From Rosistilla oblonga (GTDB lineage: Bacteria > Planctomycetota > Planctomycetia > Pirellulales > Pirellulaceae), in the NCBI RefSeq assembly GCF_007751715.1, contig NZ_CP036292.1, positions 7,137,339-7,201,338 on the forward strand: a DNA stretch of 64,000 nucleotides, given 5' to 3'. Numbering within the stretch: position 1 is the stretch's first letter; each line of letters starts with the position of its first letter. The position numbers and the translations under genes are program-made. Shown in pieces: positions 1-64,000 of this stretch. Below the pieces are notes generated by a model. It did no database searches. It saw nothing but the letters and a program-made list of their open reading frames with translations, and was not told the origin of the DNA.

Positions 1-2
1 CG

Positions 3-428
3 CTGGCACTTGGCACGTATGGCTTCCGGCCATTTTGTGAAGCCTGCGAACGCTGGACGACGTTGGATGTGGGGATTGCAGAACTGCCGGTCGATGTCGA
101 CGATCCGGCTTGGGCGGAGGTTCGCGACGGTCGATTCGAAGCCTTGCGTCATTTGAAGATCAATCCCGCCGAAGACCGACACGCCCGCATCGATCTAGCG
201 ACCTGTCCCGAATGTGAAACCAGCGACCACGTGCTGATCTCGGGGGTCGTTTACGCGGTCGATAAAGAAGGTAATTTGACAGCAAACGAGACGCCGATCA
301 TCGAGTATCTGCATATGACGCGTGAGAAGACGAACGAGCTGCGCGAGTTTGCGGCGGAGTTGAACGAAGCTGTCGAGTTGATGCGAGCCGATGAAGAAGC
401 GTTGAGTGAAGAGCCGACCGATGAATAG
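3..428 (+). CDS. Hypothetical protein with two CxxC motifs, 5' end cut by the window edge
   Basis: The reading frame is open back to the first bases of the window, so the true start lies upstream; only the last 141 residues are visible. Two CxxC pairs, CEAC near the left edge and CPEC about 55 residues later, look like a metal-binding zinc-ribbon arrangement. The C-terminus is helical and very acidic and could form a short amphipathic helix. No family was recognised. The gene ends 61 bp before the kinase start and could be in the same transcript. The presence of a metal site is inferred from cysteine spacing only. Confidence 0.6.
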   Translation: MALGTYGFRPFCEACERWTTLDVGIAELPVDVDDPAWAEVRDGRFEALRHLKINPAEDRHARIDLATCPECETSDHVLISGVVYAVDKEGNLTANETPIIEYLHMTREKTNELREFAAELNEAVELMRADEEALSEEPTDE

Positions 429-489
429 GTTTGCCGGGGCAGAACGAGACGCAGTCGCTTGAGTACGAGGTTGATGTTGGAGTAAATGT

Positions 490-1962
490 TTGGCTGACGA
501 ACGAAATCCGAGTGTCGATACATCCAATTCGGCTGCGGCTCGCGATCATCATACGACCGAACACGGGTACGTCACCGCTCACGATCCATGTGTCGACCGC
601 ACGTTGTTGTTGCCCGGCATGCATGTCGATCGTTTTGTGATCCAGCAGGAGGTTGGCCGCGGTGGATTTGGGATCGTCTACAAGGCGTTGGATCCCAATC
701 TGGGACGGCACGTCGCTATCAAGGTTCCCAGAGCCGACTTTTTGACGACCTCCACCGATCGACTGTATCGGGAAGCGAAGATCGTCGCGACGTTGGAACA
801 CGAAGGGATCGTGAGAGTCTACGAAGCGGGGACCGACAGCGAGACGTCGTTCATTGTTTCGCAGCTTTGCGAAGGTCCCGACCTGCACACCTGGATGCTC
901 GATCGCGCGAACCGGCTGTCGTTTGTGCAGGCTGCCGAATTGATCGCCCAACTGGCCGATGCGTTGAGCTATGCACATCGTCATGGCGTTTTGCATCGCG
1001 ATGTCAAACCGGGCAACGTGTTGTTGTTTCCGCTGGCAACGCCGACGTCGGACGATGGACCACTGCCGGGCCACGCATTGCCGTTCCAGCCACGGTTGAC
1101 CGATTTTGGGCTGGCGTCGATGCAATCGAGCGATTGGGCGATCACTCGCAACAGCGTCGCGATCGGCACTCCGCTTTATATGGCTCCGGAATGTTTCGCT
1201 CGCGGCGACCAGACGCCTGGTGAACCCGCCGACATCTATGGTCTAGGAGCTGTGCTGTTTGAACTGTTGATCGGCAAGCCGCCTGTCAGAGGTGAGCATT
1301 TTGGGCAACTGTTGCACAGCATCACCAACGAGGTTCGCGAGTACCCGCATCAACTGGATGCTCGGGTTCCGATCGATCTTTCGATCATCTGCAACAAATG
1401 CCTTCGCAAAGATGCCGAGGATCGGTACGCGTCGGCTGGCGATTTACGCGACGATTTGAGACGCTTTCTGCAGGGTCAACCGATCGACGCCCGCGTGCCG
1501 ACGTGGCGCGATCGGTTTGCCAAATGGTGCCAACAGCCGCAGCGAATTCGGATCGCCGGTGCCAGCTCGTTTTGGTTCCACTTGATGCTTGTCCCTTGGT
1601 TGGTAGGCCAGTTGTTGCTGCTGGGGAACATGGGGGCGATCCCGCGGGATATTTTAGTTCGCAGTCTGATCGATGCCTTTTGGGTCTCCGTCGTCCTGCA
1701 TCTTCCCCAGGTCTGGCTCGGCTATCGACTTGCCAAAGGAAGCCGCTGGGCCTTTTGGCCCTCTGCGATCACAAGCGTTTTGAGCCTCTGCGTGTTTGCA
1801 GCTTCCGCATTTTCGCAGCAAGCATTGTTCGACTATATGTACCCCTCATCGGTATCGAAAGTCGCAACCTTTTCTCTGCTGATCTCCGCTGGCAGCATCG
1901 TGCTGGGGTGCTACGTGCTCGCCATCCCGGCCTATTTGCGATCTCGCCGCCACGCTGCTTGA
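490..1962 (+). CDS. Membrane-anchored Ser/Thr protein kinase (Hanks type)
   Basis: This is a 490-residue eukaryotic-type protein kinase predicted to phosphorylate Ser/Thr residues on the cytoplasmic side of the membrane. All core motifs are visible: the glycine-rich loop GRGGFG (56-61), VAIK with Lys78, a likely alphaC Glu95, the catalytic loop HRDVKPGN with Asp171, DFG at 205-207 and APE at 232-234. After the kinase domain (about 48-335) come several hydrophobic segments (about 355-485), so the C-terminus is a four-helix-like membrane module rather than an extracellular sensor domain. The start is TTG, placed just after an in-frame stop at 472; a later start at Met44 would still keep the kinase domain. 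The substrate is unknown; such kinases are abundant in planctomycetes. Confidence 0.9.
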   Translation: MADERNPSVDTSNSAAARDHHTTEHGYVTAHDPCVDRTLLLPGMHVDRFVIQQEVGRGGFGIVYKALDPNLGRHVAIKVPRADFLTTSTDRLYREAKIVATLEHEGIVRVYEAGTDSETSFIVSQLCEGPDLHTWMLDRANRLSFVQAAELIAQLADALSYAHRHGVLHRDVKPGNVLLFPLATPTSDDGPLPGHALPFQPRLTDFGLASMQSSDWAITRNSVAIGTPLYMAPECFARGDQTPGEPADIYGLGAVLFELLIGKPPVRGEHFGQLLHSITNEVREYPHQLDARVPIDLSIICNKCLRKDAEDRYASAGDLRDDLRRFLQGQPIDARVPTWRDRFAKWCQQPQRIRIAGASSFWFHLMLVPWLVGQLLLLGNMGAIPRDILVRSLIDAFWVSVVLHLPQVWLGYRLAKGSRWAFWPSAITSVLSLCVFAASAFSQQALFDYMYPSSVSKVATFSLLISAGSIVLGCYVLAIPAYLRSRRHAA

Positions 1963-2132
1963 CCGGTTTCTTGCAATCGCCCTCGTCTGTGTCATGCTGG
2001 TTGGTAGCCCGACCGTTCGCCGATCCGGTAGAATGTTCGGGCAACGGTTCGATCCCCCAGCAACCGTCCCCATCCGATTCCCACCCGTCGCCCCCTGCGA
2101 CGGACGCCCGCCTAACCTTCGAGAGTTTGCCC

Positions 2133-5100
2133 ATGTTCGATCGACGCTGCCTGCTTGCGCTGGGGCTTGTGCTTTTTTCTATCGGTTCGCTTGCTGCTGC
2201 CCCGTCGCGTCCCAATGTCGTTTTCATCCTGACCGACAACCACGGCGCATGGACTCTCGGTTGTTATGGTAACCAAGAGATCAAGACGCCGCATCTGGAC
2301 AAACTGGCTGCCGAAGGCGTTCGCTTCGACAACGCCTTTGCCGTCAATCCGGTCTGTTCGCCCAACCGGGCAACGCTGCTGACCGGCTTGATTCCCAGCC
2401 AACATGGCGTGCACAGCTACCTGCACGGCGGACGCTGGCAGACCGGACCTGACGCTCGCAATACGATCGCCCCGTTTATGTCGGTCCCTGCCGTCTTGAA
2501 GGAATCCGGCTACGCGTGCGGCTTGGTCGGCAAGTGGCATCTGGGCGGCAACATGAGTCCGCAGAGTGGGCTGGACGATTATTGGATCACCAAACCTGTT
2601 GGCGGCAGCGGCACGTTTTATGGCGACCAGGTGATCGAAAACGGCAAGCAACGCAGCGAACCGCAATACACCACCGATCTCTGGACCGACCACGCGGTGA
2701 AGTTCATTCGCCAACAGGCAGCGGTCGAAAAACCGTTTTTCTTGTACCTCGCCTACAACGGCCCCTACGCTCTGAGCAATCTGTTGTTGCGCGAAGGAAA
2801 GAACCGACATGCCGAAGCGTATCGCGGGAAGAACTTGGATTCGTTCCCCGATGGCAAACCGCATCCATGGCAATACAACAACAAAGACTTCCAAAACAAT
2901 CCGGTCTCGATCTCCCGCGTGGCGACCGAAATCAGCGGCATCGACGATGGCGTTGGCGAGATCATGCAGACGCTTGCCGAACTGGGAATCGATGAAAACA
3001 CCATCGTCATCTTTACCGGAGACCAAGGCTGGGCCGGCGGCCACGGTGGGCTGTTTGGCATGGGCGATCACACGCGTCCCACGATGGTGACCGATCCGAT
3101 GATGCAGGTGCCGCTGATCTGGCGTCACCCCGGTGCGATCGATGCGGGGAAGACCAGCGATCTGCTGACCTGCAACTACGACTTTGCCCCCACGCTGCTG
3201 AACTATCTGGGACTCGGCGATTCGATCCCGGAATCGGCCAATCTGCCTGGTCGCGATACCAGCGGCGAACTGCGCGGCCAGCCGTTGCAGCGTTCGGTCG
3301 ACGATGCGGTCTTCTTCGAATTCGAGACGCTCCGTTCGATTCGCACCAACGACTGGAAATTGATCCGACGCTTTCCCAACGGCCCCGATGAACTGTTCGA
3401 TCTGAAAGCGGATCCCGAAGAGCAATACAACCGGATCGCAGACCAATCGCAAGTCGCGGGCGATCTGTCGGCGCGGCTGGAGCGATTCTTCAACGAGCAC
3501 GCCGATCCGAAGTACGACCTCTGGAATGGAGGGGATGCGCAGACGGTGTTGTTCGAGCCGGTACCGGAAAAGAAGCAGCCGTTGCCCGCCGTCGAACCGC
3601 CAGCCCTGCCCGAGGGCTACGCTCCGGCAGAGCTCACGGTTCCCGAGGGCTACAGCGTCGAACTGGTCGCCGGTCCGCCGATGATCCAGCATCCGATGAT
3701 GGCTTCGTTCGATGATCGCGGGCGATTGTTCGTCGCCGAAAGCGCGGGGCTGAACCTGCGCAGCGACGACTTGGAAGAACAGCTGCCCAATTCGATCGTG
3801 ATGTTGGAGGATACCGATCGCGACGGCCGGTTCGATCGACGCAGCCTGTTTGCCGACAAGATGACGCTGCCGATGGGAGCCGCTTGGCACGCCGGATCGC
3901 TGTACGTCGCCGCCCCGCCAAATATCTGGCGACTGCAGGATACCGACGACGATGGCGTCGCCGACGTCCGCGAGAAATTGGTCAGCGGGTTTGGATACAA
4001 CGGAAACGCGGCGAGCATTCACGGTTGCTTCGTCTCGCCCGACGGCCGGATCTATTGGTGCGATGGCCGGCACGGACACGAATTCAAAGACGACGCCGGG
4101 AACGTGACCAGCAAGGGTTCGGGATCTTATATCTTCTCCTGCCGTCCCGACGGTTCGGATGTTCGAGCCCATAGCGGCGGCGGGATGGACAATCCTGTCG
4201 AAGTCGACTTCACCGAAACGGGCGACGTTTTCGGAACCGTCAATATTCTCAAGACCTCGCCTCGCGAAGACTGCTTGGTCCACTGGCTGCACGGCGGCAC
4301 CTATCCTCACTCGCAGCGGGTGCTGGGTGAATTCAAGCGGACCGGTGATCTGCTGGAACCGGTATTCAGTTTTGGTCACGTCGCCGTCTCGGGGCTGGCC
4401 AGGTATCGCAGCGGCGTGATCGACCGTTCGTTCCGCGACGACATCTTTGTGACGATCTTCAACACCGGCGAGGTGGTCCGCTGCACGTGGAACGAAGAGG
4501 GATCGAGCTTCCGTTCGGAGATGTCTCCATTCCTAAAGTCCTCCTCGCCCGATTTCCATCCGACCGACATCCTGGAGGATGCCGATGGCAGCTTGTTGGT
4601 CGTCGACACCGGCGGCTGGTTTCGCATCGGTTGCCCGACATCACAAATTGCGAAACCGGAGCAGTTCGGCGGCATCTATCGGATCACTCGCGATGGCGTT
4701 ACAAACCTTCCCGATCCGTGGGGACATGAACTCGATTGGCAGGATCCACCGATCTCCGACTTGGTGCGACGATTGCGAGACACGCGGTTTAAGGTTCGCG
4801 AGCGAGCGATCGCCGAATGTGCGGCTCGCGGCGACCAAGCCGTTGCGTCGCTGAAGTCGACGATCGATCGGCAGCCTTATCCCGACGGACGCCTTGGTGC
4901 GTTGTGGGCGCTGGCGCGGATCGGCACTCCCGCCGCTCAAGCGGTTGTTCGCCAGGCGTTGACCAATCGGTTTGCACCGATGCGAAAAGCGGCTTGCCAG
5001 ATCTTGGCGAGTAACCCCGACCCCGAGGCAACGCCTGGCCTGATTGAATTGTTGCAAGACGATTCGCCCCAGATCCGCCGCGTGGCGGCGAAGGCGTTGG

Positions 5101-6623
5101 GGCGAACCGCCGATCCGGCCGCTGTCGGTCCGCTGTTGGCATCGCTGTCGCACAGCGTCGATCGTTCCGAGCAGCATGCGATCATCTACGCATTGATCGA
5201 GATCGATGCGATCGATCCGACGCGCGAGGGTTTGGTTGCCGAATCGGCTGCGACGCGATTGGGAGCACTGATCGCGATCGACCAGCTCGACTCCGGTTCC
5301 CTGACGGCCGAAGAGATGACGCGTCTGTTGGATGATCCCGACGATGCCGTTCGCGCCGCGGCGCTGCAGATTATTCGCCAGCATGCCGAGTTCCGCGACG
5401 CGGCGCTGGCGACGTTGCAGCAGTGGTTCGGCGACGGCCGCGATGTCACCGAACTGCTAGCCGCCTTTCTCTCGGATCCCTCGATCGCCGCCTGGGCTGC
5501 GGAGCAGTTCAGCTCGCCGTCGTTGAACGACTCGCAGCGCCGCGAATTGCTCACCGCGATCGCCCGCGCCGAATCGCCTCATTCCGCATCGTTGGCATCG
5601 GTGGTCGTCAAGCAGTTGGCCGACGCGGAGGATTCGCAGCGGATGCTGCTGATCGCCGCAGCGGGTAATTTGCGCAGCCCGCAGATCGCCGAATCGCTCG
5701 CCGCGATCGCTCACGATTCCAAAACATCGACCTCGGTTCGGTTGGCCGCCGTCGCCGCCGCTTCGGTAAACAACAAGTCGTTGGACGCCGAATCGTTTGA
5801 ATTGTTGATCGAGACGCTAGCCGATGAAGCTGCCGGAACCGACGCCAGCAGTGCCGTTGCGATCCTCAGCCGCGCCTACCTGACCTCGCCGCAACTGATC
5901 CAGCTCAGTCGACATCTGCGGGGGCTCAGTCCCACATCGTTGGCCGATCTGTTGGTCGCCTACAGCCGCGATCGGAACCCCGAGGTGGCGTTGGCGCTGA
6001 TCGAAGCGTTGCAATCGTCGACTCACGGCGGGCTGTTGTCCGAGGCACAGGTCACCGTGGCGATCGGCGGGCATGCTCCCGAGGTTCGAGCTGCTGCCGA
6101 TCCGTTGTTGGAACGCATCCGCCAGCACGCCCAGACGACTTCGGAAAAACTGGCTCGCTGGAAATCAAAGCTCTCCAGCGGCGATCCGGTTCGCGGACGC
6201 GAGGTCTTCTTTGGCAAGAAGGCTCAGTGCGCCAGCTGTCACCGCGTTGGCGATGCTTCGCTTGCCGGCGGTGCGGTCGAGGGGAACCCGATCGGTCCCG
6301 ATCTATCGCGGATCGGCCGGATCCGCGGAGCGCACGATCTGTTGGAAGCGATCCTGTTTCCGTCGGCCAGTTTTGCTCGCGAGTTTGAACCGTACAGCGT
6401 GCTGACCAGTTCGGGCCAGCTGCTCAACGGACTGCTGAAGCAAACCGGATCGATCGACACGGTGACGCTTCAAGGAGCGACGGGCGATCCGATCGAGATC
6501 GATCGCGACGAGATCGAACAGATGAAACCGGGCAGCGTCTCGATCATGCCGCAAGGGCTGCACGAATCGTTGACCGACCAAGAGATGGCCGATCTGATCG
6601 GGTATCTGCAGTCGCTGCGTTAG
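2133..6623 (+). CDS. Sulfatase fused to PVC-type dehydrogenase, HEAT repeats and a cytochrome c domain
   Basis: This is a single uninterrupted 1496-residue frame. It begins with a signal peptide (1-23), then an S1-type sulfatase domain to about residue 470, with the formylglycine motif CSPNR (Cys75, Arg79) and GKWHLGG downstream. A Pro-rich linker near 486 leads into a Piru_Ver-type beta-propeller domain (about 500-857), then helical HEAT-like repeats (about 870-1310), and finally a haem domain with CASCH (1366-1370). Known family roles are sulfate-ester hydrolysis and periplasmic electron transfer or sugar dehydrogenation; having both in one chain is unusual. The frame is open further upstream, but ATG 2133 starts the signal peptide. 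The canonical metal-site DD near the N-terminus reads TDNHG here. The gene converges with the next sulfatase gene. Confidence 0.88.
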   Translation: MFDRRCLLALGLVLFSIGSLAAAPSRPNVVFILTDNHGAWTLGCYGNQEIKTPHLDKLAAEGVRFDNAFAVNPVCSPNRATLLTGLIPSQHGVHSYLHGGRWQTGPDARNTIAPFMSVPAVLKESGYACGLVGKWHLGGNMSPQSGLDDYWITKPVGGSGTFYGDQVIENGKQRSEPQYTTDLWTDHAVKFIRQQAAVEKPFFLYLAYNGPYALSNLLLREGKNRHAEAYRGKNLDSFPDGKPHPWQYNNKDFQNNPVSISRVATEISGIDDGVGEIMQTLAELGIDENTIVIFTGDQGWAGGHGGLFGMGDHTRPTMVTDPMMQVPLIWRHPGAIDAGKTSDLLTCNYDFAPTLLNYLGLGDSIPESANLPGRDTSGELRGQPLQRSVDDAVFFEFETLRSIRTNDWKLIRRFPNGPDELFDLKADPEEQYNRIADQSQVAGDLSARLERFFNEHADPKYDLWNGGDAQTVLFEPVPEKKQPLPAVEPPALPEGYAPAELTVPEGYSVELVAGPPMIQHPMMASFDDRGRLFVAESAGLNLRSDDLEEQLPNSIVMLEDTDRDGRFDRRSLFADKMTLPMGAAWHAGSLYVAAPPNIWRLQDTDDDGVADVREKLVSGFGYNGNAASIHGCFVSPDGRIYWCDGRHGHEFKDDAGNVTSKGSGSYIFSCRPDGSDVRAHSGGGMDNPVEVDFTETGDVFGTVNILKTSPREDCLVHWLHGGTYPHSQRVLGEFKRTGDLLEPVFSFGHVAVSGLARYRSGVIDRSFRDDIFVTIFNTGEVVRCTWNEEGSSFRSEMSPFLKSSSPDFHPTDILEDADGSLLVVDTGGWFRIGCPTSQIAKPEQFGGIYRITRDGVTNLPDPWGHELDWQDPPISDLVRRLRDTRFKVRERAIAECAARGDQAVASLKSTIDRQPYPDGRLGALWALARIGTPAAQAVVRQALTNRFAPMRKAACQILASNPDPEATPGLIELLQDDSPQIRRVAAKALGRTADPAAVGPLLASLSHSVDRSEQHAIIYALIEIDAIDPTREGLVAESAATRLGALIAIDQLDSGSLTAEEMTRLLDDPDDAVRAAALQIIRQHAEFRDAALATLQQWFGDGRDVTELLAAFLSDPSIAAWAAEQFSSPSLNDSQRRELLTAIARAESPHSASLASVVVKQLADAEDSQRMLLIAAAGNLRSPQIAESLAAIAHDSKTSTSVRLAAVAAASVNNKSLDAESFELLIETLADEAAGTDASSAVAILSRAYLTSPQLIQLSRHLRGLSPTSLADLLVAYSRDRNPEVALALIEALQSSTHGGLLSEAQVTVAIGGHAPEVRAAADPLLERIRQHAQTTSEKLARWKSKLSSGDPVRGREVFFGKKAQCASCHRVGDASLAGGAVEGNPIGPDLSRIGRIRGAHDLLEAILFPSASFAREFEPYSVLTSSGQLLNGLLKQTGSIDTVTLQGATGDPIEIDRDEIEQMKPGSVSIMPQGLHESLTDQEMADLIGYLQSLR

Positions 6624-6653
6624 GCGGTCGATTGGAACGCGGTTTTATTGCGT

Positions 6654-6705
6654 GCGATCGGCTAAAGCCTTTACTCCAACGCGATCGGCTAAAGCCTTTA
6701 CTCCA
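6654..6705. repeat. Two tandem copies of a dispersed palindromic repeat
   Basis: A 25-bp unit is repeated exactly with a 27-bp period (6654-6678 and 6681-6705). Read on the minus strand the unit contains TGGAGTAAAGGCTTTAGCC, which includes the inverted pair GGCT/AGCC. The same consensus (TGGAGTnnAGGCTTyAGCC) recurs at 55333-55431. The repeat fills the gap between two convergent genes and may act as a bidirectional 3' structure; that role is inferred. Confidence 0.75.
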
Positions 6706-6710
6706 GCGCT

Positions 6711-8027
6711 TTAGGGCGTGAGGCCTTGGAAGACGGTTTCCAGTCGGTCGCGGGCGGCTTGCGCCTGCGGATCTTGGTTGTCCGCATCGGGTTCGGCGGG
6801 AAGCGATCGGGCGTCTTTTAAGGCATCCGATTGGCGGAACAGCCGCCACGATCCGTCGAATAGATTTTCCTCTTTGCCGATCCCTTGATGCGTCCAGGGA
6901 CGCGTTGGTCCAGGTTGGCCGTGGATTTGAGCGGCGATGCTGTGCCCGTCGATCGACAGTCCCTCGGGGATCGATGTTCCTGTCAGTTCGCAGAACGTCG
7001 GAAACAGATCGACGACGTCGACCAGGTCGTCGCAGACCTGCCCCGCCGGAACGCTAGGTGGTCCCCAGACGATCAGCGGAACGTGAGTGCCGGCATCGCC
7101 GAGTTTGAACTTGCCGCCGTCGACGTTCCCGGCGCGGGTGTGCCGCGTGTGACGTCGCTGCCCAGGTTCGTTGGCTCGCGGATTGCGAAAGTCTTCCTCG
7201 TGCGTGCCGTTGTCTCCCATGAACAGCACGTAGGTGTTGTCTCGCAGTCCCATCGAATCGACAGCGTCCAAAAGGCGGCCGACCAGATGGTCCATGTAGT
7301 TGATCATGTGATCCAATTTCGCGGGGCGGCCCAGTCGGCGATCCTCCGGCGTGGCGATGATCGGATCGTGCGGCAGCATTTCATTGTGGACGATCAGAAA
7401 CGGTTGCTCTTTCGCTTGAGCGTCCCGCATCTGGTCGATCACGTAATCGACAAGCACGTCGGGGCCAAAGCGGTCGGCGATGTCGTCGCGAACTTGGCCG
7501 TCTTGATTAAGCGTCGGGTTCCAATGCCGCAGCGTCTTCTTGCCCTGCAACCAGATCTGCCAGACGCACCATGAATCGAAACCGGCGTCGCGGATGTGAT
7601 CGGGCCAATATTCGAGTGTCGCCAGTTGCCATTTGCCCGTCACGCTGGTGGCGTATCCTGTCGACCGGATCGATTGAGCGAAGGTTGGCATCGCTTGGAA
7701 ATCGACAGTCTTTTTGGTCCCGCGGTGGACCGGCAATACGATCGTGTGTTGGTGTCGCGTGGTGTAGAGACTGGTGTGCAAGCTGACTCGCGTCGGCGTG
7801 CAGACGGGACTTGCGTAGGCGCGGGAGAATCGAAGCCCCTCGGCCGCCATCGCGTCCAGTCGTGGCGTCTGGAAATCGAGGCCGCCGTAACAGCCCAACG
7901 CCTCGTAACCGATGTCGTCGGCCAGAATCAAAAGGACGTTGGGACGGTCGTCGGCGGTGAGCGACGTCGACAACAAAAGCAGCAACAGCGGAAGCGTGCG
8001 GAGCGGATTTGGCATCGGCTTGGGCAT
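6711..8027 (-). CDS. Secreted sulfatase (S1 family)
   Basis: This 438-residue protein has a Leu-rich signal peptide (about 1-25) followed directly by the sulfatase opening motif LLILADDIGYEALGCYGG. The formylglycine motif CTPTR follows within SPVCTPTR. Further family signatures are GKWQL, HNEMLPHDP and MGDNGTHEE. It would hydrolyse sulfate esters of an extracellular or periplasmic substrate after maturation of the active-site Cys to formylglycine. Length and layout are normal for one sulfatase domain, and the metal-site DD is intact, unlike the fusion protein next door. The start at 8027 has no obvious ribosome site; Met5 is an alternative with the same signal peptide. The substrate cannot be told from sequence. 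Confidence 0.93.
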   Translation of the reverse strand: MPKPMPNPLRTLPLLLLLLSTSLTADDRPNVLLILADDIGYEALGCYGGLDFQTPRLDAMAAEGLRFSRAYASPVCTPTRVSLHTSLYTTRHQHTIVLPVHRGTKKTVDFQAMPTFAQSIRSTGYATSVTGKWQLATLEYWPDHIRDAGFDSWCVWQIWLQGKKTLRHWNPTLNQDGQVRDDIADRFGPDVLVDYVIDQMRDAQAKEQPFLIVHNEMLPHDPIIATPEDRRLGRPAKLDHMINYMDHLVGRLLDAVDSMGLRDNTYVLFMGDNGTHEEDFRNPRANEPGQRRHTRHTRAGNVDGGKFKLGDAGTHVPLIVWGPPSVPAGQVCDDLVDVVDLFPTFCELTGTSIPEGLSIDGHSIAAQIHGQPGPTRPWTHQGIGKEENLFDGSWRLFRQSDALKDARSLPAEPDADNQDPQAQAARDRLETVFQGLTP

Positions 8028-8152
8028 CTATAAAGGGACAGCGGGCGAGCGACATCTCGCAGCACCATCGATCGTGCAGCGACCGCGAGAAAAGATTGGA
8101 GTGCCAGTATATTAGCAGCACGCCCAATGTCGAGCTTCGCCCGCCGGACGCC

Positions 8153-8890
8153 CTACTGCGCGGCGGGGTTGTCGTAACGCTCCAACGATCGCGGCCCAAC
8201 GGTTTGAAGCGAGTTGCTCGCTTCGCGGACTCGCACCTCCGGTCCGGTCACGACGATCAGCAACGCTCCATCACGCACCCGGGCAGCATATCCCGACGCA
8301 TCCTCCTCTTGCACGCCATGGTTCTCCATCGCGCTCCACACACTGCCACCAACCGCTCCCGCAGCCATCCCCACGATCGGCCCGGCGAGCAGCATCGGGC
8401 CAACCATCGTCGCGGTGCCCAACAGGCCTCCCAAGGCTCCGCCGATCAACGCACCAACGCCCGTCGTCTTGCTGCCCGGCGGTTGAACTCCTGTCTCTTT
8501 CCCGGATCCGGACAATTGGGCGAAGCTTGGATCGGTCACTCGCGTGATCGTCGATACCTCGTCACGCGTGTAGCCCGCTTTCTCCAAAACCCGAAGCGCG
8601 GTAGCAAAGTCGTCTCGGTTGTCGAACTCCGCGATCACGCAGTATTCGGCGTCGTTCTGCTGGCTGGCCTCCGGTTCTGCGTCAGTTGGCGGGGATTGCT
8701 TCGGCGTCATGGTCGCTGCGTTTTCGGGAAACTCCATCGGCGGGTGACGCGTTGGAGTGATTCCGCCGGGGACCTCGACGTAGATTCGTTCTCCGCAATG
8801 AGGGCATCCGACCGCTCGATCGTCCACCTCCCGATGGCACTTGGGACACGCGGTGTGATTCAGCGGCGGCTCTTGATGTTGTGGACACAT
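8153..8890 (-). CDS. Zinc-ribbon protein with YflT-like stress domain and glycine-zipper membrane segment
   Basis: This 245-residue protein starts MCPQHQEP. It carries a zinc ribbon (CPKC and CPHC, 16 residues apart) near the N-terminus, then a domain that resembles the YflT/general-stress 17M fold (EYCVIAEFDNRDDFATAL and following). A Gly-rich hydrophobic stretch (GALIGGALGGLLG) probably inserts in or packs against a membrane. After it comes a short second alpha/beta half ending near the C-terminus. The start was chosen because AAGAGGAG lies 8 nt upstream; the frame stays open for 22 more residues without a comparable ribosome site. Family assignment is by fold-like pattern only. A role in stress adaptation is an inference. 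Confidence 0.75.
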   Translation of the reverse strand: MCPQHQEPPLNHTACPKCHREVDDRAVGCPHCGERIYVEVPGGITPTRHPPMEFPENAATMTPKQSPPTDAEPEASQQNDAEYCVIAEFDNRDDFATALRVLEKAGYTRDEVSTITRVTDPSFAQLSGSGKETGVQPPGSKTTGVGALIGGALGGLLGTATMVGPMLLAGPIVGMAAGAVGGSVWSAMENHGVQEEDASGYAARVRDGALLIVVTGPEVRVREASNSLQTVGPRSLERYDNPAAQ

Positions 8891-8898
8891 GGCAATTG

Positions 8899-8906
8899 CT
8901 CCTCTT
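8899..8906 (-). promoter_or_regulatory. Ribosome binding site fixing the 8890 start
   Basis: On the minus strand AAGAGGAG sits 8 nt before the ATG at 8890. It is the reason for preferring this start over the longer frame that begins at 8956. Confidence 0.7.
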
Positions 8907-9414
8907 TCCGACTCGATCGGTTCGAAACACGGAGCGTTGTCGACTGACAACATCACCGGCTGCGTTCAGCGCGGTCGCTCCGCAAATACGCACCCGCGGA
9001 AAAGTAGAGGGCCATTGTCCCGTTGCCTTCCGCAGTTGCATTTAGAAAGTTATGCATTTTGCGTGCCGCCGCGCGAGATCGTTGCTGTCTGGTATCGCAC
9101 CGCTTAGCTTTGGCCGCAAAGGTGATTGCAATCCGCAGTATTAGCGACCAGCGCGGTCGATCAGCCAGCAGATCTTTGGCCGCAACCGCTTCGGTGACGC
9201 AGGCTCGCCGCCGGGGAGACGCAGCAGCATTTGCTGCGTGAAAGAGAGGGGGCCCACGAGTGATTGTGGGACCAGCGAAATCCAGCCGCGGTGCAAACGC
9301 GCGGCGATAAGAATGAAGGGCGAGTGATTAAAAGTTCGCTGGGCTTTCTGCCTGCAGTTGCTGCGATGTCACAGCAACCGCATGGCATCCTCGCCTGGCC
9401 AGCGGATCGACTTC
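8907..9414. other. Intergenic region downstream of the giant gene
   Basis: No convincing gene was found. A perfect 8-bp-stem hairpin lies at 9219-9239 (ACGCAGCA/TGCTGCGT, 5-nt loop) but no T-run follows it on either strand. The region must hold the promoter of the minus-strand gene starting at 8890; no clear promoter motif was recognised. Confidence 0.5.
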
Positions 9415-12400
9415 CTAGTGGTTGATCCGGAAGTTGGTCTTGAGGACCGCGTCGTTGAAGTCGCGGTCGCCAAGATTCTTCAAGTCTTCGATGCCAATCA
9501 CCGTTCCGCCATCGTGCGTATCGGTGTAGCGGAAGTGGTCCTTGCCATCGAGGTTGAACTGGGCATCGGAGAAGAAGACGTCGGCATGGACCGCCCTCCC
9601 GTCGGCTATCAGACCGCCGTGGCCGTCGAAGTCGAGCGACTTTGCACCGGCGAAGTTGCTGCCGTTGGCGATCACGAACATGTGCAGATCTTGATCGACG
9701 TTGTTGGAGACCGTGCCAGTCGCTTGATGGTTGGTGTTTCCTACAAGGACTTGGAAGTTCGTCGGTTTCCCTTGAGCATCCAGTTCATAGGTTCCAATCA
9801 CGTTGTTGAAATCAGCACCCTCGGAAACGAAATCCAGTCGACCCGTCTGATTGGCTTCGCTGCCGTGACCTCCGGTGTCGACTTTGTCCTGAGTGTTGTT
9901 CTCCTTGGCGTCCGCGTCATGCGGGTTCTCCACCTTGGCCGCCGGCTTCGCATTGTGAGCGTCGTCACCAGCATCGACTTGTGGTTCGTGAGGATCGTCG
10001 CCACTCGAGCCATTGCCGATGTCCAAGATCTTGCCACCTTGAACCTTCACGTTTTCGATGTTGTCGAAGTGGATCTCGAAGCTCATCTTCTGATTGGTCA
10101 GCGCTCCGTGGCCATCGCGAGCCGACATGATCGTATTGATACTGATCTTGCCGTCGGCGATCGTGATGTCCTTCTCTGGGATGTTTGAAAGATCGATTGT
10201 GTTGTGACCATCGCCGCCATCGACAGTGAACTTGTCGCCGTTTTCTGCGCCACTGAAGGAGAAGTTGTCATCGCCCGTGGTGCCGATCACCTTCTCGATG
10301 TTCTGGAATGTGACCTTCTCGCCACCCACGTTCGCTACGCCGCTGGCGACATTAATCTCCGCTGGTTTATGCGCATCGGGTGGCAGTTCCGACAGGTCCA
10401 ACGTGTCGTTGCCCGCACCGCCGTTGACCTTCACGTTTCCAGCTTTGGCGACGATCACATCGTCACCCGCTCCACCGTTGGCGACATCGTTTTTGCCAGC
10501 GATGATCTTGTCATCCCCATTGTCGCCGTTGAGCGTATCGCGAGTTGTATCGTCGCTGCCGTCGATGACGTCGTTCCCTTTGCCCCCTCGCAGCGTATCG
10601 GATCCTTCACCGCCGGTCAGAGTGTCGTTGCCTTCGTTTCCGTCGATGATGTCGTTGCCGGCACCACCTTCGATGACGTCGTCACCTGCTCCGCCGGAGA
10701 TGCGATCGTTCCCATCGCCGCCATCGATCTTGTCGTTGCCGTCACCGCCGTTGATCGTATCAACTCCAGCTCCGCCATCGATATGGTCATTTCCTGCACC
10801 CCCTTCGATCTTGTCGTTCCCATCGCCGCCGCTAAGGTTGTCGTTCCCTTTGCCGCCGTCGATCACGTCGTTCCCTTTACCGCCGTCGATGACATCGTTG
10901 CCGTCGCCGCCGTTGAGTTTATCGTTGCCAGCTCCACCTTCGATCTTGTCATCGCCAGCTCCACCGTCGAAGTTGTCAGCGATATCGCTGCCGACTTGAT
11001 GATCGTTGCCATCGGTAGCTTGGTTCTGTTCATGCCGAGCAACTTCTCCTTCGATGTCCAGCACCTTACCACCTTCGACCTTGACGTTTTCGACGTTATC
11101 GAAGTGGATCTCGAAGCTCATCTTCTGATTGGTCAACGCTCCGTGGCCATCGCGAGCCGACATAATCGTGTTGATGGTGATCTTTCCATCGGCGATCGTG
11201 ATGTCCTTCTCGGGAATGTTTGACAAATCGATCGTGTTGTGGCCATCGCCGCCATCGACAGTGAACTTGTCGCCGTTTTCTGCGCCACTGAAGGAGAAGT
11301 TGTCATCGCCCGTGGTGCCGATCACTTTCTCGATGTTCTGGAATGTGACCTTCTCGCCACCCACGTTTGCTACGCCGCCAGGGACGTTGATCTCCGCTGG
11401 CTTATGCGCGTCGGGGGGCAGTTCCGATAGGTCCAGCGTGTCGTTGCCCGCACCGCCGTTGACCTTCACGTTTCCAGCTTTGGCGACGATCACATCGTCA
11501 CCCGCTCCGCCATTGGCTATATCGTTTTTGCCAGCGATGATCTTGTCATCCCCATTGTCGCCGTTGAGCGTATCGCGAGTTGCATCGTCGCTGCCGTCGA
11601 TGACGTCGTTCCCTTTGCCGCCTCGCAGCGTATCGGATCCTTCACCGCCGGTCAGAGTGTCGTTTCCTTCGTTTCCATCGATGACATCGTTGCCGGCACC
11701 ACCTTCAATGACGTCGTCACCTGCACCGCCGGAGATGCGATCGTTCCCATCGCCTCCGTCGATCTTATCGTTGCCGTCACCGCCGTTCAGAGTGTCGGCT
11801 CCAGTTCCGCCTTCGATGTGGTCGTTCCCATCACCACCTTCGATCTTGTCGTTCCCATCGCCGCCGCTAAGGTTGTCGTTCCCCTTGCCGCCATCGATCA
11901 CATCGTTCCCTTTACCGCCGTCGATGACATCGTTGCCGTCGCCGCCGTTGAGTTTATCGTTGCCGGCTCCTCCTTCGATCTTGTCATCGCCAGCACCGGC
12001 GTCGAACGTGTCAGCGATGTCGCTGCCGACTTGATGGTCGTTTCCGTCGGTGGCTTGGTTCTGTTCATGCCGAGCAACTTCGCCTTCGATGTTCAGCACC
12101 TTACCACCTTCGACCTTGACGTTTTCGACGTTGTCGAAGTGGATCTCGAAGCTCATCTTCTGATTGGTCAACGCTCCGTGGCCGTCGCGAGCTGACATGA
12201 TCGTATTGATGGTGATCTTGCCATCGGCGATCGTGATATCCTTCTCGGGGATGTTCGACAGATCGATCGTGTTGTGGCCATCGCCACCATCGACAGTGAA
12301 CTTGTCGCCGTTTTCTGCGCCACTGAAGGAGAAGTTGTCATCACCCGTGGTGCCGATCACCTTCTCGATGTTCTGGAATGTGACCTTCTCACCACCCACG

Positions 12401-15400
12401 TTCGCTACGCCGCCGGGAACGTTGATCTCCGCTGGCTTATGCGCATCGGGTGGCAGTTCCGATAGGTCCAGCGTGTCGTTGCCCGCACCGCCGTTGACCT
12501 TCACGCCGCCAGCTTTGGCGACGATCACGTCATCACCCGCTCCGCCGTTGGCTATATCGTTTTTGCCAGCGATGATCTTGTCATCCCCATTGTCGCCGTT
12601 GAGCGTATCGCGAGTTGCATCGTCGCTGCCGTCGATGACGTCGTTGCCTTTGCCCCCTCGCAGCGTATCGGATCCTTCACCGCCGGTCAGAGTATCGTTG
12701 CCTTCATTTCCGTCGATGATGTCGTTACCGGCACCACCTTCGATGACGTCGTCACCTGCTCCGCCGGAGATGCGATCGTTCCCATCGCCTCCATCGATCT
12801 TGTCGTTGCCAGCACCGCCGTTCAGAGTGTCGGCTCCAGCTCCGCCTTCGATGTGGTCATTGCCTTCACCACCTTCGATCTTGTCATTTCCATCGCCGCC
12901 GACAAGGGTGTCGTTTCCTTTGCCGCCGTCGATCACGTCGTTGCCAGCACCGCCGTCGATGTGGTCATTCCCGTCGCCGCCAGAGAGTTTATCGTTGCCA
13001 GCTCCACCTTCGATCTTGTCATCGCCAGCACCGGCGTCGAACGTGTCAGCGATGTCGCTGCCGACTTGATGATCGTTTCCATCGGTCGCTTGGTTCTGTT
13101 CATGGCGAGCGACTTCGCCTTCGATGTCCAGCACCTTACCACCTTCGACCTTGACGTTTTCGACGTTGTCGAAGTGGATCTCGAAGCTCATCTTCTGATT
13201 GGTCAGCGCTCCGTGGCCATCGCGAGCCGACATGATCGTATTGATGCTGATCTTGCCATCGGCGATCGTGATATCCTTCTCGGGGATGTTCGACAGATCG
13301 ATCGTGTTGTGGCCATCGCCGCCATCGACAGTGAACTTGTCGCCGTTTTCTGCGCCACTGAAGGAGAAGTTGTCATCGCCCGTGGTGCCGATCACTTTCT
13401 CGATGTTCTGGAATGTGACCTTCTCGCCCCCCACGTTCGCTACGCCGCCCGGAACGTTGATCTCCGCTGGTTTATGCGCGTCGGGGGGCAGTTCCGACAG
13501 GTCCAGCGTGTCGTTGCCCGCACCGCCGTTGACCTTCACGTTTCCAGCTTTGGCGACGATCACGTCGTCACCCGCTCCGCCATTGGCGACGTCGTTTTTA
13601 CCAGCGATGATCTTGTCATCACCTGCGTCACCGTTGAGCGTATCGCGAGTTGCATCGTCGCTGCCGTCGATGACGTCGTTGCCCGCGCCGCCTCGCAGCG
13701 TGTCGGATCCTTCGCCGCCGGTCAGAGTGTCGTTGCCTTCGTTTCCGTCGATAATGTCGTTGCCGGCACCACCTTCGATGACGTCGTCACCCGCACCGCC
13801 GGAGATGCGATCGTTCCCATCGCCTCCATCGATCTTGTCGTTGCCGTCACCGCCGTTCAGAGTGTCGGCTCCAGCTCCGCCATCGATGTGGTCGTTCCCA
13901 TCGGTGCCGTTAAGCTTGTCCGCACCAGCTGTTCCAACGATGGTCGGTTCTGCCACCACAACGGGTTCGGGAACCTTGTTGGCTGGCGTTGTAGGTTCGG
14001 CAACTGGAGCTGGGGTGGGTGCCGTGGGATGACTAACGTTGGCAGGCGGATCGACGATAACAAGATCGGGAGTCTTGGCAACCGGCGTTGTGGTGTGCGT
14101 CGACGGATCGGCAACTGGTGTTGTCGGCTGGCTGCCGCTGTCTACCTTGTCGATCACCGGATCGGGAGTTGTCGCGACGGGTGTGGTAGTGCTTGGCGCC
14201 GGCGTGGTGGAATGACTTCCGCCTGTCGAAGTGTCGGTTACAACAGGCTCGGGAGTCTTGGCAACCGGCGCGGTGGTGTGTGTCGATGGATCCGGATCTG
14301 GTGTCGTCGTCTCGCTGTCTACCTTGTCGATCACCGGATCGGGAGTTGTCGCGACGGGCGTGGTGGTGCTTGGTGCCGGCGTGGTGGAATGACTTCCGCC
14401 TGTCGGCGGCTCGGTTACAACAGGCTCGGGAGTCTTGGCGACAGGTGTTGTGGTGTCTGGTGTAGGAGGTGGTGTTGGGGTATGGGTGGCGGTCGACGAG
14501 TCGACAGTTTTGGCAGGAGTGTCATCTTGCACTTCGACGCTAAAGTTGGCTTTGGTGCTGACGGCATCCAGATCGGTGTCGACTGCAACCACCTTGGCTG
14601 TCAGGTTGACGGAACCGCTGAAACCGGCAGCCGGATTCAGGGCGAGGTCGTCTAGCTGGTCGACGCGAACCAAAGCTTCGCCATTGTTCGCTGCGATCAC
14701 ATCGCCTCCACTGACCAAGCTCGAACCGTCGGGAAGGCCCTTGATCACGACCGTGGTTTGGGCGGCAGCTTGAGTGTCCACTTTGAGGTTCAGATCGATC
14801 GGACTGTTTTCGGTCCCCGTGACATCGACCGCGGTCACCTTCAGGTCGGGATCGATATCGATGTTGACGACTTGGGTGATGTCGCGCGAAACGCCGCCGT
14901 CGGTGGTCGGCACGCGAACGGTGATGTCAAAGTCGTCTGCCGATCCGGCAGGCGGTACGATCTTGACGCTGCTGAAGTCGTTGACATCGAGCACGACCTT
15001 GCCATTAAGCGGCGCGAACTCGAATCCGCCCGCCTCGACGCGAGCCCCGCCAGGCAGATTCTCCAGCGTCACCGCGGTGATCTTGTCGTCCCCCACGGCG
15101 GCTGCATTAATCGTCAGATCGACCTTCTCGCCAACGACCGCGGTGTCGGCAACTGCGTTCAGCTGTGCCGCTTCAACACCATCGTCGGGACCATCGCTGG
15201 TTCCCGCGACCACGTCGACCGAGAACTTGGCCAGATCGACCGCCGCATCGCTATCGCTATCGGTGACCAAGGCCGTGACCTTTAGATCGATCTTCCCCGA
15301 GAAGTCGTCAGCTGGCACGAATTTCAGATCTTTTAATTGGTCGCGCTGGACAAGTGTTTGGCCATCATTATTGTCCAATTCGATGTCTCCGATGGCCAGC

Positions 15401-16206
15401 GTGGAGTTCTCTGGCAGACCGCTGACGATCGTGAACAGATGGTCGGCCGCTTCGCTATCGATGTCGATCTTCAGGTCGATCGCGTCGCCTTGATTACCGC
15501 TGACATCGGCTGCGTTCACGTCGACGCTAGGATCGATCTCAACGGTGAACGTCTCTTGCGTTACGTTGCTGTCGTTACCATCGATCGTCGTTACGGAGAT
15601 GGTGACATCAAAATCGTCAGCCGATCCGGTGGGCGGAACGATCTGCAGTTCATCCAGTTTGTCGACATCCACATCGACCTTGCCGTCGATCGGCTGCACC
15701 AACGTATCGCCAACCTGCACCTTCGCTCCCGTCGGCAGCCCCAAAAGTTCAACCTTCTCGATCTGGTCTCCGGTTTCAGCTTGAGCGCTGATCACCACAT
15801 CGATCGGTTGACCGGGGACACCGGTCTCGGCGCTGACGGCAATCGTCGCGTCTTGTGCGCCACCATCGCCAGTGGAAACGCTGCTGTTGGTTGACGGCGA
15901 GTCGCTGTTGTCGCTCAGCAAATCATCTTGAGCATCGTCGATCTCCGTTGCTGCGAATAGATCCGCGCTGATCGGTACGGGTTCGATGAACAGTTGGTCC
16001 TCGACTGGAGATGTCGATCCGACGCTGATATCCTCCGCCGCTGCGGCGGGGTCGATCCCTTCGAGAGGACTCGCCGACATCAGCACCATCGGCTCCACCG
16101 TCTCCAGATCCGATACCCACGGTTTGCGTTCCGCAGGATCGTCGGTGCCGTTGCCCTTGGTGTCGCCCGAAAACGCTTTGATGATGTTTTTGATAGTCTT
16201 GTTCAT
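9415..16206 (-). CDS. Giant exported RTX-repeat protein with LEPR-XLL-like N-terminus and DUF4114-like C-terminus
   Basis: This is a 2263-residue acidic protein. The N-terminus carries the planctomycete LEPR-XLL type motif (LETVEPMVLMSASPLEG, 34-50), known from very large exported proteins. Residues about 110-555 hold beta-sandwich (Ig/cadherin-like) domains arranged as a duplicated pair. A Thr/Pro linker follows (about 560-760). Residues about 768-2063 hold 3.8 copies of a 345-residue unit, each with a block of Ca-binding nonapeptides (GGxGNDxLxGG) and a non-RTX domain beginning near KVTFQNIEKVIG. The C-terminus (about 2124-2263) ends in a DUF4114-like domain with the signature GIEDLKNLGDRDFND. 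It probably acts as a cell-surface or matrix adhesin stabilised by calcium. No transporter gene is adjacent. No strong ribosome site precedes the ATG. Confidence 0.9.
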   Translation of the reverse strand: MNKTIKNIIKAFSGDTKGNGTDDPAERKPWVSDLETVEPMVLMSASPLEGIDPAAAAEDISVGSTSPVEDQLFIEPVPISADLFAATEIDDAQDDLLSDNSDSPSTNSSVSTGDGGAQDATIAVSAETGVPGQPIDVVISAQAETGDQIEKVELLGLPTGAKVQVGDTLVQPIDGKVDVDVDKLDELQIVPPTGSADDFDVTISVTTIDGNDSNVTQETFTVEIDPSVDVNAADVSGNQGDAIDLKIDIDSEAADHLFTIVSGLPENSTLAIGDIELDNNDGQTLVQRDQLKDLKFVPADDFSGKIDLKVTALVTDSDSDAAVDLAKFSVDVVAGTSDGPDDGVEAAQLNAVADTAVVGEKVDLTINAAAVGDDKITAVTLENLPGGARVEAGGFEFAPLNGKVVLDVNDFSSVKIVPPAGSADDFDITVRVPTTDGGVSRDITQVVNIDIDPDLKVTAVDVTGTENSPIDLNLKVDTQAAAQTTVVIKGLPDGSSLVSGGDVIAANNGEALVRVDQLDDLALNPAAGFSGSVNLTAKVVAVDTDLDAVSTKANFSVEVQDDTPAKTVDSSTATHTPTPPPTPDTTTPVAKTPEPVVTEPPTGGSHSTTPAPSTTTPVATTPDPVIDKVDSETTTPDPDPSTHTTAPVAKTPEPVVTDTSTGGSHSTTPAPSTTTPVATTPDPVIDKVDSGSQPTTPVADPSTHTTTPVAKTPDLVIVDPPANVSHPTAPTPAPVAEPTTPANKVPEPVVVAEPTIVGTAGADKLNGTDGNDHIDGGAGADTLNGGDGNDKIDGGDGNDRISGGAGDDVIEGGAGNDIIDGNEGNDTLTGGEGSDTLRGGAGNDVIDGSDDATRDTLNGDAGDDKIIAGKNDVANGGAGDDVIVAKAGNVKVNGGAGNDTLDLSELPPDAHKPAEINVPGGVANVGGEKVTFQNIEKVIGTTGDDNFSFSGAENGDKFTVDGGDGHNTIDLSNIPEKDITIADGKISINTIMSARDGHGALTNQKMSFEIHFDNVENVKVEGGKVLDIEGEVARHEQNQATDGNDHQVGSDIADTFDAGAGDDKIEGGAGNDKLSGGDGNDHIDGGAGNDVIDGGKGNDTLVGGDGNDKIEGGEGNDHIEGGAGADTLNGGAGNDKIDGGDGNDRISGGAGDDVIEGGAGNDIIDGNEGNDTLTGGEGSDTLRGGKGNDVIDGSDDATRDTLNGDNGDDKIIAGKNDIANGGAGDDVIVAKAGGVKVNGGAGNDTLDLSELPPDAHKPAEINVPGGVANVGGEKVTFQNIEKVIGTTGDDNFSFSGAENGDKFTVDGGDGHNTIDLSNIPEKDITIADGKITINTIMSARDGHGALTNQKMSFEIHFDNVENVKVEGGKVLNIEGEVARHEQNQATDGNDHQVGSDIADTFDAGAGDDKIEGGAGNDKLNGGDGNDVIDGGKGNDVIDGGKGNDNLSGGDGNDKIEGGDGNDHIEGGTGADTLNGGDGNDKIDGGDGNDRISGGAGDDVIEGGAGNDVIDGNEGNDTLTGGEGSDTLRGGKGNDVIDGSDDATRDTLNGDNGDDKIIAGKNDIANGGAGDDVIVAKAGNVKVNGGAGNDTLDLSELPPDAHKPAEINVPGGVANVGGEKVTFQNIEKVIGTTGDDNFSFSGAENGDKFTVDGGDGHNTIDLSNIPEKDITIADGKITINTIMSARDGHGALTNQKMSFEIHFDNVENVKVEGGKVLDIEGEVARHEQNQATDGNDHQVGSDIADNFDGGAGDDKIEGGAGNDKLNGGDGNDVIDGGKGNDVIDGGKGNDNLSGGDGNDKIEGGAGNDHIDGGAGVDTINGGDGNDKIDGGDGNDRISGGAGDDVIEGGAGNDIIDGNEGNDTLTGGEGSDTLRGGKGNDVIDGSDDTTRDTLNGDNGDDKIIAGKNDVANGGAGDDVIVAKAGNVKVNGGAGNDTLDLSELPPDAHKPAEINVASGVANVGGEKVTFQNIEKVIGTTGDDNFSFSGAENGDKFTVDGGDGHNTIDLSNIPEKDITIADGKISINTIMSARDGHGALTNQKMSFEIHFDNIENVKVQGGKILDIGNGSSGDDPHEPQVDAGDDAHNAKPAAKVENPHDADAKENNTQDKVDTGGHGSEANQTGRLDFVSEGADFNNVIGTYELDAQGKPTNFQVLVGNTNHQATGTVSNNVDQDLHMFVIANGSNFAGAKSLDFDGHGGLIADGRAVHADVFFSDAQFNLDGKDHFRYTDTHDGGTVIGIEDLKNLGDRDFNDAVLKTNFRINH
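10018..13905. repeat. 1035-bp in-frame tandem repeat array, about 3.8 copies
   Basis: Landmark sequences recur at exact 1035-bp steps; for example the AAGCTCATCTTCTGATTGGT site is at 10079, 11114, 12149 and 13184. The period is 345 codons, so each unit keeps frame. Long stretches are identical between units, with scattered mostly silent changes and a few residue swaps (for instance VPGG versus VASG in the unit nearest the gene 3' end). Each unit encodes about a dozen RTX nonapeptides plus one beta domain. Confidence 0.95.
14137..14440. repeat. 177-bp direct repeat in the Thr/Pro linker of the giant protein
   Basis: The sequence around ATCGGGAGTTGTCGCGACGG at 14161 recurs at 14338, a 177-bp (59-codon) period. 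It encodes a repeated low-complexity linker rich in Thr, Pro and Ser (TTPVATTPDPVIDKVDS). A shorter, weaker echo lies on either side. This linker separates the N-terminal beta domains from the RTX array. Confidence 0.75.
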
Positions 16207-17211
16207 CGATTTAGATCTTAGAAGTCAGAGGGTGGTGGTGATGGGATCGTGCGACTACGCCGAAAAAGCGTTCGGCCGGAAACGGTTGATGGAAACGGGA
16301 TTCATGGAAGTGGAACGTTGAGGCGAAGACCACGCGTTGCCAAAACTTTTGTGAGTTCCCGAGCTGGAACGCGTTTGAGTCAACGCAACGCGATTCACGC
16401 CGGTTTGGGACAGCCAAGTGCGGTGTGCCTGCCCGTTGGACGGTCTTGCCGGAGACGGTGTGTCGTGTTGATGTGGTGTTCGGGAGGAGGCGACAGGCGA
16501 TCCGATTGGGAGCACGTCAGTCGTGGCCGTGCATTCCGCGACGTCGATCGACTGGGCGGCGAGATGCGGTTTATGGCCAGCAGTCAGTGACTGCGTTTCG
16601 GCAACCGACGGCGAAAGATGAAACAGCCTCGTCCTATTCCGTTGCTGCATTACAAATAGCCCGTTGCTGTCGGGCGATGCTTGCGGAGCTCTACGATTCA
16701 TTGCTGCGACTCCCGACGCCACGCGTTGCAATCCGCTGCGGCGGTTCCTCGTGTCTGTAACCGTCGCTGCCTCACAGCCTCGTTTGAGTTTGTGAGAATC
16801 GCGCGGCGGATTGATTCAAGTACCAACTAATACCTAGCTTAGCTCACGATTGGCGAGTGGCCGGAAAAAGGGAGGAAAGCTTGTCGCCGGTGCCACGATG
16901 TCGGCCATCCAGCCGTATAGAGACCGTGTTCTCGCTGCCTGTCTCGCATGATGTTGCATCGACACAGCGTTGTGTGTCGCAAAATGACAACGCCACGATC
17001 GGGTGGTTGCCTGCGCGCGAGCGGTCGCGGGCGCTCCGCGGTCTTGGATTGATCGATCGGCAGCGGTGCATCTGGGAGAAAATCTTCAGGAAACGGCTCC
17101 CGATCCTGTCCTCTGGAGGGCAAAATGCTAATAATGAAAATCGCTGCGACCAGCCACGTCCTCCGAGTCGAATGGGACGATCAAAGCCTCAGGTTTTCTG
17201 GAGTTCAACCG
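16207..17211. other. 1-kb divergent intergenic region
   Basis: This stretch separates the giant minus-strand gene from the plus-strand PDZ gene. The short open frames in it have no recognisable features, and none has a good ribosome site and coding-like composition together. It must contain both promoters. No tRNA, repeat family member or clear operator was seen. Confidence 0.5.
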
Positions 17212-18321
17212 ATGAAAAACGCTTTTTTGCACCGTCTGAACCTCGATCCGCATCGCTCGACTATCCGCTCCACAGCCGCCCTGAGAAAGGCATCGTCGAG
17301 TGGACGCGTCCTTTCCGGTGCGCTGTTGCTGTGCTTGGCCCCGCTGACGATCGCTCAGGAAATTGAAACTCCCCAAGTGATCCCAACCCCATCGGTCCAG
17401 CTGCCGCCGAAGCCTGTCGACTCGACCTTGCTGAACGATTTGCAGCCTGCCAAGAAGCCTCGGCTGGGGTTGGTCGTGGAGGATTTGACGCCTCAGTTGG
17501 CCAAACATCTGCGCACCGACCGAGGTGTCTACGTGGCGAGTGTCGAACAGGATGGCCCCGCGGATGTGGCGGGTGTCCGCTCGGGCGACGTCATCGTTCG
17601 CGTCGGCGAAACCGAGGTCGCGTCGATCACCGACTTGATGGCTGCGGTGGCCAAGATCGATGGCGAAACGATCTCGTTGACGCTCGAAGGCGAAAAGGGG
17701 CGTCGGACCGCGGAAGTAAAGCCGGTGATGGTCGCCGAAGAGCCGATCGAACTGATGGACTTGGACGAATTCGAGGACTCCGCACCGGGCGATCGCGATC
17801 CGCTGATCACCGGCGATCTGATCCGTCAATTGATGAATGAATTTGGCCAAAGTCTCGACGGGCGGACGCTCCGCGATCTCGGCGGGTTGGCTGATCAACT
17901 GCTGAACGATAACCTCGGCCAGAATGAACCATTGATGGACCGCCAGTTGAAGATCACGATCGATCGGCGTGGCGACGATCCCGCGGAGATCTTTGTCGAA
18001 CTCGATGGTGAACAATATAAGACCGATGCCAAGCACCTCGACCAACTGCCGCAAGAGTTGCGGGCAACGATCGCGGAACTGGTCGGCGAACCGCGAACAG
18101 GCAAGAGCTTCCGTTTCGGCGGCATCCACATCGACCTCGATGGCCAACGACCGCGCAGCATCGATCCTCCGTCGTTGAAACAGCCGAAAGCTCCGCGAGG
18201 CTTCGAGCCACTAGACGAAGAAAACGCCGTGCCGTCGCAGATCGACCAGTTGCGCCGCGAACTTAACGAATTGCGACGCAAGCTCGATCGCATCCAACCC
18301 AACCCAAGTGATTTCGATTGA
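17212..18321 (+). CDS. Exported PDZ-domain protein
   Basis: This 369-residue protein has a long N-terminal signal or anchor segment (hydrophobic core VLSGALLLCLAPLTIAQ). A single PDZ domain (about 82-170) contains the carboxylate-loop-like segment PRLGLVVEDL, GPADVAGVRSGDVIVRVG and a final strand ISLTLEGEKG. There is no HtrA-type protease domain, so it is probably a periplasmic scaffold or peptide-binding protein. The last 30 residues form a charged short coiled coil (LRRELNELRRKLDRI). The start was set at 17212 because of GGAG 8 nt upstream and the signal peptide; the frame is open back to 17125. Its TGA overlaps the TTG start of the next gene, suggesting coupled translation. Confidence 0.8.
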   Translation: MKNAFLHRLNLDPHRSTIRSTAALRKASSSGRVLSGALLLCLAPLTIAQEIETPQVIPTPSVQLPPKPVDSTLLNDLQPAKKPRLGLVVEDLTPQLAKHLRTDRGVYVASVEQDGPADVAGVRSGDVIVRVGETEVASITDLMAAVAKIDGETISLTLEGEKGRRTAEVKPVMVAEEPIELMDLDEFEDSAPGDRDPLITGDLIRQLMNEFGQSLDGRTLRDLGGLADQLLNDNLGQNEPLMDRQLKITIDRRGDDPAEIFVELDGEQYKTDAKHLDQLPQELRATIAELVGEPRTGKSFRFGGIHIDLDGQRPRSIDPPSLKQPKAPRGFEPLDEENAVPSQIDQLRRELNELRRKLDRIQPNPSDFD

Positions 18322-19397
18322 ACGATTCTGCTCTACTAACGGAAACTCCCCACCTTCCGCCACTCTCCCTCGGTCCCGTCGAGATCGGTTTTCCGGTCGT
18401 CCAAGCGGCTCTCTCGGGATACAGCGACTGGCCGATGCGCGTGATCGCGCGTCGCGCCGGGGCATCGTACACGTTGTGCGAAGTCATGCTCGACCAGTTC
18501 TTATTAGCCGTTAAGCAACGCAATAAGACGCGGCACTTCCTGCACATCAGCGATGAAGAGCATCCGGTCGGCGGCCAGTTGATGGGAGCCGAACCGGAGC
18601 AGTTTGCCGCCGGAGCGCTGCGGTTGGTCGAAGCTGGCTTCGACGTGATCGATATCAACTTTGGGTGTCCCGTCAAGAAGGTGCTAGGTCGCTGCCGCGG
18701 CGGCTTTCATCTGTCGCAACCCGAGGTGGCGCTGGAGATCGTTCGCAGGACGCGCGATATCGTCCCCGACCCGATCCCCGTCACCGTCAAGATGCGGCGC
18801 GGTATCGACGACAGCGATCAGAGTCGCGATAACTTCTTCACGATCATCGATGGTGCGTTTGACGCCGGTGTCGCCGCGGTCACAGTGCACGGCCGGACGG
18901 TGGAGCAGCGTTATAAGGGCCCCAGTCGCTGGAGCTTCCTAAAAGAGGTTAAGCAGCACGTGGGCGATCGCACGATTCTCGGCAGCGGCGATCTGTTTAC
19001 CGCGGACGATTGCCTGCGGATGATGCGTGAAACGGGGATCGACGGCGTCACGGTCGCTCGCGGTGCGATCGGTAATCCGTGGATCTTTGCTCAGGCAAGA
19101 GCCTTGGCGCAAGGGCTCGAACTGCCAGCGCCGCCAACCGTCCTGGAGCAGCGTGCGGTAATGGAATCGCATTACGACCTGATGCAGCAAATGTATGGCG
19201 ATCGAGCGCCGATGCTGATGCGCAAGTTTGCAATAAAGTATTCCGCCAGCCACCCCGAATTCGACGCACTGAAAGTCGCCTTCTCGCGACTCAAGTCGGC
19301 TGAGGAATTTGTCGCGGTGCTCGATCAATATTATCAACAGGATCGACCCGGCCAATATCCTCCCTCGACCGTCCACGCGACGCAGCAGGAATGTTAA
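18318..19397 (+). CDS. tRNA-dihydrouridine synthase
   Basis: This 359-residue flavoenzyme of the Dus family reduces uridines in the tRNA D-loop using FMN and NAD(P)H. Visible motifs are the N-terminal barrel strand VVQAALSGYSDWPMR, the FMN/active-site segment DINFGCPVKKV with the catalytic Cys117, the substrate and flavin segment VTVKMRRGID, VTVHGRT, and GSGDLFTADD with VTVARGAIGNPWIF at the end of the barrel. The start is TTG at 18318, which overlaps the TGA of the PDZ gene by 4 bp (TTGA). After the active-site Cys the sequence reads GRCRGG rather than the usual GxGAALL, a modest deviation. Which Dus subfamily it belongs to was not decided. Confidence 0.93.
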   Translation: MNDSALLTETPHLPPLSLGPVEIGFPVVQAALSGYSDWPMRVIARRAGASYTLCEVMLDQFLLAVKQRNKTRHFLHISDEEHPVGGQLMGAEPEQFAAGALRLVEAGFDVIDINFGCPVKKVLGRCRGGFHLSQPEVALEIVRRTRDIVPDPIPVTVKMRRGIDDSDQSRDNFFTIIDGAFDAGVAAVTVHGRTVEQRYKGPSRWSFLKEVKQHVGDRTILGSGDLFTADDCLRMMRETGIDGVTVARGAIGNPWIFAQARALAQGLELPAPPTVLEQRAVMESHYDLMQQMYGDRAPMLMRKFAIKYSASHPEFDALKVAFSRLKSAEEFVAVLDQYYQQDRPGQYPPSTVHATQQEC

Positions 19398-19418
19398 GCA
19401 GGTCGCTTGTGTTTTTTC

Positions 19419-19485
19419 GTTTAACCGCGAGCCCATCGGGCCGCGCGGCCCTGAAAAACGCGGGGCGATGCCCGCGCGGTTAAAC
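19419..19485. repeat. 67-bp palindromic repeat, family A copy 1
   Basis: The outer arms GTTTAACCGCG (19419-19429) and CGCGGTTAAAC (19475-19485) are perfect inverse complements and enclose the 14-bp palindrome GGGCCGCGCGGCCC. A second copy of the same length is at 44433-44499 and a degenerate one at 41448-41616. Similarity to copy 2 extends about 20 bp to each side (TTTTTTCG on the left; TAGAAAA and CTTGCTGCTT on the right, after the insertion described next). It lies just after the dus stop codon. Confidence 0.85.
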
Positions 19486-19634
19486 TCAATACCGTTCAAC
19501 GAAGCAGCCTCGGACTGTCGCAAGAATTAGCGGCGGTATGTAGTGGACGAGGTTACGAGTCCCTGCGATCTGGGCTGATGCATGCAAAAGGACTCGTAGC
19601 CTCGTCCACTACCGTTCGTTGAACGATATTGATT
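19486..19634. mobile_element. 149-bp MITE-like insertion inside family A repeat
   Basis: The segment is bounded by 18-bp inverted repeats, TCAATACCGTTCAACGAA (19486-19503) and its near-complement at 19615-19632 (17 of 18 matching). It contains a second long hairpin with 23-bp arms at 19540-19562 and 19590-19612 (22 of 23 matching; core GTAGTGGACGAGG). It is flanked by exact direct repeats GCGGTTAAAC at 19476-19485 and 19635-19644. The copy at 44433-44499 has the uninterrupted sequence GCGGTTAAACTAGAAAA, i.e. the empty site. It has no coding capacity, so transposition would need a transposase supplied from elsewhere. Confidence 0.75.
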
Positions 19635-19725
19635 GCGGTTAAACTAGAAAACTCCATGCTTGCTGCTTCGTCTCACTCCGGCGACCGATCACTTCAACTC
19701 ACCTCGCGACAGAAGGTTCCAGACG

Positions 19726-20103
19726 ATGGATGTCTCCAGCTTAATCCTCGGCGCGTTGGTGCTGTTGGCCGCGATCTTGCTCCAGTGGCGGACCCCGCAG
19801 GGCGGCCCTGCCGGCGAGCCCGAGAGCGAACTCGATACGCGATACTACCGCGTTCGTACCCGCCGTCGCCGGATGGTCCATCTGCTGTTGGGGATCATCG
19901 GTTCGCTGAGCATCGCCGCGGGGGTGCTTGGCCAGGGGCGGGCGTTCTTTTTGATCTGGGCGGCGGTCCCTTTGGTCGTCTTTCTGATCGTGATCCTGGC
20001 GATGCTGGACGCCTATCAAACGCATCGCTATCTCGTGAAAAAGCTGCCTGAAATCCAAGCGGCCAGTTTTTCCGATATCGATCCCGAAAAGGGACTGCGT
20101 TGA
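19726..20103 (+). CDS. Small membrane protein of unknown function
   Basis: This 125-residue protein has three likely membrane helices: LILGALVLLAAILLQW at the N-terminus, then LLLGIIGSLSIAAGVLG, then FFLIWAAVPLVVFLIVILAML. A short basic loop RVRTRRRRM lies between helices 1 and 2. The start was chosen because AGAAGG precedes ATG 19726 by about 9 nt; the frame is open upstream but enters the repeat region. It ends 106 bp before mutS. No family was recognised and no function is proposed. Confidence 0.7.
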   Translation: MDVSSLILGALVLLAAILLQWRTPQGGPAGEPESELDTRYYRVRTRRRRMVHLLLGIIGSLSIAAGVLGQGRAFFLIWAAVPLVVFLIVILAMLDAYQTHRYLVKKLPEIQAASFSDIDPEKGLR

Positions 20104-20209
20104 GTTTGGCGAGCTTGCCGGTCAGGCGGTTTGCCTGCGCGGCGGTTTCATCGCGGCGAAGCGGTGAGGCTCTGTTGAGTGTTGGCTGAGCCTGATAGAT
20201 TAGGCCGCT

Positions 20210-22867
20210 ATGACAACACCGATGATGCGACAATACGAAGAGGCGAAACAGGCGTGCGGCGACGCGATGCTGCTGTTTCGCATGGGCGATTTCTACGAGC
20301 TGTTTGCCGAGGATGCCAAGCAGGCGGCCAAGGTCCTGGGGCTGACTTTGACCAGCCGCGACAAGGATTCGGCCAACCCCACGGCGATGGCTGGATTCCC
20401 CTACCACCAGCTGGATGCCTACCTGCGGAAACTGATCTCCGCCGGCTTCCGCGCCGCGGTCTGCGAACAGGTCGAAGACCCAAAAGAAGCCAAGGGCTTG
20501 GTCCGCCGCGAGGTCACCCGCGTCGTCTCCGCCGGGACCCTGACCGACGACCAACTGCTGGACCCACGCGAAGCGAACTACTTGGTCGCCGTCTACAAGC
20601 CGCCAGCGGAGTCGAAGCGGAAAGCTGCCGCCGGTGCTCCCGAAGTCGTCGGCATCGCCTGGGCCGAGCTCTCCAGCGGTCGCTTCGAAGCCGGCTTGTT
20701 CCCCGCCGAACGCTTGGAGGACGAACTGGCTCGCATCGGTCCAGCCGAAGTCTTGATCCGCGAAGACGACGTCCGCACCTCGTTGGATTCGACAGCCACC
20801 TGGTCGGTGACCGATCGCCCGGCCTGGACCTTCGCCTTCGATGAATCGATGCAGCTACTGTGTCGCCAGTTTGGCGTCCGCAGTCTCGAGGGCTTCGGCT
20901 TTAACGACGAACACCGCCCCGCGATCCAAGCCGCCGGTGCGGTGTTGGCCTATCTGTCGGAAACGCAACGAAGTGGACTGGACCACTTCGATTCCTTGAT
21001 CGCTCACCACAACAGCCCCTCGGTCCAGATCGATGCCGCCACGCGCCGCAGCCTCGAGATCACGCGGACCTTGCGCTCCGGATCGCGAACCGGTTCGCTG
21101 TTGGATGTGATCGACCAAACTTTGACTCCGATGGGTGCCCGCCAATTGGGCGCCTGGATCGCGGCACCGCTGATCGACATCGAAGCGATCGGGCGGCGGC
21201 TCGACGCTGTCGAAGAGTTCCGGCAAGGGGAACCGCTTCGCGAAAACATCCGCTCCACCCTCAAAGGCGTCTACGATCTGGCGCGATTGCTGGGGCGGAT
21301 CGCCACCGGGCGCACCAATCCTCGCGACCTGCAATACGTCGGCAAAACGCTCGCCATGCTGCCGCCGCTGAAAGCGAAATTGACAGGCCGCAAAAGTGAA
21401 CTGCTGCAATCGCTCGAACAGAACCTGCACCTCTGCCCCGAGCTGCGGTCGCGTCTGGAAGCCGCCTTGGCCGACGATTGTCCGATGTCGACAAAAGATG
21501 GCGGCTTCATCCGCGAAGGCTTTGATCCCGATCTCGACGCGCTGCGGGAACTGGCCAAGGGAGGCAAGCGTTGGATCGCTACCTACCAAGCTGAACAGAT
21601 GGAGAAGACCGGCATCCAGAACCTGAAGGTCGGGTTTAACAAGGTGTTTGGGTACTACTTGGAAGTCTCCAACGCCCACCGCGACAAGGTTCCCGAGACG
21701 TTCATCCGCAAGCAGACACTGAAAAATGCGGAGCGGTTTATCACACCGGAACTGAAGGAATACGAAGAGAAGGTGCTGGCCGCCGACGACCAGGCCCAGA
21801 TCCGCGAATTGAATCTGTTCGACCAATTGCGAGCCGATGTGCATCAGCACTTGCAGATCTTGCAAGTTGTTTCGGCAGCGATCGCCGATCTCGACGTGCT
21901 GGCTTCGCTGGCCGAACTGGCGGCGAAGCGGAACTATGTTCGCCCCAAGTTGACCGACGAACCGGTGATGGATGTCGAAGAGGGGCGGCACCCGGTGTTG
22001 GACGCCACGTTGCCGCAGGGTGAATTTGTCCCCAACGATATCAAGTCGTCGCCCGAAGATGGCATGGTGCTGTTGATCACCGGACCGAACATGGCGGGTA
22101 AGAGTACGTACATCCGGCAGGTCGCGCTGCTGACGCTGATGGCTCAAGTCGGTTCGTTTGTGCCGGCCAAGTGTGCGACGATCGGTATCGCCGACCGGAT
22201 CTTCGCTCGCGTTGGTGCCAGCGATGAACTCAGCCGCGGGCAGAGTACGTTTATGGTCGAGATGGTCGAAACGGCTCGGATTCTGAACACCGCCACGCCG
22301 CGCAGCCTGGTGATCCTCGACGAGATCGGCCGCGGCACCAGCACCTACGACGGCCTCTCCCTGGCCTGGGCGATCACCGAACACCTGCACGATCAGATCG
22401 GTTGCCGAACCCTTTTCGCCACCCACTATCACGAACTGACTCAGTTGTCCGATATGCTGCCCGGCGTCGAGAATCTGAACGTCTCGGTTCGCGAATGGGG
22501 CGATAAAGTTGTCTTCCTGCATCGCATCGTTCGCGGCGGTGCAGACAAGAGTTACGGAATTCACGTCGCCCGTTTGGCTGGCGTTCCGCAATCGGTGAAC
22601 GAACGAGCCAAAGACGTTTTGGCTCAGTTGGAATCCGATCACCGCGACGCTTTTGATCGCCCGACGATCGCTCCGCCGGACGGCCGCAAGAGTGGCAGTG
22701 CGATGCAAATGACGCTGTTTGGTTACGTCGATCATCCGCTGGTCGATGAGCTTCGCAATCTGCAGATCGATGCGATGACACCGATCGATGCGCTGCAGAT
22801 GCTGCAGCAGTGGCAGCAGAAAATTCGGGATGGCGAAGACACCCCCGAGCTCTCGCGCAGCAAGTAG
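20210..22867 (+). CDS. mutS: DNA mismatch repair protein MutS
   Basis: This 885-residue MutS recognises mismatches and small loops as a dimer and recruits MutL. The mismatch-binding Phe-x-Glu motif is present in FRMGDFYELF (Phe28, Glu30). The core and clamp domains follow, with the conserved segment GYYLEVSNAH. The ATPase domain shows Walker A GPNMAGKST (from about 625), the STFMVEM segment, Walker B VILDEIGRGTSTYDG (about 701) and ATHYHEL. The length is slightly above the E. coli protein. It belongs to the MutS1 type because the N-terminal mismatch domain is intact. AGG lies 8 nt before the ATG. No mutL is in the window. Confidence 0.98.
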   Translation: MTTPMMRQYEEAKQACGDAMLLFRMGDFYELFAEDAKQAAKVLGLTLTSRDKDSANPTAMAGFPYHQLDAYLRKLISAGFRAAVCEQVEDPKEAKGLVRREVTRVVSAGTLTDDQLLDPREANYLVAVYKPPAESKRKAAAGAPEVVGIAWAELSSGRFEAGLFPAERLEDELARIGPAEVLIREDDVRTSLDSTATWSVTDRPAWTFAFDESMQLLCRQFGVRSLEGFGFNDEHRPAIQAAGAVLAYLSETQRSGLDHFDSLIAHHNSPSVQIDAATRRSLEITRTLRSGSRTGSLLDVIDQTLTPMGARQLGAWIAAPLIDIEAIGRRLDAVEEFRQGEPLRENIRSTLKGVYDLARLLGRIATGRTNPRDLQYVGKTLAMLPPLKAKLTGRKSELLQSLEQNLHLCPELRSRLEAALADDCPMSTKDGGFIREGFDPDLDALRELAKGGKRWIATYQAEQMEKTGIQNLKVGFNKVFGYYLEVSNAHRDKVPETFIRKQTLKNAERFITPELKEYEEKVLAADDQAQIRELNLFDQLRADVHQHLQILQVVSAAIADLDVLASLAELAAKRNYVRPKLTDEPVMDVEEGRHPVLDATLPQGEFVPNDIKSSPEDGMVLLITGPNMAGKSTYIRQVALLTLMAQVGSFVPAKCATIGIADRIFARVGASDELSRGQSTFMVEMVETARILNTATPRSLVILDEIGRGTSTYDGLSLAWAITEHLHDQIGCRTLFATHYHELTQLSDMLPGVENLNVSVREWGDKVVFLHRIVRGGADKSYGIHVARLAGVPQSVNERAKDVLAQLESDHRDAFDRPTIAPPDGRKSGSAMQMTLFGYVDHPLVDELRNLQIDAMTPIDALQMLQQWQQKIRDGEDTPELSRSK

Positions 22868-22905
22868 AATGGCGGCTGGAGCGGTCTCGCCGGAGATCGT
22901 TCCCT

Positions 22906-22923
22906 CCCCCCCCCCCAAAAAAA
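22906..22923. repeat. C11-A7 homopolymer tract
   Basis: An uninterrupted run of 11 C (22906-22916) is followed by 7 A (22917-22923), 23 bp before the nucleoside hydrolase start. Such runs are prone to slippage in replication and sequencing. It lies in the leader region, not inside a coding frame. Confidence 0.9.
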
Positions 22924-22946
22924 CTACCTGACTTGCGAGCCTCACC

Positions 22947-23984
22947 ATGAATCTCCGCTCTCTCTCGACCCTCTGCATCGTTGTTGCAGCACTCGCCGCC
23001 GCGGATGCGGATCAACCCGAAGAATCGTTCCAGCGTCCCGTCCGTGTGATCTTCGATACCGACATCACCGGCGACGTCGACGACGTGCTGGCATTGGCGA
23101 TGCTGCATACTTTGGCCGATCGAGGCGAATGCGTCATCGAAGCGGTCACGGTCTCGAAGATCAATCCGCTGGCAGCTCCCTTCGTCGACGCGGTCAATAC
23201 GTTTTATGGTCGTCCCGACATTCCGATCGGCGCGACACGCGACGCTCAGAAGCGGGACAGCAAGTACCTGTCGTTGGTCGAGACACGCGATGGCGATCAA
23301 TTTCGCTATCCCCACGATCTCCTCTCCAGCGACGACGCCCCGACCGCTGTCGAGGTCTTGCGGAAGACGTTGGCTGCCGCCGAAGACAGCTCGATCACCT
23401 TGGTCCAAGTTGGCCTCGCGTCGAATCTCGCCGATCTAATCGAATCGCCAGCCGACGCGATCAGTCCGCTGACGGGAACCGAATTGGTTCGCAAGAAGGT
23501 CCGTTTGGTGTCGTTGATGGCAGGCGCATTTGTGCCGGTCAACGGGAACAAACATTTTCTGGAAGCGAACGTCCGCAATGGGATCGGCGCGATGCAGCGG
23601 TTTGCCGACGGCTGGCCCCAGGACGTGCCGGCCGTCTGGAGCGGCTACCCGATCGGCGTCGCCACGGCGTTTCCGCGGGAGAGCATCGCGCGGGAGTTCG
23701 AATACCGCAAGCATCACATCGTTAAAGAAGCGTATCTGATGTACTGCGGTCCCAACCACGATCGCCCCAGCTGGGATTTGACCAGCGTCTTGTACGCCGT
23801 CCGTCCCGAGGACAACTTCTTCGGCCTATCGCCTCGCGGCCGCGTCGTCGTGGAAGACGACGGATTTACGCGATTTGAACCTTCGGAAAACGGCCGCGAT
23901 CGCTACATGACCCTCTCGCCGAAACAGCGAATCCGCGTCATCGAAGCCCAACGTTGCCTAGTCAGCCAGCCCCCGCTGCGCTAG
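22947..23984 (+). CDS. Secreted nucleoside hydrolase (IUNH family)
   Basis: This 345-residue protein begins with a signal peptide (about 1-21). The calcium-binding N-terminal motif of inosine-uridine-preferring nucleoside hydrolases follows as DTDITGDVDDVLALAM, with extra residues compared with the usual DTDxGxDDxxAL. Later family segments are VTVSKINPLAAPFVDAVN and VSLMAGAFVPVNG. The typical reaction is N-glycosidic cleavage of nucleosides to ribose and base. Export suggests scavenging of extracellular nucleosides or another glycosidic substrate, as is common for planctomycete paralogues. Substrate choice is not evident. It follows mutS by 79 bp with a homopolymer tract between. Confidence 0.85.
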   Translation: MNLRSLSTLCIVVAALAAADADQPEESFQRPVRVIFDTDITGDVDDVLALAMLHTLADRGECVIEAVTVSKINPLAAPFVDAVNTFYGRPDIPIGATRDAQKRDSKYLSLVETRDGDQFRYPHDLLSSDDAPTAVEVLRKTLAAAEDSSITLVQVGLASNLADLIESPADAISPLTGTELVRKKVRLVSLMAGAFVPVNGNKHFLEANVRNGIGAMQRFADGWPQDVPAVWSGYPIGVATAFPRESIAREFEYRKHHIVKEAYLMYCGPNHDRPSWDLTSVLYAVRPEDNFFGLSPRGRVVVEDDGFTRFEPSENGRDRYMTLSPKQRIRVIEAQRCLVSQPPLR

Positions 23985-24343
23985 ACGATTTAGAGCCGCT
24001 GCAAATCGCGATACCCAGGCCAGGGAACCGATCCCGGCAGGGATCATAGACGGTAGCCGGTGGTTTGAGCGCAGCGAACACCACCGGAACCGAACGGCGA
24101 AACATCCCACCGACCGCAACGCGGTCGCACCCGTCCCGAATAGGGGCCGAAGGCCAGCCATTGGGAGCGAGCCAAGAAAACCGCCGCCAACGGGACAGAA
24201 CCGCACCCACAGACGCAAAAAAACACACAGCGAAGGAGCGCCGTGGGGACATCCCTTCGGCTTCCCACAGCCATTGAGGCACAAAAAAACCAGCGTTCCG
24301 GTCGACAAACGTCGCCAAAACACTGGTTATTTGCTAAGAAAAG
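23985..24343. other. Palindrome-rich intergenic region
   Basis: No gene was found. Two clean hairpins are visible: CCGGTGGT/ACCACCGG at 24057-24064 and 24080-24087, and GACCGC/GCGGTC at 24112-24117 and 24121-24126. The composition and repeated inverted motifs look like a dispersed planctomycete intergenic repeat, but only one copy is in this window. A-rich runs on the plus strand (24218-24225, 24284-24290) appear as T-runs on the minus strand downstream of the tRNA gene. Confidence 0.5.
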
Positions 24344-24416
24344 TACCCCGTAGGGGAGTCGAACCCCTGTTACCGCCGTGAGAGGGCGGCGTCCTGGGCC
24401 ACTAGACGAACGGGGC
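24344..24416 (-). tRNA. tRNA-Glu (CUC)
   Basis: The minus strand folds as a 73-nt cloverleaf. The acceptor stem is GCCCCGU paired with ACGGGGU (first pair G-U), with discriminator A at 24344. The anticodon stem CCGCC/GGCGG encloses the loop CUCUCAC, giving anticodon CUC. The T arm reads AGGGG-UUCGACU-CCCCU. The D-loop UCUAGUGGCCCAGGA is typical of tRNA-Glu. CCA is not encoded. Confidence 0.95.
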
Positions 24417-24567
24417 GTGGCACTTAGGCTGGGCTCTATCTTATCGATGTCGCAAAATCCTTCAAGTGCTGCTGGGCCCTTCGATTTGGTATGATCCCAA
24501 GGTCGGCTTCCCTTTTTTCCAGTTCTTCGCTTTATCGGGTAGTGTTTTGTCGCAGGATCGCGAATCG

Positions 24568-25392
24568 ATGCAGGTGGATTGGCAGGGCCCCGACGCGGTT
24601 TTGCAGCTGTTGTCGCGGAGCGGATGGTTGCGTTCGATCCGCTGGGTGCCGGAAGTCGATTCGACCAATCGGCTCGCCAAATCGCTAGCCGATCAAGCCG
24701 ACCGGCCGACGCCGATGCTGATCGTTGCCAAATCGCAAACCCAAGGTCGCGGCCGGTTGGGTCGCAGCTGGTTCTCCGATTCGGGGACGCTCACCTTTTC
24801 GCTGATGCTCGCCGCCCCGCAACTGGCCGTCGACCGCACCCGTTGGCCGCAATTAGCGCTAGTGGCCGGACTGGCCGTCTGCGACGTAGTCGGCGAAGTC
24901 GTCGAACCGGTCGCGGTGCAGCTGAAGTGGCCCAACGATGTCTATCTGGCTGGCGGCAAGGTGGCGGGCGTGTTGATCGAAACCGCAGGGCGCGACAACG
25001 ACCACGTGGTGATCGGGATTGGATTGAACGTTGCAACCGACCTGAGCAAGGCACCGGCGGAGGTTCAACAGCGGGCGCGTTCGATCCGCGACTACGCCGA
25101 TCATCCCGTCGAAACCTTTGCGGTCCTCCCGGAGATCATCGATCGGATCGCGGTGCGGATCGCAGATTGGCGAACCGATTCGGCAGCGATCGCCAACGAC
25201 TTTTCCAAAGTCTGTCTGTTGCGCGGTCGCCGTGTCGCGATCGACACCGCGGGCCAAACGCTGGAGGGAGCCTGCTTGGGGATCGATGGCGACGGAGCGC
25301 TGCGGGTCCGCCGCGACGATAGCGAAGTGGTCGAGGTGCGATCGGGCGAAGTGGTGCGGTGGAGCGACGAGGTGGAGATGCATGATGGGTAA
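24568..25392 (+). CDS. birA: Biotin--[acetyl-CoA-carboxylase] ligase
   Basis: This roughly 274-residue enzyme forms biotinyl-AMP and transfers biotin to carrier proteins such as AccB. Motifs are STN near the N-terminus of the catalytic domain, the biotinyl-AMP loop GRGRLGR (about 60-66), KWPND (120-124) and the following GGKVAGVLIE. A small C-terminal SH3-like domain ends the protein. There is no N-terminal helix-turn-helix, so it should be monofunctional, without the repressor role of E. coli BirA. The frame is open back to 24466; ATG 24568 is preferred because it begins just before the domain, with AGGA 10 nt upstream. Its end overlaps the sigma-factor start. Confidence 0.9.
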   Translation: MQVDWQGPDAVLQLLSRSGWLRSIRWVPEVDSTNRLAKSLADQADRPTPMLIVAKSQTQGRGRLGRSWFSDSGTLTFSLMLAAPQLAVDRTRWPQLALVAGLAVCDVVGEVVEPVAVQLKWPNDVYLAGGKVAGVLIETAGRDNDHVVIGIGLNVATDLSKAPAEVQQRARSIRDYADHPVETFAVLPEIIDRIAVRIADWRTDSAAIANDFSKVCLLRGRRVAIDTAGQTLEGACLGIDGDGALRVRRDDSEVVEVRSGEVVRWSDEVEMHDG

Positions 25393-26014
25393 ATCGATCT
25401 GGCCGGCGAGCGATCCGACAGGGGAGCTTTTGCAAGGTGCTCGCGATGGCAACTCGCAAGCCACAAACGACTTGTTCGACCGTCACCGGAGTGCGTTACG
25501 GCGGTTGGTCCAGATGCGATTGGATCGCCGTGTCCAGCAGCGAGTCGACGTCAGCGACGTCGTTCAGGATGTCTTGACCGAAGCGAGCACGCGACTGACC
25601 GACTACCTGGCGAACCCCTCGATGTCGTTCCATCTGTGGTTGCGACAGATCGCTTGGGATCACATGATCGACACCTACCGTCGGCATCGCGGCAGCGCCA
25701 AACGCAGCATGGATCGCGAGCAATCGATCGTGGGGCCAGTCGCCGACGATCGCTCGACGATGGAGATGATCGTCCAGCTGCAAGATCCGGAACTGACGCC
25801 GGCGGCGGCGGCGATCCAGTCGGAAATGACGAAGCGAGTCGAGGCGACGATCGACCAACTGGACGCCAACGATCGCGAGATCATCCTGATGCGTCACTTT
25901 GAATATCTGTCGAATCAAGAGGTCGCCGAGGTCTTGGGGCTGCAACCTGCCGCCGCCAGCATGCGTTACCTCCGCGCCGTCCGCCGACTGCGGGAACTCC
26001 TCGACAATCTCTAA
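25382..26014 (+). CDS. ECF-like RNA polymerase sigma factor
   Basis: This 210-residue sigma-70 family protein has a region 2 with DVSDVVQDVLTEA and WDHMIDTYRRHRGSAKR, and a region 4 helix-turn-helix EVAEVLGLQPAAASMRYLRAVRRLRELL. Region 3 is absent, as in ECF factors. It begins ATGATG at 25382, overlapping the end of the biotin ligase gene by 11 bp, with GGTGGAG just upstream, so translation is probably coupled. No anti-sigma factor is adjacent. The pattern fits the many planctomycete-specific ECF groups, whose signals are mostly unknown. Confidence 0.88.
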   Translation: MMGKSIWPASDPTGELLQGARDGNSQATNDLFDRHRSALRRLVQMRLDRRVQQRVDVSDVVQDVLTEASTRLTDYLANPSMSFHLWLRQIAWDHMIDTYRRHRGSAKRSMDREQSIVGPVADDRSTMEMIVQLQDPELTPAAAAIQSEMTKRVEATIDQLDANDREIILMRHFEYLSNQEVAEVLGLQPAAASMRYLRAVRRLRELLDNL

Positions 26015-26351
26015 CTTGCGGTGTTGCAAGGCGGCGGAAAAACGAGGCCATTCGAAATGGTTTGCCTTGCCACATCAAGAGCGCGATCAATTCTCGAATT
26101 GGCAAGGCAGGTGCAATGCGCGACGCGGTCGAGTGCACATGCGATTTGGCTGTATCGCACAACACTAAGTTAAACGTGGTCTGCTTGCTTAACTGCACCT
26201 ACCCGGATGAGATGGCTTCTTCGCGACACAATGCCGGACTAAGTTCGCGATTCTTTTCAACGGCCGAAGAGATCGAGCCGATCCTCGATTTAGGGCTGAG
26301 TCGAAATAGCTCACTTACCTTCTTCGAGGCAAAGTTGGAGCCATCATATCC
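26015..26351. other. Intergenic region before the mini zinc-ribbon gene
   Basis: No gene or structured element was recognised. A longer open frame (26062-26478) crosses it, but its translation has no domain-like features and it overlaps the better-supported zinc-ribbon gene in another frame. Confidence 0.4.
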
Positions 26352-26567
26352 ATGTCGAAAAAGTCGACTTCTTGCAAGCGGTGCGGTTCTACCTCCAGCA
26401 TCTACCGGAGCCGGAGTCGCGACTCCTGGAGTTCGCGTCTGTTGTTGTGCAAGTTCGCTCGTTGCCATCACTGCATGAAAGCGTTTGTCGTCCCCGTCTG
26501 GACTCCACTGCCAGAATCACCTCGCGCCTCCAACGCTACGGTCTCTCCGTCGCGCCAAGCAGCGTAG
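26352..26567 (+). CDS. Small zinc-ribbon protein
   Basis: This 71-residue protein begins MSKKSTSCKRCGS. It has two CxxC knuckles, CKRC near residue 8 and CHHC near residue 38, separated by a basic, Ser-rich segment and LLLCKFARC. This CxxCGS...RxxCHHC pattern is one I associate with short planctomycete zinc-ribbon proteins. GGAG occurs 11 nt upstream of the ATG. The C-terminal 25 residues look disordered. It is a plausible gene because both cysteine pairs are spaced as in a zinc ribbon, but its short length keeps confidence moderate. It converges with the minus-strand NAD-binding protein gene. Confidence 0.6.
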   Translation: MSKKSTSCKRCGSTSSIYRSRSRDSWSSRLLLCKFARCHHCMKAFVVPVWTPLPESPRASNATVSPSRQAA

Positions 26568-26608
26568 TCCGCGAGAACGATGCTCTTTCATCGCCGCGGG
26601 CTCTAAGG

Positions 26609-28093
26609 TCAAACCTCCGCCGAAACACCAGCGGTTTGCCGATCGGCTTCGGCATCGCGGCGGATGCCGCGGAGCATGCGAGGAAAGACAAACGCATGCA
26701 GCGGTAGGACCGCGTACCAGTAGGCCAGTCCGAGCAGGCCGCGCGGCCGAAAGCGAGCGGTCTGAATCAAGTTGGATGTGTTGTCGTCGATCGGTTCGAC
26801 TCGGAACTCTAGCTCTGCTTCTCCCGGCAACTTCATCTCCGCGCGTAACCGCAACCACGTCGGTTGTTCATAGCCATTGACGCGCCAGAAATCGACAGCT
26901 TCTCCGTAGTTCAGTTGATCGGGATGGCGACGACCGCGGCGCAGTCCAGGCCCGCCGATCGCCTTGTCCATCAAACCGCGCAACCACCACAACCAATCGG
27001 CACCCCAATATCCACATTGCCCACCGATCCGGCTGAGCGATGCGAAGGTCGCGCCCGCGGCGGCGGAGACGGTTGTGGTTCGCTGGTCCTCAAAAACGGT
27101 TCCTCCCGACCACTCGGGATCGCCTGGCATCTCGCCCGCCGCCGACCACCAGGTCTCGATCTCGCCGGACCGCAACTTGCCAACCGCAGCATCGATCGCT
27201 TCGCGGACACTAAACAGCGGCCCCGGCATCAACGATTGTGCATCGTCGTCGCGACATACGGTTCGATTCCGCAATCCTTCGGCCAACGGTCTCGCGATCC
27301 GAGCGTTGACGGGAGTGACCAACGAGATCCAGGCGGAACTGAGCCTCGGGGTCAGGACGGGGACCGGCAGGATCACCCGCCGCGGCAACCCCAGCGATTC
27401 AGCCATGATCTGCATCAGTTGCTGATACGAATAGACATCCTGTCCGCCGATATCGATCACGCGTCCGGCGGTTTCGGGAACCTGCAAGCACTGCACCAGG
27501 TAGCGGAGGACATCGCGGATCGCAATCGGCTGCGTCTCCATCTTGACCCACTTGGGCGTGATCATGATCGGCAGCCGTTCGACGAGATACCGCAAGATCT
27601 CGAACGATGCCGAGCCCGAGCCGATGATCATCGCCGCCCGAAAGACAGTCGCCGGGACCTCACATTTCTGCAAGATCTCCGCCACCTCGCGGCGACTGTG
27701 CAGATGCTTGCTGAGGTCCGCTCCCATTTCACCAAGCCCGCCCAGATAGATAACCCGCTGGCAACCCGAGCCTTGAATCCCTTGAGTGAACTGGGTGGCG
27801 AGTTCGCGATCACGCTCGGCATATTCATTCCCGGCGCTGATCATCGAATGGACAAGATAATACGCCGCATCGGTTTGATCCGCCGCGCGACGCACCGTTT
27901 CGATCTCCTCCAGATCGCCGTGGATCACCTCCAACCGCTCGTGTTTGGACCAGGAGAATCGCCGTAGTTTCTCGGGGCTGCGGACCAGGCATCGAACCGA
28001 GTAGCCCGCGTTCAATAACTCCGGCACCAAGCGTCCGCCGACATAACCTGTCGCTCCACAGATCAGAACACGATGGTGTTTTTCGGTTGGCAA
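26609..28093 (-). CDS. NAD(P)-binding epimerase-like protein with DUF2867 domain
   Basis: This 494-residue protein has two parts. The first 300 residues are a Rossmann-fold SDR/NmrA-type domain with the dinucleotide motif ICGATGYVGGRLVPELL, GDLEE and VIYLGGLG. The remainder matches the pattern of DUF2867, including FWRVNGYEQPTWLRLRAEM and GLAYWYAVLPLHAFVFPRM. Such two-domain proteins occur in many bacteria without a defined reaction. The start is TTG at 28093 with GGAG 7 nt upstream. The gene lies just to the left of the insertion-sequence cluster and appears intact. A reductase or epimerase role is inferred from the fold. Confidence 0.85.
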   Translation of the reverse strand: MPTEKHHRVLICGATGYVGGRLVPELLNAGYSVRCLVRSPEKLRRFSWSKHERLEVIHGDLEEIETVRRAADQTDAAYYLVHSMISAGNEYAERDRELATQFTQGIQGSGCQRVIYLGGLGEMGADLSKHLHSRREVAEILQKCEVPATVFRAAMIIGSGSASFEILRYLVERLPIMITPKWVKMETQPIAIRDVLRYLVQCLQVPETAGRVIDIGGQDVYSYQQLMQIMAESLGLPRRVILPVPVLTPRLSSAWISLVTPVNARIARPLAEGLRNRTVCRDDDAQSLMPGPLFSVREAIDAAVGKLRSGEIETWWSAAGEMPGDPEWSGGTVFEDQRTTTVSAAAGATFASLSRIGGQCGYWGADWLWWLRGLMDKAIGGPGLRRGRRHPDQLNYGEAVDFWRVNGYEQPTWLRLRAEMKLPGEAELEFRVEPIDDNTSNLIQTARFRPRGLLGLAYWYAVLPLHAFVFPRMLRGIRRDAEADRQTAGVSAEV

Positions 28094-28174
28094 ACGCAGA
28101 CTCCAAAGTGTCGGCAGGAAGCTAGAGGCAAGTCGCGAACGTATTCACGCAAGCAAACTCCCCACCCATACTAG

Positions 28175-29092
28175 GCACTGTTTATTAAAGCAGTTTGAGC
28201 ACTCGCCGCATGGCGGCGAGTTGAACGAAAGCAAGGTACGAACAGGCAAGTTTATCGTATCGCGTCGCCACTCGGCGAGATTCTTTTAGCCAGCCGATCA
28301 GTCGTTCGATGATATTGCGGCGGCGGTAAGCTTCGCGATCAAAATTCGCATCCCGTGATTCGTTAGCCTTCGATCCGATGACCGGTTTGATCTGGCGGTC
28401 GCGGATGAACTGGCGAATCGCGTTACTGCTGTATCCCTTGTCTCCTGCGATCACTTCAGGACGACTGTCGTAGCGATGAAGACTTAGTTCACAGCTTGCG
28501 ATGAGATTCTCAAGTTCCGTCGACTCGTGGCGTTGACCGCCAGTCGCCGTGATTCCGAGCAACGTTCCCTCGCCATCGCATAGCACATGAATTTTCGTCG
28601 AGTATCCGCCTCGAGAACGTCCCAGAGCCACTAATTCATCGTTCTTTTCGCTCTGCGGAATCATACCCGAAGCGCTGCGGTGAGCCCGAATGACGCTACC
28701 GTCAACGCACCAAAGCGACCGGTCAATCTTCTCCAGTGCGTCCAGTCGCTTCAGTAGTGTTTGATAAATTCTGGCCCAGAGCCCTTCCTTGGTCCATCGT
28801 CGAAATCTGGCGTAGACCGTTTGCCATTTCCCCAGTTGCTCAGGTAGATCTCGCCAGGGGCTTCCAGTCTTCGTGATCCAGAGTATCCCATCTATTACCG
28901 TGCGATGGTTGCTCCACCGTCGTCCCGGCTTACCGGGGCGCTGCTTGGGCAGCAGATGACGGATTGCATTGAACTCCCGATCTGTGAGACGATGGCGTGG
29001 CATTTGGCTTCCTCCTTGGAGCACTTTGGTAGGTACTCCGGGAGGTTGCCGAATGCGTTTCTGTTTGACCAGATCAGTTTGTTAAACAGTGC
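28175..29092 (-). mobile_element. IS5-family insertion sequence, copy 1
   Basis: This is a 918-bp element with ends GCACTGTTTA and TAAACAGTGC, flanked by CTAG on both sides (28171-28174 and 29093-29096), consistent with a 4-bp CTAR-type target duplication of the IS5 group. Because CTAG is palindromic and adjoins G/C, the exact end is ambiguous by a base or two. Transposase and length match copy 2. Confidence 0.9.
28185..29003 (-). CDS. IS5-family transposase, copy 1
   Basis: This 272-residue DDE transposase has an N-terminal DUF4096-like segment (LTDREFNAIRHLLP and WRDLPEQLGKW). The catalytic triad lies in CVDGS, GDKGYSSNAIR and IIERLIGWLKESRR. The start ATG is preceded by AAGGAGG 6 nt upstream, so it is preferred over the GTG 7 codons earlier. 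The protein is identical to the copy at 30736-31554 in the opposite orientation. The frame is complete, so the element may be active. Confidence 0.93.
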   Translation of the reverse strand: MPRHRLTDREFNAIRHLLPKQRPGKPGRRWSNHRTVIDGILWITKTGSPWRDLPEQLGKWQTVYARFRRWTKEGLWARIYQTLLKRLDALEKIDRSLWCVDGSVIRAHRSASGMIPQSEKNDELVALGRSRGGYSTKIHVLCDGEGTLLGITATGGQRHESTELENLIASCELSLHRYDSRPEVIAGDKGYSSNAIRQFIRDRQIKPVIGSKANESRDANFDREAYRRRNIIERLIGWLKESRRVATRYDKLACSYLAFVQLAAMRRVLKLL

Positions 29093-29095
29093 CTA

Positions 29096-30643
29096 GCACG
29101 AAGCGCAAGTTTTGATGTTGCGCCGATGGATGCTTTGATCAGGCGAGGCACCGGTATTCCTGCGATAAAAGGTCAGTGTAGCGTTTCCTCAGTGTGCGGA
29201 GTCCGTGGTTGGTTTTTAGCCGTCGCAGGTGCCACTGGTGCTCGCGATAGCGAATGCCTAACAACAACGCCTCGCGGACGGTGTAGCTGCGAGCGTGCTT
29301 CCAGCATTTGCGCTGCCGATCGTCGATTCGGCGATCGGCCAGCTTGCGGCGACGAGTCCATTCCAGATAGCAGAACGTGATCAAGACGATCCCCATCCAG
29401 CTCTCGACCGCATCGAAATCTTTGAAGCTGTACTGGTTCATTCCCAGCGTGCTCTTGAGTTCTTTGAAGAACAACTCGATCTGCCAACGTAGACTGTACA
29501 GCTCACACACCTGCCGAGCCGACAAGTGCTTTGCATTGGTCATCAACAACTTCGTCCCTTCACGTTGAATCTTTTTGCCAATCGGCTTACTCGAGGAAAA
29601 GACGAGCATGACCATGCCCACATTGTGGACCTCGCTTCTCTCGCTGTGGACGTGATACGTCCGAGTTGACTTCGTCCCGTCGCGGCGGCGTGCCGTTCGA
29701 TGGCAGGAGGCTCGTCGCTGAGCAGCGTAAGGCCCCGCACCGATCGAAAGACGAATGGTTTGGAAACGTGATGCAGGAAGTTGTTCGATTCGCAAACTCA
29801 CACGAGGTCGCTTGCCGTGCTTCTTTGCAGAGAAGACGCGATTGGTGTTGACCGGAACGATCCAAAAATAGCCTCGCTCCCGGCAAGCCGCACGCACGCA
29901 TTTGGCGTCAAATGCGGTGTCTCCGAGCACAATCAGTTCGGTGCCGGCGGGTACTTGCGCGTCGCAAATCAACTGCGCCGCAAGCTGCGCCTGCGTCCGA
30001 TGTTTGATCTTGTGGGCCTTCGCATAAGGCTTGGTGTAGTACGGCAGCCACATCGGTACTCGCAGTCCATCGGGCGTCAGCAGCAATGCGAACACGAAAC
30101 AGTGGCAACTCTTTCGTTGATACTTGTACTTTGTGTAGCGGCGATTCTTGGCCGGTCGTCGCTTGGAGTTACCGGTGCTGAAGGTGTTTTCGACGGTCTG
30201 GCCGGCAGTGGCGACGAGTGTTGAATCGAGCAGTAGGAGATAGCGGCCGTTCCAATCCTGATCACGGAGCATCTTCAGTGTGATCGCCGTGAGCAAATCG
30301 GCGATCGCCTGCCGGTACCGTTTAAGGAAGCGTCGGGGTTGTGCCCGATGTCGCGGTTTTCCCTCGATGGCGGAGGCAGCAGACATGCACGAGTTTCGAC
30401 CGTGCCGCGTAAGAATAGCGATTAAGAATCGCAGCAGCATACTTCGAAAGTGAGCAGAAACCTGCGTGTTCGGCAGAAACGACTTGATTGCGGGGAGGGA
30501 ATCTTCCATGATTGCCATCGGTGAGCTCCTGGGCTTTGTTTGTGTGGTAACTCACAAACTCAGGATGTCTCACCTCTTTCTGCAATACCAATTCTCGCTA
30601 GCAACCCCATCAACGGCGCAACATCAAAACTTGCGCTTCGTGC
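29096..30643 (-). mobile_element. IS4-family insertion sequence with 30-bp perfect terminal repeats
   Basis: The ends 29096-29125 and 30614-30643 are perfect inverse complements over 30 bp, starting GCACGAAGCGCAAG and ending in GATGTTGCGCCG. If the flanking IS5 copies are removed, the inverse symmetry extends to 36 bp (adding ATACTA). No direct target duplication could be seen outside the ends. The outermost 14 bp are the same as the arm of a dispersed palindrome at 49460-49526. Confidence 0.85.
29139..30518 (-). CDS. IS4-family transposase
   Basis: This 459-residue DDE transposase shows the IS4 signature Y-x2-R-x3-E-x6-K in YSLRWQIELFFKELK. The two catalytic Asp lie in LLLLDSTLVAT and IVLGDTAFDAKC. 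AGGAG lies 8 nt before the ATG at 30518. The frame is intact. It occupies nearly the whole element between the terminal repeats. A basic, Arg-rich segment (QRRASCHRTARRRDG) sits between the second Asp and the YREK motif, in the usual insertion-domain position. Confidence 0.93.
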   Translation of the reverse strand: MAIMEDSLPAIKSFLPNTQVSAHFRSMLLRFLIAILTRHGRNSCMSAASAIEGKPRHRAQPRRFLKRYRQAIADLLTAITLKMLRDQDWNGRYLLLLDSTLVATAGQTVENTFSTGNSKRRPAKNRRYTKYKYQRKSCHCFVFALLLTPDGLRVPMWLPYYTKPYAKAHKIKHRTQAQLAAQLICDAQVPAGTELIVLGDTAFDAKCVRAACRERGYFWIVPVNTNRVFSAKKHGKRPRVSLRIEQLPASRFQTIRLSIGAGPYAAQRRASCHRTARRRDGTKSTRTYHVHSERSEVHNVGMVMLVFSSSKPIGKKIQREGTKLLMTNAKHLSARQVCELYSLRWQIELFFKELKSTLGMNQYSFKDFDAVESWMGIVLITFCYLEWTRRRKLADRRIDDRQRKCWKHARSYTVREALLLGIRYREHQWHLRRLKTNHGLRTLRKRYTDLLSQEYRCLA

Positions 30644-30646
30644 TAG

Positions 30647-31564
30647 GCACTGTTTAACAAACTGATCTGGTCAAACAGAAACGCATTCGGCAACCTCCCG
30701 GAGTACCTACCAAAGTGCTCCAAGGAGGAAGCCAAATGCCACGCCATCGTCTCACAGATCGGGAGTTCAATGCAATCCGTCATCTGCTGCCCAAGCAGCG
30801 CCCCGGTAAGCCGGGACGACGGTGGAGCAACCATCGCACGGTAATAGATGGGATACTCTGGATCACGAAGACTGGAAGCCCCTGGCGAGATCTACCTGAG
30901 CAACTGGGGAAATGGCAAACGGTCTACGCCAGATTTCGACGATGGACCAAGGAAGGGCTCTGGGCCAGAATTTATCAAACACTACTGAAGCGACTGGACG
31001 CACTGGAGAAGATTGACCGGTCGCTTTGGTGCGTTGACGGTAGCGTCATTCGGGCTCACCGCAGCGCTTCGGGTATGATTCCGCAGAGCGAAAAGAACGA
31101 TGAATTAGTGGCTCTGGGACGTTCTCGAGGCGGATACTCGACGAAAATTCATGTGCTATGCGATGGCGAGGGAACGTTGCTCGGAATCACGGCGACTGGC
31201 GGTCAACGCCACGAGTCGACGGAACTTGAGAATCTCATCGCAAGCTGTGAACTAAGTCTTCATCGCTACGACAGTCGTCCTGAAGTGATCGCAGGAGACA
31301 AGGGATACAGCAGTAACGCGATTCGCCAGTTCATCCGCGACCGCCAGATCAAACCGGTCATCGGATCGAAGGCTAACGAATCACGGGATGCGAATTTTGA
31401 TCGCGAAGCTTACCGCCGCCGCAATATCATCGAACGACTGATCGGCTGGCTAAAAGAATCTCGCCGAGTGGCGACGCGATACGATAAACTTGCCTGTTCG
31501 TACCTTGCTTTCGTTCAACTCGCCGCCATGCGGCGAGTGCTCAAACTGCTTTAATAAACAGTGC
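30647..31564 (+). mobile_element. IS5-family insertion sequence, copy 2
   Basis: This 918-bp element is in the opposite orientation to copy 1, with the same ends GCACTGTTTA and TAAACAGTGC and flanking CTAG at 30643-30646 and 31565-31568. Equal length and an identical transposase indicate very recent duplication. Confidence 0.9.
30736..31554 (+). CDS. IS5-family transposase, copy 2
   Basis: This 272-residue transposase is identical to the one encoded at 28185-29003. The ribosome site AAGGAGG at 30722-30729 fixes the ATG start at 30736. DDE residues lie in CVDGS, GDKGY and IIERLIGWLK. The frame ends 10 bp inside the right terminal repeat boundary. Confidence 0.93.
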   Translation: MPRHRLTDREFNAIRHLLPKQRPGKPGRRWSNHRTVIDGILWITKTGSPWRDLPEQLGKWQTVYARFRRWTKEGLWARIYQTLLKRLDALEKIDRSLWCVDGSVIRAHRSASGMIPQSEKNDELVALGRSRGGYSTKIHVLCDGEGTLLGITATGGQRHESTELENLIASCELSLHRYDSRPEVIAGDKGYSSNAIRQFIRDRQIKPVIGSKANESRDANFDREAYRRRNIIERLIGWLKESRRVATRYDKLACSYLAFVQLAAMRRVLKLL

Positions 31565-31605
31565 CTAGTATTGCGCTTCGTGCTAGCAATTTGTTCGCGC
31601 ACGCA

Positions 31606-31622
31606 CTTTCGCGGAGCGAAAG
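31606..31622. terminator. Hairpin at the 3' end of the methyltransferase gene
   Basis: CTTTCG (31606-31611) and CGAAAG (31617-31622) form a perfect 6-bp stem with a 5-nt loop, 9 bp beyond the stop codon of the minus-strand gene. No T-run follows, so termination is uncertain. An extra partial copy of the IS4-end sequence (TTGCGCTTCGTGCTAG) lies at 31571-31586. Confidence 0.35.
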
Positions 31623-31630
31623 GCGACCTT

Positions 31631-32713
31631 CTACAACCGGGTGCCGCTGGCCACGAGGTATCCTTTAACCGGCTGGATCTCGATGCTGTGAAACAACACC
31701 GGCATCTGGTCGGTGTACCATTCTTCGTCTTTGCCGACCAAGACGACACGTCCGCCCGAGCGAAGCGCTTTGTGCGCGGTCGCCATGAACAACTCCGCGA
31801 TCCGAAAATCGGCATAGTAGGGTGGATTGCCGAGGACCAAATCGAAGCTCCCCGGCGCGTCGATCTGCCCGGTGTCCGAAACGTTTGCCGTCACGTTGGT
31901 CAACTGATTCAATTCGGCTCCGGCCAACGTGCACTGCACCGCGCGAGAATTACTGTCGATGCAGTGGACCGTCACATCATCGGCGGCCGTAGCCGCGGCC
32001 AGCGAGACGGTTCCGGCACCACAGCCGAGATCCAAGACACGCATCCCCGCTTCGATCGGCATCGCGTCGATCAGATGTCGCGCTCCCGGATCGATCCGCC
32101 GATGCGAAAAGACGCTGGGGCGGGAGTAGACCTTCAACAACCGGCCGCGATCGCGGATCGCAAACTCACAGCCGTAGTTCTTCTGCTTCTTCAGTTCCGC
32201 CGTCTTCACGCAACCGTACACGATCGAATCGCCGCCGGAGATGGTCGTCAGCTTCACGCCCAGCTTGACGATCTGTTCGTGCACCCATTTGTCGTTCGGG
32301 TTGTCGACAGCGACCCACAACTGGCCACCGATCTTCAACGCATTGAAGAAGGATTGCAATTGATCGCGGACCAGTTCGGTCTCGCCGCGGCGGCCCAGCG
32401 GCAGGACCGCCAGATCGTACTGATGTTCGGGAGGATCGGGCTGGCAGACGATGTTCAGCGACGCCGGAGGCTCGGGATGGTGAGCCCGCGCATGGTTCGC
32501 TTGATACAGATCGATGTACCAACAATCGACGCGGTTGTATTGGTTCGACGCAGCCAACACGGCGGCTAATTGAGCGCGACCCAACGACGTAGTCAACACG
32601 TCTCCTGCGGCGGGCAGCAGATTGCCTTCGCTGAACTGTTGGATCAGAAACTGTTCCGCCGGCCGAGCGGGCAAAGCGTGAGGAGATGATTCGGAGAGCG
32701 GGCTGTCAGGCAT
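31631..32713 (-). CDS. RsmC/RlmG-like class I methyltransferase
   Basis: This 360-residue protein has the two-domain layout of small/large-subunit rRNA guanine-N2 methyltransferases. A degenerate N-terminal Rossmann half (YDLAVLPLGRRGETELVRDQ) is followed by a catalytic half with the SAM motif VLDLGCGAGTVSLAAA, the acidic CIDSN and the guanine-specific NPPYY. It would use S-adenosylmethionine to methylate a G in rRNA; the target position cannot be assigned from sequence. It follows the HIT gene by 20 bp on the same strand, suggesting one transcript. Its 3' end abuts the insertion-sequence cluster, and the frame is complete. Confidence 0.88.
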   Translation of the reverse strand: MPDSPLSESSPHALPARPAEQFLIQQFSEGNLLPAAGDVLTTSLGRAQLAAVLAASNQYNRVDCWYIDLYQANHARAHHPEPPASLNIVCQPDPPEHQYDLAVLPLGRRGETELVRDQLQSFFNALKIGGQLWVAVDNPNDKWVHEQIVKLGVKLTTISGGDSIVYGCVKTAELKKQKNYGCEFAIRDRGRLLKVYSRPSVFSHRRIDPGARHLIDAMPIEAGMRVLDLGCGAGTVSLAAATAADDVTVHCIDSNSRAVQCTLAGAELNQLTNVTANVSDTGQIDAPGSFDLVLGNPPYYADFRIAELFMATAHKALRSGGRVVLVGKDEEWYTDQMPVLFHSIEIQPVKGYLVASGTRL

Positions 32714-32733
32714 TGGGTTCCGTGAGTGTTGGG

Positions 32734-33075
32734 TTACGCCGGGGACCAGGTGAGTTGCCGGCCGCCGAGCACGTGGAAGTGCAGATGCAGCACCTCCTGA
32801 CCTCCCTCGGGGCCGCTGTTGGTGATCACGCGATAACCTTTCTCCAGCCCCAATTGCTCGGCGACTTGGCGGATCACGCCAAACAAGTGCCCGATCAACG
32901 CGTGATCTTCCGGCTCCAGATCGGCAACGCTGCGGATCACCTTCTTCGGGATCACCAACACGTGAACCGGAGCTTTGGGAGCAATATCGTGAAACGCCAG
33001 ACAGAGATCATCTTCGAAGACGATCTTGGCGGGGATTTCCTTGCGGATGATCTTGGAGAAGATGGTTTCAGTCAT
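32734..33075 (-). CDS. HIT-family nucleotide hydrolase (HinT-like)
   Basis: This 113-residue protein carries the histidine-triad motif HLHFHVLGG near the C-terminus and the conserved substrate strand HVLVIPKK. HinT-type enzymes hydrolyse AMP-lysine and related phosphoramidates as dimers. Length and motif spacing are normal for the branch. It is the first gene of a two-gene minus-strand unit with the methyltransferase 20 bp downstream. No regulatory signal was seen in the 212-bp gap upstream. Confidence 0.95.
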
Positions 33076-33287
33076 CGGATGATTTGGTAAGCGATGGGAC
33101 TCGGCGGCTCAGAAAAATACCAAGCCGGCGTGAAACAGCAGCCAGCAGGCGGAGCGGTCTCCGGCAACATCATTCTACCCAGCCCACTGCGATCCGTCAC
33201 CGCGTCGTTCTGCGACCGGGACTTATTCAACTTGAACGACCAACCGCCACGCGCTAGCGGCTGATTTGCGTGGACTTGGCTAGGAAA

Positions 33288-34427
33288 TCATTCCTCGGCG
33301 GCGGGAACGACGAGGTGCGTCTGCGTCGCTTCGACGGGTTTCAGATGCGCGTCCATCCATCCATAGATCAATTGCCGCGATTCGTGAGCCACCGAATGCT
33401 TGCGGCCGTGAACGTAGAAGCCGAGGTTCTCCGGCACCCCATTGAGTTCGTAGACATCCATGATTTTCATCAGCATCAACAGTCGCTGTTTCTGCGTTGG
33501 AGTATGGCCGTCGTTCAAACCGGAGACGTCCAGAAACGCCCGCGGAGCGATCAAGGCGATGATCTCGTGGAAGTCGATCGGCGGCAACTCCCCTTTCAGC
33601 AGCCCCTCGCGAATCGGCTTGAAATAGATGTACCAACGGTTGCGTCCCCAGCCTTCGACGTTGGGATTGTGCCGAAAGAAAGACGCTCCACAATTGCACG
33701 CAGAGGCTTGAATGCGATCGTCATAAGCAGCCAGAAAAAAGGTGCCGTGGCCTCCCAACGAATGCCCAAGCGCTCCGATCCGCTGGGCATCGACCTGCGG
33801 TAGACTCTGCAAAACGTCGATGGCAATCGAGTGCTCGTACGTGAATTTCCCGACCGCCGTCCACTGGGGATGCTTCTCGTAAAAAGCGGCGGTGTCGTAA
33901 GCTCCCGCGGCCGGCGTCCGCTCGCCCGACACGAAGTGCTCCGGCGCGATCACGACATACCCGCGACGGCACAGATGATCGAGATAGGCTTTGTCAGGGT
34001 TGTCGATCAGCCCCGCCGCCCGCTTGCTGCCGTGCTGGTACGTACCGTGCAGCGCTACGATCGCGGGAGCCTTTCCGTCGAACTCCAGCGGCGTTCCCAG
34101 ATAGGCGTGGGCTCGCTCGTCCGCTTCGACGGCATAACTGATCCACTGCCGGCGGTACAAACCGTCGACGACCACATCTTCGTGAACGATCAGATCCAGC
34201 GGCGGCTTTTCCGGTTTGTGCTTGTCGCCCAACAGATCCAGATACCGCTGCTTCAGGACCTCGCGACGCGCGATCCAGTCCTCTTTCGTCGCGATCCCCT
34301 CGGTCAGATCGTCCCAAGACGAACGGATCTCGGGAACCTCCATCAGCTCGGGCTGCACCCGATTCTGAGCGTCTGCAAACGCTGGGACCAACAGAATCGC
34401 CAGCAACATCGGAACGGATTTCATCAT
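33288..34427 (-). CDS. Secreted alpha/beta hydrolase (esterase-like)
   Basis: This 379-residue protein has a signal peptide (MMKSVPMLLAILLVPAFADA). The nucleophile elbow is GHSLGG with Ser223; a probable acid lies in SGLNDGHTP and the catalytic His in GRKHSVAHES. The substrate-binding strand is PAIVALHGT. The pattern resembles dienelactone-hydrolase or acetyl-xylan-esterase type enzymes. The frame is open upstream, but ATG 34427 starts the signal peptide and lies 17 bp after the stop of the GH63-like gene, so it is the third gene of an operon. Deacylation of a polysaccharide is a plausible role, not demonstrated. Confidence 0.82.
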   Translation of the reverse strand: MMKSVPMLLAILLVPAFADAQNRVQPELMEVPEIRSSWDDLTEGIATKEDWIARREVLKQRYLDLLGDKHKPEKPPLDLIVHEDVVVDGLYRRQWISYAVEADERAHAYLGTPLEFDGKAPAIVALHGTYQHGSKRAAGLIDNPDKAYLDHLCRRGYVVIAPEHFVSGERTPAAGAYDTAAFYEKHPQWTAVGKFTYEHSIAIDVLQSLPQVDAQRIGALGHSLGGHGTFFLAAYDDRIQASACNCGASFFRHNPNVEGWGRNRWYIYFKPIREGLLKGELPPIDFHEIIALIAPRAFLDVSGLNDGHTPTQKQRLLMLMKIMDVYELNGVPENLGFYVHGRKHSVAHESRQLIYGWMDAHLKPVEATQTHLVVPAAEE

Positions 34428-34444
34428 CGGATTGCCTTTTGTTT

Positions 34445-37138
34445 TTAGGAGCGTTTCGACGTCGATTGGGCTTGATGATCCAACATCGTCGCGACCAACG
34501 AGGTCCATCCGGTTTGATGACTCGCTCCCAGACCGCGACCGTTGTCGCCATGAAAGTACTCGTAGAACAGGACCAGATCGTTCCATGCGGGATCCTCGGC
34601 ATATCGCGCTTCGCCGCCGTGGATCGGGCGATGCCCCTCGTCGTCGGCTTTGAACAGCGTCGTCAACCGTCGCTCCAACTCTTCGGCGATCTCAAGCAAC
34701 GTCATCAGTTGCCCCGAACCGGTCGGGCATTCCAGTTGAACGGTATCGCCGCAGAACTGGTAATAGGTCCGCAGCGATTCGATGATCAAGAAGTTCAACG
34801 GCATCCAGACCGGCCCGCGCCAGTTGCTGTTGCCGCCAAACATCCACGAATCGCTCTCGCCAGGAACGTATTGCACCTCGTTGCGGACGCCGTGCAATTC
34901 GAACACAAACGGATCTTCGCGGTGAGCCGCCGAGAGCGAACGGATTCCGTACGGCGACAGGAACTCCGATTCGTCCAACATGATCGACAGCAACCGCCGC
35001 AAGCGAGCCTCCGACGGAATCGCCAGCAATCGATGGCAGGGCTGTTGGCTGTTGGGATCCTTCCGTTCCGCATACGTCATCCGATCGCGGAGATCCGGCT
35101 TGGAATCCAAGAACCACTTCATCCGCTTGTTAAATCCGGGCAAGCGGTTGATCACCTCTTCATCCAAAATCACACCGGTCAACAGTGGGATCAGCCCCAC
35201 GATCGAACGGATCCGCATCGGCGTGCCGTGATCTTTGATGTACAGATGGTCGTAATAGAAGCCGTCCGCCTCGTCCCACAGACCGTCGCCATCGATCGAG
35301 TTCATCGCTTCAGCGATCGCCACGTAGTGCTCCAGGAACTTGCTGGCCATGTCGCCGTAAGCGGGATTATTGTCGGCCAGTTCCAACGCCATACGCAGCA
35401 TCGTGCCGCAATAAAACGCCATCCACCCGGTCCCGTCCGCCTGCTCCATGTAGCCGCCATCGGGCAGCGGTTTGCTGCGGTCGAAGACTCCGATGTTATC
35501 CAAGCCCAAGAAGCCGCCGGAGAAGACGTTCCGCCCGCGAGGGTCTTTGCGATTGACCCACCAAGTGAAATTCAACAGCAGCTTTTGAAAGGTCCGCGCT
35601 AAAAACAGCCGATCGCGCTCGCCGGGTTCTCCAGTCGACTCATAGACACTCCAACAAGCCCAAGCGTGGACCGGCGGATTGACGTCGGAGAAGGTCCATT
35701 CGTACGCGGGGATCTGGCCATTGGGGTGCATGTACCATTCCCGCAAGAACAGGATCAGCTGCTCTTTGGCGAAATGCGGATCCAACCGCGCCATCGGGAT
35801 CATGTGGAATGCACTGTCCCAAGCCGCGAACCACGGATACTCCCACTTGTCGGGCATGCTCAACACGTCGCGGTTGAACAGATGCCGCCAGTCTTTGTTG
35901 CGAATGTTCTGACGCGACGCGGGAGCAGGCGGTCCGTTGGGATCGCCGTTGAGCCAGGTGTCGACGACAAAGTGATAGAACTGCTTCGTCCACAGCAGCC
36001 CGGCGTACGCCTGCCGCGAGATGTTCCGCTCTTCGGGGCTCAGCGATTTTGCAATCACGTTGTCGTAATAGCTGTCCGCCTCCGACGCCCGTTCTTCAAA
36101 GCTGGCGTCAAACGCATCGCCAAACCAATCGCCGCTAGGAATGTCTTGGTTCCCCGCCAGCCGAAACTGCAACTGAACCTGCTCGCCCGGCTTCATCCGC
36201 AGCAGATAATAGGGAGCCGCTTTGGTCCCATGCTGCTTGGGGTTCACCGCTTTGGTATCCCCTTCGATCACGTATTGGTGAAACGCATCCTTATAGTATT
36301 CGCTCTCGCAGGGCAGGTCGGGGTGCCGGTCGGAGTTGGTTTCGTTGTCGGTAAACAGCCATGTTGGTTCCTCGCCTTGAGGCCCCGTGTCGGCGGCAAA
36401 CTGGAACGCACCAAGCGTCTCGTGTCGCGAGACGATTCGCCCGTCATCGTTCAACGACAGATGAGGCCGCGCGGTGCAGCCTTCGTGAGTGCAGTGCCAG
36501 GTCCACGTGTTGCGGAACCACAACTGAGGCACGACGTGCAAGACGGCGGCGTCGGGTCCGCGATTGGTGATCAGCACACGGATCAGGATGTCGTCCGGAG
36601 CCTGTTTGGCGTAACGAACATCGACATCGAAGTAGCGATCTTCGTCGAAGACTCCCGTGTCGGTCAGTTCGTATTCCAGCTCGTTGCGGCTGCGACTTTG
36701 ATTGACCGCCGCCAGGTCTTCGTACGGGTAGCGAGCCTGCGGATATTTGTACAAGCCTCGCATGTACGAATGGGTCGGCGTGCTGTCCAGGTAATAATAA
36801 CATTCCTTGACATCTTCGCCGTGGTTCCCCTCGGGGCCGGTCAGCCCAAACAGCCGCTCTTTGAGAATCGGATCCCGGCCGTTCCATAACCCCAGAGCAA
36901 AGCAGAGTCGACCCTGGCGATCGGTGATCCCCATCAATCCGTCTTCGCCCCAACGATAGGCGCGGCTGCGGGCGTGGTCGTGCGGAAAGTATTGCCAGCT
37001 GTCGCCGCTTTCCGAATAGTCCTCGCGAACCGTCCCCCACTGACGCTCCGAAAGGTAAGGCCCCCAACGCTGCCAGTTTCCCGTCCGCTCGTTGCTGGCT
37101 AACAAACGCTGTTCTTCGGCCGTGATCGACTTTTTCAT
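34445..37138 (-). CDS. GH63-like glucosidase (MGH1-type alpha/alpha barrel)
   Basis: This 897-residue protein has an N-terminal beta-sandwich and a large alpha/alpha-toroid domain, the layout of GH63 and related bacterial enzymes acting on mannosyl-oligosaccharides, glucosylglycerate or mannosylglycerate. Conserved segments include WFAAWDSAFHMIPMARLDP, GQIPAYEW and WRGPVWMPLNFLI. No signal peptide is visible, so it is predicted cytoplasmic. Start ATG 37138 overlaps the TGA of the preceding gene (ATGA), indicating coupled translation. Bacterial cytoplasmic members often act on compatible solutes, which makes glucosylglycerate-type hydrolysis one option; substrate assignment is inference. Confidence 0.88.
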   Translation of the reverse strand: MKKSITAEEQRLLASNERTGNWQRWGPYLSERQWGTVREDYSESGDSWQYFPHDHARSRAYRWGEDGLMGITDRQGRLCFALGLWNGRDPILKERLFGLTGPEGNHGEDVKECYYYLDSTPTHSYMRGLYKYPQARYPYEDLAAVNQSRSRNELEYELTDTGVFDEDRYFDVDVRYAKQAPDDILIRVLITNRGPDAAVLHVVPQLWFRNTWTWHCTHEGCTARPHLSLNDDGRIVSRHETLGAFQFAADTGPQGEEPTWLFTDNETNSDRHPDLPCESEYYKDAFHQYVIEGDTKAVNPKQHGTKAAPYYLLRMKPGEQVQLQFRLAGNQDIPSGDWFGDAFDASFEERASEADSYYDNVIAKSLSPEERNISRQAYAGLLWTKQFYHFVVDTWLNGDPNGPPAPASRQNIRNKDWRHLFNRDVLSMPDKWEYPWFAAWDSAFHMIPMARLDPHFAKEQLILFLREWYMHPNGQIPAYEWTFSDVNPPVHAWACWSVYESTGEPGERDRLFLARTFQKLLLNFTWWVNRKDPRGRNVFSGGFLGLDNIGVFDRSKPLPDGGYMEQADGTGWMAFYCGTMLRMALELADNNPAYGDMASKFLEHYVAIAEAMNSIDGDGLWDEADGFYYDHLYIKDHGTPMRIRSIVGLIPLLTGVILDEEVINRLPGFNKRMKWFLDSKPDLRDRMTYAERKDPNSQQPCHRLLAIPSEARLRRLLSIMLDESEFLSPYGIRSLSAAHREDPFVFELHGVRNEVQYVPGESDSWMFGGNSNWRGPVWMPLNFLIIESLRTYYQFCGDTVQLECPTGSGQLMTLLEIAEELERRLTTLFKADDEGHRPIHGGEARYAEDPAWNDLVLFYEYFHGDNGRGLGASHQTGWTSLVATMLDHQAQSTSKRS

Positions 37139-38940
37139 GCATTCCCATCCTGTGAATCCGACGCATTTTCGACGGTGATTAAATCTTCCAATGATCCATC
37201 GCTTGGATCGAACCGGCCGCAATAGAAGTCGGCAGCCAAGTGTTTCCCGCAGAACGTATAGGCCTTATGTTCGCTGAGCGACCGGAACACGATCCATTGC
37301 TCCGATCCAAACTGAACGCGCGACGCGACCGCTTCGTTCGCCTGGGCGATCACCAACCGCGACGCCACCGTCAGATTCCGCCACGTCCGCGGGCGATCGA
37401 AACGACGGCGTTCTAGATCGATCCAGACCGGAACGTACAGCCGCTTTTCGCCGCGGCCGCTGACCGTCAAGCGCCCCTCGGCGACCTCCATCTTCCCCGG
37501 GCTGCGACCGACTCGCCATTCCGACAATCCGATCGGCAGGACCATCGCCCGCGGCTTGTTATCGTGCAGCACCACCTCGCGAGTTTCCGCGTCGGCAGCC
37601 GCCTGCATCGTCGCCGCCACCGGGACGCTGGAACGGTAGAAGATCTCGCCGTCATCGGGAGACAGCACGGTATCGGCCAACAGCACCGCCCCATCCTCGC
37701 GGATGACCATCAATTGTCGCTGCAGCGTCACGCCATGCGTCCAACACTGCTCCATCTCGATGTAGTGGACGTCGTCGTCGCTGTGCCAACAGACCTCTTC
37801 CCAATCGCCGCGCGGTTGGCAATCCTGGCCATCGATTTGAATCGTCGCTTCCCAAGCCCCTTCCAAAATCATCCGCTTGCCGGCGGACAGTTCGATCCGC
37901 GGCGCGGGCTGCGAATGAAAATCGGCCACGACCCAACCGTGATGCCGGAACCACGAAGGACGCATCGAAACCAAGCCGGCCGAATCGCAATACATCCCAC
38001 TCTCGGGCAGTTCGATTTCGGTTGTCAGTTTATTCTTCAAAGCCTTGTCGGCGGTGCGGCAAGCGAAATCGTAAGCCATCCGCAGCCCCGGATCCTTTAA
38101 CAATCGCGTCGCCGTGCCCAACAGATCGCTCGACAGCTTGGGCTCCATCGGCTGCAAACACAACGAACCGTTCCAGCGGACCAGATGCGACTGCCACGCC
38201 GCCATCTCATTCAATTCGCCCAGCTGCTCGTTGGTCGGTTTGTGCTTAAATCCGACGCGGGCGATCTGCAGCGATCGCAGCGCCGACGCCAACGCTTTCG
38301 GCAACCGCTGGGCTCCGTCCGACAACAGCTCCTGCAAGCGATCGTCTTCGCATTCCAAGTACTCGCAATAAACGCCCCAGCTCGACTCGGCTAAACGAAC
38401 CGAGGTCTGAAAGTTCTTCAGCCCCCAAGCCAATACCAACCCCAGTTCAGCCGCCAAGATCACTCGACGCGAACTTTCGACTGGCAGGTCGGTGAGTGCC
38501 GCTTGCCGAGCCGACTTTAAAACGCCCAACACCTCCCACCACTGCGCCTCGCCCAACGTGTCGGCTAACAATGGCAGCACGTAGCCCCAGGTCAACAGAT
38601 CCGATTCGGTTGGCGCGCTGCCGGAGAGCGCCGCCGCTGCGGCTGACCAATCGAACTCGGAAGGCTTCGCGTCGGCAGCCTCTTCTTTTGTGCGAGCCGC
38701 AGCGATCAGGGCAGTGGCGGCATCCGCCAATGCAGTGTCGACGTCGGCGTTGCCAGCGAATAGCGGCAGGTCGGAAAACATCTCCCAAACCGGATCGGCC
38801 TTCAATTTGCGACGGCTGGTCTGCCGCCGGGTCAACTGGACGATCAATTCACCCCAAGCGTTTTCGCTGTCCATCAGATAGTCCTCGCTCGCATCGATTT
38901 GGGGTGATTCAGTTCGTTGTGTCAATGTTGTAGTCGTCAT
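37135..38940 (-). CDS. Hypothetical protein, possible heparinase-II/III-like beta domain
   Basis: This 601-residue protein has a helical first half (about 60-300) and a beta-rich second half with segments such as YIEMEQCWTHGVTLQRQLMV and VLLADTVLS. This helical-plus-sandwich layout recalls polysaccharide lyase families (heparinase II/III-like), but no catalytic motif could be confirmed. There is no signal peptide. ATG 38940 was chosen over an upstream in-frame ATG because the extra 15 residues look untranslated; neither has a strong ribosome site. It is the first gene of the operon with the GH63-like enzyme and the hydrolase. A role in handling the same glycan is inferred from the operon only. 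Confidence 0.65.
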   Translation of the reverse strand: MTTTTLTQRTESPQIDASEDYLMDSENAWGELIVQLTRRQTSRRKLKADPVWEMFSDLPLFAGNADVDTALADAATALIAAARTKEEAADAKPSEFDWSAAAAALSGSAPTESDLLTWGYVLPLLADTLGEAQWWEVLGVLKSARQAALTDLPVESSRRVILAAELGLVLAWGLKNFQTSVRLAESSWGVYCEYLECEDDRLQELLSDGAQRLPKALASALRSLQIARVGFKHKPTNEQLGELNEMAAWQSHLVRWNGSLCLQPMEPKLSSDLLGTATRLLKDPGLRMAYDFACRTADKALKNKLTTEIELPESGMYCDSAGLVSMRPSWFRHHGWVVADFHSQPAPRIELSAGKRMILEGAWEATIQIDGQDCQPRGDWEEVCWHSDDDVHYIEMEQCWTHGVTLQRQLMVIREDGAVLLADTVLSPDDGEIFYRSSVPVAATMQAAADAETREVVLHDNKPRAMVLPIGLSEWRVGRSPGKMEVAEGRLTVSGRGEKRLYVPVWIDLERRRFDRPRTWRNLTVASRLVIAQANEAVASRVQFGSEQWIVFRSLSEHKAYTFCGKHLAADFYCGRFDPSDGSLEDLITVENASDSQDGNA

Positions 38941-39133
38941 GGTGGATACGATGCTAAGATACTTGCTGCCGACCTGTGGAGCCAATTTGCCCTACGGCCG
39001 GGGACTGTCGATGCCTATTCTTTCTGATCCAACCTGCGATGCAATGCCTGTTGGGGCGAAGATCGTTGTTCGCTGCGATTCTTCATCGCCATCGACATTT
39101 GCATTTTGCTCACCCACGCGAGAAGGATATCCG
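38941..39133. promoter_or_regulatory. Divergent promoter region
   Basis: This 193-bp gap separates the minus-strand GH63 operon from the plus-strand YdjY gene and should contain promoters for both. No clear -35/-10 pair or operator was recognised. The AGAAGGA ribosome site of the plus-strand gene lies at 39120-39126. Confidence 0.4.
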
Positions 39134-40135
39134 ATGCTTGCCAACCTAATTCAACTGCGACACGGCAACCAAAAGAGCGCTGTGTGGGTCCCTCGCTCGT
39201 TGGCCTGTCTGTTGTTGACGCTCGTGAGCCTCGGATCCGCGACGGCTCAGCCCGCCGACACCAGCAAACCGATCGCCGACCTGCCAGCCAGCGAAGATCC
39301 CGACCGACCGCAACGGCCGCCGACGCCAGAGGAGAGCGAGAGTCCAACGATCAAAGGAGTGATCGCCGCTTTTGACGCCCCTAAAGGTGCAACGCGGTTG
39401 GCTCCCGACGCCCGACTGTGGATCGACAAACCAAATCGCCGGGTGATCGTCGACGGATACGTCGCCGTGCAGGAGGGGTTGTTGGAGATGTTCGCCTGTC
39501 CGGCGGGGACCAAAGAACACGAATCGGCAGTCGCCGTGCTGGCGCGCAGCCAATATGTCCACGCGGCGTTGTTGGCCGTGGGAGCGACCCCCGGCCGGCC
39601 GGTTCAGTTCCAACCCAAGTTCTCGCCCCCCACCGGCGATCGGATCGCGATCTGGGTGCTGTGGCGCGACAAGGAGGGCAAACGCCATCGAGCCAAGGCG
39701 CAAGAATGGATCTGCAAGACCGGAACCAAAGAGCAGTTGAACACCGATTTCGTCTTTGCGGGCAGCCAATGGTGGACCGACCCTCGCAGCGGACGCGACT
39801 TTTATTCAGCCGACGACGGCGACCTCATTTGCGTTTCGAACTTCGCTTCGGCAACGCTGGACGTTCCGATCGAGAGCAGCAAAGACGCGGAGTACTTGGA
39901 ATTCAGCGCGTGCACCGAAAACATGCCACCGCGTGGGACGCCGATCCGAATGGTGATGATCCCCGTCTCACCGGCCTTGAACGCAAAACCAGCGGACAAA
40001 GATAACGCGGCCGATGCGAAGCCGGCGGACAAACCGGCGGCCGATGCGAAACTCGATGCCGATCTGGACAGTCTGGGCCCCAAAGATTCGCCCGCCACGC
40101 AACCCACAACTCCCGACGCCGGGAGCGATTCTTAA
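39134..40135 (+). CDS. Exported YdjY-domain protein
   Basis: This 333-residue protein has a signal peptide ending near SLGSATAQ, a Pro-rich acidic segment, then a YdjY-type domain (about 70-275). Telltale segments are LWIDKPNRRVIVDGYVAVQEGLLEMFACPAGTKEHESAV and HAALLAVGATPGRPVQF, described here only by their key pieces LEMFACPAGTKEHES and VGATPGRPVQFQP. The tail is Ala/Asp/Lys-rich low complexity. YdjY proteins are common and often multicopy in planctomycetes; E. coli YdjY is a periplasmic 4Fe-4S-associated protein of unclear role. AGAAGGA 8 nt upstream sets the start. The next gene starts inside its stop (TAATG), so the two are coupled. Confidence 0.85.
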   Translation: MLANLIQLRHGNQKSAVWVPRSLACLLLTLVSLGSATAQPADTSKPIADLPASEDPDRPQRPPTPEESESPTIKGVIAAFDAPKGATRLAPDARLWIDKPNRRVIVDGYVAVQEGLLEMFACPAGTKEHESAVAVLARSQYVHAALLAVGATPGRPVQFQPKFSPPTGDRIAIWVLWRDKEGKRHRAKAQEWICKTGTKEQLNTDFVFAGSQWWTDPRSGRDFYSADDGDLICVSNFASATLDVPIESSKDAEYLEFSACTENMPPRGTPIRMVMIPVSPALNAKPADKDNAADAKPADKPAADAKLDADLDSLGPKDSPATQPTTPDAGSDS

Positions 40136-40479
40136 TGGATGACCTCTCCTCCGAATCGGTGAACCTGCAACCCTGGCTGTTGCTCTCCGATGCCGGTCCG
40201 GCCTGCTGGCAGATGCAGGACGATCGGATCGCACTGGCGATGTTCACCGACCAAGCCAAAGCCCAACAATACGCAACCGATGCTCAACTGCAGAACTCAC
40301 AATGTCTGCAACCGAGCCCAATCGATCTGGTTCGCACGATGGCGATGTGTGTCGAAGGGGCGATCGAAGTCGCTGTCTTGGATCCCGACCAGAACTCCGC
40401 TCGCCGCGTCTTCGATCTCCCCGTGATCCTTAAGAAGGTTCGCGACGATCTCCGCGCGGGCAAACCAATGACGTGGTGA
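40135..40479 (+). CDS. Conserved-looking hypothetical protein
   Basis: This 114-residue protein has a mixed alpha/beta pattern: WLLLSDAGPACWQM as a first strand, a helix AKAQQYATDAQ, IDLVRTMAMCVEGAIEVAVLDPD and a C-terminal helix VILKKVRDDLRAGK. The fold could be SseB-like, but this is weak. It starts at the A of the preceding stop codon (TAATG), which argues for coupled expression with the YdjY protein. No signal peptide or membrane helix is present, so it is cytoplasmic. No function is proposed. Confidence 0.7.
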   Translation: MDDLSSESVNLQPWLLLSDAGPACWQMQDDRIALAMFTDQAKAQQYATDAQLQNSQCLQPSPIDLVRTMAMCVEGAIEVAVLDPDQNSARRVFDLPVILKKVRDDLRAGKPMTW

Positions 40480-40558
40480 ACGAACTATTCTATCTACACA
40501 AGCTGCTGCCGGGGCGGCGGACGATTAACACAACAAAAGCATTCACAGAGGCAGGACG

Positions 40559-41416
40559 ATGTTCGAACGATTAAGTAATGGGTATGCACTGGCCAAACAG
40601 AGCCTGGGCGTACTGCAACGCGATAAGCAACTGATCATCTTCCCGCTGCTCAGCGGAATCAGCTGCACCCTGGTGATGATCTCTTTCGCCATCCCCTTGG
40701 TGATGACCGGCGCGGTGGAAAACGCCATCGAACAGGGACAGGAAGCGGGCGACCCGATGCAGAACCCGCTCTACCTGGCGGTTCTGTTTGCCTTCTACTT
40801 CGTCAACTACTTCGTGATCGTCTTCTTCAACTCCGCCTTGATCGCATGCGCGGTGAAAAGCTTCTACGGCGAGCGACCGACGCTATCGGACGGCATCTCC
40901 GCCGCGATGTCTCGACTGCCCCAGATCGCCGGTTGGGCATTGCTTAGCGCCACCGTCGGCGTGATCTTGCGAGTGATCGAGAGTCGCAGCGAGAAGGTCG
41001 GCGCGATCGTTTCGGGATTGTTGGGGATGGCCTGGGCGGCGGCCAGCTTCTTTGTTGTCCCGGTACTGGTGATCGAGAAAGCCGGCCCGTTCGAAGCCCT
41101 CAAACGATCGGCAACGATCCTGAAAAGCACCTGGGGAGAATCGCTGGGTGCCAAGGGAGGAATCGGATTTTTCGGCTTCCTCGCCTCGCTCCCTTGCATC
41201 GCCTTGATCGTTGGCGGCGGCTTCCTAACAGCTTCGATCGGAGCAGCTGGAATCGCTGTGATCGTCTTGGGAGTGATCGGATTGCTGCTGGTTTCGCTGA
41301 TCTCCAGCGCGATGTCGGCGATCGTGCAAGCCGCTATCTATATGTATGGCTCCAGCGGCGACGCCCCCGGCGGCTTCGAAGCCAACAACCTCCGCGGCGT
41401 CTTCGCAAAAGCCTAA
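40559..41416 (+). CDS. DUF6159-like membrane protein
   Basis: This 285-residue protein has about six hydrophobic helices, including LIIFPLLSGISCTLVMISFA, FYFVNYFVIVFFNSALIACA and IAVIVLGVIGLLLVSLISS. The N-terminal segment (ALAKQSLGVLQRDKQL) and the loop FYGERPTLSDGISAAMSR fit the DUF6159 family of bacterial and archaeal membrane proteins of unknown role. GAGGCAGGA lies just before the ATG. It has its own 79-bp leader after the small hypothetical gene. It is followed by a degenerate dispersed repeat. Confidence 0.8.
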   Translation: MFERLSNGYALAKQSLGVLQRDKQLIIFPLLSGISCTLVMISFAIPLVMTGAVENAIEQGQEAGDPMQNPLYLAVLFAFYFVNYFVIVFFNSALIACAVKSFYGERPTLSDGISAAMSRLPQIAGWALLSATVGVILRVIESRSEKVGAIVSGLLGMAWAAASFFVVPVLVIEKAGPFEALKRSATILKSTWGESLGAKGGIGFFGFLASLPCIALIVGGGFLTASIGAAGIAVIVLGVIGLLLVSLISSAMSAIVQAAIYMYGSSGDAPGGFEANNLRGVFAKA

Positions 41417-41447
41417 GCCCTTCGCACCCAACGCGTTACGCCCCAAT

Positions 41448-41616
41448 CGTTTAACCGCGTGCCCAACGGGCCGCGCGTCCAATCTCAGCAAACGCACTCG
41501 GCCTCGTCGTGGACGAGGCTACGAGTCCTTCACCCAATCCCTAAAGCTCGAAGGGACTCGTGACCTCGTCCACTACGATAGATGCGTGCGTGGGACGTTG
41601 CCGCCGCCGTTAAACG
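41448..41616. repeat. Degenerate dispersed repeat, family A/B copy 3
   Basis: The left arm CGTTTAACCGCG (41448-41459) and right arm CGCCGTTAAACG (41605-41616) match as inverse complements in 11 of 12 positions. Inside is a hairpin with 23-bp arms at 41506-41528 and 41554-41576 (20 of 23 matching), the same family as the hairpin at 19540-19612. The GGGCCGCGCG core is partly kept. It fills most of the 385-bp gap between two plus-strand genes; nothing else was recognised in the rest of that gap. Confidence 0.7.
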
Positions 41617-41801
41617 AGATTGCTAGCGTTAAACCGGCTGGCGGAAAACCACCGAAATCGCTGGAAAGACTTGATATCTGCAATTCGATGGCGGATAATC
41701 ACTCTTCCGACTGCCATTAAATGCCCTCCTTCAGCGGTCTCCTGCCCCTCGCCCCACCTTGAATGCAGTAGACCGCGTCACCTCGATTTGGATTTCGAGT
41801 C

Positions 41802-44324
41802 ATGCGTGCGACGTGCTGTCTGATTGCGTTGTTGTCACTTCCCCTCGTTGGGACTCTTTACGCGGCGAGTCCAGCCACGTCGGAGCCGACCTCCGCTGCG
41901 GTGGAACCGCCGGGCATGGGAGCTCCAGGAAAATTGCTATCGATCGAGATCGTCACCGGACGCGAGGTCGATGGCATCATCACCCTCCGCGGCCGCGACA
42001 TCGCACAGCAATGCGTTGTGCTGGGTCACTACGAATCGGGACAGATCCGCGACGTGACGCGTGATGTCCAGTGGCAACCGCAACCGTCCGGAATCGTCGA
42101 CGTTTCGGAAACCGGATACATCAGCACGCTAGCCGAAGGAGACTGCACCGTCACCGCGGCGATTTTGGGAGCCGACGACGCGACGCAGCAGACAGCGAAG
42201 ATCGCCGTCCGCGTGGAGAACTTGGTCAACGACGTCCCGATCAACTTCCCCGATCAGATCACGCCGATCTTCACCAAATTCGGCTGCAACGGCGGCGGAT
42301 GCCACGGCAAAAGCGGCGGCCAAAACGGCTTCCGCATGTCGCTGCTGGGATTTGAACCGCAGGAAGATTACGAATGGCTAGTCGCCGAAGGACGCAACCG
42401 CCGCGTCTTCCCGACCTCTCCCGATCACAGCCTGTTGCTGCAGAAAGCATCGGGCGTCGTCCCTCACGGCGGCGGATCGCTGGTCGCAACCGACAGCCCT
42501 TCCTACCGCGTGATGCGTCGCTGGATCGCTCAAGGCATGCCCTACGGAAGCCCCGACGATCCCGTGGTTGTCGGAATCGATGTGCTGCCGTTGCAAATGA
42601 CGATGCAGCGTGGCAGCGCTCAACAAATAACCGTTGTCGCCCGCTACAGCGATGGCTCGACACAGGATGTCACGCGAACCACCGCCTTCGAATCGAACGA
42701 CACGTCGATGGCGGAAGTCGACGATGCGGGGCTCGTATCGGTCGACAAACTGAGTGGTTCGGTTGCGGTGATGGCTCGCTACCAAGGTCACGTTGGCGTG
42801 TTCCGCGCATCGATCCCACTGGGGCTGGAAGTGCCAGCGCCGGAATCGCTCAGCAATCCGATCGATGGTTGGGTTTTCGAAAACTTGCAGGAACTGGGGC
42901 TGCCTCCATCGCAAACGTGTGACGACACGACGTTCCTACGCCGCGCGACGATCGATATCGTCGGTCGCTTGCCGTCGATCGAAGAGACGCGTGCGTTCAT
43001 CGACGACACCGATCCAGAGCGTCGCGAAAAACTGATCGATCGCCTGCTGGCCTCCCCCGATTACGCATCGCACTTCGCGACCAAGTGGTCGGCGATTTTG
43101 CGGAACAAACGAAACGCAGCGACCGACCGCGAGTCGACGTTTGCCTTCTACCGTTGGTTGCACGAAGCGTTCGACAACAACGTCCCCTACGACCAATGGG
43201 TCCGCGGCCTGCTGACCGCATCGGGCTCTCCCGACCGAAACGCCGCTGTCGGCTGGTACCGTGAGGTCAAAGACCCCGAATCGCTTACCGAAGATACGGC
43301 CCAGTTGTTCATGGGGCTGCGACTGCAGTGCGCCCGCTGCCACCACCATCCGTTTGAAGTCTGGAGCCAGCAAGATTATTACGGCCTAACCGCCTTCTTC
43401 TCGCGCGTCGGTCGCAAGACGGGCGACACGCCGGGTGAGCTGTTGGTCGTGCATCGTCCCGGCAACGCGACGGCGACCAATCCGAAAAACAAGCAAGCCG
43501 TTCCGCCGACCAGCCTTGGCAACGAACCGCTAACCGTCGACGCCTGGGACGATCCGCGGACCGATCTGGCCGATTGGTTGACCAATCCCGACAACCCCTT
43601 CTTCGCCCGCGCGATCGTCAATCGCTACTGGAAGCATTACTTCGGCCGCGGCTTGGTCGATCCCGAAGATGACATGCGAGTCACCAACCCGGCCAGCAAC
43701 CCAAAACTGCTGGATGGCCTGGCGCAGTGGTTCGTCGATTCGGGCTACGATCTGAAGGCGCTCACGCACCTGATCTGCACCTCCCAAACCTACCAACGCT
43801 CCAGCGAACCCAACGACTGGAACGCCGACGACAAGCTGAACTTCTCGCGTTTCTACCCACGTCGCTTGGCCGCCGAAACTTTGCTTTCGGCGATCGACAC
43901 GGTGACCGAGGTCCCGACGCAGTTCGCCGGCATGCCCGCGGGAACCAGCCCTTACGAGCTGCCCGACAACGGCTTCAACTCCTACTTCCTATCGGTCTTT
44001 GGCCGCCCCGCTGGAAGCAGTGCCTGCGAATGCGAACGGAGCGGCGAATCGAATCTGGCCCAGTGCTTGCACTTGATCAACAGTAAAGAAGTGCAGTCCA
44101 AGCTGACGGGGGCCGGTGGTCGCATCGCCCGGCTGGCGGCTGAGAAATCGGCCGACGACGCCCTTGTCGAAGAACTCTACCTGGCCGCGTTGTCGCGTAA
44201 GCCGATTGAAACCGAAGCGAAAGCGGCGACCGATTACCTGGCCAGCAAACCCGACCGCCGACTTGCGATCGAAGATCTGGTCTGGGCGATCATCAACACC
44301 AAAGAGTTTTTGTTCAACCACTGA
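41802..44324 (+). CDS. DUF1549/DUF1553 cytochrome-type protein with Ig-like domain
   Basis: This 840-residue protein has a signal peptide, a BIG2-like beta domain (about 45-140), a CxxxxCH haem-like site CNGGGCHG (Cys162, Cys167), a second beta domain, then DUF1549 (about 355-560) with CARCHHHPFEVW (Cys510, Cys513, His514) and DUF1553 (about 575-835) including NRYWKHYFGRGLVDP. These PSD-type proteins are a planctomycete hallmark, usually encoded beside a DUF1501 protein, and are thought to act in periplasmic electron transfer tied to polymer breakdown. Here the partner downstream is a PPC protein, and no DUF1501 gene is present. The two genes are separated by a 67-bp palindrome. Confidence 0.93.
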   Translation: MRATCCLIALLSLPLVGTLYAASPATSEPTSAAVEPPGMGAPGKLLSIEIVTGREVDGIITLRGRDIAQQCVVLGHYESGQIRDVTRDVQWQPQPSGIVDVSETGYISTLAEGDCTVTAAILGADDATQQTAKIAVRVENLVNDVPINFPDQITPIFTKFGCNGGGCHGKSGGQNGFRMSLLGFEPQEDYEWLVAEGRNRRVFPTSPDHSLLLQKASGVVPHGGGSLVATDSPSYRVMRRWIAQGMPYGSPDDPVVVGIDVLPLQMTMQRGSAQQITVVARYSDGSTQDVTRTTAFESNDTSMAEVDDAGLVSVDKLSGSVAVMARYQGHVGVFRASIPLGLEVPAPESLSNPIDGWVFENLQELGLPPSQTCDDTTFLRRATIDIVGRLPSIEETRAFIDDTDPERREKLIDRLLASPDYASHFATKWSAILRNKRNAATDRESTFAFYRWLHEAFDNNVPYDQWVRGLLTASGSPDRNAAVGWYREVKDPESLTEDTAQLFMGLRLQCARCHHHPFEVWSQQDYYGLTAFFSRVGRKTGDTPGELLVVHRPGNATATNPKNKQAVPPTSLGNEPLTVDAWDDPRTDLADWLTNPDNPFFARAIVNRYWKHYFGRGLVDPEDDMRVTNPASNPKLLDGLAQWFVDSGYDLKALTHLICTSQTYQRSSEPNDWNADDKLNFSRFYPRRLAAETLLSAIDTVTEVPTQFAGMPAGTSPYELPDNGFNSYFLSVFGRPAGSSACECERSGESNLAQCLHLINSKEVQSKLTGAGGRIARLAAEKSADDALVEELYLAALSRKPIETEAKAATDYLASKPDRRLAIEDLVWAIINTKEFLFNH

Positions 44325-44432
44325 TCGCTCTCCGCGACGCGGGCGACTGCAAAACGTTGCGGTCGCCCGCCCGATGGGTTCCCGCCCAACCATTGATCGC
44401 GACGGTACTAAGAAGGTCGTATTGCTTTTTTC

Positions 44433-44499
44433 GTTTAACCGCGTGCCCATCGGGCCGCGCGGCCCTGAAAAACGCGGGGCGATGCCCACGCGGTTAAAC
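44433..44499. repeat. 67-bp palindromic repeat, family A copy 2 (empty site)
   Basis: The arms GTTTAACCGCGTG and CACGCGGTTAAAC (44433-44445, 44487-44499) are perfect inverse complements and enclose GGGCCGCGCGGCCC. Compared with copy 1, the twelfth pair is T-A instead of an A/G mismatch. The right flank continues TAGAAAA without interruption, showing the state before the insertion seen at 19486-19634. It lies between two genes of one functional cluster and could influence read-through. Confidence 0.85.
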
Positions 44500-44584
44500 T
44501 AGAAAATTACCTACTTGCTGCTTACCGACACCTGCAGTTCCCTCCCTCCCAAGATCGCAAACGCTCCGGCAAGGCCATCCCACC

Positions 44585-46936
44585 ATGCGAACTCTCCTAA
44601 CCCTTGCGCTGTTGCTGACCACGGCGGGCTTGTCGACACAGGTCTCCGCCCAATACCCAATCGGGCATCTGCGAGCGATTCAGCCGCCAGTTATTCAAGT
44701 CGACCAACCGACCAAAGTCCGCTTGGTCGGCAGCGATCTTGTCGATATCGATCGTCTGTGGTTCTCCGATCCGGCGATCACCGCGGCACTGCAAACCCGC
44801 CCGGGCAAGGCCTTTGCGGCGGAAGCGACCGAGCCCGATTACGGTCACTTTGAAGTCACCGCCAAAGCGAAGCCGGGCGTTTACGAAATCCGCGCCGACG
44901 GCTTTCACGGCAGCAGCAATCCGCTGCGGTTGATCGTCACCGACCTACCCGTCGTGACGATGCCAGCCGACACCAGCACTCTGGAAAAAGCGGCCGTCGC
45001 GACGCTGCCATGCTGGGTTACCGGAACGGTTCGCGCCAGCGGATTCGCTTACATCGCGTTCCAACTCGATTCCAAAGACCCGATCGTGATCGAAGCCGCT
45101 GCTGGCAGCATCGACTCCGCGTCGGAACTGGAGATCGAAGTCCTCGACGAATCGGGACGGCGGCTTGTCCGAGCGGCAACCGACCCGACTCGCGAAGATC
45201 CTGTCGTGCTGTTCACCCCGCCGGCTCCGGGCAAATACTACCTGGCCATCGCCGACCATCTGTTTGCCGGCGGCGACAACGCCTTCTTTGCGATCAAACT
45301 GCATCGCGGCCCGGTCGTCCGCTGGGTCCAACCGATCGCGGCCAAAGCGAACACCGAAACAACGATCACGCTGACAGGGCTGGGGCTCGAAGAACCGACG
45401 GGCAAGATTGGCCCATGGCAGACGTCGCAGCGGACGATCACCGCTCCTGAATCGGCAGCCGCGACTCCGCCCGTCGGTCGACCAACCACCGCAACGATGG
45501 ATCGATTCCTCGACGACACGCTGCGAGTCGACGGGCACAGCATCGCGCTGACCGATGTCGATGTGAACGTCGAACAGGAACCAAACGATTCGCATCCGCA
45601 AGCGATGCCGATCGCGATCGACAGCGAAGTCTCGGGGATCTTTGCTGCGGGACGCGATGCCGATTGGTATCGCTTCGACGCGAAGAAGGCCCAAACGGTG
45701 AAGGTCGACCTGTTCGCCAGTCGGCTTGGGCAGACCTGCGATCCGGTGCTGGGCATCTTCCGCGTCGACACCGCCGCAGACGGCAAGCAGAACGCGGTGC
45801 AGGTCCAGTTTTTCGATGACCATCCGGCCCGCGACAAAGAGCGAACCAATCCGTATCATCGCTCCAGCGTCGATCCTTCGGGAGCGTTTAAGGCCGATCG
45901 CGATGGTCCGTTTTACATTCGCGTGGGCGACCAATTCAGTGCGGCCAACGACGGCCCACCGATCCAATATCGCTTGACGCTGCGGACGCCGCGGCCCCGG
46001 TTCCGCGCCTACGCGCTGGTCAAACAACTGCGGATCGACAACGCCAATCACTACCCTTCGAATTCCTTAGCCGTTCGCAAGGGAGAAACGATTCCGTTGG
46101 TTGTCGAAGTCGATCGCGAAGATTTCGCGGGCGAGATCCAAGTCGCAGCCGCTGGACTTCCCGACGGCATCATCGTCCGGCCATCGATCATCTCCGCTGG
46201 CGAAAACGCGACGACGCTGCTGTTGTCGGCTGCCGAACAAGCTGCGTTTGATGCGACGCCGATCACCGTCACGGCGACCGCCACGATGGGAGACAAGGAA
46301 TTTCAAACGACAGCGATCCCGGTCGTCTGCGTTGGTCCAAGCGCCAACGTCACGACAACCGCAGCCGCGGCGCGGACGACATCGACGCTGATGCTTTCCC
46401 TGGCGGGCGATTCGTCTCACGCATCGATCGACCTGACGCATCCCGAAGCGACGCCGCAGGTGAAGCCGGAAGAGACGCACACGGTGAAGTGCAACGTCAC
46501 GCGGCGGATGGACTTTAAGTCGCCGCTGAAGTTCAAAGCGATCGGACTGGCCGCGAATTGGAAGGTTCCCGAAATCACGATCGATGAAAAAACAGCGACC
46601 GCCGATTATGCGATCCCCGTTCCCAAAGATGCCAAGCCGGGCGTTTACGATTTCTATTTGCAATCCAACGCCGCGGTCAGCGTGATCCCCAACCAACCAG
46701 CTCATGCCCGAGCTGTCGCGTACCGCAAGCACCTCGACTCTGTCGAACAGGCGACCAAAACGGAGCGCACCGCGGAGCAGGATCCCGAAAAGCAGAAGGC
46801 GCTCGATGCGAAGCTGGCGCAGATCACCGCTGCCAAAGCGGCTGCGGACAAAGAGATCGCCGCCTTGGCAAAACCTGCGGGGCGCAAAACACTGGTACAA
46901 TCGCAACCGTATCGAATCGAAGTCGTTGCGAAGTAG
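44585..46936 (+). CDS. Exported PPC-domain protein, partner of the DUF1549 protein
   Basis: This 783-residue protein has a signal peptide (ending STQVSAQ) and several beta-sandwich domains. A pre-peptidase C-terminal-like domain with EQEPNDSHPQAMPI and GRDADWYRFDAKKAQTVKVD is clear (about 330-470). Further sandwich domains follow, and the C-terminus has a Lys/Ala-rich helical segment. Planctomycete genomes often encode such proteins next to DUF1549/DUF1553 cytochromes; they probably bind polymers or form a complex with them. The 260-bp gap to the upstream gene holds a palindrome. Function is inferred from neighbourhood and domains. Confidence 0.85.
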   Translation: MRTLLTLALLLTTAGLSTQVSAQYPIGHLRAIQPPVIQVDQPTKVRLVGSDLVDIDRLWFSDPAITAALQTRPGKAFAAEATEPDYGHFEVTAKAKPGVYEIRADGFHGSSNPLRLIVTDLPVVTMPADTSTLEKAAVATLPCWVTGTVRASGFAYIAFQLDSKDPIVIEAAAGSIDSASELEIEVLDESGRRLVRAATDPTREDPVVLFTPPAPGKYYLAIADHLFAGGDNAFFAIKLHRGPVVRWVQPIAAKANTETTITLTGLGLEEPTGKIGPWQTSQRTITAPESAAATPPVGRPTTATMDRFLDDTLRVDGHSIALTDVDVNVEQEPNDSHPQAMPIAIDSEVSGIFAAGRDADWYRFDAKKAQTVKVDLFASRLGQTCDPVLGIFRVDTAADGKQNAVQVQFFDDHPARDKERTNPYHRSSVDPSGAFKADRDGPFYIRVGDQFSAANDGPPIQYRLTLRTPRPRFRAYALVKQLRIDNANHYPSNSLAVRKGETIPLVVEVDREDFAGEIQVAAAGLPDGIIVRPSIISAGENATTLLLSAAEQAAFDATPITVTATATMGDKEFQTTAIPVVCVGPSANVTTTAAAARTTSTLMLSLAGDSSHASIDLTHPEATPQVKPEETHTVKCNVTRRMDFKSPLKFKAIGLAANWKVPEITIDEKTATADYAIPVPKDAKPGVYDFYLQSNAAVSVIPNQPAHARAVAYRKHLDSVEQATKTERTAEQDPEKQKALDAKLAQITAAKAAADKEIAALAKPAGRKTLVQSQPYRIEVVAK

Positions 46937-46991
46937 GAGGGCAATCAGAGGTGATTGCGGCGCAGCGTGCTGTCACCACCGGAGATTCCAC

Positions 46992-48410
46992 GTGACCAGA
47001 ACTCGCCCGTTTGCAAGCCTCCCATTTTCGATCGCCTTGCTTTTGCTGGCCGCCCTCGCATCGCCAGCCATTGCCCAGCCGACCGCGGCGTGGCGATTCA
47101 CCCCCGCCGATTTCAGCTACTCCCCGGGGCCTGCCGACAATCCGCTGAAAGGCTTGGTTCCCTATCAGGATCCGCCGGCGGATCGGTTTCCGTACAGCAT
47201 GGAGTTCAACTATCTGCCGCTTGCCAAGCTGGTGACCGGGCCAGGGCAATACGATTGGCAACCGATGGATGCGATGCTCGAAGACATCGCGTCGCGCGGC
47301 CGGCAGACCGTGGTCCGCGTCTTCTTGGAATACCCGGGCAGGAAAAACCTGATCCCACAATTTCTGATCGACGGCGGATTGAAGGTTCATTATTACATGA
47401 ACACCAACACCGCGCCGCACCCACCGGCCGCGATCGAGACTCCCGATTACGAAGATCCCAACCTGCGGAAAACGATGACCGATTTCATCGCCGCCTGGGG
47501 CGCACGCTACGACGGCGATCCTCGACTGGCGTACATCACCGCGGGGCTGTTGGGGACGTGGGGCGAATGGCACACCTATCCGAAGACCGAACTGTGGGCC
47601 AGCAAGCAGGTGCAGCGTGAGATCTTGGATGCGTATGTCGCCGCGTTCCCAAAGACGCCGGTTCTGCTGCGTTATCCCGCCGGCCCCAACGACGAACTCT
47701 ACTACGACAGCACCACCTACCCCTTCGGATACCACGACGACTCGTTTGCTCATTCGACACTCCCCACCGGGCGGAAGCAGGACGACTGGTACTTCTGGCC
47801 CAAGATGCTGCACGCTGGTTTGTCGCAGCGTTGGCAGACCGCGCCGATCGGAGGCGAGATTCGGCCGGAGGTCTGGGGCTGCTGTTTCGACAAAGAACCT
47901 TGCACCGCCGCGTCGCAGAGCTTCGATGAGTGCCGCGACGTAACGCACGCGACTTGGATGATGGACACGGGATTGAGTCGCAAGAAAGCCGATGCGGATC
48001 GTTATCGGCGGGCGATCGAGGCGGTTCAGAAAATGGGCTACGACCTGCAAGTTGTCGCTGCGGCGGCGAAGCGTCAGCCCGACGGATCGGTCAAGGTTCA
48101 AGTGACGGTCGAAAACCGCGGGATCGCTCCGTTTTATCACCACGGCTGGACCGCTCGGTTACAGATCGCCAGCGATCAAAAGTTGATTGGGGAACTGGCG
48201 ACCGATTGGTCGCCGCGGATGATCCAACCGGGAGAGCGGAAGACGTTCGAACATACGCTCGACCCGACAGAGCTCCCCGCCGGCAAACATCAACTGCAGC
48301 TGCAGATCCCCAACCCGATGCCCTCAGGCAAACCACTCCGCTTCGCCAACCAAGCCGTCGATCCCCGCAGCGGAACGCTGACGCTCGGCACCTTCGCGGT
48401 TGCTCGCTGA
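46992..48410 (+). CDS. Exported DUF4832-like protein with TIM-barrel character
   Basis: This 472-residue protein starts with GTG 46992, GGAG 7 nt upstream, and has a signal peptide (FSIALLLLAALASPAIAQ). The N-terminal half looks like a glycosidase-type barrel: NPLKGLVPYQ, VVRVFLEYPG and GLLGTWGEWHTY, the last carrying Glu residues in a position typical of GH catalytic segments. The C-terminal half is a beta-sandwich (VTVENRGIAPFYHHGWTA), as in DUF4832. The frame is open upstream through the PPC gene, but the start is fixed by the signal peptide. It lies 55 bp after the PPC gene and is probably co-transcribed. A glycan-related role is inferred. Confidence 0.78.
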   Translation: MTRTRPFASLPFSIALLLLAALASPAIAQPTAAWRFTPADFSYSPGPADNPLKGLVPYQDPPADRFPYSMEFNYLPLAKLVTGPGQYDWQPMDAMLEDIASRGRQTVVRVFLEYPGRKNLIPQFLIDGGLKVHYYMNTNTAPHPPAAIETPDYEDPNLRKTMTDFIAAWGARYDGDPRLAYITAGLLGTWGEWHTYPKTELWASKQVQREILDAYVAAFPKTPVLLRYPAGPNDELYYDSTTYPFGYHDDSFAHSTLPTGRKQDDWYFWPKMLHAGLSQRWQTAPIGGEIRPEVWGCCFDKEPCTAASQSFDECRDVTHATWMMDTGLSRKKADADRYRRAIEAVQKMGYDLQVVAAAAKRQPDGSVKVQVTVENRGIAPFYHHGWTARLQIASDQKLIGELATDWSPRMIQPGERKTFEHTLDPTELPAGKHQLQLQIPNPMPSGKPLRFANQAVDPRSGTLTLGTFAVAR

Positions 48411-48543
48411 TCCGCAGGACGTTCGACCTTATTTTGTTAACTTACAGGGGAAGGTTGGCAGAATGATGGGGGCAGAATGATATGTATTCGACGCCGCGCA
48501 TTCCGCCCCAACCATTCCGCCAACCTTTGGCAATGAGGTCGCT

Positions 48544-49452
48544 TTGGAACTCGATCAGCTACGCAATTTCTTGAGGGTCGCCGAGTTTGGCAACTTCACT
48601 CGCGCTGCCGAAGCGATCGGACTCTCCCAACCGGCGCTCAGTCGTTCGATCGCGCGGCTCGAAGAGGAACTGGGGCAGCCGGTTTTTGAGCGTCAACCGC
48701 GGCTGATCGCGCTGACCGACGCGGGGCACATCCTGCACGATAGGGCTCGCCAGATCTTAGCGCTGGTCGACGACGTCCATCGTGAGATCACCGACGATGG
48801 CGAGACCGGCACGATCCGGCTGGCAGGCATTCCGACGATCGTCCCCTATTTCCTGCCGCCGCTGCTGCGCGAATTCGGCCAAGCTTGTCCGGCGGCGACG
48901 GTTCGCGTGCAGGAGGATACGACCGAGGTCCTGCTGAAACAGCTGGCCGATGGTGAGACCGACCTCGCGATCCTCGCTCGACCATTGGACGCGAAGCATC
49001 TGGATTTCGAAGACCTGTTCGAAGAGGAACTGCTGCTGGTGATGTCGCCACAGCATCCGCTGCGCGACAAACCTCAGATCCACTTGGCCGATCTCGATGC
49101 GATGCCGTTTGTGCTGTTGGGCGAAGCGCACTGCCTGACGCGAAACATCGTACAATTCTGCCAGCAGAAGTCGTTGCAACCGGTCTCGGTCGAACGGACC
49201 AGCCAACTGGCATCGGTCCAGGAACTGGTGACGCTGGGACACGGGATCAGTTTGATCCCCGCGATGGCTCGGGCGTTGGACGCTTCGGATCGGCGGATCT
49301 ACCGATCGCTCGCCGGCAACCAACCAACGCGACAGATCGTGATGGCCTGGAATCCGTACCGATTCCAGAGCAAGCTAGTGCTCCGCTTCCAAGAGTGCCT
49401 GCGGTCGTTCGTGCAGAACCATCCGCCAAAGGCACCGGGGCACGAGAGTTAG
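48544..49452 (+). CDS. oxyR: OxyR-type LysR-family regulator
   Basis: This 302-residue LysR-family protein has an N-terminal winged helix ([20 protein letters not shown] and [17 protein letters not shown]). The effector domain contains [11 protein letters not shown], with Cys197 and Cys206 spaced C-x8-C, the same spacing and nearly the same positions as the redox cysteines of E. coli OxyR. It is therefore expected to sense hydrogen peroxide by disulfide formation. The start is TTG with GAGGT 5 nt upstream. No catalase or peroxiredoxin gene is adjacent, so targets are elsewhere. The assignment rests on the cysteine motif plus overall LysR similarity. Confidence 0.82.
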
Positions 49453-49459
49453 CAGTCCC

Positions 49460-49526
49460 CAATACCAGCACGAAGCGCAAGCGAGTGGATTTTCCTGTCA
49501 CTCGCTTGCGCTTCGTGCTCGTATTG
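49460..49526. repeat. Dispersed palindrome sharing its arm with the IS4-element ends
   Basis: Arms of 28 nt (49460-49487 and 49499-49526; 27 of 28 matching) surround an 11-nt loop. The arm contains AGCACGAAGCGCAAGCGAGTG, here cited by its core GCACGAAGCGCAAG, which equals the outer end of the IS4-family element at 29096. It lies 7 bp after the oxyR stop codon and could also serve as a terminator hairpin. Confidence 0.85.
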
Positions 49527-50003
49527 CCAGGGAGGGTGAGAAACCTGGCTCAGGCAAACAAAAAAAGTGCACTCGCCGATCGACGAATACACTCATGATG
49601 AGATTTAGAGATGTTATAAGTGGACCTGCTGCCAAAGCCATCTCCGAGCTTTCGATCTCCCAAGGTTATGGAAAACCACTCAGCTGCTGTCCGGAAAGAA
49701 TATTAACGACCGTCCGAACCTTTGTCTACTTCAACACGTAGTCATTGAGCACTTTTTCAAAAGCGTTGATTTTGTGCGGTTTCCGGGCGTGATTTGCCCG
49801 CTGGATTGATCGCCATTGAAGCGTAAAATCCGGATTCAATGGGACCGCAGGCAACTTAAGGTTTCCCGCAAGGGATTTGCGCTGAGCGAAAAATAGTTGC
49901 AATTTTTCCGCCCGACACTTCCACTGGCCCTACAAATCGTCCAGCCGAGGCCGCTGCCGGACGCGAATCGCCTCGCTAGCAAACCTCGACCGACGCTTCG
50001 ATT
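49527..50003. other. Relatively AT-rich gap between convergent genes
   Basis: Nearly 480 bp without a recognisable gene, noticeably richer in A and T than its surroundings. A weak hairpin (GCGAAAAAT/ATTTTTCCGC, 49886-49911) could end transcription from the minus-strand ABC genes. No tRNA or repeat-family member was found. A small RNA cannot be excluded. Confidence 0.4.
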
Positions 50004-51398
50004 TTAAGACGCTAGGGCGCGGCTGACGTCGGTTCGATAGGCGACCAGTGCGGGGACAAAGCCGGCGATTGCGGCGAGTCCCAGGACCAGCGGCAGGACG
50101 TACAGTTCTGCCGATGTGGTGCTGAAGAAGTTGACGGGGACGCCGGTTCGATCTTCGATCGTGCCGCTAGCCAGAGCGATCGCGCCGTGCGCGGCGATCC
50201 AGCCCAACAGCCCGCCCAAGACGGCGATCATGCCGCTCTCCAACAGGATGATCCACATCACGGTGCCTCGCCGAGCTCCCAGCGCCCGCATCACCGCGAT
50301 GTCGCGGCGGCGGTCGTTCATCGAGTTGTAGATGCTGACAAGGATCCCGACGCCGGCGACGATGCAGGTGATCGCGGTGATCAGCAGCAGCACGTAGCGG
50401 ATCGGATCGACGAACTGTTCCATCAGTTTGGAAATCTCGCCGATCGGCGTCGCAGCTTGAGCTTGCAGGCCTTCGTTGATCACGTTTTGCAGCATCATCG
50501 CAAACATCGTCTGCGACGGACGCAGCAGGATCGCGGTGACTTCACGTTGGTCCAACGGCAGCGGAGTGTTGGGAACCGCTCCCTCTTCGCCGGCGACAAC
50601 AACTTCCTCTTCGACTTCGGCTTCTTCCTCTTCGTCGCCATGTTCGCTCGGCTTGGCGTGGCCTTCCATCAAATAGAAGCCTTCCATGTTCACAAACGTC
50701 GCCCGGTCGTTGGGCGTGCCGGTCGGTTTCAGGACGCCAACGATCTTGAATCCGAGGTCGTGCCCCTTGCCATCGGGATCGCCGTGGGTTGGGTTGAACG
50801 TGTCGCCGACTTTGATGTTCATCGTCGAAGCGACTCGCGATCCAACAACCGCTTCGAAGAAGCCGTTCTCTTCGCTGTGCGTTTGGAAGTTCCGCCCCTC
50901 GCGAAATTCGTAAGGCTGGTCGACGTCGGGACCGTGCTTCAGATTATCCAGGAACGCAGGCGTTGTTCCGACGACGCGGTACTCGCCAAAGTAGTCGCCC
51001 AGGCAGACGGGAATCACGAGTCCGCCGGAGTCGCTGCCGGTGTAGAGCGAGAATTTGCCGGGGCGATCGGGTTCGTCCAAGTGACCGCCATAAGCCGCCA
51101 GTTGCCGCTCTCGCTCCTCCTGGCCAAAGAACTCCAAATAGTAGTCGTAAGGCAGGTTTTCGACGGGTTGACTGAGGTAATAAACCGTGTTCAGGGTCAG
51201 CTGCAGCGGGCTCCCCTTGGCCCCGACCACCAGGTTGTAGCCAACGGTTGCGTTGCGTTGGAAGGCGTCCGAAACGATGCCGTGAATCGACAGCACCAGC
51301 ACGACCAAGCCGACTCCTAGAGCCAACGAGATCGTGGTCAGCAGGGTCGACAGTCCGCGTTGTTGGGCGTTTCGCCAGGCGATCTTAAAGAGGTTCAT
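50004..51398 (-). CDS. ABC transporter permease, FtsX/MacB type
   Basis: This 464-residue protein has one N-terminal membrane helix, a large extracytoplasmic MacB-type domain, and three C-terminal helices of the FtsX fold (with RRDIAVMRALGARRG between the first two). This is the layout of LolC/MacB/DevC-like subunits, which drive mechanotransmission rather than channel transport. Inside the periplasmic domain is a strongly acidic insert, HGDEEEEAEVEEEVVVAGEE (about residues 250-270). Its ATPase partner is encoded 48 bp upstream on the same strand. The export substrate is unknown; lipoprotein, peptide or haem-type ligands are all possible for this family. Confidence 0.9.
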   Translation of the reverse strand: MNLFKIAWRNAQQRGLSTLLTTISLALGVGLVVLVLSIHGIVSDAFQRNATVGYNLVVGAKGSPLQLTLNTVYYLSQPVENLPYDYYLEFFGQEERERQLAAYGGHLDEPDRPGKFSLYTGSDSGGLVIPVCLGDYFGEYRVVGTTPAFLDNLKHGPDVDQPYEFREGRNFQTHSEENGFFEAVVGSRVASTMNIKVGDTFNPTHGDPDGKGHDLGFKIVGVLKPTGTPNDRATFVNMEGFYLMEGHAKPSEHGDEEEEAEVEEEVVVAGEEGAVPNTPLPLDQREVTAILLRPSQTMFAMMLQNVINEGLQAQAATPIGEISKLMEQFVDPIRYVLLLITAITCIVAGVGILVSIYNSMNDRRRDIAVMRALGARRGTVMWIILLESGMIAVLGGLLGWIAAHGAIALASGTIEDRTGVPVNFFSTTSAELYVLPLVLGLAAIAGFVPALVAYRTDVSRALAS

Positions 51399-51446
51399 AG
51401 TGTTTGCAATTCCGTCGGTTCGATTGCGGGGTGACGCGGGATCGTC

Positions 51447-52124
51447 TTAGATGCTGGCGGTCGCCATGGCGCGATTGAGGTCTTCGAACTTTTCGATCCG
51501 ATCGAACTGTTCCGCTACCTGCATGCTGTGCGTAACCAACAGCAGCGCCACCTGTTCCTCGCGGCAGGTGTCGCGGATCAGATCGATGATCGTTTGTTGA
51601 TTCGCGGGATCGATGTTCGCTGTCGGTTCGTCGGCCAGCAACAACTTGGGACGTCCGGCCAGCGATCGCGCGATCGCAACGCGTTGCTGTTGACCAACCG
51701 ATAACTGGCTGGGCTTGTAGTGCATCCGATCGGCCAGCCCGACGCGTTCCAACAGATGCCGAGCTCGGGCGATGTCGTGGCGTCCGCTGCCGAAAGTCAT
51801 TCCCAGACGAACGTTCTCTAGCGCCGTAAACCCGCCCAGCAGGTTGAAGGTCTGGAAGACGTAACCGATCGCCCCGGCGCGGAACCGATCGCGGCCGGCT
51901 TCGCTGAGCCGCGCGATGTCGTAGCCATTAACGATCACCTTGCCACCGTCCGCTTTGGTGATCCCAGCGATCGTGTGCAGCAGCGTCGACTTGCCGCCGC
52001 CACTGCGGCCGATCAACACGACCTGTTCCCCCGCATCGATCGAAAGCTTGGGGATGTCCAGAACCGTCAGCGTTCCCCCGCCAGGCTGAGGGAACTGTTT
52101 CTTCACGTCAACAAGTTCAAGCAT
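51447..52124 (-). CDS. ABC transporter ATPase (LolD/MacB type)
   Basis: This 225-residue ATPase has Walker A GRSGGGKST, Q-loop in YVFQTFNLLGGF, signature LSVGQQQRVAIA and Walker B LLLADEPT, then the H-loop THSMQ. The QTFNLL segment is typical of LolD/MacB/FtsE ATPases that pair with FtsX-type permeases, which fits the downstream gene. ATG 52124 was chosen because the ATPase fold starts there (MLELVDVKKQF); the frame is open 25 residues upstream without homologous sequence. It lies 118 bp after tatD on the same strand and may be part of the same transcript. Confidence 0.93.
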   Translation of the reverse strand: MLELVDVKKQFPQPGGGTLTVLDIPKLSIDAGEQVVLIGRSGGGKSTLLHTIAGITKADGGKVIVNGYDIARLSEAGRDRFRAGAIGYVFQTFNLLGGFTALENVRLGMTFGSGRHDIARARHLLERVGLADRMHYKPSQLSVGQQQRVAIARSLAGRPKLLLADEPTANIDPANQQTIIDLIRDTCREEQVALLLVTHSMQVAEQFDRIEKFEDLNRAMATASI

Positions 52125-52242
52125 CGTAGGCTTTTCTTTGGGGGAGGGAGGGAGATGTGGCCGCGTTTGCAGCGTGGGCTCGAACCTGACAGTACGCATC
52201 GAAACGCGAAGTTGTTTGGTGGAGCTTCGGATTCGCTGGATT

Positions 52243-53031
52243 TTAGGCGTCTAACGCGATAGCAAACCGGCGGCAGGCGTTCTGCGTCGTCTGGTCTGCA
52301 AATTGCTGCACCGAAACGCCGCGGGCCTCAGCCAAACACTCCGCCGTGTGCTGAACATACCACGGTTCATTGGGGCGTTTGCTGCGGAAGGGATGCGGCG
52401 TCAGGTAGGGGGAATCGGTTTCGATAAGGATCCGATCGGCGGGGATCTTTGCGGCGACGTCGCGAAGATCCTGCGACTTCTTAAACGTCACCATCCCGGC
52501 GAAACTGATGTCCATCCCCAGGTCCAGGCACTTTTGCGCCAGTTCCCAGTCGCCGGTGAAGGAGTGCATGATGCCGTTGACCGGCCCCTGTTTGCCCGCG
52601 TCTTGCAGCACCTGCAAAACCTCGACTTCGCTGTTTCGCATGTGGACGATAAACGGCAGTCCGGTCTGCCGGGAGAGTTCGATGTGCTGCTCGAACAGCG
52701 TCTGTTGCAGCGGCAGCGGCGCGTTGTCGTCCCAGTAGCAATCGAGGCCCGTCTCGCCGATCGCTTTGACTCGCGGATGTTTGGCCAGTTCGACGATCTC
52801 GTCCCAATCGCCCGCATCGGGTTTGCCGACGTAGGTCGGTTGAATCCCGACGGCGGCGTAGACGTCGGGGTAGCGATCGGCTATCTCGATGCATTTGCGA
52901 CTCGACGCCGCGGTGGTTCCCATCGCCAAGGTGCAGACGACACCGGCGTCGCGGGACCGCTGCATCAACGCGTCGCGATCGTCGTCGTAGCGCGGGTTAT
53001 CGAGATGGGCGTGGGTGTCGAACAGTTTCAC
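52243..53031 (-). CDS. tatD: TatD-family metal-dependent hydrolase
   Basis: This 262-residue metallohydrolase begins with the metal-binding motif DTHAHLDNPRY. Further family marks are GETGLDCYWD, the histidine in FIVHMRNSE and HSFTGD, and the C-terminal ETDSPYL. TatD enzymes are 3'-5' deoxyribonucleases or D-aminoacyl-tRNA deacylase-like hydrolases depending on the member. The usual GIHPH segment reads GIQPTYVG, replacing one histidine. It starts 7 bp after the cdsA stop, so the two are co-transcribed. The name tatD is used at family level; the exact paralogue was not resolved. Confidence 0.92.
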   Translation of the reverse strand: MKLFDTHAHLDNPRYDDDRDALMQRSRDAGVVCTLAMGTTAASSRKCIEIADRYPDVYAAVGIQPTYVGKPDAGDWDEIVELAKHPRVKAIGETGLDCYWDDNAPLPLQQTLFEQHIELSRQTGLPFIVHMRNSEVEVLQVLQDAGKQGPVNGIMHSFTGDWELAQKCLDLGMDISFAGMVTFKKSQDLRDVAAKIPADRILIETDSPYLTPHPFRSKRPNEPWYVQHTAECLAEARGVSVQQFADQTTQNACRRFAIALDA

Positions 53032-53038
53032 GATTGAA

Positions 53039-54070
53039 TCAGACGGAAAAGAAGTAGCGGGTCAGGTGATAAAAGACGGGAGCGGCAAAGCAGACGTTGT
53101 CGATGCGGTCCAACAGCCCGGCGTGCCCTTGAACCAAGGTGCCGGTATCGGTCACGCCGCGGTCGCGTTTGATCGCACTTAAGGTCATCGTGCCAGCGGA
53201 TGACATCATCGCCACGATCATCGACATCACCGCTGCTTCGTACCATTCAAACGGCGTCGCCCACCAGAGTGCCGCGCCGATCGCTCCGGTCGAAACGATG
53301 CTCCCCAACAGTCCCTCCCAGGTGCGGCTGGCGTTGATCTCTTTGGCGATCACATGGACGCCGGCGAATCGATTCCAGGCCTGTTGCAGCACGTCGGCGA
53401 TCTGGGCGATCAGGATGAAGAAGAACAGCAAGCTAACGGGGCTGCCATCCCACTGGACCTTGCGGCTGCTGCTGAGGTTCAGGTCCAACATCGCCGGGGC
53501 GTAGCTGAGCGAATAGACGCAGATCAGTAGACCGACTTGGATCTTGGCGGTCCGTTCCAGGAACCGCTTCGAATCGCCAGCCAATGCGTTTCGCGCCGGG
53601 ATGAACAGCGATCCGTAGACCGGGATCATGATGCTGTAGAGACCGTAATAGGCCGGGCCCAAGGCGATCAGCACATATTGCAGCGGCGTGAAGATAAAGA
53701 AGACCCAGAAGAGCGTTCGGTGATCGCCGCGCCGCGTCGGGGTCATCGTGACAAATTCGCGGAGCGCCCAGAACGAAACAAATCCGAACAACAACACCGT
53801 CACGCCGCGGATGAACTGGTCCATCAAGAAGGCGAAGACCAGGATCGCCGACATCATCAACCAGACGCGAACGCGATGGTTGAACCGCTGCAGCAGCGCC
53901 GGGTTCATCATCGAACTCTGCCGTCGTTCCAACAAACGGCCGGTCAACAGCAGGATCGCCAAGACGGCGACAACCACGCCCAGCAACCAGAAGGTCGATG
54001 TCGTCATCTGCGCCACGGCCAGCGGCAGCGACGAATTCAGCAGCGGCAACAATGCAGCATCACAGATCAT
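53039..54070 (-). CDS. cdsA: Phosphatidate cytidylyltransferase
   Basis: This 343-residue membrane protein has about eight hydrophobic helices and the CDP-alcohol signature near its end, [21 protein letters not shown] followed by LLDRID; key residues are KRD, D and HAGLLDRID. It makes CDP-diacylglycerol from CTP and phosphatidate in the inner membrane, feeding phospholipid synthesis. The ATG at 54070 overlaps the TGA of purM by 4 bp (ATGA), a clear sign of translational coupling. tatD follows 7 bp later. The long N-terminal part before the first signature is normal for this family. Confidence 0.9.
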
Positions 54071-55125
54071 GCAAATCGACTCTCACCACTGCCGGCTTCG
54101 ACATGGCCGATCTCGGTGCACTCGCATCCGCCAGCCCGCACCAGTTCCATAATCTTGGCAGCGTAGAAATCGCTGACGACCAAAACCAGCCCCAATCCCA
54201 TATTAAAGACTCGCTGCATCTCTTCATCGGCGACGTCTCCCAATCCCTGCAACCAAGGGAAGACCGGCGGCATCGGCCAGCTGTCGGGTTGGATCACCGT
54301 ATCGACGGTCTTTGGCAAGATCCGCGAGAGGTTCTCGTGCAGCCCGCCGCCGGTGATGTGAGCGATCCCGTGGACGACATGTTTGACGCGGTAGTGCCCC
54401 AGCACGCGACGCAGCATCGACGAATAGATCCGTGTCGGTCGCAGCAATTCATCGGCGACCGATGCGCCGCCCAGTTCCGCGGGGCAGGCATCCAACGCGA
54501 TCCCGGCATGCGAGATGATCTTGCGGACCAAGCTGTAGCCGTTGGAGTGGATGCCGTCGCTGGAGATGCCGATGATCTTGTCTCCCGGGACGATCGATTT
54601 GCCATCGACCAAATGTTTGCGATCGACGACGCCGACGGCAAACCCGGCTAGGTCGTAATCTTCGGCAGCGTACATGTCGGGCATGATCGCCGTCTCGCCA
54701 CCCAACAGCGCACTGTCGGCTTGCAGGCAACCGTCGCTGATCCCTTTGACGACCTGTTCCAACCGATCGGCATCGTCGCGTCCCATCGCGATGTAATCGA
54801 GAAAGAAGAGCGGTTCGGCGCCGGTGCAGATCAGATCGTTGACGCACATCGCCACCAGATCGATTCCCACCGTATCGTGGCGGCCGGTCATCTGAGCGAC
54901 TTTTAGTTTCGTGCCGACGCCATCGGTTCCGGCAACCAGAATCGGATCTTCGTAGTTGCGGGAGAAGAGCGGGCTGGAGAAGTCGAGCTTGAACAGCCCT
55001 GCGAATCCACCGTCGTTGGAAACCACGCGGGGGCTGAACGTTCGCCGGGCAAGGGAGGGCAACCGCTGCATCGCTTGAGCGTACAGATCGAGATCGACTC
55101 CGGAATCTTTGTAGGTTACTGGCAT
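54067..55125 (-). CDS. purM: Phosphoribosylformylglycinamidine cyclo-ligase
   Basis: This 352-residue AIR synthetase converts FGAM to AIR with ATP in purine synthesis. Typical segments are YKDSGVDLD at the N-terminus, [24 protein letters not shown] and [11 protein letters not shown] for nucleotide binding, and [12 protein letters not shown] in the C-terminal domain. ATG 55125 (MPVTYKDSG) was chosen because it lines up with family starts; 13 further residues upstream in frame look non-coding. It is the first gene of a tightly packed row purM-cdsA-tatD. Upstream is a cluster of dispersed repeats. Confidence 0.96.
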
Positions 55126-55332
55126 ATCATTCGTCGATTGGTAGCTTCGGGCACGTCTGCCCAAACGCGGCGTTTTGCAGCGGAAAGGCGAAACCGCCCA
55201 TCCTACTTGGAATTTGTGAGTGCCCCCAGAGAAAGCGGGATGCTGGGGGCCGCACCATTATGCCAAGATTTGCCCGCCGATAGCAGGCCCGGTCCCAATG
55301 CCACACCGCAAATAGCTGGAGTCGACGTTTTC

Positions 55333-55431
55333 GCTGGAGTCGAGGCTTCAGCCGACGAATTGCTGGAGTGGAGGCTTCAGCCGAACGGGGGTTGGAGTTG
55401 CCCGTATTTCGGCTGAAGCCTCGACTCCAGC
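55333..55431. repeat. Three copies of a 23-bp dispersed repeat (two direct, one inverted)
   Basis: Units lie at 55333-55355, 55362-55384 (both forward) and 55409-55431 (inverted), with core TGGAGTCGAGGCTTCAGCC. The forward and inverted units form a possible long hairpin. The same family, with TTTAGCC instead of TTCAGCC, occurs at 6654-6705 on the opposite strand. A truncated start (GCTGGAGTCGACG) is at 55316. The cluster sits in the 317-bp gap between sthA and purM. Confidence 0.85.
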
Positions 55432-55442
55432 GAATACGCAAC

Positions 55443-56846
55443 TTAAAACAGGCGGTTGTAGCCGTTTAACGCGGCGACGCGGTAGGCTTCGGCCATCGTG
55501 GGGTAATTGAAGGTCGTGTCGACAAAATAGTCGATCGTGTTGTGTCCTTCGGGCTGATTCATGATCGCCTGGCCGATATGGATGATCTCGCTCGCCTCGG
55601 CTCCAAAACAGTGCACGCCCAGCACCTCGCGGGTCTCGCGGTGGAACAGGATCTTCAGCATTCCCGCGGTCCGGCCGGTGATCTGTGCCCGGGCGAGACT
55701 CTTGAACTGCGACGAACCGACTTCGTACGGCACACATTCCTCGGTCAATTCGCGTTCGGTCTTGCCGACCGAACTGATCTCGGGACTGGTGTAGATCCCG
55801 GTCGGGATGTCGCGAATTCGCAGATTCGATTCGACCTCGACGCTGTCGGAAAAGTGTCGCGCCGCGGCGCGGCCCTGCGTGTACGCCGCACTGGCCAGCG
55901 AGGGGAATCCGATCACGTCGCCGACGGCATAGATATGATCGCGAGCGGTTTGGAATTGCTCATCGACCTCCAACTGGCCCCGCTTGTCGGGCGTTAAGCC
56001 GACGTTTTCCAAGCCCAAGCCGTCGGTGTTGCCCTGCCGGCCGTTGGCCCACAGCAGCGCATCGCTCTTCAATTGCTTGCCGCTTTTGAGATGCAAGATG
56101 ACTCCGTCGTCGACCCCTTCGATTTTGTCGAGCGTTTCGTTGTGGCGAATCACAACGCCTTGATCGCGCATGTGGTACGCGAGAGCGTCGATGATCTCAT
56201 CGTCCAAAAACTCCAGCAGCTTGGCCCGCGTGTTGATCAAATTGACTTTGATCCCCAGGTTGCGAAACATCGATGCGTATTCGCAACCGATCACTCCGGC
56301 GCCGTAGATCGTGATCGAAAACGGCTTTTCGTCGATTCCCAGAATCGTGTCGCTGTCGAAGATTCGTGGATGTTCAAAATCGACATCCGGCGGATGGTAG
56401 GGACGCGAACCGACGGCGATCACGATCTTGTTGGCCGTCACCTTCTGATCGCTCTGGCCATCGATGCGGATCGTGTGATCGTCGACAAAGCTCGCTTGGC
56501 CGACCAGGACCGGCACGTTGTTGCGATCGTAAAACGTCTGCCGCATCGAGACCTGTTTGCCGATGATCTGTTGAGCGCTGCTGCGCAGCTGCTTCATCGT
56601 CGGGTTGGCGTGTACGCCGCAGGCTCGCAGCACCGGGCTGCCCAGCGCGTTCATGACGCTCGAGATCGAATACCGCAGGGCTTTGGATGGGATTGTCCCC
56701 CAGTGGGTGCAGCCGCCGCCAATCGACGTATGCCGCTCGACCACCGCGACTCGCAGCCCCGCTTTGGCGGCTTGCATCGCCGCCCCCTCGCCTCCAGGCC
56801 CCGTTCCAATCACCAAAACATCGTAATCGTAGGTTGAATTGCTCAT
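55443..56846 (-). CDS. sthA: Soluble pyridine nucleotide transhydrogenase
   Basis: This 467-residue flavoprotein of the dihydrolipoamide-dehydrogenase superfamily has the FAD motif [16 protein letters not shown] and the segment [16 protein letters not shown], where the second redox Cys of lipoamide dehydrogenases is replaced, as in SthA. The NAD motif [14 protein letters not shown] and the FAD-binding IYAVGDVIG follow. It equilibrates NADPH and NADH. The dimerisation domain near the C-terminus carries [15 protein letters not shown]. The gene is divergent from the DUF3311/symporter pair with a 170-bp promoter region. Confidence 0.95.
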
Positions 56847-57016
56847 CCGAGCGATTATCGCACTAGACCGCCGAATCGCACAAGTCGCGGTGTCGCGCGT
56901 CGAATCGGCTGACTCAGGGGATCGCGACAGCGGGGCCGCTAACTTGGTACATTACACGCCCTCGTGCCGAAGATTTCCCACCAAATTAATCGATCGCCCG
57001 CTGCAAAGGTCCTGCG
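56847..57016. promoter_or_regulatory. Divergent promoter region
   Basis: This 170-bp gap between sthA (minus) and the DUF3311 gene (plus) must hold both promoters. No recognisable regulator site was found. AAAGGT at 57006-57011 serves as the ribosome site for the TTG start at 57017. Confidence 0.4.
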
Positions 57017-57231
57017 TTGAAGTATTTGATCTGGTTTCTGATTGTCGTGCTGGTGGTCTTGCACCAAGACTATTGGCAATGGAACAACGCGACGCTCGAT
57101 TTTGGGTTCCTACCCCGAGCGATCTCCTATCACGTCGGGATCTCGATCGCCGCGGCGACGCTGTGGTTGCTGGCGACCAAGTTCTGTTGGCCCGATGCAG
57201 CGATCGAAGGTGAGTTGAAGGAGGGCGACCG

Positions 57232-57235
<4 letters not shown>
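57017..57235 (+). CDS. DUF3311-type small membrane protein
   Basis: This 72-residue protein has two hydrophobic helices (YLIWFLIVVLVVLHQD and ISIAAATLWLLATKF) joined by a loop with FGFLPRAISYHVG. It fits DUF3311 small partners that precede sodium:solute symporters. The start is TTG with AAAGGT 5 nt upstream. Its TGA overlaps the ATG of the symporter (ATGA), so the two are translated together. It probably assists assembly or function of the symporter; this is inferred from gene order. Confidence 0.8.
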
Positions 57236-58812
<1,577 letters not shown>

Positions 58813-58883
58813 TCGCCGCGGTGAAGCCGCCGATCCGACACGTTTTGGTCGCCGTCGACCGCTTGAATCGTCCCTGATTACAA

Positions 58884-58911
58884 AACCCCGCGGGCAATCG
58901 CCGCTGGGGTT
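58884..58911 (+). terminator. Probable intrinsic terminator after the symporter
   Basis: AACCCCGCGG (58884-58893) pairs with CCGCTGGGGTT (58901-58911, one bulged T) across a 7-nt loop, followed by GTTT. The stem is strong and the T-run is short. It lies 71 bp after the symporter stop and 45 bp before the next start. Confidence 0.5.
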
Positions 58912-58956
58912 GTTTCGCAACCCTGTTGGCAATCGATACAAAGGAGCTTCCAGCAC

Positions 58957-60792
58957 TTGGTTTGGGAAAGTTGGTTTACGATCGCCATCGTTTGCGTCTT
59001 GCTGTACGCGTTGGCTCGCCGCTGGGCATCGACCGATCTGTTGGTCCTGGCCAGCCTAGCCGCCTTGGTCACAGTCGGCGAACTGTCGACAGCGTTTGCC
59101 TTGGACAGCCGGTCGTTGAACCCGGAGGCAACCTTCTATCTGCCGACCGTCGCTCAAGCGATCGACGGATTTGGCAGCCGCAGCGTGGTCACGATCGCGC
59201 TGTTGTTCGCCGCGGTCGTTGGGCTGGAATTGACTGGCGGCACCGAACTGGCAACCAGTTGGTTGTTGCGGCGACCTAAATCGGCCGTCGATGCCCAGCT
59301 GCGCCTCGTCGCTCCCGTGGCGGCGCTTAGCGCGTTCCTGAACAACACTCCGATCGTCGCTGCGATGTTGCCGGTCGTGACCGATCTGGCAAAGAAGATG
59401 CAGGTCAGCCCCAGCAAGTTTTTTCTGCCGCTCAGCTACGCCGCGATCCTTGGCGGGATGTGCACCTTGATGGGAACCAGTACCAACATCATGGTCTACG
59501 ACATGATCCAACAGAGTCCCGGTGGGCGGCCGCTGCACTTTTTCGAACCCGCTTGGGTTGGATTGCCAGCGACCTTGATCGGGATCCTGTACATGACCGT
59601 TGGCAGTCGCTGGTTGATGCGCGATCGCAAGCCCGCGGTCAGCACCAGCGACGATCCACGGCAGTACACCGTGGAGATGGAAGTGGTTCCCAGCGGCCCC
59701 TTGGCCGGACAATCGATCGAAGATGCGGGGCTGCGGCATCTACCAGGCCTCTACCTCGCCGAGATCGAACGGGGCGGCGAGGTCTTTCAAGCGGTTAGGC
59801 CGACACAGAAGCTGCAGTCGGGCGATATCTTGATCTTCGTCGGGATGCTCGAATCGGTCGTCGATCTGCAAAAGATTCGAGGGCTGGAGATCGCGTCGGA
59901 ACAGGCGCGGAAAGTCGCCGCGCCGGCCTGGAACCGATCGCTGGTCGAAGCGGTGGTTTCGCCGCGGTGCCCGTTGGTCAGCAAATCGATTCGCGAGGGA
60001 GGCTTCCGCACGCATTACGGAGCCGCCGTGATCGCCGTCGCTCGAGGCGACCGCCGCGTGCCGGGCAAGCTGGGCGATGTCGTGCTGCAGCCCGGCGACG
60101 TGCTTCTGTTGGACGCGCCCGCTTCGTTCACTCAATCACGCCGCGATACCCGTGATTTCTTCCTAGTCAGCGCCGTTGAAAACGCTTCGGTCCGACGTCC
60201 CGAACGGGCCTGGATCGCTTTGGGAGTGATCACGTTGATGGTCTTGGCGGCTGCGAGCGGATTCCTGGACCTGACCACTGCGGCGCTCTGCGCGGTGATC
60301 GCCATGATCTGCTCGCGTTGCTGCACGTCGACCGAAGCCCGACGCGGGATCGATTGGTCGGTGCTTGTCGTGATCGGCGCCGCCTTGGGAATTGGCAAGG
60401 CGATGGAGACGACCGGCGCAGCAGCTGGAATCGCCGACACGATCTTGTTGCTCGCCGGCAACAACCCGATGTTTGTCCTGGCGGCGGTCTATCTGTCGAC
60501 GATGATCTGCACCGAATTGATCACCAACAACGCGGCAGCGGCGCTGATGTTTCCGATGGCCTGGAGCGCAGCGTCGAGCATGCCTGGCGTCGATCCATTG
60601 CCCTTTGCGATCGCGGTGATGATCGCCGCGTCGGCCGGCTTTGCCACGCCCTTTGGATATCAAACCAATCTGATGGTCTACGGCCCCGGCGGCTATCGCT
60701 TCACCGATTACCTGCGGTTTGGCGGTCCGTTGGACTTGATCGTGTTCGCCGTGGCGATGGTCATGATCCCCTGGGTCTGGCCACTGCAGTGA
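58957..60792 (+). CDS. SLC13/DASS-type permease with two TrkA-C domains
   Basis: This 611-residue protein has an N-terminal membrane half, two cytoplasmic RCK/TrkA-C-like domains in the middle (about 225-300 and 325-395), and a C-terminal membrane half. Transport-fold signatures are FLNNTPIVAAMLPVV and, in the second half, TELITNNAAAALMFPMAW, the paired re-entrant motifs of the SLC13 family. GTSTNIMVYD precedes the soluble part. Likely substrates are anions such as sulfate or dicarboxylates; in a sulfatase-rich genome sulfate is attractive, but this is inference. The start is TTG with AAAGGAG 10 nt upstream. Confidence 0.9.
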   Translation: MVWESWFTIAIVCVLLYALARRWASTDLLVLASLAALVTVGELSTAFALDSRSLNPEATFYLPTVAQAIDGFGSRSVVTIALLFAAVVGLELTGGTELATSWLLRRPKSAVDAQLRLVAPVAALSAFLNNTPIVAAMLPVVTDLAKKMQVSPSKFFLPLSYAAILGGMCTLMGTSTNIMVYDMIQQSPGGRPLHFFEPAWVGLPATLIGILYMTVGSRWLMRDRKPAVSTSDDPRQYTVEMEVVPSGPLAGQSIEDAGLRHLPGLYLAEIERGGEVFQAVRPTQKLQSGDILIFVGMLESVVDLQKIRGLEIASEQARKVAAPAWNRSLVEAVVSPRCPLVSKSIREGGFRTHYGAAVIAVARGDRRVPGKLGDVVLQPGDVLLLDAPASFTQSRRDTRDFFLVSAVENASVRRPERAWIALGVITLMVLAAASGFLDLTTAALCAVIAMICSRCCTSTEARRGIDWSVLVVIGAALGIGKAMETTGAAAGIADTILLLAGNNPMFVLAAVYLSTMICTELITNNAAAALMFPMAWSAASSMPGVDPLPFAIAVMIAASAGFATPFGYQTNLMVYGPGGYRFTDYLRFGGPLDLIVFAVAMVMIPWVWPLQ

Positions 60793-60860
60793 GATCATTA
60801 ATATTGGTACGCAGGCCGACAGTCGACGATTCGCGGACTTCGATCTACGGTTAAACTTCA

Positions 60861-61017
60861 GCTGAGTTCGCCACGTTTCATTGCGTCGACTGTCAGCGAC
60901 TTGCGGGCAGCTGGCGAAGATTTGATTGTTCGCTGAGTTCGCCACGTTTCATTACGTCAACTGTCAGCGACTTGCCGGCAGCAGCCGAAGATTTGATTGT
61001 TCGCTGAGTTCGCCACA
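60861..61017. repeat. 71-bp tandem repeat, two full copies and a partial third
   Basis: Units begin GCTGAGTTCGCCAC at 60861, 60932 and 61003. Units 1 and 2 differ at a few positions (e.g. TTGCGTCGAC versus TTACGTCAAC); the third is cut after about 15 bp. It fills the gap before the GspF-like gene and may carry regulatory sites for it. Confidence 0.9.
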
Positions 61018-61047
61018 TTTAAACCAATCCAACGGAGTCGATAGCGG

Positions 61048-62058
61048 GTGTTTTCGAAAGGGATGAGCCAAACGGTCTCTGCGAGGTTCTGTCGCCGAAT
61101 GGCTACGGGGTTTCACGCTGGCGTCGACCTGCTGAAGCTGTGTCAGCGGGAAGCGCAGCACGGATCGCCAAAGCACAAAGCGGCGATGGAAGCTGTCGCC
61201 GCCCAGCTCCGCGACGGCACGCCGATGGCTCGCGCGATGATCGACGTCGCCGAGGGAAAATATTTCCCGCCGCTGATGATCCAAATGGTTCACATCGGCG
61301 AGACGACGGGGCGGCTGGAACGCACACTCAAGGAATTGGCCGATCACTACGACCATCGGATCGCGATGCAGCGGATGTTTCTGATGGGGATCGCTTGGCC
61401 GATGCTGCAATTGATCGGCGGGATCGCCGTGATCGGGTTGGCGATCCTGATCACGCAGATGCTCGGATCGGAATTCAATGCCGTCGGTCTCAACATGACG
61501 CAGTACCTGACTCTTGTCTTCCTGTTCTTCGGTTCGATCACCGCGGCGGTGCTGGCACTCAAGTTCAACGCGTTTGGATGCCATCGATTGTTCGCCCTCG
61601 TCTATCGGATTCCCAAGGCGGGTGAAGCGTTGCAGACGATCGCGTTGTCGCGGATCTGTTGGACGCTGTCGCTAGCATTGGATTCGGGGATGGATGCGAT
61701 GCGGAGCGTGAAGATGGCGCTGCAGAGCACGCAGAACGATCACTTCGCCTCGCGAGCCGATACCGCGATCGCGACGATCAAATCGGGCGGAACCCTCACC
61801 GAATCGTTTGCCTCCACCGGCATCTTTCCCGAAGAATTCCTGCACTTTGTCGAAGTCGCCGAACTCTCGGGAACCGACGCCGAATCGCTCGGAAACCTCG
61901 CCGATGTCTACGATCAACGCGCCAAAACGGCCACGCGAGTCCTGGTTGGTGTGATGACCGGAGTGATTTGGGCTGCCGTTACCATCATGTTGGTCGCTAT
62001 TATTTTGAAGATGGCCATGAGTGTGTTTGGGGTCTACGACGAAGCGTTAAAGATGTAG
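61048..62058 (+). CDS. Type II secretion/type IV pilus GspF-PilC-like membrane protein
   Basis: This 336-residue protein has two T2SSF repeats (about 8-130 and 190-315), each a four-helix bundle followed by a membrane helix. The first repeat shows GVDLLKLCQREAQHG and FPPLMIQMVHIGETTGRLERTL; the second shows ALDSGMDAMRSVKMAL and FPEEFLHFVEVAELSGT. Such proteins are the inner-membrane platform of type II secretion or pilus assembly. The start is GTG 61048 with GGAG 10 nt upstream; an ATG five codons later is possible. No ATPase or pilin gene is adjacent, so it is detached from a standard operon within the window. A small exported protein follows 15 bp later. Confidence 0.88.
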   Translation: MFSKGMSQTVSARFCRRMATGFHAGVDLLKLCQREAQHGSPKHKAAMEAVAAQLRDGTPMARAMIDVAEGKYFPPLMIQMVHIGETTGRLERTLKELADHYDHRIAMQRMFLMGIAWPMLQLIGGIAVIGLAILITQMLGSEFNAVGLNMTQYLTLVFLFFGSITAAVLALKFNAFGCHRLFALVYRIPKAGEALQTIALSRICWTLSLALDSGMDAMRSVKMALQSTQNDHFASRADTAIATIKSGGTLTESFASTGIFPEEFLHFVEVAELSGTDAESLGNLADVYDQRAKTATRVLVGVMTGVIWAAVTIMLVAIILKMAMSVFGVYDEALKM

Positions 62059-62073
62059 CCAAGGAGTTGGGAA

Positions 62074-62613
62074 ATGATGTCGCACAACAAAGTTATCGGT
62101 TCGACGCAGTGGATGCTCGTGACGTTGGTCGCCGTCGGCATGTTATCGTCGCTCGTCATTCTGAGAGCCTATGGACAGGAACCGACATCGCCCGACGCGG
62201 ATCAAAAGATCCAGGATTCGATCCGCAGCGCGCTGCAAGGCGAATCGTCGACCGCGCCGGCGGAAGAGCCGCTGTTGGGCGACGTGCTGGATTTAATTCG
62301 TCGCCAGGGAAGCATCCTCGACGGATCGACTCTGGATACCGAAGACGATCCCAAACCGGAGCAGGCGAAATCGACCGCGGTCTCCGACGCGCACTATCGC
62401 GTCGCCGAGATGCTGTTGAAGACTTCGCGGATGCTCGCCGCGCTGCCGAGCCAAAGCGACCTCGAGCGTCAGCAGTTGGTGCGCCAGATGCGACGGCAAG
62501 CAGCCAAGTGCCTGCAGAGCGGAGAACCAACACCGCCGGGCGACGTTTTCTTCCAGCCGGCGGGCGATCAAGTCGCGCCGCTGCAATTTGGCGACGATAC
62601 AAACGAAGAGTGA
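62074..62613 (+). CDS. Small exported or anchored hypothetical protein
   Basis: This 179-residue protein has an N-terminal hydrophobic segment (WMLVTLVAVGMLSSLVILRAYG) that is a signal peptide or anchor, then a soluble acidic segment with helices LLGDVLDLIRRQGSIL and YRVAEMLLKTSRMLAALP. AAGGAG lies 8 nt upstream of the ATG, and the gene is 15 bp after the GspF-like gene, so both are probably one transcript. No family was recognised. It could be a partner of the GspF-like protein, but this rests on gene order alone. Confidence 0.75.
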   Translation: MMSHNKVIGSTQWMLVTLVAVGMLSSLVILRAYGQEPTSPDADQKIQDSIRSALQGESSTAPAEEPLLGDVLDLIRRQGSILDGSTLDTEDDPKPEQAKSTAVSDAHYRVAEMLLKTSRMLAALPSQSDLERQQLVRQMRRQAAKCLQSGEPTPPGDVFFQPAGDQVAPLQFGDDTNEE

Positions 62614-62628
62614 ATAGAATCGCGAAAC

Positions 62629-62645
62629 GGCAATCGACAATTGCC
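62629..62645. terminator. Small hairpin between convergent genes
   Basis: GGCAAT (62629-62634) and ATTGCC (62640-62645) form a 6-bp stem with a 5-nt loop in the 49-bp gap between convergent stops. No T-run follows, so a terminator role is possible but weak. Confidence 0.3.
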
Positions 62646-62662
62646 AGCGATAGTATCGGCGA

Positions 62663-63973
62663 TCAGCCTTCGCCAGTCTCTTTCCGCAACAGCACGCGCA
62701 ATCCGTCCAAGACGCGAGAGAAGCGATTGCGGGCCCGTTCGACCAGTTGATTTTGCGCTGCGTCGCGAGCTCGTTTCGCCGCCAAATCCTTGGGCGACAT
62801 TTTCACGCGCCCCGATTGAATCGCAGCATCCTCTTGGCGCAGCTGTGCCGTTCGCGAAGCGGCTGCGGCAGTGAACTTGCCGTAGATACCTTCCATCGTC
62901 TGCAGTGCGTCTTGAAAGTTACCCATGCGGAAATCGCGATCGCGGACATGCGCGATCAAGTCGGCTCCCGGACAGATCCCCGACCGATTCGCTGCGTCGG
63001 CAAGTTGCGAGAACGCTCCCTTGTCGAGGATCTTCGCCGTCTCCGCCGATTCCTGTAACGCATTGCCACCGATCACGACGTCGTCATCGTCTTCGATTGG
63101 CGGCGCAGCGGCGGTCGTTTGTGGTGCAGGGGTTGGTGCCGGCGCGGATGTCGAAGTTTGGGTACGCTGGCTGCTGCCGCTGTTCTGCGGAAGCGGTTTC
63201 AGGCGGACGACACGGTCGCGTTGGCCCAGCTTTAAAAACGTCGGCAGGTCGATCGTTCGCAACCGCTCGCCGGTGATCGCCGACTTCAACCGCACGCGCT
63301 CCGGATTATCCGACTTGCGGACGAGCGCGAGATAGGTCTGTCCGCCGCCATCGATGAAATAGAGCTCACCGGCTCGCACGTCTTTGGCGTCGCTCACGGG
63401 GCGAACTTTAAAGCAGCGATCGATCAGATCGCGTTGATTGGTCGCCGCCGGTGCCGCGACAAACTCACGAATGAACTGCTCCAACGACGGCGACTGCTCT
63501 TCGCCGCTGTGCGTCAATTCTTCGCTCGCCTCGCCATCGATCGTATCCTCGTGCGATTGATCGACCACCGCGGCTTGCTGCGACTGCTCGCGAGCCTTCC
63601 GCGCCTCGGCGCGTTGGATCAACGTCGGCAGCGCCGCCTGCATCTCATCCAACTTCTCCATCACCTCGCGGTAACGGGTTTGTTTTTTCTGCAACCGCCG
63701 CTCTTTCGCTTCCTGCTCGCTCGATTTCCGCCCCCCGGACTCTTCGATCTTCGTCCGCATAACACGAATTTTGCTGCTCTCGTAACGTTGTTGGATCCCT
63801 TGCAACTTTTCGAGCGTTTGTTGGTAGTCCTTGAGCGCGAACAGCCCCTGTGCATCCATCACGGAGGTCGCGTCGGAATTACCTCGCATCAAACCATACA
63901 AGTCCTTGAAGTCTTGCTCGTCCACCAATTCAATCCTATTACAATTTGGGAAGGGAGCGGCCTTGGGGCGCAA
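62663..63973 (-). CDS. Coiled-coil hypothetical protein
   Basis: This protein of up to 436 residues has an N-terminal coiled coil (about 45-130, with YQQTLEKLQGIQQRYESSKI and TRYREVMEKLDEMQAALP), a central small beta region (LYFIDGGGQTYLALVRKSD), a Pro/Thr linker with an acidic patch IEDDDDVV, and a helical C-terminus with repeated Arg/Ala (AAKRARDAAQNQLVERARNRF). No signal peptide or membrane helix is seen. The start is uncertain: ATG 63973 is the longest, but TTG 63928 preceded by AGGA is a good alternative. The gene converges with the small exported protein gene. No function is proposed. Confidence 0.7.
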   Translation of the reverse strand: MRPKAAPFPNCNRIELVDEQDFKDLYGLMRGNSDATSVMDAQGLFALKDYQQTLEKLQGIQQRYESSKIRVMRTKIEESGGRKSSEQEAKERRLQKKQTRYREVMEKLDEMQAALPTLIQRAEARKAREQSQQAAVVDQSHEDTIDGEASEELTHSGEEQSPSLEQFIREFVAAPAATNQRDLIDRCFKVRPVSDAKDVRAGELYFIDGGGQTYLALVRKSDNPERVRLKSAITGERLRTIDLPTFLKLGQRDRVVRLKPLPQNSGSSQRTQTSTSAPAPTPAPQTTAAAPPIEDDDDVVIGGNALQESAETAKILDKGAFSQLADAANRSGICPGADLIAHVRDRDFRMGNFQDALQTMEGIYGKFTAAAASRTAQLRQEDAAIQSGRVKMSPKDLAAKRARDAAQNQLVERARNRFSRVLDGLRVLLRKETGEG

Positions 63974-64000
63974 GTATACTGGGTCGACAGCGGAATGTTT

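Follow-up and report, generated by a model that had tools for sequence, protein, structure and literature searches.

A 145-bp miniature element with IS4-subgroup-like ends carries a REP-like hairpin in Rosistilla oblonga

How a short non-coding segment came to stand beside a palindromic intergenic repeat, and what kind of transposase would move it, is the question raised by a locus in a 64,000-nucleotide stretch of the Rosistilla oblonga genome (NCBI RefSeq assembly GCF_007751715.1, contig NZ_CP036292.1, positions 7,137,339 to 7,201,338 of the forward strand), hereafter called the window. A MITE-like insertion had been proposed here from the sequence, and the proposal is supported by dispersed copies, by duplications that vary from site to site and by empty and filled orthologues. 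The miniature element (MITE) lies between an ORF at 18318-19397, presumably a tRNA-dihydrouridine synthase from recognition of its sequence, and a small ORF upstream of ORF 20210-22867, which we take, likewise by recognition, to be MutS-like. The features of the locus, in window coordinates, are as follows.

19419..19485, plus strand: 67-bp GTTTAACCGC...GCGGTTAAAC palindromic intergenic repeat, the insertion target, with an unfilled paralogue at 44433-44499
19477..19486, plus strand: left 10-bp target duplication CGGTTAAACT, its boundary set by the orthologue in the congener G001
19487..19631, plus strand: miniature element (MITE), 145 bp, non-coding, placed by the sequence, further copies and comparison with congeners
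19487..19504, plus strand: left terminal inverted repeat CAATACCGTTCAACGAAG
19540..19562, plus strand: left arm of the internal hairpin, GTAGTGGACGAGGTTACGAGTCC, REP-like, with a GTAG tag
19590..19612, minus strand: right arm of the internal hairpin
19615..19631, minus strand: right terminal inverted repeat CAATATCGTTCAACGAA, one mismatch to the left one
19632..19635, plus strand: four additional bases, ATTG, which repeat the right terminus and were gained later; missing from the orthologous filled site of G001
19636..19645, plus strand: right 10-bp target duplication CGGTTAAACT
44433..44499, plus strand: unfilled paralogous 67-bp palindromic repeat

The original prediction gave the element as 149 bp at 19486-19634. 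The element is real, but the left edge was one base off and four extra bases (ATTG) had been included at the right end; the MITE starts with CAATACC and ends with ATATTG. The length of the target duplication (10 bp) and the position of the element between its two copies were correct, but the sequence had been read one base off and is CGGTTAAACT. The terminal inverted repeats, predicted at 18 bp, were refined to 17 bp, and 16 of 17 bases pair between CAATACCGTTCAACGAA and CAATATCGTTCAACGAA, within the 15 to 30 bp expected of MITE termini. The predicted 18-mer occurs within the window as two inverted copies with 0 and 1 mismatch when up to three mismatches are allowed, and two copies per window were obtained in 0 of 100 shuffles. 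The RNA fold of the element has a computed energy of -78.9 kcal/mol (z -9.8), and equal stability was reached in 0 of 200 shuffles. The element is spanned by no listed ORF of at least 100 aa and falls within the size range of non-coding MITEs (approximately 70 to 300 bp). A mechanically called minus-strand ORF (18939-19523) reaches into its leftmost 37 bp, and another ORF begins at 19629. The Rfam scan of the window returned only a tRNA.

The unfilled paralogue at 44433-44499 runs into TAGAAAA, as had been claimed, and is 97% identical to 19419-19485. Insertion sites were also compared between relatives, at one locus. The window locus is empty in the congener G002 and filled in G001 with clean ends, where a tandem pair of MITEs has CGGTTAAACT on both outer sides. 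The filled site in G001 reads TATTG directly followed by CGGTTAAACT, without the extra ATTG. This fixes the boundary of the element and indicates that ATTG is a later change at the window locus.

A DNA search of the R. oblonga genome (G000, 7.25 Mb), in which 40 of 85 candidates were scored, listed at least 63 matches. At least 29 copies, including the window copy (L001-L029), cover at least 113 of the 149 query bases, and 22 of them cover at least 134. The 28 copies other than the window copy, a lower bound with 40 of the 85 candidates scored, are 81 to 91% identical to it. The flanks differ among the 29 copies; neither outcome named as contradicting the original prediction, a lack of further copies or one flank common to all, was observed. 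Many of the remaining match rows are halves of split copies or self-matches of the hairpin. The 17-base terminus, at up to three mismatches, occurs 80 times in G000, compared with 10 times for the reversed control. For the congeners G001 and G002, searches with a related copy listed 41 and 33 matches, respectively, from 21 scored candidates per genome. A crude ORF call places 28 of the 29 elements in G000 outside ORFs; 14 of the 29 lie between convergent ORFs and 3 between divergent ORFs, and in 3 of those 14 one neighbor is an inserted IS. At one locus of G001 (L146, 3940500-3943000), MITE units stand in a row with a spacing of 167 bp.

Target duplications were scored by script at 47 loci from three congeneric genomes (G000, G001, and G002), which gave 31 elements with both termini within 60 to 160 bp. 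The flanking 10-mers match at 8 or more of 10 positions in 22 of these 31 copies, whereas shuffled pairings gave 5.8 such copies on average and never more than 13 in 2000 shuffles. The duplicated target is C G T T T A A C C G, with the consensus nGTTTAACnG, and T3, T5, and A6 are invariant in 22/22. There are 14 distinct targets among the 22 good duplications, and unusual sites, too, match between left and right (CGTTTACCAC, CGTTTAGGTA, and GGTTTAAAGG; the copies with unusual yet matching duplications are L007, L098, and L103), indicating that the 10-bp repeat arises by duplication and does not belong to the element. A good duplication is absent in 9 of the 31 copies. Three of these are apparent one-base boundary shifts (L009, L107, L136); the remaining six are the window copy, which has the additional 4 bp, the inner end of the tandem pair in G001, and four unexplained cases.

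A transposase with matching ends, which the original prediction suggested looking for, was found in other genera, while none was found in G000. The element found in G167 is 1471 bp long, and its ends, CAATACCGTTCAATGAAG, agree with the MITE terminus at 17 of 18 bases. It duplicates CGTTTAACGA and encodes P0002, a protein of 459 aa that matches the profiles Nterm_IS4 (Pfam, 3.1e-15), DDE_Tnp_1 (Pfam, 1.9e-6), and NF033592 IS4 (NCBIfam, 2e-44). Full-length matches to P0002 of at least 37% identity numbered 11, and the elements of eight of these, one per genome and from six genera, were examined as transposase-bearing partners (helpers). The termini of all eight read CAATACyG, and all eight encode the YREK motif, Y(2)R(3)E(6)K. 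Their lengths are 1446 to 1476 bp, with one ORF of 434 to 477 aa in each; the helper at L259 has one internal stop. Their duplications match at 9 to 10 of 10 positions in six cases, at 7/10 in L263, and at 5/10 in L257, values that are favored by the joint score of termini and duplication with which the ends were picked. The nearest case to a pair in the same genome is G163, where the same 17-bp termini bound both of the MITEs that were read and a 76%-identical helper.

Table 1 of PMC2266710 gives the IS4 subgroup a size of 1400 to 1650 bp, ends of the form xAATR, and direct repeats of 10 to 13 bp. The eight helpers resemble this subgroup in size, in xAATR ends (8/8), in Y(2)R(3)E(6)K, in having one long ORF, and, for six of the eight, in 10-bp duplications that match at 9 to 10 positions. 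The WTW given for terminal positions 14-16 is found among them only in part, and the word MITE is absent from the main text of PMC2266710. The MITE and the G167 helper have only about 18 terminal bases in common, so that an internal deletion of that helper does not by itself account for the MITE.

Within the genus, no relative of P0002 reached an E value of 1e-10 in G000 or G001, and the one trace in G002 is a decayed fragment. Among 75 DDE_Tnp_1 matches, 30 were scanned (10 each in G000, G001, and G002), and 0 of these loci had the MITE ends as their own; the weakest rows of the 75, below the family cut-off, are mostly a Tn5-like IS. The long pairs of termini observed within the genus are all MITEs split by an IS or by its miniature. 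Two loci considered as helpers, L164 and L177, were rejected, as the MITE terminus is present there only because a transposase adjoins the MITE or sits within it. Two loci in G001 (L148, L151) hold an IS with ends CAATACTGTTCGGC, the first bases of which resemble the MITE terminus, and with a 9-bp duplication. The window itself contains three DDE_Tnp_1 transposase genes close together at about 28233-31506.

The segment is thus very probably a non-autonomous MITE of the IS4 subgroup, IS4 family, moved in trans by an IS4-subgroup transposase. From the sequence comparisons we infer both the mobilization in trans and the chemistry of the cut: the DDE transposase of an IS4-subgroup element, supplied in trans, would bind the CAATACCGTTCAAYGAAG termini, move the MITE, and join it to target DNA cut with a 10-bp stagger at nGTTTAACnG, which would produce the 10-bp duplication. 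A REP-like hairpin would ride as cargo. In G000 the helper appears to have been lost.

The hairpin with 23-bp arms noted in the original prediction was seen at 19540-19562 and 19590-19612, but it is not private to the element. The internal hairpin of the window MITE is a REP-like repeat that exists independently. Single arms (GTAGTGGACGAGG..., with the GTAG tag) occur 114 times in G000 at up to two mismatches. Of the 100 arms that were listed, 52 are separated from every listed MITE terminus by more than 250 bp; these 52 fall into 24 loci, at least one of which (L027) is a decayed MITE. The hairpin has the properties of a REP, being a GTAG-tagged palindrome, an inverted pair, and present in many copies. 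Two other genera (G012, G014) gave 10 and 37 element matches, largely over the hairpin, with no MITE terminus there. The window contains, at 41448-41635, a GTTTAAC palindrome unit that encloses the same hairpin (41509-41573) and has no MITE ends.

Hairpins of other MITE families were sought outside MITEs with seven arm motifs from six genomes, within the fetched stretches. The Aquisphaera arm motif had 5 of 22 matches away from a terminus, all in L230; for the other six motifs, every match in the fetched stretches was within 200 bp of a terminus.

The independent occurrence of the hairpin bears on a second explanation, under which a RAYT (Y1) transposase moves the whole unit, flanking repeats included, as a repeat of the REP/REPIN type. 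The hairpin starts with GTAG and occurs outside the MITE, and GTAG tags mark REPs (PMC3733652). However, inverted termini bound the unit on the outside, and its duplication varies between copies. Y1 transposases are not known to create such duplications. Moreover, copies of 69 bp that lack the hairpin (L108, L138, L139, L141, L144) are still flanked by 10-bp duplications, and in G002 the duplications match at 9 to 10 of 10 positions in 3/3 of the hairpin-less copies measured. Of the Y1 transposase genes found in G000, 0 of 5 have the hairpin within 1.5 kb. We consider movement of the unit by a RAYT very unlikely. For an IS4-subgroup MITE, the 69-bp forms and their duplications suggest that the hairpin may be dispensable, a cargo that movement would not need. 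One Y1 transposase gene in G000 (L296, 3246379-3246717) is flanked by several copies of another palindromic unit.

The hairpin is itself a target. A 1543-bp IS with Tn5-type domains (NCBIfam IS4_3) and the ends CTGTTGATTACCCACAAGTC, the Tn5-like IS, enters the hairpin arm at one point, GAGGNNACGAG, in 17/17 copies in G000 (L112-L124, L031-L034). This sequence is present on both sides of the IS in 16 copies and on one side only in L121. Nine of the copies in G000 are in MITEs, and eight are in hairpins or tandem arms outside MITEs. In G002 (L143, L147, L287-L293), 7 of the 9 copies found are at the hairpin point. The duplication is 11 bp in most copies, longer than the 8 to 9 bp given for subgroup IS50 in Table 1 of PMC2266710. 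A 255-bp unit with ends like those of the Tn5-like IS is present at the same hairpin point inside MITEs in G001 (L135) and G002 (L140) and would presumably be derived from that IS. At both loci, one miniature element is nested within another.

As four MITE copies in G000 are split by the Tn5-like IS into the same two halves, the IS at first resembles a full-length parent that moves the MITE. It was rejected as the autonomous parent, a role to which we assign almost no probability: its ends (CTGTTGATTACCCACAAGTC) are others than those of the MITE, it makes its own 11-bp duplication (GAGGNNACGAG) of hairpin sequence, it is inserted in both orientations and in either hairpin arm, 8 of 17 copies in G000 are in hairpins outside the MITE, and two of nine copies in G002 are in neither MITE nor hairpin. 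These properties indicate that the Tn5-like IS invades the hairpin and is not the parent of the MITE.

The 67-bp GTTTAAC palindrome was matched in the 90-bp flanks of 15 of the 29 loci (16/58 flanks), compared with 0 of 116 random control stretches from the same loci, controls that were not limited to intergenic DNA. The target nGTTTAACnG stands at both ends of this abundant palindromic repeat, which would account for the position of about half of the copies at such repeats. The remaining 14 of 29 copies have no adjoining 67-bp repeat. The idea that a larger repeat block was duplicated to give the filled locus, without insertion, draws on the repetition of the 67-bp repeat in the genome and on tandem copies such as that of G001 at the window locus, but it is scarcely credible given copies in differing flanks with their own duplications, 14 of 29 of them away from any neighboring 67-bp repeat, and an orthologous locus that is empty in G002.

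The terminus extends beyond the genus. In the wider family, 43 of 241 genomes, belonging to 16 of 68 genera, contain it at up to one mismatch. The reversed control was positive in 13 of 241 genomes, at most once in each, and many of the 43 genomes have a single match, so that a signal clearly beyond chance is limited to the 12 genomes that have at least five matches. The exact 18-mer was found in 58 stretches of named genomes, 55 of which are from planctomycetes by title or taxonomy; the three others (Hymenobacter, Ahrensia, and a Rhodobacteraceae MAG) have a single terminus each. An inverted partner lies within 400 bp in 27 of the 58.

Other planctomycete MITEs have different hairpins within the same ends, among the 20 elements shown. 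The MITE of G058 (L252) has the same ends and the same kind of hairpin, with a different interior otherwise. In Aquisphaera insulae, elements of 285 bp with the same termini were observed at L180, L185, L195, L208, L212, and L230. The two of these that were folded, L208 and L230, have a different long hairpin, an arm of which is also present outside the element in L230. Tentatively, and with somewhat more doubt than confidence, we propose that an IS4-subgroup terminal shell may have spread through planctomycetes and repeatedly acquired the REP-like hairpins of its hosts. That a single terminal shell is combined with REP-like hairpins of different kinds is the more novel feature of the family; it is supported but not proven.

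A published description of this MITE family was not found among titles and abstract openings of the open-licence literature. MIC231 and other IS4-family cassettes are non-autonomous units that use IS4-family ends; MIC231 uses IS231 ends and carries genes, whereas the unit described here is a short hairpin-bearing MITE with IS4-subgroup-like ends. Some members of the IS4 subgroup show a spectacular apparent insertion specificity (PMC2266710). With regard to the cargo, long palindromes of A. variabilis contain GTAG-15 dimers, and the PVC superphylum also has GTAG repeats (PMC3733652). The internal hairpin resembles such GTAG REPs and REPINs in being a GTAG-tagged inverted pair that is often found outside the MITE (PMC3733652, PMC3116915). 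It differs from them in that no RAYT gene was found beside the hairpin in G000 and in that the hairpin is enclosed by the shell of an IS4-type MITE, which has target duplications. The Tn5-like IS, which enters one hairpin point in all its G000 copies, resembles ISRm22 of the IS4 family, for which 10/10 were in S. meliloti REPs (PMC1525189). ISRm22 is placed in subgroup IS4Sa (PMC2266710), so that subgroup and host are different, and the target of the Tn5-like IS is partly within MITEs.

These results tie an orphan MITE family to a transposase through its termini and its target sequence, and they supply an orthologous site that is empty in one congener and filled in another. If the proposed acquisition of host hairpins by a spreading terminal shell is true, intergenic palindromes gain a second dispersal route, by DDE transposases, and targeting would be layered, with the MITE entering a palindrome family and the Tn5-like IS and the 255-bp miniature entering the hairpin borne by the MITE. 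The nesting of these elements also explains mosaic repeats in these genomes. The findings suggest that the REP-like hairpins of planctomycetes may travel as cargo of DDE-type MITEs, besides being moved by RAYTs.
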